A DNA stretch of 28,664 nucleotides, taken from positions 1 to 28,664 of IMG/VR virus record IMGVR_UViG_3300022074_000280; one strand, given 5' to 3'. Under the pieces are notes generated by a model. The model did no database searches and was not told where the DNA came from. It worked only from the letters and a program-made list of their open reading frames with translations. Shown here one piece after another: positions 1 through 28,664 of this stretch (position 1 is the stretch's first letter; every line of letters starts with the position of its first letter). Made by a program: the position numbers and the translations under genes. This DNA is from a virus.

Positions 1-1
1 A

Positions 2-127
2 AATTATCATTGGGAGTCTGTTCGTAACTATACATGGCAAGAAGTAGAAGGGTTCTTACATGTTGTAGAAGATGATGAAATAGGATACCTTAGATCATTG
101 AATTATGGAAACTTCTTTGGACCCTGA
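2..127 (+). CDS. C-terminal fragment of an unidentified structural or baseplate gene
   Basis: Only the last 41 codons are inside the window, ending at TGA 125-127. The residues are rich in Trp and acidic amino acids and end in NYGNFFGP. It runs in the same direction as, and 24 bp upstream of, the tail-tube cap gene, so a baseplate hub or assembly protein such as gp26 or gp51 is the natural guess from T4-like gene order. The fragment is too short for me to recognise the family. That it is coding is fairly sure; the identity is inference. Confidence 0.7.
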   Translation, partial: NYHWESVRNYTWQEVEGFLHVVEDDEIGYLRSLNYGNFFGP

Positions 128-133
128 TAAATA
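126..133 (+). promoter_or_regulatory. Candidate T4-type late promoter, GATAAATA
   Basis: GATAAATA fits the NATAAATA late-promoter core of T4-like cyanophages. It starts inside the stop codon of the preceding gene and lies 18 nt upstream of the gp48 ATG, similar to the spacing of other late-promoter candidates here. Late promoters are read by RNA polymerase with gp55, gp33 and the sliding clamp, and gp33 is encoded in this window. Confidence 0.6.
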
Positions 134-151
134 ACTAAAAAGTAATCTCTG

Positions 152-1528
152 ATGGGAAAAAAATACGGAGGGAAAACTGACGGTGCTCTAAATATACCGG
201 AGAGAGAAAGGGCCGTTAATAGTCTCAAAAAAGAGGATAAGTATTTTTTTAAAGTCGATTCTGAAAGTGGCAATATAGAAGTTTATGCCGAGAAACCTAT
301 TATCAAGATTGGTGGCGCCACAGGGTTGCCCAGATCTGGAACAACTGAGGTTAAGATAGGAGATTATGATGCTAAAGAAAAAAAATTCACTCATATAGAT
401 GATAGTGCAACAAATGAAGAAAAAGAATTTTTCTCTAGATCTGAAGTTGCAAAAAGATATCTGACAACACCTGCTAAAACAACTTTAGAAAAAGGTCTTT
501 TAAATGATGGTACAGTTCCTAACAAAGAAGAAGCAGCAAAAGAAGCAAAAGATACAGTAGATGGATCGGAAAGTCTATCCTTTGAAGAGGCAGACCAAGA
601 TAGGGTAAACACGAGTCTTTCAACATTTCAAAAAGCTACCCAAGGAATAGCAAGAAGAACCTATGAAGTATTAACATATCCAATTACTTTAGATACAAAA
701 ACACAGGATACTATTCATTTTACATTAAAAGAAGTTACAGGTGTCAAATATAGTGGAGATATATTTGGAACAAAAAAACCTTTTGATAGACAATATAATG
801 ACTTGACAGGATCTGTAACATTACCAATTCAATCAGGAATAAGTGATAGCAATCTAGTTAAATGGGGACCAAATGAATTAGATGCAATAAATGCTGCTCT
901 AGCTGGTGCTTCTTTAGATCTAATGAATCGCGATTCTGTTGAACAGTTTATAGGTAGATTAGGAACTATGGCTACAGGAGTACAAGAAAAAGTTTTTAAA
1001 AGTGCCAATGATGCTTTTAAACCAGCTATACTAGCAGGTCTTGCGGGTCAAGCAGTTGGTGTTCAGGGTTTATTATCAAGAGCAACAGGAACTGTTCTTA
1101 ATCCTAATTTAGAATTACTATTCCAAGGTCCACAACTCAGACCATTCACATTTCAATTTAGATTATCACCAAGAGAGGCAAAAGAAGCTGCAGAAGTAAA
1201 GAAAATTATTAGATTCTTTAAACAGGCAATGTCTGTGAAGACAGTAGAGACTAATGCATTTTTGAAGACGCCTCATGTATTTGATATTGTTTATCAAACA
1301 ACCGGTGGCGACATACATCAATCATTAAATAGAATAAAAACTTGCGCATTACTTGGTTGTGATGTTGATTACACTCCAGATGGAACTTATTCAACATTTA
1401 ATGATGAAAGTAAAACTATGACATCTTATAATTTAACTTTAAGATTTAATGAACTTGAACCAATCTTTGATAAAGATTATGAGGTTGAAGGTCTTGAAGA
1501 AGGAGCGGGTCACACAATAGGTTTCTAA
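152..1528 (+). CDS. gp48: Baseplate tail tube cap protein, gp48-like
   Basis: A 458-residue T4-like baseplate protein that caps the inner baseplate and nucleates tail-tube polymerisation. The C-terminal half, about residues 325-440, holds the recognisable part, including LLFQGPQLRPFTFQFRLSPR followed by a basic helix and a sheet-rich end. The N-terminal 150 residues are charged and divergent. It is clearly longer than T4 gp48 (about 364 aa), as is usual in cyanophages. The stop is followed after one base by the gp53 ATG, so the two are co-transcribed. A late promoter core lies just upstream. Confusion with the related gp54 family is the main alternative. Confidence 0.82.
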   Translation: MGKKYGGKTDGALNIPERERAVNSLKKEDKYFFKVDSESGNIEVYAEKPIIKIGGATGLPRSGTTEVKIGDYDAKEKKFTHIDDSATNEEKEFFSRSEVAKRYLTTPAKTTLEKGLLNDGTVPNKEEAAKEAKDTVDGSESLSFEEADQDRVNTSLSTFQKATQGIARRTYEVLTYPITLDTKTQDTIHFTLKEVTGVKYSGDIFGTKKPFDRQYNDLTGSVTLPIQSGISDSNLVKWGPNELDAINAALAGASLDLMNRDSVEQFIGRLGTMATGVQEKVFKSANDAFKPAILAGLAGQAVGVQGLLSRATGTVLNPNLELLFQGPQLRPFTFQFRLSPREAKEAAEVKKIIRFFKQAMSVKTVETNAFLKTPHVFDIVYQTTGGDIHQSLNRIKTCALLGCDVDYTPDGTYSTFNDESKTMTSYNLTLRFNELEPIFDKDYEVEGLEEGAGHTIGF

Positions 1529-1529
1529 A

Positions 1530-2198
1530 ATGGCAAATTATTTCAGTTACATTCCAGACTTTGAATATGTCAATCTTGATGGGCAAGGAAAAAGTATTTC
1601 AGATTACTCACGGGTAAAAAATCTTTTTCGGAGAGGAAAACTTCGTGAAGATATTTTTAGAAATCTAACTTTCTTCACAAAGTATCAAGTTACTGGTGAT
1701 GATCGACCAGATAATGTTGCATATAGTTTATACGATGATGAATCTTTAGATTGGTTAATTCTAATTGCAAATAATATTACCAATGTGTATACAGAATGGC
1801 CGATGACACAACAATCATATTATGATTTTCTTATTGATAAGTATGGATCTGACGAAGCACTTTTAAATATCCACCACTATGAAACTATTGAGATAAAAAA
1901 CTCTGATGGGGCAGTTGTTGTTCCTGCAGGTTTGACAGTTTCGCAAGACTATTCCATTATATATCACGATTATTTTACGAATAACCAAGTATCAACATCT
2001 AATATCACAGTTCCTGTAACCAATAAAGAGTACGAAGATAAGATTGAAGATAAAAAGAGAAATATTTTTACTTTAAAACCAGAATATATCAATGTTATTC
2101 TTGACGATCTGGAACAAATGATGACATATGAAAAGGGTGGGACTCAATATGTGAATCCCACCCTCAAGCGTGCTGATAATATTAGACTATTTCAATAA
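1530..2198 (+). CDS. gp53: Baseplate wedge subunit, gp53
   Basis: A 222-residue wedge component of the T4-like baseplate. The N-terminal region shows the family pattern MANYFSYIPDFEYVN followed by FFTKYQVTGDDRPDNVAYSL and a segment on local geometry (SLDWLILIANNITNVYTEWP). It begins one base after gp48 ends. Its TAA directly abuts the gp32 stop on the other strand (2198/2199), with no intergenic base, and the last 70 nt of its coding sequence carry a hairpin that can serve as the antisense terminator of gp32. Confidence 0.9.
   Translation: MANYFSYIPDFEYVNLDGQGKSISDYSRVKNLFRRGKLREDIFRNLTFFTKYQVTGDDRPDNVAYSLYDDESLDWLILIANNITNVYTEWPMTQQSYYDFLIDKYGSDEALLNIHHYETIEIKNSDGAVVVPAGLTVSQDYSIIYHDYFTNNQVSTSNITVPVTNKEYEDKIEDKKRNIFTLKPEYINVILDDLEQMMTYEKGGTQYVNPTLKRADNIRLFQ
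2131..2163 (-). terminator. Rho-independent terminator of the gp32 operon, inside gp53
   Basis: Read on the minus strand, an 8-bp stem GGGTGGGA/TCCCACCC (2156-2163 with 2135-2142) with a 13-nt loop is followed by TTTT. It starts 36 nt after the gp32 stop but lies wholly within the gp53 coding sequence on the other strand. The U-tract is short, so strength is uncertain. Confidence 0.6.
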
Positions 2199-3131
2199 TC
2201 AACTTTCTGCAAGTTTCTGAAAATAACTCAAAGCATCATCTTCATCTTCACTGGAAGTTGACTTGGGGGTAATGTCAGGTGCATTGAAGTCATCATTAGT
2301 AGATGCTTTTGATGCTGCTGCCCAGTCGGGTTGATAATTACCACGATCACTATCTTCATTATCAACGTCTTCGTCTACACGGGACGGTGCTGACTTTTGA
2401 CCCAGAACCATCTTCAGACGATTCTCCAGTTGTTCGTAAGACTTGAACTGGTCATCAGCAGTTAGTGCAGACAGAGAATACTGCTTCTTCCACAGTGCTT
2501 CCAGTGCATCGTCATCATCCAACAGTGCCGAAGGACGATCAAATTCAGAAGCATCATAGTTCCAGTAACCATCTTTCTTCTTCAGTTTCAGTTTGAAGTT
2601 TGCACCCTGCCAGAAATCAAAAGGATTGATAGCAGTTTCATCTTCAAACTCAGGTTGCATTGCTTCCATGATCTTATCAAAGATCTTCTTACCGAATTTG
2701 TAAAGGAAGACTTGACCTTCATTCTGTGGATTTGCTTTGTCCTGCACAACGTAGATGTTGGCATAGTAAGACAGTTTACGCTTCTGCTTACGGACAGTTT
2801 CTTTATCAGAATCAATACCACTGTTCCACAATTCACGGTTGTATTCAGATACAGGATCTTTACCACCATTTGTAGTCAGTGAATTTTCAATATACCATCC
2901 ACCAGGACCTTGGAATGCATGTGAATACATCTTTGCCCAAGGCAGTTCTTCACTATCAGGTGCAGGCAGGAAACGAATAACGGCATAACCATTGCCGGTC
3001 TTATCCATTTCTGGTTTCCAGAGACGATCGTCTCCCCCACCACCAGTATTATTCATCTTTTCCACTTCCTTGACTAGTTTAGAAGTCAAAGAACCAAGAT
3101 TGGATTGCTTTTTAAGATTTGCGAATGACAT
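2199..3131 (-). CDS. gp32: Single-stranded DNA-binding protein, gp32
   Basis: A 310-residue T4-type SSB that coats ssDNA during replication, recombination and repair. The basic N-terminal region (residues 1-40) corresponds to the cooperativity domain. The OB-fold core includes WYIENSLTTNGGKDPVSEYN, the conserved YANIYVVQDKANPQNEGQVF and YKFGKKIFDKI, and DFWQGANFKLKLK. The C-terminal 70 residues are acidic and Ser-rich, as expected for the tail that recruits partner proteins. There is no cysteine anywhere, so the T4 zinc site cannot form. GAGG precedes the ATG. It is last in the operon with gp59 and gp33. Confidence 0.96.
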   Translation of the reverse strand: MSFANLKKQSNLGSLTSKLVKEVEKMNNTGGGGDDRLWKPEMDKTGNGYAVIRFLPAPDSEELPWAKMYSHAFQGPGGWYIENSLTTNGGKDPVSEYNRELWNSGIDSDKETVRKQKRKLSYYANIYVVQDKANPQNEGQVFLYKFGKKIFDKIMEAMQPEFEDETAINPFDFWQGANFKLKLKKKDGYWNYDASEFDRPSALLDDDDALEALWKKQYSLSALTADDQFKSYEQLENRLKMVLGQKSAPSRVDEDVDNEDSDRGNYQPDWAAASKASTNDDFNAPDITPKSTSSEDEDDALSYFQKLAES

Positions 3132-3181
3132 TCGGATTACCTCGTATTAGTTTAGATTTGGCTTGTGTGTACTTCGTTATT

Positions 3182-3526
3182 CTACACATCAGTTCCATCT
3201 TCGTCAATCTTTTGACGCATTGCTTGAAGAATGGTCTCCATATTTTTGAAGACTGTTCTGATGTCAACATGAGATGGAAGACCTACCATATTGGCAGACT
3301 CTGCAATTTTATCTCTCATTTGTTTTGCTTCTGGATCATCAGACAAACTCAGTCGGGTATAAAGAATTTGTTGCTTATTTAAAAGTTTTTCCAGAAGTGC
3401 AACATGAAAAAGTTTTTCTTCTCTCGACATTGAGGGGAACCTGAAGACGTTTTGGTAAACGTCTTCTTGCAGTTCACTAATTTCAGTCATCTCTGCGCGG
3501 ACAACTTCTGATTCAAAGAAACTCAT
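3182..3526 (-). CDS. Conserved cyanophage protein, possibly DUF1825-like
   Basis: A 114-residue, mostly helical protein beginning MSFFESEVVRAEMTEISELQ. The opening and the helical layout recall the cyanobacterial DUF1825 family, which has a similar start; this is from memory. It sits between gp59 and gp32, and its ATG overlaps the gp59 stop (ATGA), so translation is coupled and a role near replication is plausible. No catalytic motif is visible. Confidence 0.75.
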   Translation of the reverse strand: MSFFESEVVRAEMTEISELQEDVYQNVFRFPSMSREEKLFHVALLEKLLNKQQILYTRLSLSDDPEAKQMRDKIAESANMVGLPSHVDIRTVFKNMETILQAMRQKIDEDGTDV

Positions 3527-4119
3527 TTTTTCCCCAATACAACATTTTTGAGAACTTTTTTATAACGAAATACATCTATATGTAGGAAGGGAGAATATTT
3601 TCTCATTCTCAAACTTACGGTTTCCCACACAGGGTCTTGAATATTTTTATCAAACTCCTGACGGAATCCAAATATTTTATCCAAAATAACCATCGTCTCG
3701 ATGGAAGTATCCCCACTTAAATAACTTTTCAAGATAAGTGGATGACCTTTCTTACTTACAAATACCCTATCAATATCTTTGGAATCAAAAATATTTTCTA
3801 CTTCTTCTTTAAAAATATAAGAAAGTGATTGTGTTCTTTTTTTCCAATCAGTATACCTATCTTCGCCTTCACGGATCATTTCTCCTATCCAAAGCTTACT
3901 TGGATCAGTGCAGGTAATAAAATTTGAAATAAAAAATTCTTCTACTTCTTTATCTTTTTTGTTTCTTGCTAGTTTTTCAAACCAAAATCTGTCTTTTCTT
4001 TTATAAAAAGATTGAACAGTTGCTCGACTTTTACCACAGTATTTGTGATAATCATACTTGTCTTTTGTAAAATGATTTTTCATTGACAAGTAACATTTAT
4101 AAGCATCAAAGGGCATCAT
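3523..4119 (-). CDS. gp59: Loader of replicative helicase, gp59
   Basis: A 198-residue all-helical protein matching T4 gp59 in length (217 aa) and pattern: a start like AYKCYLSMKNHFTKDKYDYH, the basic KRKDRFWFEKLARNKKD segment, a central FISN motif and a C-terminal region with DPVWETVSLRMRKY. In T4 it binds fork DNA and gp32 and loads the gp41 helicase. Its position directly after gp33 and close to gp32 is the standard T4-like arrangement. Two ATGs in tandem (4119 and 4116) leave the start ambiguous by one codon. Confidence 0.88.
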   Translation of the reverse strand: MMPFDAYKCYLSMKNHFTKDKYDYHKYCGKSRATVQSFYKRKDRFWFEKLARNKKDKEVEEFFISNFITCTDPSKLWIGEMIREGEDRYTDWKKRTQSLSYIFKEEVENIFDSKDIDRVFVSKKGHPLILKSYLSGDTSIETMVILDKIFGFRQEFDKNIQDPVWETVSLRMRKYSPFLHIDVFRYKKVLKNVVLGKK

Positions 4120-4122
4120 TCA

Positions 4123-4380
4123 TCAAATGGGTAGTTTCGCTCTAGAACTCCTTTTTAAAAAGTTTAATTCCGTTGCTTCATACTTAATTTTTTCTTTCAA
4201 AGGTTTAGAAATCAGTTTGGGAACTGACTCTAATTCTATGCTATTCTTTTCGCAGAAGTGAATAATAGCATCAATATAATTCATATCATTATTGATATGA
4301 ACCAATTGTTCAATTTCTTGTGCAAATTTGGAGGGACAGAAAAACTTTTTTTGTAATTCTTTTTCTAGTTCATTCTCCAT
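4123..4380 (-). CDS. gp33: Late promoter transcription accessory protein, gp33
   Basis: An 85-residue protein, starting MENELEKELQ. T4 gp33 bridges RNA polymerase and the sliding clamp to activate late promoters. The segment around DMNYIDAIIHFCEKNSIELE and the C-terminal LKEKIKYEATELNFLKR fit the family. I chose the internal ATG at 4380 over one nine codons upstream because AGG sits about 8 nt before it and the overlap with the nuclease gene drops to 11 bp. The NATAAATA/CTAAATA sites in this window are its expected targets. Confidence 0.8.
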   Translation of the reverse strand: MENELEKELQKKFFCPSKFAQEIEQLVHINNDMNYIDAIIHFCEKNSIELESVPKLISKPLKEKIKYEATELNFLKRSSRAKLPI

Positions 4381-5053
4381 TCTCTGACCTAGTATTGTGA
4401 TGTACAAATTCTTTAATATACCTGACTAATAATTTAATATAGTCCCCTTTGTTGCGTTTGTCAAATACTTTGACTTCACCATTAGGAGTAACCATAAGAG
4501 TAATTAGTTTCTTGACCGGAATTCCAGTTAGTTCATAGTACGCAGAAGCATAGAACATCTCTTGAACAAAATAGTTTTCCAACCATTCCTCAGGTTTAAT
4601 CTTTTCAGATGTTTTAAAATCAATGACTGCAAGTTCCCCTTCGTATTCTGCAATGCAGTCTACACGTCCAGCCAGTCCAAGATACTCAGAATAAAGAGTC
4701 CTTTCAATAGCGTGAATATTATTTATCTTCTCAAGATATGGGCGAGCATGATGAAACATGAATCTTGTTAAGGGACGAAATTGGTCCCAATCAATTTCCT
4801 GATTCCTCATGTGCAATTCAACTGCTTCATGGAAATCTGTACCACGAGCAGTTGCTTTCTTTGTAATTCTATTTGCTTCTTCAACACCAACTCGTTTGCG
4901 CCAATTCACAAAAATCTGTCGATTATAGAAAGATGTTACAGACGTAATAGAAGGCACCCACTGTCCATCAGGAAGATTATACAGTCGAATACCATTAGTT
5001 TCTTTTTTGTTTAATTCAAGATCACCGAGATAATTATGATGAATAAATGTCAT
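4370..5053 (-). CDS. PD-(D/E)XK family exonuclease (RecB/Cas4/MGME1-like)
   Basis: A 227-residue single-domain nuclease. Motifs run in order: GTDFHEAVE (residues 71-79), LAGRVD (127-132) holding the first metal-binding Asp, and AVIDFKTSE (142-150) holding the D-x-K pair. This is the layout of RecB-type and mitochondrial MGME1-type nucleases, which trim ssDNA ends with Mg2+. It overlaps phoH upstream by ATGA and gp33 downstream by 11 bp, so it belongs to the replication and transcription operon. A role in recombination or DNA end processing is likely; the substrate is not shown. Confidence 0.85.
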   Translation of the reverse strand: MTFIHHNYLGDLELNKKETNGIRLYNLPDGQWVPSITSVTSFYNRQIFVNWRKRVGVEEANRITKKATARGTDFHEAVELHMRNQEIDWDQFRPLTRFMFHHARPYLEKINNIHAIERTLYSEYLGLAGRVDCIAEYEGELAVIDFKTSEKIKPEEWLENYFVQEMFYASAYYELTGIPVKKLITLMVTPNGEVKVFDKRNKGDYIKLLVRYIKEFVHHNTRSENGE

Positions 5054-5799
5054 AGATTCAATTCTGCTTTTGCAATTAAATATTCTTTACACAATCCTGA
5101 ACGTACAATATCTTCTACACCAAATTCAATGACTTCCATAGATGGCATGACATTTAGAATTCGCATAAAATCAATGATACCATTCTTTTCATTGGTTTTT
5201 ACAAGATCAGTTTGAGTGGCATCACCACAGAACATAATCTTTGTATTTTCACCAACACGGGTAATGATACTATCAAGTTCATGAAAATTCAAGTTTTGAA
5301 ATTCATCAACCAGAATGATTGCATTATCCAAAGTAGTTCCACGAATAAAACTTGTGGACCAGAAACTGATAGTTCCTTGTGTTTTTAAGTTTCCGTACAG
5401 CATTTCAAATGCAGAATCATCTGGCATTTCAAACATGTACTTCACCATATTCTTATATGGAATTTGATAGAGTGAAGATTTATCTTCATGATCTCCAGGA
5501 AGGAATCCAATCTCCCTAGTAGCAACCAATGAACGAACAATATAAATCTTCTCATAAGGAGAGCGTTCATCTAGAACATCCCTAAGAGCATTGTAAAGTG
5601 TAATAAAAGTTTTTCCAGTACCAGCAGCACCATAGGCAACAATGTTCTGGTCATCCTTGTAAGCACTGTATAATGTTTCTTGATTCTCCGTAAGCGGATC
5701 AACCGTTCTCATCAAATCAGAATTGATTGGTTTTTTACGTTTCATTTGCTTATTGCTCATCCCAAATGGAACAGGATTTGTAGTCTTCTTTCTAGGCAT
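5050..5799 (-). CDS. phoH: PhoH-like P-loop ATPase
   Basis: A 249-residue PhoH family ATPase, common in marine phages. The Walker A motif GAAGTGKT is at residues 57-64, Walker B is in ILVDEFQN, and the PhoH signature IYIVRSLVATREIGFLPGD lies between them. A further motif, IMFCGDATQTDL, is typical of the superfamily 1 helicase-like fold. A basic N-terminal tail of about 30 residues precedes the domain. Despite the name, a phosphate-starvation role in phages is unproven; ATP-dependent RNA or nucleic acid work is the better guess. Its stop overlaps the nuclease start (ATGA). Confidence 0.92.
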   Translation of the reverse strand: MPRKKTTNPVPFGMSNKQMKRKKPINSDLMRTVDPLTENQETLYSAYKDDQNIVAYGAAGTGKTFITLYNALRDVLDERSPYEKIYIVRSLVATREIGFLPGDHEDKSSLYQIPYKNMVKYMFEMPDDSAFEMLYGNLKTQGTISFWSTSFIRGTTLDNAIILVDEFQNLNFHELDSIITRVGENTKIMFCGDATQTDLVKTNEKNGIIDFMRILNVMPSMEVIEFGVEDIVRSGLCKEYLIAKAELNL

Positions 5800-5808
5800 T
5801 TAATAAAT

Positions 5809-6057
5809 TCAAACAGGTTTTACTCGAGATCCAGGTACTTTGGATGCTTTGTTCAAGACATCATTCCAACCAGGATGAGACTTCTTAAGTTTGTCATAGA
5901 CTTCACCAATCTCCCCACTAGCGGGAGCAGTTGCTGGGTCTGACCAGTCTCTTTGCCATTCAGGGTTATCTTCTAACCACTGACTCCAATCATGAACGCT
6001 AAGTTTAACCTCTTTTTGTTCACCAGTTTCTTTATTAATAACAGGATATGTTGCCAT
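5809..6057 (-). CDS. Small conserved cyanophage protein
   Basis: An 82-residue soluble protein starting MATYPVINKETGEQKEVKLS. The opening recalls small cyanophage proteins whose N-terminus resembles FmdB-type zinc ribbons, but there is no cysteine, so no zinc site. The C-terminal end has GWNDVLNKASKVPGSRVKPV, a pattern these proteins share. It sits between thyX and phoH in the same direction, 9 bp upstream of phoH. Function unknown. Confidence 0.75.
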   Translation of the reverse strand: MATYPVINKETGEQKEVKLSVHDWSQWLEDNPEWQRDWSDPATAPASGEIGEVYDKLKKSHPGWNDVLNKASKVPGSRVKPV

Positions 6058-6081
6058 GATTACTTTAATTCACACTGATAT

Positions 6082-6735
6082 TTAGATCGCCCATTCCATC
6101 GCTTCAGCGACTGCAGGAAACTGTTCACAAAAGATTTTCTTACATCCAATGGCAATGTCCATGTGCTCCTTCTGTGTGCCGTTAGCAGAACGCAATTCAA
6201 TATAATGTATCCAAGACCTTACAGAACCTGTCATATACATCCTTGTAGGCGTTGCTAGGGGCAATACAAAACGAGCACACTCCTTTGCCACTCCTCTTCC
6301 AAGCATCTGTTCATACAGTGCCATAGAAGAATCAAAAAGAGTCTGCATTTGCATTTCTAAATTTTGAATCGTAAAAGGATCCAGGTCATCAATCGAGTTC
6401 TGACGGTTGTCTGTGTCTTGTCTACGGAGTGCCGGTAGAGGGATCGTCTTACCCAGTAAGGAGGAATCAGCATAGCGTTGTGAAAACTCCTGGAATGTGA
6501 AAGATCTATGTCGCAAAATTTGCGCTGCCAGTCCTCTAGTAGTATTGATCTCAAGCGTCATGGTAGCTTGTTCAAAGATGCTCCAGTGTTGATGCTTTAC
6601 ACAATACCTCAGAAGACCCGAAAACTTTTCGTTATTTTGATTATTAGGATTACTTACACGGGCACAATATGCCATGTGCTTCTCTGCATCAGGTGTTACA
6701 CTGACAAGTTTAATCGGGGTATCCATCGTCATCAT
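6082..6735 (-). CDS. thyX: Flavin-dependent thymidylate synthase ThyX
   Basis: A 217-residue FAD-dependent enzyme that makes dTMP from dUMP with methylene-tetrahydrofolate and NADPH. The ThyX signature RHR-x7-S is complete: R75-H76-R77 to S85 in RHRSFTFQEFSQRY. HWSIFEQ (50-56) and the C-terminal RSWIHYIELRSANGTQKEH also fit the family. It feeds phage DNA synthesis and so belongs with the NADPH-producing operon further along. The start may be ATG 6735 or the in-frame ATG at 6726; either way it overlaps the upstream gene. Confidence 0.96.
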   Translation of the reverse strand: MMTMDTPIKLVSVTPDAEKHMAYCARVSNPNNQNNEKFSGLLRYCVKHQHWSIFEQATMTLEINTTRGLAAQILRHRSFTFQEFSQRYADSSLLGKTIPLPALRRQDTDNRQNSIDDLDPFTIQNLEMQMQTLFDSSMALYEQMLGRGVAKECARFVLPLATPTRMYMTGSVRSWIHYIELRSANGTQKEHMDIAIGCKKIFCEQFPAVAEAMEWAI

Positions 6736-6901
6736 TAAAAATTTCGTCGTAGTCAGTTATGTAGTAATCAGCAGGGTCATCGAAATTATCTTGCTTTGTG
6801 GTATATGCATCCACGTCAGAATAAACTTCTGACTTTAAACATTCTACCAGGGACTCAAGATTTCTGACAATCAGTTTGAGTTTCTCCTTGTCCATAGGCA
6901 T
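6710..6901 (-). CDS. Small acidic protein upstream of thyX
   Basis: A 63-residue protein with a helical N-terminal half (KEKLKLIVRNLESLVECLKS) and a very acidic C-terminus rich in Asp and Tyr. It overlaps the start of thyX by about 26 bp, indicating coupled translation. It is the first gene after the terminator-embedded promoter at 6917-6945. No known family is recognised. Confidence 0.7.
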   Translation of the reverse strand: MPMDKEKLKLIVRNLESLVECLKSEVYSDVDAYTTKQDNFDDPADYYITDYDEIFNDDDGYPD

Positions 6902-6916
6902 AATATACTTGAACTA

Positions 6917-6945
6917 ATTATACACAAAAAAAGGCGGGTAGTCAA
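6917..6945 (-). promoter_or_regulatory. Sigma-70-type promoter embedded in a terminator
   Basis: TTGACT (6940-6945) and a perfect TATAAT (6917-6922) are separated by exactly 17 nt. The -35 box is the loop of the terminator hairpin plus one base of its arm, and the 17-nt spacer consists of the terminator's 3' arm, its U-tract and GTG. Transcription would start near 6910, just ahead of the small gene at 6901 and thyX. Confidence 0.85.
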
Positions 6946-6951
6946 CCCGCC
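6926..6951 (-). terminator. Rho-independent terminator after the 61-residue gene
   Basis: On the minus strand a perfect 7-bp stem GGCGGGT/ACCCGCC with a 5-nt loop is followed by seven T. It lies 11 nt after the stop of the gene at 6962-7147. Its loop doubles as the -35 box of the next promoter. Confidence 0.92.
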
Positions 6952-6961
6952 TTAGAAAGAT

Positions 6962-7147
6962 TTAAACTGCTAAAATCCTCCTACAAATTCTTTTACATGT
7001 TGCCTGATTATCGTCACACTCTATTAAACAATCATAGTAGTCATTTATAAGATCGGATTCTTCGATACTTACATCTAAAGTTTTTTCCAATCTTTTTATA
7101 CTTTCCTTCCATCCCGCTAATTGATTATACGAAATGAGATTATGCAT
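6962..7147 (-). CDS. Small protein of unknown function, 61 aa
   Basis: Starts MHNLISYNQLAGWKESIKRL and is mostly helical, ending in a Cys-containing segment DNQATCKRICRRILAV. I chose ATG 7145-7147 because GGAGG lies 6 nt upstream; an in-frame GTG at 7159 sits on top of that ribosome site and is unlikely. A 130-nt leader without another gene (7148-7277) separates it from the terminator upstream; I see only weak promoter-like boxes and a second AGGAGG in it. Confidence 0.7.
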   Translation of the reverse strand: MHNLISYNQLAGWKESIKRLEKTLDVSIEESDLINDYYDCLIECDDNQATCKRICRRILAV

Positions 7148-7277
7148 GATTTCCTCCACTATATGTTTAGATAATAATGTAGTTGGACTTTCAGTTCACT
7201 GCTGCCTCCTAATTCTATTACTATCTAGACAAGTTTAGGTATCGTAATATACATTTGTTTCAATTTTACATAAGTAT

Positions 7278-7304
7278 AAAAAAAGAGAGGTTTTTAAACC
7301 TCTC
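7278..7304 (-). terminator. Rho-independent terminator of the riboswitch operon
   Basis: A 9-bp perfect stem GAGAGGTTT/AAACCTCTC with a 2-nt loop (probably 4 nt in practice) and seven T after it on the minus strand. The stop codon of the 52-residue gene overlaps its 5' arm. Unlike most other terminators in this window it has no promoter merged with it. Confidence 0.88.
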
Positions 7305-7461
7305 AAGAAGTTATTTTCCACTTCGATATGCATCGGGATTTAAGTAAAACCCATTTTGCATAACTAACACCACGATAGGTTAAGTATCTGAAGACCTTAT
7401 CCGGGTCGTGTATTTCAGGATCATATTCTGGAAGATCATAACTAAATTTGATCTTCAGCAT
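7303..7461 (-). CDS. YRG-motif microprotein, 52 aa (DUF4278-like)
   Basis: A 52-residue gene with an excellent ribosome site (GGGAGG, 6 nt before ATG 7459-7461). Residues 29-34 are YRGVSY, the core of the short DUF4278 motif found in cyanobacterial and cyanophage microproteins, and the C-terminus is basic with one Cys. It is the last of three tiny genes behind the glutamine-type riboswitch and ends inside the terminator. Function unknown; possibly a regulator acting on host nitrogen metabolism, by association only. Confidence 0.8.
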   Translation of the reverse strand: MLKIKFSYDLPEYDPEIHDPDKVFRYLTYRGVSYAKWVLLKSRCISKWKITS

Positions 7462-7472
7462 TTATTCCTCCC

Positions 7473-7568
7473 TCAAGTGTGTTGAAGAAGAACGATTTCA
7501 CCATAGAATAAAGCCATAGTAGCAACACATGCCAAGATAATTACTCCTGTGATTTGTAGTGCTTCCAT
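7473..7568 (-). CDS. Single-span membrane microprotein, 31 aa
   Basis: Starts MEALQITGVIILACVATMAL and consists almost wholly of one hydrophobic helix (residues 6-22) with a short tail EIVLLQHT. GAGG precedes the ATG by 6 nt and overlaps the previous stop; its own TGA is followed at once by the ribosome site of the next gene. This tight coupling is the main evidence that it is real. It resembles the size class of small photosystem or cytochrome b6f subunits, but I do not recognise any of them. Confidence 0.68.
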   Translation of the reverse strand: MEALQITGVIILACVATMALFYGEIVLLQHT

Positions 7569-7575
7569 AATTGCC

Positions 7576-7743
7576 TCACTTAGTGTAGGTGCGACCACGA
7601 TAGCAGAAGGTGCCATTAGACACTTTATGATCTGCATTCTTTACAGAATACGTAACACCACGATATGCGGTATGTGTAATCTGTGCATCATGAAGAGCAG
7701 ACTGCTTGGTGATCTGATCTTTGATAAGTTGAAGTGTGTTCAT
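7576..7743 (-). CDS. DUF4278-like microprotein with two YRG motifs, 55 aa
   Basis: First gene behind the riboswitch at 7774-7824. GGAG lies 7 nt before ATG 7741-7743. Two copies of the YRG motif are visible, YRGVTY (residues 27-32) and YRGRTY (48-53), the arrangement I associate with DUF4278. Downstream-peptide riboswitches are known to precede short ORFs of this kind in cyanobacteria and cyanophages. The next gene starts 7 nt after its stop. Molecular function is unknown. Confidence 0.85.
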   Translation of the reverse strand: MNTLQLIKDQITKQSALHDAQITHTAYRGVTYSVKNADHKVSNGTFCYRGRTYTK

Positions 7744-7773
7744 TTGTTTACTCCTAAAGTAATTGGATTTTTA

Positions 7774-7824
7774 GGTCCGTTCCTTTAGTCGTTTGCGTCC
7801 CCGAAGGGATGAACGATCCGTTCC
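7774..7824 (-). ncRNA. Glutamine riboswitch, Downstream-peptide/glnA-II type
   Basis: On the minus strand the RNA has P1 CGUUC (7811-7815) pairing with GAACG (7778-7782), an inner stem UCCC/GGGA closed by UUCG (7798-7809), and the junction GACGCAAACGAC followed by AAAGGAACG. These are the conserved features I recall for the glnA and Downstream-peptide glutamine aptamers. An upstream GAACG (7819-7823) can pair with the same CGUUC across a 3-nt loop, giving a competing fold. The ribosome site of the 55-residue gene is about 25 nt downstream, so translational control is plausible. Confidence 0.85.
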
Positions 7825-7840
7825 GCGACTTACTTGCGTC

Positions 7841-8044
7841 TTATACCAAGTTGCACTCACCTTCAACTTTGCTCCTAAGGTATCTGATTAGAAACATTTT
7901 GGAGTCGTAGTCTAATTTATCATCCTCTTGTATCTCAAGAGATCTTGTCATCCACCTTTCACATGACATGTGCCAGTTATAAGGTTTTGTCAAATGATCT
8001 GCATGAGATGCTAAGATGGTTAGTCCGAGTAGAATGCTTGGCAT
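7841..8044 (-). CDS. Small conserved cyanophage protein, 67 aa
   Basis: Starts with a hydrophobic stretch MPSILLGLTILASHADH, possibly a signal or anchor, then a charged helical body with HMSCERWMTRSLEIQEDDKL and FLIRYLRSKVEGE. No ribosome site is obvious; the predicted transcription start near 8056 leaves only about 12 nt of leader. It lies just upstream of the riboswitch operon. Function unknown. Confidence 0.68.
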   Translation of the reverse strand: MPSILLGLTILASHADHLTKPYNWHMSCERWMTRSLEIQEDDKLDYDSKMFLIRYLRSKVEGECNLV

Positions 8045-8062
8045 AAGATGAACGATGGGTTT

Positions 8063-8092
8063 ATTATAAACCCTTATACTTTATTTAGTCAA
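8063..8092 (-). promoter_or_regulatory. Sigma-70-type promoter with a dyad over the -10 box and an overlapping CTAAATA
   Basis: TTGACT (8087-8092) and TATAAT (8063-8068) are 18 nt apart. A perfect 7-bp inverted repeat, GGGTTTA/TAAACCC with a 3-nt centre (8057-8073), covers the -10 box. The sequence CTAAATA, a candidate cyanophage late core, overlaps the -35 box (8082-8088). It would drive the 67-residue gene and possibly the riboswitch operon. Confidence 0.72.
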
Positions 8093-8104
8093 ATTGTGTT
8101 GGTA

Positions 8105-8347
8105 TCAACATGAACATTTGTAATTGCGTTTATTAAGATAATTTAAGGTTTCTTTTAGAGTTCCTCTATGATCTACACCGATTGCAATCATAGGATACTC
8201 TGCTTCATCACCAAACTCTGCGCGAAATTGCTTTTCAGTGAAATGCTCATTTAAGATATATTCATTAAACTCATTATGCATACTTTGAAGAAGCATAGCA
8301 GCTCTCTCACACTCCTGACTGCCGTTGCTATAAATCCATGCATTCAT
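8105..8347 (-). CDS. Glutaredoxin-like protein with an altered active site
   Basis: An 80-residue thioredoxin-fold protein. The sequence YSNGSQECERAAMLLQS aligns with the glutaredoxin start-strand and CxxC helix, but the first Cys is Ser, leaving S-Q-E-C. The cis-proline region appears as EYPMIAIGV. It ends in CSC. Such proteins are common in cyanophages. With one active-site Cys it may act by a monothiol mechanism or only bind a partner. The ATG overlaps the previous stop (TAATG). Confidence 0.75.
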   Translation of the reverse strand: MNAWIYSNGSQECERAAMLLQSMHNEFNEYILNEHFTEKQFRAEFGDEAEYPMIAIGVDHRGTLKETLNYLNKRNYKCSC

Positions 8348-8574
8348 TATTCTTTCTCCTTATAAATGATTGAAATTCTCCTTTTTTCTACTCCTGTATG
8401 ATCAAGCAAATAAGAATACTGAACCTCTGCATCCAAAAGTTCAGCAATCTTTTCTGCTAAGTTCTTAGCAATATTCAGTTTAGTTGGTTTTTCCCAATTA
8501 GATCCTTCCACTAGTTTAGAGATACCTGTTATCTGAGTGTCCACAGCAAATTTTCTAAAGTCGTCATCGATCAT
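8347..8574 (-). CDS. Small conserved protein, 75 aa
   Basis: Starts MIDDDFRKFAVDTQITGISK. A longer reading from 8649 is possible but would be antisense-free overlap with a better small gene (8564-8689), so I take ATG 8572-8574, which overlaps that gene's end by 11 bp. The body is helical and basic near the end (GVEKRRISIIYKEKE). Unknown function. Confidence 0.62.
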   Translation of the reverse strand: MIDDDFRKFAVDTQITGISKLVEGSNWEKPTKLNIAKNLAEKIAELLDAEVQYSYLLDHTGVEKRRISIIYKEKE

Positions 8575-8689
8575 TTTGCCAGTCGTCAATTTGTTCTTGG
8601 GTAGGGACAATGATTCGGAAAGCAAGACCTTCCTCTTCAAACTCCTCATTCATTTTTTCGTAGGTCTCAGGTATAATTTTTTCAGTCAC
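8564..8689 (-). CDS. Small acidic protein with GTG start, 41 aa
   Basis: Reading from GTG 8687-8689 gives MTEKIIPETYEKMNEEFEEE and ends DDWQNDR. GGAG lies 7 nt upstream of the GTG, and the gene overlaps the upstream stop by 8 bp and the downstream start by 11 bp, the coupling seen throughout this cluster. It is short, so confidence rests on the ribosome site and context. Confidence 0.58.
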   Translation of the reverse strand: MTEKIIPETYEKMNEEFEEEGLAFRIIVPTQEQIDDWQNDR

Positions 8690-8996
8690 GTTGTCTCCAG
8701 TCATCGGGTTTGTCTTGTTTAAACCAATCTACAATTTCATCTGCTCCATCAAACCCCGTTTTGTAATTAGATGGGTCGGGGTCTCCTAGTCCCATCTTAT
8801 TCATAAAATCATCTATGCTGCCCTCCTCAATATCTTGAGAAGCTTGACGACGTGCTTTACGCAACCATTCTCTGGCAGTCGTATTTGCTTTGGACAGTTT
8901 CTCTGCCCAAATCATATCTTCTAGTTTTACTTCTTCTTTGTTAGCAATCTTCTTACAGATGAACTCTAATCGTAGTCTGTATTGAGTAGATAGCAT
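8682..8996 (-). CDS. Conserved cyanophage protein, 104 aa
   Basis: Starts MLSTQYRLRLEFICKKIANK and is helical and charged, with a central basic segment REWLRKARRQASQD and an acidic Gly-rich end. I recall similar proteins in many cyanomyoviruses, always as hypothetical. It follows the 64-residue gene by one base. No catalytic motif is visible. Confidence 0.78.
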   Translation of the reverse strand: MLSTQYRLRLEFICKKIANKEEVKLEDMIWAEKLSKANTTAREWLRKARRQASQDIEEGSIDDFMNKMGLGDPDPSNYKTGFDGADEIVDWFKQDKPDDWRQRD

Positions 8997-8997
8997 A

Positions 8998-9192
8998 TTA
9001 GTTTTTACGCAGTTTTTTTTCTAATTCTGTGAGTTGACTAAACTCTTTGTATGCTGTCTGTGAACGTTCATTGATGATACTTAGGATATCATCCATTATG
9101 ACATCGTTTTCAGCGTAATCATCCAAGTATTTGTCAATGGCTTCCTTTAGATACCTTTTCCGATGCCACTCGGGGGAGTATGGTTTATACAT
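8998..9192 (-). CDS. Small conserved protein, 64 aa
   Basis: Starts MYKPYSPEWHRKRYLKEAID, then an acidic helix and a basic C-terminal helix. First gene after the promoter at 9215-9243, with a leader of about 20 nt and no clear ribosome site. Function unknown; the size and composition fit a small protein-binding or regulatory phage factor. Confidence 0.7.
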   Translation of the reverse strand: MYKPYSPEWHRKRYLKEAIDKYLDDYAENDVIMDDILSIINERSQTAYKEFSQLTELEKKLRKN

Positions 9193-9214
9193 GATAAAGA
9201 TTTTACATGCCTAG

Positions 9215-9243
9215 ATCATAGTATTATTTACTATGGTTGTCAA
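9215..9243 (-). promoter_or_regulatory. Sigma-70-type promoter with an operator-like dyad
   Basis: TTGACA (9238-9243) and TATGAT (9215-9220) are exactly 17 nt apart. The TGA inside TTGACA is the stop codon of the upstream gene. A perfect 7-bp inverted repeat CATAGTA/TACTATG with a 5-nt centre (9217-9235) fills the spacer and enters the -10 box, a good place for a repressor or activator to bind. Confidence 0.8.
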
Positions 9244-9422
9244 GTGATAGGATCATCCTCAGATTCTTTAATCATACTGCTGATGATCTTCTCACTACCA
9301 TCCATTGTCTGCAGTGCAAACAAGGATGACTTTTGATACTTCTTTAATTTTTTATATCTCTTAAGAAGACGATTGATATCATCTGGATTCATTTCGACTT
9401 CTACATCAAATCCTTTACTCAT
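9240..9422 (-). CDS. Small conserved protein, 60 aa
   Basis: Starts MSKGFDVEVEMNPDDINRLL followed by a Lys-rich segment KRYKKLKKYQKS. The ATG at 9420-9422 overlaps the upstream stop (ATGA), which decides it over a TTG-type extension into the upstream gene. Its own stop lies in the -35 box of the next promoter. Unknown function. Confidence 0.7.
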   Translation of the reverse strand: MSKGFDVEVEMNPDDINRLLKRYKKLKKYQKSSLFALQTMDGSEKIISSMIKESEDDPIT

Positions 9423-9754
9423 CTTTTTTTCTTCTTTTCTGTAGGTGATTTGTATCCCCATAATTTTGGTCTTACAGATCCATATCCAAAATCCATTTTT
9501 TGAACAGAACCTGGACCATACTTATCAAAATACATGTCAAATAGATCTGCAGACTTTTTACATCTTACGAGATCTATACATTCTTTTCCGTCTTTTAGAT
9601 ACCAAATAAGTTTAGCATCAGTTGGGAAACTTTTATCATTTGCTTGGTCAAGAGTTGTTTCCTCTAAAAGAACTTGACACCCATAGGAAGATGGATCACT
9701 TGGATTAACTTCCTTACTGTTCATTTCTTCTTCCTTTTCTATGGTTACTGTCAT
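9419..9754 (-). CDS. Conserved cyanophage protein, 111 aa
   Basis: Starts MTVTIEKEEEMNSKEVNPSD; a second Met ten codons later is possible. Central segments KLIWYLKDGKECIDLVRC and ADLFDMYFDKYGPGSVQKMD suggest a mixed alpha/beta domain, and the tail is Lys-rich. ATGA overlaps exist at both ends with its neighbours. I do not recognise the family. Confidence 0.72.
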   Translation of the reverse strand: MTVTIEKEEEMNSKEVNPSDPSSYGCQVLLEETTLDQANDKSFPTDAKLIWYLKDGKECIDLVRCKKSADLFDMYFDKYGPGSVQKMDFGYGSVRPKLWGYKSPTEKKKKR

Positions 9755-10329
9755 GAACGATTGCCCCACTGAATATCAGAATATGCTTCTTTTACATTGT
9801 CAAGACTAATTTTATACTTGGAGGATAGATTCTTATCCTTGGTTAGAATAATAACTTCTGCTTCCTTTGGATGCAACCCTCGCAAAAGGTTAATGAACAT
9901 CATCTCCCTACGAATGGTAGAAAGAGATCCATTACCACCTTGAACATAATGATAAAGATTTTGATATTCACGGCGAAGTGAAGTCTTACCCCGCCCATCA
10001 AGATCTTGACCCGTTGCAGATGCTCCACCTTTTGCTTCCTTTGCAATATTCTCAGACAGTGTACCCGAATACACAGACTGATCTTCTGCATCGCCATAAG
10101 GAACTTCACCTTCTGGAAGAAGACTTACCACAGACTCATCAAAGTTCCAAACAAAAATAGTTTTCAAAGACATGTGCTCATACTTCTTAAGCACTTCCAC
10201 TTTCTTTGCATTAGAACGCTGCTTGGATGCAAGTTCTAAAACTTCAAATACAAATGGATTTAAGGGAAGTTCCGGGATTGGTGCCGGTGTCTTCTTTGCT
10301 CTAGTTGTCTTCTTCGTCGTTGTCGTCAT
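9751..10329 (-). CDS. DUF6433-like phage protein
   Basis: A 192-residue protein with a Thr/Lys-rich N-terminal tail (MTTTTKKTTRAKK) and a domain containing NAKKVEVLKKYEHMSLKTIF and HPKEAEVIILTKDKNLSSKY. The pattern of counting residues left to process and the terminal loop KYKISLDNVKEAY match my memory of the DUF6433 family in T4-like phages, whose function is unknown. The start is ATG 10327-10329; a longer TTG start is possible. It overlaps the membrane protein gene upstream by 29 bp. Confidence 0.75.
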   Translation of the reverse strand: MTTTTKKTTRAKKTPAPIPELPLNPFVFEVLELASKQRSNAKKVEVLKKYEHMSLKTIFVWNFDESVVSLLPEGEVPYGDAEDQSVYSGTLSENIAKEAKGGASATGQDLDGRGKTSLRREYQNLYHYVQGGNGSLSTIRREMMFINLLRGLHPKEAEVIILTKDKNLSSKYKISLDNVKEAYSDIQWGNRS

Positions 10330-10519
10330 AATAGTTTTCAAATCTCACTGCTAGAATTTCGTCGGGAAGGATGTTCCCATTTTCATCAAACATCTCTGGG
10401 TGTGTATAAACTGGTTGTGTTTGATATACATGTTCTTTTGCCAGCCATCCTACTACGCCTCCGACAAAAAACATCATTAACGCTACAAGTGTACTGATGG
10501 TAAGGGTTACTGCTAACAT
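10301..10519 (-). CDS. Small membrane protein with a conserved acidic tail
   Basis: A 72-residue protein with one N-terminal membrane helix (about residues 4-27, ending GGVVGWLAKE) and a cytoplasmic-type tail with VYTHPEMFDENGNILPDEIL and a terminal run of Asp and Glu. GGAG lies about 8 nt before the ATG. I recall the same design in many cyanophages. Function unknown. Confidence 0.78.
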   Translation of the reverse strand: MLAVTLTISTLVALMMFFVGGVVGWLAKEHVYQTQPVYTHPEMFDENGNILPDEILAVRFENYYDDNDEEDN

Positions 10520-10536
10520 TTTTTAACTCCAGAGAA

Positions 10537-10743
10537 TTATTTTTTCTTAATATCAAGATAGAAGTCTAGATTAAAAACAATTTCTCTGCGAAAGAAAGAA
10601 ACCATTTTACCAAACTTCATCCGAAAAGTTTTTGGTGGTTCTGGTTTTCTCCTCCTGTTGCGTAACAGCAACTCTACCCCACGATTAATGTGGGGATCTG
10701 ATTTATTTAGTTTTCTTTTTTCGTCTCCCAGGTTTTCTGTCAC
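10537..10743 (-). CDS. Small basic protein with GTG start, 68 aa
   Basis: Read from GTG 10741-10743 the protein starts MTENLGDEKRKLNKSDPHIN and contains a basic stretch LLRNRRRKPEPPKTFRMKFG followed by a hydrophobic and aromatic C-terminus. GGAGG lies 7 nt before the GTG; an ATG six codons earlier would place that site inside the gene. It overlaps the upstream gene's end by 41 bp. Unknown function. Confidence 0.7.
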   Translation of the reverse strand: MTENLGDEKRKLNKSDPHINRGVELLLRNRRRKPEPPKTFRMKFGKMVSFFRREIVFNLDFYLDIKKK

Positions 10744-11062
10744 GACTGTACCTCCATGCATCTTCTAAGATGCCATACAAATAATTTTTAATCTTTCTCG
10801 CCTGTGGTTTAGAAATATGTCCATATCCTTCACGAAGTTGCTTATGCTCATTATCATTACCACCTTTAATATACTCTTGAAGTTCTAAAGTCATATCGCT
10901 AAGTTCAGCAGCAGTTGTACTTTCAATAAATTCCTCTACTTCATATCTTTTTGTTTTACGAATTTGAAGATAATCATAGAACTTCAATACAAATTTTCCT
11001 TCAAAAGCATAATCAATTGCTTTTTCAACATCAGTGTAAATTTCGTGAAGATTGTTTTCCAT
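10703..11062 (-). CDS. Conserved cyanophage protein, 119 aa
   Basis: Starts MENNLHEIYTDVEKAIDYAF. Helical, with a basic C-terminus (KPGRRKKKTK) that suggests nucleic acid contact. The ATG overlaps the glutaredoxin stop (TAATG), so the two are translationally coupled. No known family recognised. Confidence 0.75.
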   Translation of the reverse strand: MENNLHEIYTDVEKAIDYAFEGKFVLKFYDYLQIRKTKRYEVEEFIESTTAAELSDMTLELQEYIKGGNDNEHKQLREGYGHISKPQARKIKNYLYGILEDAWRYSRDRKPGRRKKKTK

Positions 11063-11298
11063 TAAACCAGTTTGTTTTCCCTTAGATACTTTACAGTTTC
11101 CATACATCCGCCGATGTGTTCATTATTTAGAACAACTTGGGGAAATGTAGATCCCACACCAAACTTATGATAAAACTCTTGTCTCGTATAGTCAGTATTA
11201 AGTTTGTATACTACATGTTTTAACTCTGCCAATTGTAGCACCTGTTGAACTTTGGAGCAATAAGGACAACCATCTTTCGAGTATACAGTGAACGTCAT
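11062..11298 (-). CDS. nrdC: Glutaredoxin NrdC
   Basis: A 78-residue glutaredoxin with the classical active site C11-P-Y-C14 in YSKDGCPYCSK, the cis-proline segment TFPQVVLN and the GG before CMETVKYL. T4 NrdC passes electrons to ribonucleotide reductase. The start is ATG 11296-11298, which directly follows the U-tract of the terminator upstream; an upstream ATG-like extension would run through the hairpin. There is no Shine-Dalgarno site, only a U-rich leader of about 20 nt from the promoter at 11326-11354. Confidence 0.92.
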   Translation of the reverse strand: MTFTVYSKDGCPYCSKVQQVLQLAELKHVVYKLNTDYTRQEFYHKFGVGSTFPQVVLNNEHIGGCMETVKYLRENKLV

Positions 11299-11321
11299 AA
11301 AAAAAGAGGGAAATAATTCCC
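11299..11321 (-). terminator. Terminator directly before nrdC
   Basis: On the minus strand GGGAA/TTCCC (11317-11321 with 11308-11312) closes a 4-nt loop and is followed, after CTC, by seven T that run into the nrdC ATG. The 5-bp stem is short. It ends transcripts of the 101-residue gene and lies across the predicted start site of the nrdC promoter. Confidence 0.65.
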
Positions 11322-11325
11322 CCAT

Positions 11326-11354
11326 AGTATATCATATAATTTTTACTATGACAA
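11326..11354 (-). promoter_or_regulatory. nrdC: Sigma-70-type promoter for nrdC, merged with the terminator
   Basis: TTGTCA (11349-11354) and TATACT (11326-11331) are exactly 17 nt apart. The stop of the upstream gene lies in the spacer next to the -35 box. The expected start site, about 11317-11320, is inside the 5' arm of the terminator, so RNA made from this promoter lacks the complete hairpin. Confidence 0.75.
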
Positions 11355-11651
11355 TGGAGTCATGCCTAATGGATCAGGATTACTGGGACCAGGATCAAAA
11401 TCATGTTCAGGACCAATATCATGAATTAATGGATCTTGCCCTTCAGGTTTTGAAAAGTATTCTCTAAGAACTTCAATACGTTCTTTTTCATGAGCAATAA
11501 TATCCACTTGCTCCTGAATTGAAGCAAGGATATCAGAGTGCTCACCTATACCTACGGGTGCTTGAAGATAGATTTCAATATTTACTTTTGCCTTGGCAAT
11601 GTTGCCTTGCGCTTGAGCAAATAAAGCATCTAGGATTTGAAATCTGAACAT
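11346..11651 (-). CDS. Conserved cyanophage protein, 101 aa
   Basis: Starts MFRFQILDALFAQAQGNIAK. Residues 1-65 are helical, with Ala/Glu-rich heptad-like segments (EQVDIIAHEKERIEVLREYF); the C-terminal third is Pro- and Asp-rich and probably disordered. A candidate late promoter TATAAATT lies 16 nt upstream of the ATG, so it may be a virion or assembly protein. Family not identified. Confidence 0.72.
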   Translation of the reverse strand: MFRFQILDALFAQAQGNIAKAKVNIEIYLQAPVGIGEHSDILASIQEQVDIIAHEKERIEVLREYFSKPEGQDPLIHDIGPEHDFDPGPSNPDPLGMTPLS

Positions 11652-11666
11652 GTTTCTTTATTATCT

Positions 11667-11674
11667 AATTTATA
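11667..11674 (-). promoter_or_regulatory. Candidate late promoter TATAAATT
   Basis: TATAAATT differs from the T4 late core TATAAATA at the last base only. It lies 15-23 nt upstream of the ATG at 11651, matching the spacing of other late-promoter candidates here, and directly after the end of the carbamoyltransferase gene. Confidence 0.5.
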
Positions 11675-11680
11675 TATTAG

Positions 11681-13153
11681 TCAGTTAAAAAAGATGTTTT
11701 CACCTACCACAAGACTATCCATATCAGTTAACGAAAGAATTTCCATTGCATTTGATACATGTCCACAGATAGGTTTACCACCAACGTTCAATGATGTATT
11801 TAATACCATAGGAACTCCTGTTAGTTTTTCAAATTCTTCAATCAATTCATAGTAATAAGTATGATCTTGAGAAACAGTTTGTGCCCTACAAGTTCCATCG
11901 GCATGTGTGATAGGAGCAAAAGATTGTTTGTCTATTAACTCCATGACATACAACATGTAAGGTGAGTCGTAAACAAAATTAAAATAATCTCTGGACTTCT
12001 CTTCAAGTATAGATGCTCCGAAGGGTCTGTAAAATTCTCTATGCTTTACCTTACTGTTGATAATATTCTTACCATCTGCAATAGATGGATTCATAAGAAT
12101 ACTTCTGTTACCCAATGCTCTAGGTCCGACCTCACCCTGACCTTGATACCATCCTACAATTTTTCCTTGTGCTAAAAGTTCAGCAGTCTGTTTAATTGTT
12201 CTCTTGGATGGTGGTAATGGTTCTTCATCCTGTTGCCAGAATGGAAACCCAGATGAATCAAACTTCTCTTGATCATAATACTTTCTGAGAAATTCTACTA
12301 GTCCCAATGATAATCCACTATCGTTACAGTGAGGAGGGATAACTAAATTTGGTCTGACATTTCTGATCTCTGAATTGATTACTGTGTTCTGTGCCACACC
12401 ACCACTATAAAATATAACATCAGTCTCGTCTGTATATTCTATAAAATGTTTTACAAATGCACGTTCTGTAATAGTATGTGCAGCACAAACTTTATCACAA
12501 ACATCTTTAAAGTTATGTTTATGCATCCTTGTAAAGTTTGCTGACCTCCAAAGTTTTGATAAGTCAGTTAGGTCACATGAACCAGTGCTAGAATAGTTAC
12601 CAAATGCTTTTAGTGCCATGATTTTACCAGCAAAGTCTAGAGAGTGTCCCTTAATGCCCATCTGATGACCGACATTAGAAAGAATTAATCCAAGACTTTC
12701 AACTTTATCTGCACTATATCTCAGTACAATCTTATCATTTTTAAATACAGTATGACCAGAATAGTCATCACCAAAACCATCGGATACAATTCCTACATCA
12801 GACTCACCAAACATCCAACAACTCAAGTGATGAGCATAGTGATGATCAACTCTGAAGACAGGACAATCAAATCCTAATAATTTAAATAGAGGTATTTCTA
12901 TACTAGAAAATAATTCTTTCTCATCAAATTTAATTTTATCATACGAGAATGAATCAATAGTAATAGCAATAGCATCTACCTCAGATGGATTAATATCCCA
13001 TCTCTTTATGATTTGAAACCACTGATTCAAATCCATGAACCCATGATGTTTAATCTGATAATCTCGTTCAGAATTATAATACTTTACGACAATACCATCG
13101 GTGTAAGTAATATTTGAGTCGTGATCACATAGTCGCAATCCTAAAAATTTCAT
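11681..13153 (-). CDS. Carbamoyltransferase, NodU/CmcH family
   Basis: A 490-residue enzyme that transfers carbamoyl from carbamoyl phosphate to an unknown acceptor. The YrdC-independent Kae1-like N-terminal domain carries the metal motif DHHYAHH (103-109) and the nucleotide loop SGGVAQN (250-256); the C-terminal domain has GWYQGQGEVGPRALG (334-348) and FYRPFGASIL. Such genes occur in several cyanophages, where the substrate may be a surface sugar or a modified nucleoside. GTAGG lies about 6 nt before the ATG. It has its own promoter, which overlaps a terminator at 13162-13214. Confidence 0.9.
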   Translation of the reverse strand: MKFLGLRLCDHDSNITYTDGIVVKYYNSERDYQIKHHGFMDLNQWFQIIKRWDINPSEVDAIAITIDSFSYDKIKFDEKELFSSIEIPLFKLLGFDCPVFRVDHHYAHHLSCWMFGESDVGIVSDGFGDDYSGHTVFKNDKIVLRYSADKVESLGLILSNVGHQMGIKGHSLDFAGKIMALKAFGNYSSTGSCDLTDLSKLWRSANFTRMHKHNFKDVCDKVCAAHTITERAFVKHFIEYTDETDVIFYSGGVAQNTVINSEIRNVRPNLVIPPHCNDSGLSLGLVEFLRKYYDQEKFDSSGFPFWQQDEEPLPPSKRTIKQTAELLAQGKIVGWYQGQGEVGPRALGNRSILMNPSIADGKNIINSKVKHREFYRPFGASILEEKSRDYFNFVYDSPYMLYVMELIDKQSFAPITHADGTCRAQTVSQDHTYYYELIEEFEKLTGVPMVLNTSLNVGGKPICGHVSNAMEILSLTDMDSLVVGENIFFN

Positions 13154-13161
13154 ATACCTAC

Positions 13162-13185
13162 AAAAAAGAGGATCCTAAGACCCTC
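13162..13185 (-). terminator. Terminator of the photosynthesis and carbon operon
   Basis: Minus strand: GAGGGTC/GATCCTC with one G-T pair and a 4-nt loop (13168-13185), then six T. It follows the stop of the 72-residue gene by 6 nt and ends the operon that begins at petE. Confidence 0.8.
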
Positions 13186-13214
13186 AGTATATCAATCATT
13201 ATCTTGTTTGTAAA
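13186..13214 (-). promoter_or_regulatory. Sigma-70-type promoter for the carbamoyltransferase, merged with the terminator
   Basis: TTTACA (13209-13214) and TATACT (13186-13191) are exactly 17 nt apart. The -35 box is inside the end of the 72-residue gene, and the -10 box touches the first base of the terminator's 5' arm (13185). The expected start site, about 13179, is at the inner end of that arm, so RNA from this promoter would not form the hairpin. Confidence 0.72.
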
Positions 13215-13410
13215 GATCTTCTAGTTTTTCTCTTGAAAGATCAACATACATTACTTCTTCTCCTTGTGCCGGGGCTTCTGGATGCTTTGGTTTAGGAGGT
13301 TCATCCATCATTTTATTGATGGATTGAATGTTCCCCCACATCATCGCAAATGAAGCACCTGCAATAATTCCAAAGCAAAGGAAGTAAAAAAAGATTTCAA
13401 AATTATTCAT
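13192..13410 (-). CDS. Small membrane protein, last gene of the psbD operon
   Basis: A 72-residue protein with an N-terminal membrane helix (about residues 5-26), a Pro/Lys-rich linker (DEPPKPKHPEAPAQ) and a charged end. The ATG overlaps the previous stop (ATGA). Its position at the end of the operon with psbD hints at a membrane role, but this is association only. Confidence 0.75.
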   Translation of the reverse strand: MNNFEIFFYFLCFGIIAGASFAMMWGNIQSINKMMDEPPKPKHPEAPAQGEEVMYVDLSREKLEDLYKQDND

Positions 13411-13643
13411 GATTCTTGCAAAGATTGAACAGTATTATGAAGTTGACCAATGTCTCTCAATCCTTCAGCAGAAAACCAGGGAGCAGATGCCCAATCAAAT
13501 CCATCACCAAAGGTGTTGTCAGGGGCAACCACATACCAGTGGCAGTCAACATCAGGAACATCAACTGCACACTTAGACCAGTCATCACTCCATTGTGGAA
13601 CTTGAATCCACATTAAAGCTGCCATCAAGATTGAGTAAATCAC
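13407..13643 (-). CDS. Small protein coupled to psbD, 78 aa
   Basis: Begins with GTG 13641-13643 overlapping the psbD stop (GTGA) and reads [18 protein letters not shown], a short hydrophobic start that may be a signal peptide or anchor. The rest is rich in Trp and Asp with two Cys ([11 protein letters not shown]). An internal ATG at codon 7 is an alternative start. AGAGG lies about 10 nt before the GTG. Unknown function. Confidence 0.72.
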
Positions 13644-14698
13644 AGTGCATTACCTCTAGGAAGAACTTCTTCTGGGAATACAAACTGTTCGTGTGGTTGA
13701 TCTACTGGTGCCATCCATGCACGAAGTCCTTCATTGAGAAGAATGTTCTTGGTATAGAACGTTTCAAACTCTGGATCTTCTGATGCCCTTATTTCTTGTG
13801 AAACAAAGTCATAAGCGCGAAGGTTGAGAGCAAGACCAATAATACCGATGGAACTTGTCCAAAGACCCATAACAGGAACAAACAGCATAAAGAAATGCAA
13901 CCACCTCTTATTGCTAAACGCAATACCAAAGATCTGAGACCAGAACCGGTTTGCTGTAACCATTGAATAAGTTTCTTCTTCTTGTGTTGAATCGAATGCT
14001 TTGAATGTATTTGCTTGATCACCATCTTCATAAAGTGTATTTTCTACGGTCACTCCATGAATTGCAGACAGAAGTGCTCCTCCCAGTATACCAGCAACTC
14101 CCATCATATGGAAGGGGTTGAGTGTCCAGTTATGAAATCCTTGTAGAAAAAGTAGGAATCTGAATATTGCCGCGACACCAAAGCTCGGCGCAAAGAACCA
14201 ACTGGATTGTCCAAGTGGATAGATGAGAAATACAGAAGTGAATACGGCAATAGGACCCGAAAAAGCAATTGCATTGTAGGGACGGATTCCGATGAGACGT
14301 GCAAGTTCAAACTGACGAAGCATGAACCCAATTAGGGCGAAGGCACCGTGGAGCGCCACAAAATTCCAGAGTCCCCCAAGCTGGATCCAGCGGACGAAAT
14401 CTCCCTGAGACTCAGGACCCCAAAGTAGAAGAAGAGAATGACCCATAGCGTCAGCAGGAGTTGACACTGCCGCTGTAAGAAAATTAGCACCCTCAAGGTA
14501 ACTACTTGCGAGTCCGTGGGTGTACCAGCTTGTAACAAACGTCGTGCCAGTAAGCCAGCCACCAATTGCAAGATAAGCAGTGGGAAAAAGAAGAAGTCCA
14601 GACCAGCCCACAAAGATAAAGCGGTCGCGTTTAAGCCAGTCATCAAGGACATCGAACCACCCCCGTTGTGATTGTTGTGATAGTGTTGAAGTTGTCAT
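13640..14698 (-). CDS. psbD: Photosystem II D2 protein
   Basis: A full-length 352-residue D2 core protein with five membrane helices. Key residues are all in place by direct count: Tyr160 (redox Tyr-D), His117, His189, His197 (P680 chlorophyll ligand) and His214 (iron and QA side). With phage D1 it maintains PSII during infection. AGGAGG lies 2-3 nt before the ATG, the strongest ribosome site in the window, and a CTAAATA late core lies 22-28 nt upstream, so psbD can be expressed apart from the long operon. Confidence 0.98.
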
Positions 14699-14719
14699 AA
14701 CCTCCTATGTATTCTTTCA

Positions 14720-14726
14720 TATTTAG
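14720..14726 (-). promoter_or_regulatory. psbD: Candidate cyanophage late promoter CTAAATA before psbD
   Basis: CTAAATA at 14720-14726, directly after the stop codon of the 40-residue gene. The expected start leaves a leader of about 14 nt containing the AGGAGG of psbD. It would let psbD rise late in infection. Confidence 0.6.
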
Positions 14727-14727
14727 T

Positions 14728-14850
14728 TTACACATCTTTACATTTTTTGTCTATAGGTTTTTTTACTGGTTCTCCTGGTGATCTATAAATTTGTGGCCAA
14801 GTATCACGAATAATTTCAGCAAGTTTATATGGGGTGGTTGATGAAATCAC
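14728..14850 (-). CDS. Small protein upstream of psbD, 40 aa, GTG start
   Basis: Reads MISSTTPYKLAEIIRDTWPQ and continues with IYRSPGEPVKKP, ending Lys-rich. The GTG overlaps the previous stop (GTGA). The motif of a short helix ending in DTWPQIYRSPGEP looks like a conserved peptide I associate with cyanophages, not a chance frame. No clear ribosome site, so coupling to the upstream gene is assumed. Confidence 0.6.
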   Translation of the reverse strand: MISSTTPYKLAEIIRDTWPQIYRSPGEPVKKPIDKKCKDV

Positions 14851-14978
14851 TTTAACACTTTATGAGCAGTACCATCACCATCATATAAATCAGTATCATA
14901 ATACCCACCTCTTGTTCCAAAATAAAGAGTGATTAAAGAAAACGGAATACATGCAAATAATAAAATTTTACCTAACAT
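14847..14978 (-). CDS. Small membrane protein between gnd and psbD, 43 aa
   Basis: Starts MLGKILLFACIPFSLITLYF, one membrane helix, then GTRGGYYDTDLYDGDGTAHK. GGAGGG lies 4-5 nt before ATG 14976-14978, within the end of gnd, which it overlaps by 11 bp. The pattern is one I recall from cyanophages near psbD. Function unknown; perhaps a small thylakoid peptide. Confidence 0.75.
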   Translation of the reverse strand: MLGKILLFACIPFSLITLYFGTRGGYYDTDLYDGDGTAHKVLK

Positions 14979-16005
14979 GATGCCCTCCAAACATATATCG
15001 CATTCCATTTAAGACCTTGAAGGCGAAAGCGCCCAAACGACGAGATTCAAAACGCTCAAACAACGCCGTAGAAATAACAGGAGTGGGTACACCCAAATCG
15101 ACAGCGGCATGAACAGTCCAGCGACCCTCACCGCTATCGGAAACCCCTCCATCGAACTTATCAAGTTCTGTATTGCCACGAAGTACATCCGCAGTAAGAT
15201 CCAATAACCAACTGCCGACCACGCTACCACGACGCCATAACTCAGCCACTTCAGCACAGTCAATATCATAGCAATAGTCCTTCGGATTCTCCATCGGAGC
15301 AATCTCAGCATCGCCCGCTTTAACGTAAGCTGACCCAGCATTAGCTTCATGCAGGATATTAAATCCTTCTGCGTATGCTTGCATGATTCCATATTCAACT
15401 CCGTTATGGACCATCTTTACAAAGTGACCTGCACCTGGTGGTCCACAATGCAACCAACCATACTCAGCAGATGTTGCGCTTGAGTAAGGGTCTGTGCGGG
15501 ATGCAGAGGCAATGCCAGGTGCGAGTGCCCTAAAGATTGAAGAGCAGGCGGATACTGCAGTATCTGTACCACCAACCATAAGACAGTATCCACGCTCCAG
15601 ACCGTAAACACCACCACTAGTACCACAGTCAATATATTGGATGCCAAGTTTAGCAAGCCTTTCTGCTCTGCGTCGAGAGTCCTTAAAATTGCTATTGCCA
15701 TGATCAATAATAATATCACCTTCCACACAAAATTGTAGTAATTCATAAATCGTATCCTCTACAGTTTCTGCTGGTACTACCATCATAAAGACACCAGGTG
15801 CCTTTCCGATCATTCCATCTTGATTATGAACTACTTGAACAAGGCTTTCCAAAGAAGTGGCACATCCACTGATATAACCCTTTTCATATTGTTCTTCAGA
15901 TTTTTTATAGTTGTTGCGATATCCATATACTTCATGTCCTGCTTTGATAAGACGACGGGACATTCCTTCTCCCATTCGCCCAAGTCCAATCATACCTATT
16001 TTCAT
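14968..16005 (-). CDS. gnd: 6-phosphogluconate dehydrogenase, decarboxylating
   Basis: A 345-residue enzyme that oxidises 6-phosphogluconate to ribulose 5-phosphate, CO2 and NAD(P)H. The nucleotide fold starts MKIGMIGLGRMGEGMSRRLI; substrate motifs GTSGGVYGLERGYCLMVGG and FVKMVHNGVEYGIMQAYAE follow, with the catalytic Lys in the latter. The length fits the shorter YqeC-like class rather than the 470-residue enzyme. It overlaps the 55-residue gene by ATGA and, with zwf, completes the oxidative pentose phosphate branch. Confidence 0.95.
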   Translation of the reverse strand: MKIGMIGLGRMGEGMSRRLIKAGHEVYGYRNNYKKSEEQYEKGYISGCATSLESLVQVVHNQDGMIGKAPGVFMMVVPAETVEDTIYELLQFCVEGDIIIDHGNSNFKDSRRRAERLAKLGIQYIDCGTSGGVYGLERGYCLMVGGTDTAVSACSSIFRALAPGIASASRTDPYSSATSAEYGWLHCGPPGAGHFVKMVHNGVEYGIMQAYAEGFNILHEANAGSAYVKAGDAEIAPMENPKDYCYDIDCAEVAELWRRGSVVGSWLLDLTADVLRGNTELDKFDGGVSDSGEGRWTVHAAVDLGVPTPVISTALFERFESRRLGAFAFKVLNGMRYMFGGHHVR

Positions 16006-16169
16006 AAAACCCTCCCAGGAACGTAATCAATATCTTCTAATACTTCATCAAGAAGTTGTTCGTAATCCTTAAACATCCTATCTCCTGCAATAAAACATCT
16101 CTGTCTTCGCCAAAGTGCTTCTGCAAACATTCGCTTTTCTCTGTCTGTAAATCCCTCAAATCGATTCAT
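16002..16169 (-). CDS. Small protein between zwf and gnd, 55 aa
   Basis: Starts MNRFEGFTDREKRMFAEALW; basic in the middle (WRRQRCFIAGDRMFKDYEQL) and acidic near the end. AGGAGA lies 6-7 nt before ATG 16167-16169 and overlaps the zwf stop; its TGA overlaps the gnd ATG. It is thus coupled on both sides to pentose phosphate genes and could be a small modulator of them, but nothing in the sequence proves this. Confidence 0.78.
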   Translation of the reverse strand: MNRFEGFTDREKRMFAEALWRRQRCFIAGDRMFKDYEQLLDEVLEDIDYVPGRVL

Positions 16170-16178
16170 TATTCTCTC

Positions 16179-17510
16179 CTACTTGAGTTTAAGTGGATAA
16201 TCCCAGTTTGTTATAAACCGAGTTTTGTGCATTGGTCCCCAGATTCCAGGATGGTAGAGGTATGGAACCGTTCTTACAGGACATTTTTCTTTTGTGCATA
16301 ATAAATCATCAACAATTCTCCAAGACTCAAGCACTTCATCCGAGTGAACAAAGTGTGACTGATCTTTATTAATTGCATCATATAACAATTTTTCATATCC
16401 ATCAACAGCTTTCTCAACAGGATAATGATACTGCAGTGTTGCTGGTTCAACTTTATCTTCAAGACCAGGTGCTTTAATATCAATCCTCATATCTAAATGT
16501 GGATCTGGTTGTAATCTCATTACCATGCGATCATTACATTCATGACCATCAAATAAATTTTGAGGTGGTGATTTAAATTTAATCACAACCTCTACACAGT
16601 CAACTTGAAGTTTTTTGCCTGTTAAGAAGTGAAAAGGAACTCCCTGCCAACGCCAGTTATCGATGAATATGTCACCAGAAACAAAGGTAGGAGTACTACT
16701 ATCAGGATCAACACCCTCTTCATCTTTATACCCAATGTATTGTCCACAAAGAAGTTTCTTTCCTAATCTAGTTGCGGCAAGAACTTTTGTCTTCTCCCGC
16801 CTGATTTCTTTTGCATCAACTCTACAAGGTGGTTCCATAGCAACTAATGCTAGAACCTGAAGCATATGGTTTTGTAGCATGTCACGAACTGCTCCGGCAG
16901 ACTCATAATACTGAGCACGCCCTTCACAACCAATTGTTTCAGTAGCAAAGATTTGAACCTCTTCTATGAAATTACGGTTCCAAAGTGGTTCCAAAAGAGT
17001 ATTACTAAACCGAGTAGTAAGTATATTATTAACAGTATCTTTGCCAAGATAATGGTCAATGCGATATACTTGTTTTTCGCGTAAATTTGTACCCACCACT
17101 GACTGTAAATGATTAGCAGATTCAAGATCGTGCCCAAAGGGTTTTTCGATAACCACACGGGATGTTTCTGGGTCATTTAGTTTACCTGCTTTCGTTAAGT
17201 TGACTACAGCATCTGCATATCTTTCCGGAGGAACAGATAAGAAGAAAGTCATATCATCATGTTCTTCAATTTGTTTTAATGACTTTACAAGACTCAAATC
17301 AGCACAAACATAATCCAATCGATTAGTAAAATCTTCTGGATAGTCACCAAGGGATTTAATCCAACCATCACGACCAGGATCTCTTCTAGCAGAACCAATA
17401 ATTTTAAAATCATTTGATAGAAGATTTTTTGTGTGAAGTTTATATAAAGCAGGAATCAGCTTCTTTTTACACAAATCACCAGTCGCACCAAAAATAACTA
17501 ATGCTCTCAT
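16179..17510 (-). CDS. zwf: Glucose-6-phosphate dehydrogenase
   Basis: A 443-residue enzyme, somewhat shorter than the bacterial 480-510. NADP-binding GATGDLCKKKL lies at residues 8-18, EKPFG at 122-126 and the substrate motif RIDHYLGKD at 150-158. It makes NADPH and 6-phosphogluconolactone, the entry of the oxidative pentose phosphate pathway that cyanophages push in place of the Calvin cycle. The start overlaps the PTOX stop (ATGA), so oxygen reduction and NADPH formation genes are directly coupled. Confidence 0.97.
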   Translation of the reverse strand: MRALVIFGATGDLCKKKLIPALYKLHTKNLLSNDFKIIGSARRDPGRDGWIKSLGDYPEDFTNRLDYVCADLSLVKSLKQIEEHDDMTFFLSVPPERYADAVVNLTKAGKLNDPETSRVVIEKPFGHDLESANHLQSVVGTNLREKQVYRIDHYLGKDTVNNILTTRFSNTLLEPLWNRNFIEEVQIFATETIGCEGRAQYYESAGAVRDMLQNHMLQVLALVAMEPPCRVDAKEIRREKTKVLAATRLGKKLLCGQYIGYKDEEGVDPDSSTPTFVSGDIFIDNWRWQGVPFHFLTGKKLQVDCVEVVIKFKSPPQNLFDGHECNDRMVMRLQPDPHLDMRIDIKAPGLEDKVEPATLQYHYPVEKAVDGYEKLLYDAINKDQSHFVHSDEVLESWRIVDDLLCTKEKCPVRTVPYLYHPGIWGPMHKTRFITNWDYPLKLK

Positions 17511-18049
17511 ATTACTGTTTCCTTTTCCCTAACTGTAAGTCTATCTGGATCGATTAAACTAATTGCTTTTTCTAATTCATGACTGTGTTGTAATTCATCA
17601 TTCAAGATCTCAAGAATCTTTTCATCGGGACCGTTATATGCAAGATACTTGGCATATGTAGTAGCAGCATGAATCTCTACTTCATACGACAGATGGTATG
17701 CAGACTTAGGAGCCACCCAATAATAAACCACGTTGACCCAATAATAGATAAGTACAAGAGATTTGGCGAATAAGCGATCAATCCAATAAGCATTGCCGCC
17801 CATACTTTCCATGTATTCCAGATGTTCGGTTTCATTTAATGTCTGTGCAAAGTGCTCTTTCATCAAATAAATGTGTTCTGGTCCACGGAGTCCCAATGAC
17901 TCCCTTAAATGCAATATACTTAAGAATGCAAAATAAGGTGCCCGAGCAATCTCCTCAAGCACCCAGAAACGTTGAAAATCTCTACCTTGGTAGAGGAAAT
18001 CAATGATTGCTACAGTGATGTTTAGTGTAACTTCATTGAACTTTTTCAT
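17507..18049 (-). CDS. Plastoquinol terminal oxidase (PTOX, alternative oxidase family)
   Basis: A 180-residue di-iron quinol oxidase that passes electrons from plastoquinol to oxygen. Iron ligands are visible in order: Glu in LEEIAR (32-33), ExxH in LNETEH (E73, H76), Glu/His in SYEVEIHAAT (E123-H127) and DELQH (E152, H155). Near the membrane-interfacial segment is LVLIYYWVNVVYYWVAPK. It relieves over-reduction of the chain when carbon fixation is shut down by the phage. It overlaps talC upstream by 17 bp and zwf downstream by ATGA. Confidence 0.94.
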   Translation of the reverse strand: MKKFNEVTLNITVAIIDFLYQGRDFQRFWVLEEIARAPYFAFLSILHLRESLGLRGPEHIYLMKEHFAQTLNETEHLEYMESMGGNAYWIDRLFAKSLVLIYYWVNVVYYWVAPKSAYHLSYEVEIHAATTYAKYLAYNGPDEKILEILNDELQHSHELEKAISLIDPDRLTVREKETVI

Positions 18050-18707
18050 TTACGGACTCCCAATCTTTATTGAAAATTTCAAGTCCCTTATCCGTCAAAA
18101 TATGATCATACATTTGATCAAATACTTTTGGTGGCATAGTGCAAATTTCGGCACCATTATACCAAGAACGAATAGCACGTTGAACACTACGAATAGAAGC
18201 AGAAAGAACTTGCGTTTTTACACCATGAATTCGATAGAGTTCTGAAATAGAACGAACTACTTCGAGACCAGCAACAGACTGATCATCCAAACGTCCAACA
18301 AAAGGTGAAACATAAGTAGCGCCTGCCTTAGCAGCAAGAACTGCTTGTGCTGCACTAAAGATAAGAGTTACATTAACCTTAATATTTTTTGAGGAAAGAT
18401 GCTTACAGACATTAAGACCTTCGCGTGTGCAAGGAACTTTAATGGTTGCAACTTCACCAAATTTTTCATAAAGACGGAGACCTTCCTCATACATTTCGGT
18501 GTCAGATCCAACAACCTCCATACTGATATCACGAATACCAATGTCTTTAATTTCTTGATAAACATCCTCAGGATTTCTACCACTTTTCATGATAAGTGTT
18601 GGATTAGTAGTGACACCATCTACTAATCCAGTTTGAAAATACTTACGGATAATATCCGTATCCGCAGTATCAAGAAAGATTTTCATATAATTATGTGTAT
18701 ATTTCAT
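18033..18707 (-). CDS. talC: Transaldolase, TalC/FSA type
   Basis: A 224-residue small transaldolase. The barrel begins MKIFLDTADTDIIRKYF at codon 8, the substrate loop is GVTTNPTLI, and the Schiff-base lysine is K90 in TIKVPCTREG. It links pentose phosphate intermediates to glycolysis in the phage-directed pathway. The ATG at 18707 overlaps the ferredoxin stop (TAATG) after a purine-rich stretch; the ATG at 18686 gives the length more usual for phage TalC, so seven codons at the N-terminus are uncertain. Confidence 0.95.
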   Translation of the reverse strand: MKYTHNYMKIFLDTADTDIIRKYFQTGLVDGVTTNPTLIMKSGRNPEDVYQEIKDIGIRDISMEVVGSDTEMYEEGLRLYEKFGEVATIKVPCTREGLNVCKHLSSKNIKVNVTLIFSAAQAVLAAKAGATYVSPFVGRLDDQSVAGLEVVRSISELYRIHGVKTQVLSASIRSVQRAIRSWYNGAEICTMPPKVFDQMYDHILTDKGLEIFNKDWESVNEKVQ

Positions 18708-19000
18708 TAGTAAAGTTCTTCTTCTTTCTCGGTTTCAATTACACAATCAGAAGTAGGATATGCTACGCAAAGTAATGCAAGTCCTGCTTCCAATTGATCA
18801 TCATCGAGAAATGATTGCTCTTCTTGATCCAATGTGCCTTCTAAAATTCTTCCAGCACAAGACGAACAAGCACCAGCACGGCAAGAATATGGAAGATCAA
18901 TTCCTGCCTCTTCTGCTGCATCTAGAATATATTGATCATTCTCGCATTGAATAGTATGTTCGCCACTGTCGGGGGTTTTGAGAGTAATTGTGTATGCCAT
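18707..19000 (-). CDS. petF: Plant-type [2Fe-2S] ferredoxin
   Basis: A 97-residue ferredoxin with the four cluster cysteines C40, C45, C48 and C78 in CRAGACSSC and LLCVA. The protein is acidic, as needed to dock to FNR and other partners. It carries electrons from photosystem I to phage or host reductases such as ribonucleotide or bilin reductases. It starts 5 nt after petE ends and its stop overlaps the talC ATG. Confidence 0.97.
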
Positions 19001-19004
19001 AGAT

Positions 19005-19328
19005 TTAATTAACGTGTACTGTGCCGATCATGCCTGCACCCTTGTGGGGAGCACACCAATAAGTATAGTCACCAGGGTCTGAAAATGCAATATCAAACTC
19101 TTCGCCTGGTAACATTGCCAGTGATTCATGACCTAAATCGGGGCGACCTTCCACAATAACATTATGTGGAGGAAGCATATTGTTGACAAAGTGAACTGAT
19201 TCTCCTGCTGATATTGTGACTTCTGCCGGATCAAAAACTAAATTGCCACCAGATCCCATTTGAACATCTACTGCCCATGCAGGAATAGCAAAAAATAGTG
19301 TAGCTAGGAATGCAAAAAACAACTTCAT
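19005..19328 (-). CDS. petE: Plastocyanin
   Basis: A 107-residue copper protein with a signal peptide ([19 protein letters not shown], cleaved after residue 19) and the four copper ligands H55, C92, H95 and M100 in LPPHNV and [10 protein letters not shown]. It shuttles electrons from cytochrome b6f to photosystem I in the thylakoid lumen. It is the first gene of the long operon that ends at 13192. No strong ribosome site is seen; a TATAAAAA element lies about 40 nt upstream. Confidence 0.97.
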
Positions 19329-19367
19329 GGAAGTTTACGCAACTACACTATCTATTTCGGTTTTTAG

Positions 19368-19375
19368 TTTTTATA
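19368..19375 (-). promoter_or_regulatory. petE: Possible promoter core TATAAAAA before petE
   Basis: TATAAAAA differs from the late core TATAAATA at one base, in an 82-bp gap ahead of petE. The distance to the ATG (about 40 nt) is longer than for the other late-promoter candidates, and no convincing -35 partner is seen, so the start of this large operon remains unclear. Confidence 0.35.
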
Positions 19376-19410
19376 CCTAGAATTGTTTTTAGTTCCTAAC
19401 TTAGAATATA

Positions 19411-19836
19411 TCATTTACTATAGGTATCATAACCCTTTTCATCATCACTTTTCTTTAACTCAGCAGCAAGTTCTTTTTCACTTTTAAGATGATGTCCCTT
19501 AAGATCAGGATTAGGTTGTGATTTAGTCAGATCCCTACGATCTTGATTTTTAATAATGATGAAAGCATCTTTATTGTACTTACGAGTACCGTATGGTGCT
19601 GACCATTTTTTGTTATAGTTTTCACCTTGATGAATACCTGAGACTTGAGTGCCACCAATTTCAACAGTGACATTATCATAACAATCCCAACCAAGTTCTG
19701 AGATTACATCATACAGTTTTTGAACTACACCGTGATTGCATACTGCAATTGCTTTACGTTTTGCTGCTAGATGATTTTCTAGTTGTGCTCTATCTTCTGC
19801 CAGCACGCGCTCTTCTGGTTCAAGATTTCCATTCAT
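19411..19836 (-). CDS. Conserved cyanophage protein between psbA and petE, 141 aa
   Basis: Starts MNGNLEPEERVLAEDRAQLE. Helical N-terminal part, then a sheet-like region with VTVEIGGTQVSGIHQGENYN and a Lys-rich end with KGHHLKSEKELAAELKKSDD. It has its own promoter in the terminator after psbA. No family is recognised. Confidence 0.75.
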   Translation of the reverse strand: MNGNLEPEERVLAEDRAQLENHLAAKRKAIAVCNHGVVQKLYDVISELGWDCYDNVTVEIGGTQVSGIHQGENYNKKWSAPYGTRKYNKDAFIIIKNQDRRDLTKSQPNPDLKGHHLKSEKELAAELKKSDDEKGYDTYSK

Positions 19837-19861
19837 GAGTTTAGTTTTCAGCGGTCTAAAA

Positions 19862-19890
19862 ATTATAGCATAAAAAAAGAGACCCGTGAA
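19862..19890 (-). promoter_or_regulatory. Promoter with its -35 position in the terminator loop
   Basis: A perfect TATAAT (19862-19867) lies exactly 17 nt from the 6-nt loop of the terminator, TTCACG (19885-19890). The loop matches the -35 consensus at four of six bases only, but the geometry equals that at 27786-27814 and 6917-6945. Transcription would begin near 19855, giving a leader of about 20 nt. Confidence 0.65.
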
Positions 19891-19896
19891 GGTCTC
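19872..19896 (-). terminator. psbA: Rho-independent terminator after psbA
   Basis: Minus strand: GAGACC/GGTCTC with a 6-nt loop, followed by CTTTTTTT-type U-tract of seven T. It starts 25 nt after the psbA stop. Because the flanking bases are also A/T rich on the other side, it may work weakly in both directions. Confidence 0.88.
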
Positions 19897-19920
19897 CTTT
19901 TTATTAGATTGTCAACTGTA

Positions 19921-20997
19921 TCAACCGATTGCAGGTGCGGTAAGTGCCACAGGAGTGGACTCAGCAGCAGCAAGGTCGAGTGGGAAGTTGTGAGCGTTGC
20001 GCTCATGCATAACTTCCATGCCCAGACCAGCGCGGTTAAGAACGTCTGCCCAGGTGTTGATCACTTTACCTTGACCATCGATGATGGACTGGTTGAAGTT
20101 GAAACCGTTCAGGTTGAACGCCATCGTAGAAACACCAAGTGCGGTGAACCAGATGCCAACAACAGGCCATGCAGCAAGGAAGAAGTGCAGGGAACGGGAG
20201 TTGTTGAAAGAAGCGTATTGGAAGATCAGGCGACCGAAGTAACCGTGAGCGGCGACGATGTTGTAGGTCTCTTCTTCTTGACCAAACTTGTAACCATAGT
20301 TCTGGGACTCGGTTTCGGTGGTTTCACGAACCAGCGAAGAAGTAACCAGTGAACCGTGCATTGCGGAGAACAGTGAACCGCCGAAGACACCTGCGACGCC
20401 CAGCATGTGGAAGGGGTGCATCAGGATGTTGTGCTCTGCTTGGAAGACCAGCATGTAGTTGAATGTACCAGAGATACCCAAGGGCATCGCATCAGAGAAA
20501 GAACCTTGACCGAAAGGATAGACCAAGAACACTGCACTCGCTGCAGCAACAGGTGCCGAGTAGGCAACACAGATCCAGGGACGCATACCCAGGCGGTAAG
20601 ACAGTTCCCACTCACGACCCATATAGGCGTAGATGCCGATGAGGAAGTGGAACACTACAAGTTGGAAAGGACCACCGTTATACAGCCACTCGTCGAGCGA
20701 TGCGGCTTCCCAGATGGGATAGAAGTGAAGACCAATTGCGTTGGAAGAGGGAACAACTGCACCAGAGATGATGTTGTTACCGTACATGAGTGAACCTGCT
20801 ACGGGTTCACGGATGCCGTCGATGTCCACAGGAGGAGCAGCGACGAAGGCGACGATGAAGCAGATAGTTGCTGCCAACAGAGTTGGGATCATCAGTACGC
20901 CGAACCAACCGACATAGAGGCGGTTATTGGTAGAAGTTACCCACTCGCAGAAATTATCCCAAGTGGATGTTTGTTGTCTTGAAAGAGTTGAAGCCAT
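19921..20997 (-). CDS. psbA: Photosystem II D1 protein, high-light type
   Basis: A 358-residue, uninterrupted D1 protein; numbering is one less than in standard D1. Tyr160 (Tyr-Z), His189, His197 and the manganese-cluster ligands D169, E188, H331, E332, H336, D341 and the C-terminal A343 are all present, followed by the 15-residue processed tail. Glu129 and Ser211 (standard 130 and 212) mark the high-light isoform. No group I intron is present, unlike S-PM2. The base composition is richer in G and C than its neighbours. Expression is likely from both early and late promoters at 21159-21192. Confidence 0.99.
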
Positions 20998-21045
20998 TTT
21001 GAAAAAGGGTTAGTTATGAGTGCGGGGAACACTAGGTAAAATATT

Positions 21046-21068
21046 CCAACTCTACCCTCCAGAGTTGG
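21046..21068 (-). promoter_or_regulatory. psbA: Hairpin in the psbA leader with a Shine-Dalgarno-like loop
   Basis: A perfect 8-bp stem CCAACTCT/AGAGTTGG with a 7-nt loop GGAGGGT in the psbA mRNA leader, 49 nt before the ATG. There is no T-run after it. The psbA ATG itself lacks a good ribosome site, so a loop that displays GGAGGG is notable; it could bind ribosomes, protect the 5' end or be a protein target. Confidence 0.6.
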
Positions 21069-21080
21069 TATTAGAGACGT

Positions 21081-21088
21081 AATTTATA
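21081..21088 (-). promoter_or_regulatory. psbA: Second candidate late core TATAAATT in the psbA leader
   Basis: TATAAATT at 21081-21088, the same variant as at 11667. A start here would produce a shorter psbA mRNA beginning just before the GGAGGG hairpin. Confidence 0.4.
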
Positions 21089-21158
21089 CACCCTAAAGGT
21101 CTCGGTTTATGGGGTGTCACAACAGTTAAGAAATGTAAACTTCTTTGTGCCGTTGATA

Positions 21159-21166
21159 TATTTATA
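21159..21166 (-). promoter_or_regulatory. psbA: Late promoter TATAAATA of psbA
   Basis: An exact T4 late-promoter core, overlapping by three bases the -10 box of the sigma-70 promoter. It predicts an mRNA leader of about 155 nt. Confidence 0.7.
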
Positions 21167-21192
21167 ATATACCAGATATGGTGTGCTGTCAA
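21164..21192 (-). promoter_or_regulatory. psbA: Sigma-70-type early promoter of psbA
   Basis: A perfect TTGACA (21187-21192), a 17-nt spacer and TATTAT (21164-21169). Together with the overlapping late core it would allow psbA to be made through the whole infection cycle. Confidence 0.8.
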
Positions 21193-21280
21193 CCCTTGAC
21201 ACCAGTTTAAAAAGTGGTTAGACTTGGTTTGTGGTTCTTCAGGATACACTAATAGATCTTTAATAAAATAGATATCTAAA

Positions 21281-21288
21281 TATAAATA
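21281..21288 (+). promoter_or_regulatory. Late promoter TATAAATA of the exported-protein island
   Basis: An exact T4 late core, 18 nt upstream of ATG 21307, within AAATATAAATACAC. It points away from psbA and defines the three plus-strand genes that follow as late genes. The leader would be only about 13 nt and lacks a Shine-Dalgarno site. Confidence 0.8.
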
Positions 21289-21306
21289 CACACTTTGATC
21301 GATCTA

Positions 21307-21804
21307 ATGAAAAAAGCATTATTTGCTTTAACTATGTTACTGATGACCACCACTGCAGCAAATGCAGGTGGACTTGTTACTAAACATGCTTCAAGTGTTC
21401 AATTAACAGTGGATGCTGCAAGGTCAACTTCTACAAGAATTGGATCTTCATTTAGCATTTCTGGATCTAATATAGATACTACTGATGGTTCTACCGCAGG
21501 AACTGTTTCTGCTGGGACTATCACTTCTGGTGTATATTCTCCAGGAACTATCGCAGCAACTCAGGATACTGCAGGTGCAGCGTTTAGTTTTAGTCAGTCA
21601 TATACTCAAGCTGATACAGTTCCAGCTGCTGCAGTTTCTATAGGTGCTGCTCCTAACTTCTCAAGCGTTACTTCATATGCTGCTGGAGCAAAAGATAGCT
21701 TAGCAGGTACTGTAACCTCTGCTGGTATTCTTACGGTGACAGCTGGTGGGGCTGGTACATCTGCTACCGGACAATTCGTGAGCGAGATCACTGTAATTGA
21801 CTGA
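21307..21804 (+). CDS. Exported Ser/Thr/Gly-rich protein, first gene of the late island
   Basis: A 165-residue protein with a clean signal peptide, MKKALFALTMLLMTTTAANA, cleaved before GG. The mature part is low in charge and rich in Ser, Thr, Gly and Ala, with repeated beta-type units such as GTVSAGTITSG and GTVTSAGILTVTAG, a composition of secreted fibrous or adhesive proteins. The first visible start is a TTG four codons earlier, but the ATG fits the signal peptide. No family recognised. A role in the virion or in the host envelope late in infection is inferred from the promoter and signal. Confidence 0.82.
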   Translation: MKKALFALTMLLMTTTAANAGGLVTKHASSVQLTVDAARSTSTRIGSSFSISGSNIDTTDGSTAGTVSAGTITSGVYSPGTIAATQDTAGAAFSFSQSYTQADTVPAAAVSIGAAPNFSSVTSYAAGAKDSLAGTVTSAGILTVTAGGAGTSATGQFVSEITVID

Positions 21805-21818
21805 TAACGGAGGTCGTA

Positions 21819-22289
21819 ATGACTTTTGGAAAGACGATACTTTGGTCTGTTCTAAGTGCGGTGGTTGCAAGTGTCATACCTGCAGCTGCCCTGGCGGTCC
21901 CCGTGGTCCCGAACTTCACACAGGGATCAATGACAAGCCACACAGAAACAACATCGAAGGTGACTGAAACTATTAATTCTATTGATTATAATACAGGATG
22001 GCAATACTCAGTAACTGGTACAAACGTGAACAATGGTGGAGCAGCATTAAATCCATCAAATGTGACCAACAATGTAATGGTAAATCCACTCGGAGGAATG
22101 GAGGGACAGGTTTCAACGACCAACACCTCAGCAAATCTAGGATCAGCGAATTTTATAATAACGGATCCGAAAGAGGCATTTCAATTTACTCAAACGTATT
22201 CGGGTCCAGGAATGTCAAATCAAACAATTATTCAAAGAGTCACGGAAGTCCAAAGCGTAACAGATACCACAAGTGTTTTTACGCAATAA
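21819..22289 (+). CDS. Exported protein, second gene of the late island
   Basis: A 156-residue protein with a signal peptide ending PAAALA (cleavage after residue 26). The mature part has alternating Thr, Ser and Asn with Gly, as in beta-rich surface proteins, and ends VTDTTSVFTQ. GGAGG lies 5 nt before the ATG and 14 bp separate it from the first gene, so the two are one unit. Its last codons cover a T5 run where a -1 shift would enter the next reading frame. Confidence 0.8.
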   Translation: MTFGKTILWSVLSAVVASVIPAAALAVPVVPNFTQGSMTSHTETTSKVTETINSIDYNTGWQYSVTGTNVNNGGAALNPSNVTNNVMVNPLGGMEGQVSTTNTSANLGSANFIITDPKEAFQFTQTYSGPGMSNQTIIQRVTEVQSVTDTTSVFTQ

Positions 22290-22294
22290 TTGCA

Positions 22295-23296
22295 TTGTTG
22301 GTTGCATCACCAGTAAGAGCGAACGTGGGTGGTGTATCAGCAACAGCAAACCCCATCGCAAATAGTTCCGGCTCAGTGACCAATCAAGCCATTCAGGTTT
22401 TACAAGGTCCATATGTAACTAACAGTTATGGTGGTGGAATCTCCTGTCAAGGACCAACCGCAAATATAACGCCATTTGTTACTCATAGTAGAAGTTATCA
22501 AGATCCTTTTGAAACTTACTACTTAGAACCTCAATATGATGGCAGAGATGTAAAAGGTCAAAAAGTAGAGATACAGCAACAAGTTAAAAACTATCCCTGG
22601 GAAGAATGGTATGACAATAGGGTCAGAACAGATCCTAATGATCCTCTTTATGATGTTAATGAAGATGGAATAGCAGATAGATGGTTTGAAGATGGTGCTG
22701 ATATGACCATCGTTGTTGAAGATATTCAACCAGACGGGATTCCAGATAAACCTGGAAAAGTTCTCTGGAACAAACCGGTAAGAACAGGACAGCAAGATAA
22801 TATTAGTACCAATATTGGTCTATCAGCAACCTTGTCTTTTCCACTTGATGGTGGATTGCAGGAGCGTTGTAAAGCAGCAGCAGACACTCAAACTGCATTG
22901 ATGAGACAAACAGTTGCTAATAAAAGATTAGATTTTGAGATTGCTCGTCTTAAGAATTGTGGAGAATTAATGAAGGCTGGAATTCGCTTTCATAGAAGAA
23001 GTCCCTATTATGCAATTTGTGCTGATGTGGTAGTAGAAAATGTAACTACTATTCCCCAACACAAACACTCTATCCCTTCTTCTTCGGTTCCTTTAAGACA
23101 GGCAAACCCCGCTTCTCCCGGTACTGATTCGCAAGCACCTCTTGACGGGACAATCTCCGGGGTTTCTTTCCCAATAAGGACTGGACCTTTGTCAGCGCCT
23201 TCTTCACAGCCGGTTTCACCACTCTTAACAAAAGATCAGCAAGAGGTTTTGCAAATATTGCCGAAGACGTTGCCACAACAGCAATCGAAGCAGTAG
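22295..23296 (+). CDS. Exported protein with Ca-binding-like loops; start unresolved
   Basis: The reading frame is clearly coding from about 22256, where it encodes a signal-peptide-like stretch KRNRYHKCFYAIIALLVAS then PVRA-NVGG, but no ATG, GTG or TTG exists at its head; 22295 is merely the nearest TTG. The mature protein, near 320 residues, has a beta-rich start (GGVSATANPIANSSGSVTNQ), the acidic loops DVNEDGIAD and DIQPDGIPD that resemble thrombospondin type 3 or dockerin calcium loops, an N-terminal-like helix with Cys (QERCKAAADTQTALMRQ) and a Pro/Ser-rich tail. The tail overlaps the opposite gene by 227 bp. Confidence 0.72.
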   Translation: MLVASPVRANVGGVSATANPIANSSGSVTNQAIQVLQGPYVTNSYGGGISCQGPTANITPFVTHSRSYQDPFETYYLEPQYDGRDVKGQKVEIQQQVKNYPWEEWYDNRVRTDPNDPLYDVNEDGIADRWFEDGADMTIVVEDIQPDGIPDKPGKVLWNKPVRTGQQDNISTNIGLSATLSFPLDGGLQERCKAAADTQTALMRQTVANKRLDFEIARLKNCGELMKAGIRFHRRSPYYAICADVVVENVTTIPQHKHSIPSSSVPLRQANPASPGTDSQAPLDGTISGVSFPIRTGPLSAPSSQPVSPLLTKDQQEVLQILPKTLPQQQSKQ

Positions 23297-23858
23297 CAGT
23301 CACCGCACCTGCTGATGGAATATTTCCTATGATTTGTGCAGTCACACCAATATCTTCTGTGACCTGAATACACTCCATACCAACTAATCGATATTCCGTA
23401 ACTTTCTGATCACCTTTTATAAATCCAACAGGTTCTTTAAGTCCTTGTGCTTCTGTCGGACAATCAATACCTTGATTTGGTGTTTTAGGAACATCAGGTG
23501 TCTTTGCTTCTGGTGGTTTAGGTGCTTCTGGTTGTTCTGGTGATCTTACTGGAGGAACTTCCTGAGATCTTTTCTCTGTTTCATACTGCAATCTTCTAGC
23601 ATCATAATTGATTGCATTGAAACTTGGCATCTGACCGTCACAAAATATCTTTACCTGATCTGGATCATTGTTGGGTAAATTAGCATTCTTATTACTATCT
23701 TCATGCGACTCCACACAGCCAGGCATATTCACAATAGGAAGACCCACCTGTGATGTTACAGGTGGGTAAATTGGAACAGCGATTGATGGTTCAATTGCCC
23801 ACCGTGGAACTGTAGGAACACTTAAATCACGAATATTAATATAAGGTATATCCTGCAT
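23070..23858 (-). CDS. Virion-type structural protein with a C-terminal membrane segment
   Basis: A 262-residue protein: an N-terminal Pro-rich domain with VPTVPRWAIEPSIAVPIYPP and GLPIVNMPGCVESHEDSNK, a long Pro/Glu-rich linker, a hydrophobic segment near residues 185-210 (AGAVTATASIAVVATSSAIF) and a basic tail. I recall this architecture in cyanophage proteins annotated as virion structural. The ATG overlaps the upstream stop (TAATG). Its last 76 codons overlap the end of the convergent exported-protein gene. Confidence 0.78.
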   Translation of the reverse strand: MQDIPYINIRDLSVPTVPRWAIEPSIAVPIYPPVTSQVGLPIVNMPGCVESHEDSNKNANLPNNDPDQVKIFCDGQMPSFNAINYDARRLQYETEKRSQEVPPVRSPEQPEAPKPPEAKTPDVPKTPNQGIDCPTEAQGLKEPVGFIKGDQKVTEYRLVGMECIQVTEDIGVTAQIIGNIPSAGAVTATASIAVVATSSAIFAKPLADLLLRVVKPAVKKALTKVQSLLGKKPRRLSRQEVLANQYREKRGLPVLKEPKKKG

Positions 23859-23989
23859 TACAACAAAATAGCACCAATAATAATTCCCTTACCAAATGCA
23901 ATCCATGACATTTGATAACCATTTAAATTAAACTTCTTTCTAATTGGACGATATACTTTTCTTCTGTGCCATTTAAACAAGCGTTCCAT
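23858..23989 (-). CDS. Small basic membrane protein, 43 aa
   Basis: Starts MERLFKWHRRKVYRPIRKKF: a strongly basic N-terminus followed by one hydrophobic helix (SWIAFGKGIIIGAILL). GGAGAG lies 5-6 nt before ATG 23987-23989, and its stop overlaps the next start (TAATG). It could be a small holin-accessory or anchor peptide; this is only from its shape. Confidence 0.72.
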   Translation of the reverse strand: MERLFKWHRRKVYRPIRKKFNLNGYQMSWIAFGKGIIIGAILL

Positions 23990-24431
23990 GTTCTCTCCTT
24001 ATTTCTCTAAGTTCTTCAAAATCTTTCTGTTTAGTACCACCGTCATATGCCCATGCATATCCTTCCTCAATCATTGCTTCGTTGAGGGACACTGCTGCAT
24101 CCCCAAGGTATAACCACCCAAGAAGACGGCCATACTTCCCAACACCGCCGACAAGTTCAGTACGGATAACAAGATCATCGTCACCAGCCAACGCCCCTTC
24201 CAGTTTTTCTTTGAGCCAGTTGGTTGCGTCGATTCCAAGTGCTTTCTCCTCTAAGTCTCTAGTGCGTTTTTCTGGGGTGTCTACACCTGCTACACGGACT
24301 CTTTCTTTCTTAAATAAGTCAAATCCTAGATCAATAGTAACATCTATTGTATCGCCGTCTAAAACCCGATTGATTTCAACTACGCGGAAGTTGTAACAAC
24401 TCTTCCGATTGGGGGGAACCATAGCGCCCAT
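23973..24431 (-). CDS. Staphylococcal-nuclease-like protein
   Basis: A 152-residue SNase fold (OB-fold nuclease). Family motifs: VLDGDTIDVTIDLGF, VRVAGVDTPEKRTRD, EEKALGIDATNWLKEKL and GKYGRLLGWLYLG, with the expected catalytic Asp, Arg and Glu positions. It may degrade host nucleic acid; phage copies often lie next to structural genes. The start at ATG 24431 is supported by AAAGGAGG 5-6 nt upstream. It overlaps the next gene by 17 bp. Confidence 0.9.
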   Translation of the reverse strand: MGAMVPPNRKSCYNFRVVEINRVLDGDTIDVTIDLGFDLFKKERVRVAGVDTPEKRTRDLEEKALGIDATNWLKEKLEGALAGDDDLVIRTELVGGVGKYGRLLGWLYLGDAAVSLNEAMIEEGYAWAYDGGTKQKDFEELREIRREHGTLV

Positions 24432-24642
24432 TCTCTACCTCCTTTGCATCTACTGCAGCAATAAAACCGATTAATGTAATGGCAGCAGTGATGACAGCGC
24501 CAGCACCCCAAACCCACCTTTCAAGTTTGCGAACACGGTCACGAAGTTCTTCAGACACCTTTTCAGCATCTTCAATCCTGTGCTTCAGAAGAAATATCTC
24601 CTGATCCTGGTTCGCATCTTTCTGGTTGATTTGTTCCGCCAT
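24376..24642 (-). CDS. Coiled-coil and membrane-helix protein, possibly XhlA-like
   Basis: An 88-residue protein: a charged coiled coil (about residues 8-42, FLLKHRIEDAEKVSEELRDR), then one membrane helix (residues 46-66, VITAAITLIGFIAAV) and a short tail. This is the design of XhlA-type proteins that act with holins or help anchor lysins. GGAG lies 9 nt before the ATG. It overlaps both neighbours. Confidence 0.72.
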   Translation of the reverse strand: MAEQINQKDANQDQEIFLLKHRIEDAEKVSEELRDRVRKLERWVWGAGAVITAAITLIGFIAAVDAKEVENGRYGSPQSEELLQLPRS

Positions 24643-24778
24643 TTTCCAACTCCTGGAATGCCAGTTTCATAATAGTATATATGTAGTAAAAAGTTCCAAT
24701 CAAAAGAATTATTATGCTTATGATGACACTCCAGACAGGATCGTTTAAGTTTTCATGTGTTCTTAATAATAAATTCAT
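24572..24778 (-). CDS. Small membrane protein, 68 aa
   Basis: Starts MNLLLRTHENLNDPVWSVII with one membrane helix (IISIIILLIGTFYYIYTIMK) and an acidic, Gly-rich tail. The ATG at 24776-24778 is preferred to a TTG two codons earlier. The C-terminal tail overlaps the start of the coiled-coil gene by 71 bp, which is large, so the tail may be partly accidental. Position and shape suggest a membrane partner in the lysis block. Confidence 0.6.
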   Translation of the reverse strand: MNLLLRTHENLNDPVWSVIISIIILLIGTFYYIYTIMKLAFQELENGGTNQPERCEPGSGDISSEAQD

Positions 24779-24788
24779 TAGCAATTAT

Positions 24789-25070
24789 TTAAGTAACTTT
24801 TTCTTTTTTCTCCTCTTCTTTTTTCTCTTCTCTTTTATCTTTTTTCGCTGGAACAACCCCGAAAGTAGCTAAAGTTCCGGTGAACACGCTGGCTATAAAA
24901 GTCGGATCGATGTTTTTCTGAGGAACACCAGGAATAGTTACATAATTAAGTGTAAGAATTGCTGCGGACCACGAAAGAATAACAACACGCACCAAAGCGG
25001 ACAATCCTTCGTCCGCCCAATCAAACTTATTCGACTGTTTTTCCTCTTTCTTCTTTGGAGCAGACTCCAT
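24789..25070 (-). CDS. Two-helix membrane protein with a highly charged tail, holin-like
   Basis: A 93-residue protein starting MESAPKKKEEKQSNKFDW, with two hydrophobic segments (LVRVVILSWSAAILTLNYV and TFIASVFTGTLATFGV) and a terminal run of Lys and Glu. Small size, two helices and a charged C-terminus are the classical holin traits, and the SleB-like hydrolase lies in the same operon, but no homology is recognised. A late-type core lies 22-29 nt upstream. Confidence 0.68.
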   Translation of the reverse strand: MESAPKKKEEKQSNKFDWADEGLSALVRVVILSWSAAILTLNYVTIPGVPQKNIDPTFIASVFTGTLATFGVVPAKKDKREEKKEEEKKEKVT

Positions 25071-25091
25071 ATTGAAAGAGCAAGGCAACTT

Positions 25092-25099
25092 TATTTATT
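25092..25099 (-). promoter_or_regulatory. Candidate late promoter AATAAATA
   Basis: AATAAATA fits NATAAATA and overlaps the stop codon of the metallopeptidase-like gene. It lies 21-29 nt before the ATG of the holin-like gene, giving a leader of about 15 nt. Confidence 0.5.
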
Positions 25100-25769
25100 T
25101 GATATAATTATTTTCACGCAACCATTCCTCGGTCAATGGTGTTGGTTTATAAACCTCCCACATCTTTCCAGTAGCACATGCATCAAGTGCTTTGGCGGTC
25201 ATGCCTTCTGTATGTCCTGCCCAAAATGCTTCCTTCTCCCAAGGAATTGCACCTGGAGTCATTCTGTAAGTGTCTTTAGCAATCGCCTGCCACATCCTAG
25301 GAACATCTTCTTCATTATGAATAATAGCAATCAAACTGTTATCAATAGTTCCTGCCATACAATCCTGTGCAGCGTGCCACCCTTCATGCCTGGTCACTGC
25401 CATGAGTGTGCTTTGGCGATGCATAAAAGATTCATTCAAAAAGAAATTATTAGAAACCGTATGATAAACACCTCTGTGCCCAGGTGGAAAATATTTTTCA
25501 TTCCCTAAAAAGACACCAACTCCGACCCTATCAAAAGAGGCGATGATGTCATCAAACTCAGAATCAATGCTACTAAAATCACGGTTGGGATAGTGATCCT
25601 TAATATCTTGAATACTTTTGATTCGTTTAACATCTTTAGCGCATTCCCTTAAAATCATACAACCCATGGCATCCATGGTGTAATACCCCTTTGTAGGTTC
25701 TGCTTTCATAGGGACAGTTGTCCCATGAACCATACCCAGAAGAAGTCCAGTAATAATATGCTTTATCAT
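25095..25769 (-). CDS. Exported HEXXH metallopeptidase-like protein
   Basis: A 224-residue protein with a hydrophobic N-terminus (MIKHIITGLLLGMVHGTTVP) typical of a signal peptide. RHEGWHAAQDC (127-137) holds the zinc motif HEXXH (His128, Glu129, His132), and WEKEAFWAG (residues 177-185) offers Glu180 as a possible third ligand. It contains a run of Cys pairs suited to an oxidising compartment. It may cut envelope or capsid-processing substrates. Its ATG overlaps the upstream stop (ATGA). The substrate is unknown. Confidence 0.8.
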   Translation of the reverse strand: MIKHIITGLLLGMVHGTTVPMKAEPTKGYYTMDAMGCMILRECAKDVKRIKSIQDIKDHYPNRDFSSIDSEFDDIIASFDRVGVGVFLGNEKYFPPGHRGVYHTVSNNFFLNESFMHRQSTLMAVTRHEGWHAAQDCMAGTIDNSLIAIIHNEEDVPRMWQAIAKDTYRMTPGAIPWEKEAFWAGHTEGMTAKALDACATGKMWEVYKPTPLTEEWLRENNYIK

Positions 25770-26032
25770 GGAAGAGCCACACCACCAGTCATCGAAGGTC
25801 CTGCCCCACCGAAGGGAATAGCACCTCCTGTAGCACCAGGAAGTTCTGGCATGGCAGAATCAATCATACCAGGAAGAGCACCTGCAATCGCTTCTGTTGC
25901 TGCTGTAGCAACTTTTTCTTTAACACTTGCAAGGATAGAATCCTTTTGCAAATAAACATAGGTGCCACCACCAATGATACCTGCAACACCAACAAATGAT
26001 AAAACTGCTAATACGTTAATTACTTTTTGCAT
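25766..26032 (-). CDS. Small membrane protein with a Gly/Pro-rich tail
   Basis: An 88-residue protein: one N-terminal membrane helix (INVLAVLSFVGVAGIIGGGT), an Ala-rich helix and a disordered Gly/Pro/Met-rich end (GATGGAIPFGGAGPSMTGG). The tail composition recalls virion or tail-associated peptides in cyanophages. It overlaps its upstream neighbour by 17 bp and its downstream neighbour by ATGA. Confidence 0.72.
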   Translation of the reverse strand: MQKVINVLAVLSFVGVAGIIGGGTYVYLQKDSILASVKEKVATAATEAIAGALPGMIDSAMPELPGATGGAIPFGGAGPSMTGGVALP

Positions 26033-26234
26033 AATAAGCCTCGTAATATTTTACAATCCCAAATGATGTTTTATGTCCTTGTGATATCCAATCATGGGCA
26101 CATTCATAAATGGATTGTCCTGAATATTTAGGTTCACTATTAACAAGTTCTCCGCCGTACTTTGAAAGAAGAATCTTCAGAACTTCTCCCCTCAAATTCA
26201 TACGATTATCATCATAACGCCAATCTTCATTCAT
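26016..26234 (-). CDS. Conserved small protein, 72 aa
   Basis: Starts MNEDWRYDDNRMNLRGEVLK; a compact alpha-helical domain with SIYECAHDWISQGHKTS and ends IVKYYEAYYAKSN. I recall similar small proteins in many cyanomyoviruses without known function. The ATG at 26232-26234 is embedded in the end of the preceding gene (overlap of 8 bp), which decides it against a longer GTG-type reading. Confidence 0.78.
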   Translation of the reverse strand: MNEDWRYDDNRMNLRGEVLKILLSKYGGELVNSEPKYSGQSIYECAHDWISQGHKTSFGIVKYYEAYYAKSN

Positions 26235-26625
26235 GGAAATTTTCTGATCCTCCCTGGAAGTTTTCAGATCCACCAACAGGATCTAATTGAAGCGTAGTTG
26301 CAGAACTTTTAGTTGCAATTTCATACATTAATTGATGAATATTATCAGGTTCTCCTTTACCAACTTCCTGTGCTTGCTGCTGCTTGATAAAAGTTTCTTG
26401 CTCAATATAATCAAGTTGTTTTTGGGAACGTGCAGGAGCAGGTCCAAACCAAGGATCATCTTCAAGATAGACAGGTGCAGGAACGCCAGTGTAATAATTC
26501 AGAGCATCTTGTTTAAATGCTTCACCTTCGCATTCTACAATCTGCTCATCAATAGCACACTGTATTTGATCTTCAGTGATTTTTCTTTTTGGTTCTAATA
26601 GAGTCTTAATTGCTTTAATAATCAT
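26227..26625 (-). CDS. Conserved phage protein with a C-terminal GGSENF repeat
   Basis: A 132-residue, mostly acidic protein starting MIIKAIKTLLEPKRKITEDQ, with YTGVPAPVYLEDDPWFGPAP in the middle and a tandem GGSENFQ-GGSENFHE at the end. The DNA repeats are close but not identical. Its ATG overlaps the hydrolase stop (ATGA). Function unknown; the Pro-rich middle and the operon hint at a structural or lysis-associated role. Confidence 0.75.
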   Translation of the reverse strand: MIIKAIKTLLEPKRKITEDQIQCAIDEQIVECEGEAFKQDALNYYTGVPAPVYLEDDPWFGPAPARSQKQLDYIEQETFIKQQQAQEVGKGEPDNIHQLMYEIATKSSATTLQLDPVGGSENFQGGSENFHE

Positions 26626-27032
26626 TGCCAGTGATAATGGTAGAAATTTCCGTTTGAACTACACATAGGATCCTCCGATGGAACCCTGTGCCTAAGCATA
26701 GATTGTCCTTTAAAATCTGTTCTGTTTCCTATGATGCTATATGCTTTTAATATGTTTTTTCTTCCTTCTAGGGAGTTTAATTTGTTTACCAGCACCCAAT
26801 CTGTTTTAGGATATTTGGAATCAAATCCTTGATACTGATGTTGACCTCTACTACTCTTTGCATGAACAACTTCATGCACACTGTTAGGGAACACCTTAGA
26901 ATTGACTCTATTAAGAACAGAGGCAGCGACACAATACTCGTCGAAGGTATTCCCAACTGCTTCTACGCGAATTACTTTAGCAAGATAGGTATAATCAAGT
27001 GGTGTTAAAGATAGTAGCAGTTCTAGAAACAT
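26622..27032 (-). CDS. SleB-like cell-wall hydrolase
   Basis: A 136-residue hydrolase of the SleB (Hydrolase_2) family. YLAKVIRVEAVGNTFDEYCV holds the catalytic Glu (E24); VAASVLNRVNSKVFPNSVHE and VVHAKSSRGQHQYQGFD are the conserved core. Such enzymes cut peptidoglycan, and this is the likely endolysin or a related muramidase of the block. The ATG directly follows the U-tract of a terminator, with no Shine-Dalgarno site, as in nrdC. The promoter is at 27064-27092. Confidence 0.85.
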   Translation of the reverse strand: MFLELLLSLTPLDYTYLAKVIRVEAVGNTFDEYCVAASVLNRVNSKVFPNSVHEVVHAKSSRGQHQYQGFDSKYPKTDWVLVNKLNSLEGRKNILKAYSIIGNRTDFKGQSMLRHRVPSEDPMCSSNGNFYHYHWQ

Positions 27033-27033
27033 A

Positions 27034-27062
27034 TAAAAAAAGAGGTCTTTTCTTAGACCTCT
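27034..27062 (-). terminator. Terminator of the hli cassette
   Basis: Minus strand: AGAGGTCT/AGACCTCT (8 bp, 9 with the flanking A-T pair) with a 6-nt loop and seven T ending 2 nt before the hydrolase ATG. It comes 27 nt after the stop of the 42-residue gene. Confidence 0.88.
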
Positions 27063-27063
27063 T

Positions 27064-27092
27064 AATATAGTATACCTATTTAGTTTTTGTCA
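27064..27092 (-). promoter_or_regulatory. Sigma-70-type promoter for the hydrolase operon, merged with the terminator
   Basis: TTGACA (27087-27092) overlaps the stop codon TGA of the 42-residue gene; TATATT (27064-27069) is 17 nt from it. The -10 box sits within 1-2 nt of the terminator's 5' arm (27055-27063), and the expected start site, about 27057, is inside that arm. The resulting RNA loses most of the hairpin. Confidence 0.72.
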
Positions 27093-27218
27093 AGAGGGTG
27101 ATGGTGAATATACTGGTGTCATCATCCCTCCATCTGGACCGTCATCATCATCAACATCATCACTCAATAGGGCAGCAAATATAAACCCTCCTAACATGGA
27201 CGCTGCTATGAGTAACAT
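27090..27218 (-). CDS. Small membrane protein of the hli cassette, 42 aa
   Basis: Starts MLLIAASMLGGFIFAALLSD with one hydrophobic helix, followed by an Asp-rich stretch and a Gly/Met/Pro end. It begins 5 nt after the stop of the second hli gene. I recall this small protein in many cyanophages. Its stop lies in the -35 box of the next promoter. Confidence 0.72.
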   Translation of the reverse strand: MLLIAASMLGGFIFAALLSDDVDDDDGPDGGMMTPVYSPSPS

Positions 27219-27223
27219 ATCGT

Positions 27224-27331
27224 TCACCAAATACCAGGGATAATCTGTCCTGTGACTGCATATGCACCCATGGCGGCAATAACACCGATCATAGCTGCAA
27301 TTCCATTAATACGTTCTGCGGTTTCGTTCAT
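27224..27331 (-). CDS. hli: Minimal high-light-inducible protein, 35 aa
   Basis: Reads MNETAERINGIAAMIGVIAA and then MGAYAVTGQIIPGIW: essentially one chlorophyll-binding helix of the Hli (ExxN-x-x-AMxG) type. The Arg expected in ExxNxRxAM is Ile here, although Glu and Asn are kept. The ATG overlaps the previous stop (ATGA). Hli proteins bind pigments and protect PSII and its assembly intermediates. Length near the minimum for the family. Confidence 0.8.
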   Translation of the reverse strand: MNETAERINGIAAMIGVIAAMGAYAVTGQIIPGIW

Positions 27332-27540
27332 GAGTTTAAAGTGAGATAAAATTTACTTTGGTCTGAAGGTGAGTTTTCGTAGATAGAAGAATCACCGTAT
27401 ACTTTGTGGTCTTTGTATCCAACCATGCGACCCTTTGTGTTTTGAAGGGCAGGCATGAAGGCAATGATAAAGAATACTGCAGGTGCTCCGATAATGAGAC
27501 CACCAGCAATTACATAATAAGTTAGAAGTTCAAGCATCAT
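27328..27540 (-). CDS. Membrane protein between the two hli genes
   Basis: A 70-residue protein: one N-terminal membrane helix (TYYVIAGGLIIGAPAVFFII) and a conserved soluble tail GRMVGYKDHKVYGDSSIYEN. It starts directly after the first hli stop and overlaps the second hli start by ATGA. I recall this tail in other cyanophages beside hli genes, never with a function. A thylakoid or PSII-linked role is inference. Confidence 0.78.
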   Translation of the reverse strand: MMLELLTYYVIAGGLIIGAPAVFFIIAFMPALQNTKGRMVGYKDHKVYGDSSIYENSPSDQSKFYLTLNS

Positions 27541-27759
27541 TCAGAATCCGAAAACACCAAAGAAAAATACACTACCAGTAGTAGCATAGCTGACAATAGC
27601 AGCAACAAATCCAAGCATAGCAGTGCGTCCATTTAATTTCTCCGCACGTTCTGCGTAGGTCTCGTAACCATAACGCTCAGCGTCAGACTTGGAGACATAC
27701 ATTTGTGGCTCTTTAGCGAACAAATTTTGTTGCCCTAATTCATTTGTCGTTACAGTCAT
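27541..27759 (-). CDS. hli: High-light-inducible protein, 72 aa
   Basis: An Hli protein with a long soluble N-terminus (MTVTTNELGQQNLFAKEPQM and SKSDAERYGYETYAERAEKL) and one membrane helix carrying the complete chlorophyll-binding motif EKLNGRTAMLGF. Cyanophage Hli proteins dissipate excess light energy and stabilise PSII. It is the first gene after the promoter in the pstS terminator. Confidence 0.94.
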   Translation of the reverse strand: MTVTTNELGQQNLFAKEPQMYVSKSDAERYGYETYAERAEKLNGRTAMLGFVAAIVSYATTGSVFFFGVFGF

Positions 27760-27785
27760 TTACTTTATGTTGCAAATCTTTACAT

Positions 27786-27814
27786 AGTATATAGTAAAAA
27801 AGCACCCCTGTCAA
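27786..27814 (-). promoter_or_regulatory. hli: Sigma-70-type promoter whose -35 box is the terminator loop
   Basis: The 6-nt loop of the pstS terminator is exactly TTGACA (27809-27814), a perfect -35 box. TATACT (27786-27791) follows after a 17-nt spacer made of the 3' arm, the U-tract and four more bases. Transcription of hli would begin near 27779. Confidence 0.88.
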
Positions 27815-27821
27815 GGGGTGC
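27796..27821 (-). terminator. pstS: Rho-independent terminator of pstS
   Basis: Minus strand: a perfect 7-bp stem GCACCCC/GGGGTGC closing the loop TTGACA, then six T. It begins 23 nt after the pstS stop. Confidence 0.93.
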
Positions 27822-27843
27822 TGTGTAGTGATTTATACTTATA

Positions 27844-28664
27844 TCACTTAATAGTGTCAACAGCAGCAAGAGATTTCTGTCGAAGAGACTCTGGAAGAGG
27901 TACATATCCCAAAGAATCTGAAACCGCTTGCGACTTTTCACTCAGCATATAACGAAAAGTTTCCTTGACTCCAGGAGCGGACTCAGGATAGGCAAGGATC
28001 CATGTTAGAGATACGATTGGGTAAGCATTCGCACCTGCAGGGTTAGGATCTGCCCCACGAAGTTTATCGTCTAATACAATCTTGGCAAGTCCAGCAGCAG
28101 ATGTTTTTGCATTTGCCTTTACAAAGTTGCCTGCCTTATTCTGAAGAGCAACCTGTTGGAACTTACCACCGTTCACATAACCATAGTTCAGATAACCGAT
28201 AGCACCGACCTGGTTCTTGATAACACCGGCAACACCAGAGTTACCTTTACCACCAACACCAACAGGCCACTGGACAGACTTACCAGTTCCTACAGTCTTC
28301 TTCCACTCGGGAGAGAAAGCAGACAGGGAGTTGGTGAAACCTTTGGTAGTACCAGAACCATCAGAACGATGAACAGTTAAGATGTTCTTATCAGCACAAC
28401 CAAAGGTGCTCCAGTTTGTAATCTTACCAAGGAAGACATCAGCAAGTTGCGTCTGAGTCATCTTTACATAACAATCAGGATAGTTGTAAGCAGGAACGAT
28501 GGCACCACCAGTCATGGGGATGTGAACCATGGGTAGTTTCTGCTTCTTATCACTTACTGCACCATCAGAGGCACCAAAGTCAACAGTCTTGGCATGATAC
28601 TGACGGACACCAGCACCACTACCAACTGCTTGATAGTTCACTTGGTTTCCAGTCTCCTTTGCCA
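27844..28664 (-). CDS. pstS: Periplasmic phosphate-binding protein PstS, 5' end outside the window
   Basis: The last 272 codons of PstS, the substrate-binding part of the high-affinity phosphate ABC importer. The frame stays open to the window edge, so the true start and signal peptide are missing. Family motifs: YQAVGSGAGVRQY, TVDFGASDGAV (phosphate-binding Ser and Asp), VHRSDGSGTTKGFT and NQVGAIGYLNYGYV. In phages it probably raises phosphate uptake during infection. It ends at a terminator shared with the hli promoter. Confidence 0.95.
   Translation of the reverse strand, partial: AKETGNQVNYQAVGSGAGVRQYHAKTVDFGASDGAVSDKKQKLPMVHIPMTGGAIVPAYNYPDCYVKMTQTQLADVFLGKITNWSTFGCADKNILTVHRSDGSGTTKGFTNSLSAFSPEWKKTVGTGKSVQWPVGVGGKGNSGVAGVIKNQVGAIGYLNYGYVNGGKFQQVALQNKAGNFVKANAKTSAAGLAKIVLDDKLRGADPNPAGANAYPIVSLTWILAYPESAPGVKETFRYMLSEKSQAVSDSLGYVPLPESLRQKSLAAVDTIK

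Follow-up and report, generated by a model that had tools for sequence, protein, structure and literature searches.

Promoter-early stem-loops (PeSLs) of T4-like phages have reportedly been described by Arbiol et al. in 2010 and by Comeau et al. in 2014, as cited in PMC4503421 and PMC5931544. According to work cited in PMC4503421 they are composite promoter-terminator motifs of T4-like phages that mediate the shuffling of modules. In S-PM2, Puxty et al. found sparse PeSL candidates and doubted a shuffling role there (PMC4503421). For the cyanophage pstS genes, Sullivan et al. 2010 reported predicted promoters and terminators flanking all nine of them, with no single regulatory solution; an overlap of promoter and terminator, or a defined geometry, is not described in the passages of that paper on the same pstS junction that we found (PMC3037559). 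Promoter/stem-loop composites are already known in T4-like phages, and the two layouts with unrelated copies presented here have apparently been little described.

The window, i.e. the whole stretch of virus DNA analyzed here (28,664 bases), is T4-like myovirus DNA and matches members of the Kyanoviridae. Among annotated genomes it is closest to T4-like cyanophages, e.g. the Synechococcus phages Bellamy and S-SM2 (~80% identity). Like the PeSLs, its elements join a sigma70-like promoter and a stem-loop terminator in one intergenic cassette of a T4-like myovirus. They do so in two layouts, referred to as class A and class B.

In the class A layout the hairpin loop carries the -35 box, the 3' arm together with the U-tract forms a 17-nt spacer, and the -10 box follows directly. 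Three such sites had been listed in an earlier note on this DNA. All three are present on the minus strand with a spacer of 17 nt each, and the genes flanking them are all on the minus strand as well. The first element (27786-27821, minus strand) is located between a pstS-like gene upstream (27844-28641) and an hli gene downstream (27541-27759). Its hairpin (27802-27821) is followed by a T6 tract, and its promoter is composed of TTGACA (27809-27814), the 17-nt spacer and TATACT (27786-27791) with a predicted start at ~27779. The second element (6917-6951, minus strand) lies between two ORFs of small phage families, phrog_665 upstream (6962-7159) and phrog_878 downstream (6710-6901). It comprises a hairpin at 6933-6951 with a T7 tract, and TTGACT (6940-6945) and TATAAT (6917-6922) at a spacing of 17 nt; its predicted start is at ~6910. 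The third element (19862-19896, minus strand), between psbA (19921-20997, upstream) and an ORF of phrog_475 (19411-19836, downstream), is weak. Its hairpin (19879-19896) has a T7 tract, and a -35-like TTCACG (19885-19890) is separated by 17 nt from TATAAT (19862-19867). The first two promoters match TTGACA/TATAAT at 11/12 positions and the third at 10/12. Since TTCACG matches the -35 consensus at just 4/6 positions, the promoter case at the third site rests on the extended -10 box TGCTATAAT (TGC-TATAAT). The three copies claimed earlier thus amount to two strong ones and a weak one. In relatives, a plain UUCG loop often takes the place of this -35 box at the same psbA junction.

The elements show the characteristics of intrinsic terminators, namely a stable G+C-rich hairpin, a U-tract directly 3' of it and a position after a gene end. 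The calculated folding energies of the hairpins at 27786, 6917 and 19862 are -15.9, -16.1 and -13.1 kcal/mol, respectively (z -3.9 to -5.1). In the folded RNA of the 27786 site a U-A pair closes a loop of UGAC; the -35 hexamer therefore corresponds to the loop plus its closing pair, which corrects the former description of the loop as exactly TTGACA. The hexamers of the window sites are spaced by 16-18 nt, as is typical of sigma70-type promoters. The stems of the window copies differ completely in sequence, in agreement with the proposal that the geometry is kept while the sequence varies. Stems are likewise unrelated among the copies within the P-SSM2 genome, and we rejected the idea that the elements are copies of one repeat because the stems differ in both cases. 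An apparent class A match at 3690 was discounted, as it lies inside a gene and has a weak hairpin. The 3' end of pstS is overlapped by a further promoter-like pair (TTGACA-17-TATAAA, 27832-27860, minus strand), which lies a short distance upstream of the hairpin of the class A element at 27786-27821. RNA from this pair would include the whole class A hairpin, and the TATAAAT within it is also similar to a T4 late promoter.

In the class B layout the -10 box ends 0-3 nt before the hairpin, which places the predicted start within the 5' arm or shortly past it. The window contains three of these elements, all on the minus strand, so the original count of three fused terminators was too low. The element at 27042-27093 consists of TTGACA (27088-27093), an 18-nt spacer, TATATT (27064-27069) and a hairpin (27042-27061) with a T7 tract; the next gene is an endolysin-like ORF (26622-27032). 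The element at 13168-13214 is located upstream of a carbamoyltransferase ORF (11681-13153) and is composed of TTTACA (13209-13214), 17 nt, TATACT (13186-13191) and a hairpin (13168-13185) with a T6 tract. The third one (11306-11354) has TTGTCA (11349-11354), again a spacer of 17 nt, TATACT (11326-11331) and a hairpin (11306-11323) whose T7 tract is directly followed by an ATG. The mechanically called glutaredoxin-like ORF (11062-11325) begins at an earlier ATG inside this element. Of the seven intergenic minus-strand terminators in the window, six have a promoter fused to them in the class A or the class B layout. The exception at 7285-7304 (minus strand) is the sole clear intergenic terminator in the window without a promoter in either layout.

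In class B elements the start codon typically stands directly after the U-tract. The leaders are short and leave little room for a ribosome-binding site. At several class B junctions the -35 box is built from the end of the upstream gene, either from the psbA stop (GGT TGA TA) or from the last pstS codons (GTT GAC A). Of 63 non-redundant class B spacers, 11 contain a late-promoter-like word, NT(A/G)AATA, which occupies one position in 6 of them; in class A the count is 0 of 67. This difference is suggestive only. Elsewhere in the window (8063-8092, minus strand), TTGACTAAATA or TTGACTATATA is followed by TATAAT, and the -35 box overlaps a late-promoter-like word. Similar words are found in Bellamy, S-SM2, Syn9, P-SSM2 and S-PM2; possibly this is a dual early/late promoter.

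We compared these layouts with the non-cyanophage relatives T4, RB49, RB43 and KVP40. In RB49 a T-tract hairpin lies wholly upstream of the -35 box at ~9 places, whereas in class A the -35 box is at the loop and the U-tract is part of the spacer. At 12 further places of RB49 a perfect hairpin without a T-tract, TTGACGGGGATCGGGAGATCCCCTATAAT, fills the spacer between -35 and -10, in contrast to class B with its predicted start in the hairpin. Some promoters of RB49 and T4 have an inverted repeat centered on the -10 box. A KVP40 promoter hairpin (GGGTTGAC...GTCAGCCC-TTTC-...TATTAT, five near-identical places) resembles class A in its distance from the -10 box and in overlapping the -35 box. Here, however, the -35 box belongs to the stem, as part of its 5' arm, the hairpin is followed by a poor T-tract (TTTC), and all copies have a common sequence. 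The cyanophage copies in the window and in P-SSM2 are not similar in sequence, unlike the RB49 and KVP40 composites, and so lack the homologous joint that characterizes PeSLs. Because copies within one cyanophage genome share no sequence, we did not file the elements as PeSLs.

In the real window 8 terminators were detected, of which 4 scored as class A (including the discounted match at 3690) and 3 as class B. A set of 100 dinucleotide shuffles of the window contained no fused element of either class, with an average of 0.16 terminators. The wider cyanophage sample comprised 160 loci around psbA and pstS as well as the whole genomes of Bellamy, S-SM2, S-PM2, Syn9 and P-SSM2. As a check on its reading, the earlier note had asked whether terminator loops contain TTGAC more often than controls do, and this check was strongly positive: TTGAC is at the loop of 47 out of 381 distinct terminators (1.93 Mb of cyanophage DNA) compared to a mean of 2.7 over 60 anagrams, a value that is inflated by the overlapping CTTGA and drops to 1.2 once overlapping anagrams are removed. 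In a less biased cyanophage set of 475 terminators, a -35 box at the loop and a downstream -10 box co-occur with an odds ratio of 9.8 (Fisher p = 9e-18), and with an odds ratio of 5.3 (p = 3e-6) after de-replication. The class A spacer is exactly 17 nt in 54 of 67 non-redundant elements. Classes A and B account for 149 of the 475 terminators, i.e. most cyanophage terminators are unfused; 24 non-redundant terminators carry a -35 box at the loop and no recognizable -10 box.

When strong promoters are plotted relative to terminators, they cluster in two sharp peaks corresponding to class A and class B, with sparse matches elsewhere. Viewed from 813 promoters, T-tract hairpins are found 58 times at the distance of class A and 68 times at that of class B, against ~1 per 5-nt bin elsewhere. 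Class A promoters are on the terminator's own strand in 41 cases and antisense in 7. When viral contigs were scanned for TTGAC, T6 and TATAAT, a hairpin loop was present in 45 of the 121 distinct matches listed, all with spacers of 16-18 nt, compared to 9 of 111 matches listed for the scrambled-motif control. Most of the hairpin matches in this control are TTGTCA -35 boxes, which makes the anagram TGTCA an imperfect control. The class B scan (promoter plus T6ATG) gave a hairpin in 37 of 110 matches listed and in 0 of 114 when A6 replaced T6. In 36 of these 37 listed hairpin matches the 5' arm ends 5-9 nt past the -10 box, which is the expected start position. A null model with permuted -35 boxes on the metagenomic set had a mean of 12.5 and a maximum of 56 compared to 66 observed. 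This null is noisy, probably because certain permutations are similar to frequent loops or to displaced -35 boxes, and we therefore relied on the anagram and contingency tests.

TTGAC-loop terminators were absent from the 129 cyanobacterial terminators and from those of KVP40 (64), RB43 (39), RB49 (38) and T4 (18). The cyanobacterial set was taken from 80 loci (1.4 Mb around psbA), with two apparent misbinned phage contigs excluded. We rejected a host origin of the layout, as no TTGAC-loop terminator was present in this DNA. Two contigs with psbA, one assigned to a Euryarchaeota MAG and the other to a Gammaproteobacteria MAG, seem to be cyanophage DNA that was misbinned. Protein similarity classifies 39 of the 45 loci with a hairpin among the matches listed in the class A scan as cyanophage-like, compared to 34 of 75 non-hairpin loci; in the class B scan the corresponding numbers among the matches listed are 34 of 37 and 35 of 83. 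These comparisons show a concentration of the predicted fused elements in cyanophage-like T4 relatives. In the whole genome of Syn9, no clear class A element was observed.

The pstS junction, with 61 distinct cases, has 18 class A and 20 class B elements, one that scores as both, 7 terminators only and 15 cases with none detected. In 3 of the 7 terminator-only cases a TTGACA...TATAAT promoter is located just past the U-tract. At the psbA junction (74 cases) plain terminators prevail with 41 cases, many of which have UUCG-type loops; class A and class B account for 5 and 7 cases, respectively. As the layouts vary among phages at both junctions, these terminators are not invariably fused to a promoter. 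Fusion seems to occur where a new transcription unit would begin. The genes downstream of class A elements belong to 47 families and those downstream of class B elements to 43, with 9 common to both (pattern-scan loci included). For 12 class A elements, most of them from the pstS junction, stem covariation was analyzed. Double changes were found in 5 of 7 pairs, and the covariation score was 0.749 compared to 0.253 after shuffling; 0 of 500 shuffles reached the observed score. Invariant in these 12 elements are TTGAC, most of the U-tract and TATA.

Based on these data we propose that class A and class B are dual-use punctuation elements, i.e. insulated promoters, of T4-like cyanophages, a reading to which we assign a probability of roughly three in four. 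A polymerase coming from the upstream gene would transcribe the G+C-rich hairpin and the U-tract and would be expected to stop there, and the same DNA would also serve the next gene as a sigma70-type host promoter. Cyanobacterial sigma70 promoters start 6-8 nt past the -10 box according to a cyanophage study (PMC5780444). With such a start the element's own RNA would contain none of the hairpin 5' arm in class A; in class B, initiation would take place in or just past the 5' arm and most of it would be missing. As the complete hairpin could not form in the element's own RNA, the terminator should act on incoming polymerases only. The neighbor would thus be stopped and the next gene started within ~40-50 bp. 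Escape of its own transcript from the hairpin is the simplest account of why just two placements are favored. From the sequences we infer that the hairpins are functional terminators, that the promoters are active with the predicted starts, and that insulation is the selected function. The original idea that one element of ~40 bp ends one unit and starts the next remains plausible from sequence, but class A is one of two layouts that would achieve this.

Alternatively, termination and initiation could be coupled, with the polymerase releasing its RNA at the U-tract, staying on the DNA, rebinding sigma and re-initiating at the fused promoter, so that the upstream unit feeds the downstream one. 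According to single-molecule work, bacterial RNA polymerase can stay on the DNA after hairpin termination, diffuse in one dimension and re-initiate at the nearest promoter (PMC11347151 and references therein). The class A geometry would be well suited to this, with the expected stop just a few nucleotides from the -10 box. Such recycling is like the fused elements in that it connects a terminator with a start at a promoter close by. It is, however, a general long-distance property in vitro, for which a fused DNA element is neither required nor described. Recycling has been reported over up to ~1000 bp and in either orientation (PMC11347151), so it does not require the promoter to overlap the terminator. 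In addition, phages use other layouts at the same junction, and we consider coupling rather doubtful as the reason for the fusion. A related scheme, in which the terminator serves as a landing or re-loading site and a terminated polymerase over the loop -35 promoter relays neighboring host-derived cassettes, with class B as a second solution, also appears unlikely to us.

The composite could also be kept as a homologous joint for module shuffling, as proposed for PeSL recombination cassettes. PeSLs of T4-like phages are reported to mediate shuffling in work cited by PMC4503421. The elements flank host-like genes of variable content between phages, and RB49 and KVP40 have many near-identical copies of their own composites. 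Within a cyanophage genome, however, the unrelated stems leave little homology to recombine on, and Puxty et al. thought PeSL-driven shuffling unlikely in the S-PM2 region they studied (PMC4503421). We thus regard this explanation as quite improbable.

Compared to the insulated promoter, a role of the TTGAC loop in the RNA, by protein binding or as a stable loop with a secondary promoter match, is very improbable. TGAC/TTGAC is indeed the commonest class A loop, and loops of other terminators show structural preferences such as UUCG. TTGAC loops, however, accompany a -10 box at 16-18 nt (54/67 at 17 nt; the Fisher p of 9e-18 given above), terminators without a promoter favor UUCG and GAAA loops, and class B reaches the same fusion without a loop motif. 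Chance overlap in A+T-rich, compact intergenic DNA, made easier by the A+T-richness of both T-tracts and TATAAT-like words, is hardly credible and was rejected on the basis of the shuffled windows, the anagram, antisense and A6 controls, the absence of TTGAC-loop terminators from the cyanobacterial, KVP40, RB43, RB49 and T4 sets and the stem covariation at the conserved pstS junction.

The host-derived photosynthesis and nutrient genes of cyanophages, psbA, pstS and hli, are movable cassettes. A stop/start element of ~40 bp that is invisible to its own transcript would, if true, explain how such cassettes can be inserted without disturbing their neighbors. The class A and class B layouts provide simple sequence rules for the annotation of transcription units in hundreds of cyanophage genomes. 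The fused elements also lend themselves to studies of how polymerase is recycled once it has terminated, and they suggest a compact part for cyanobacterial synthetic biology.
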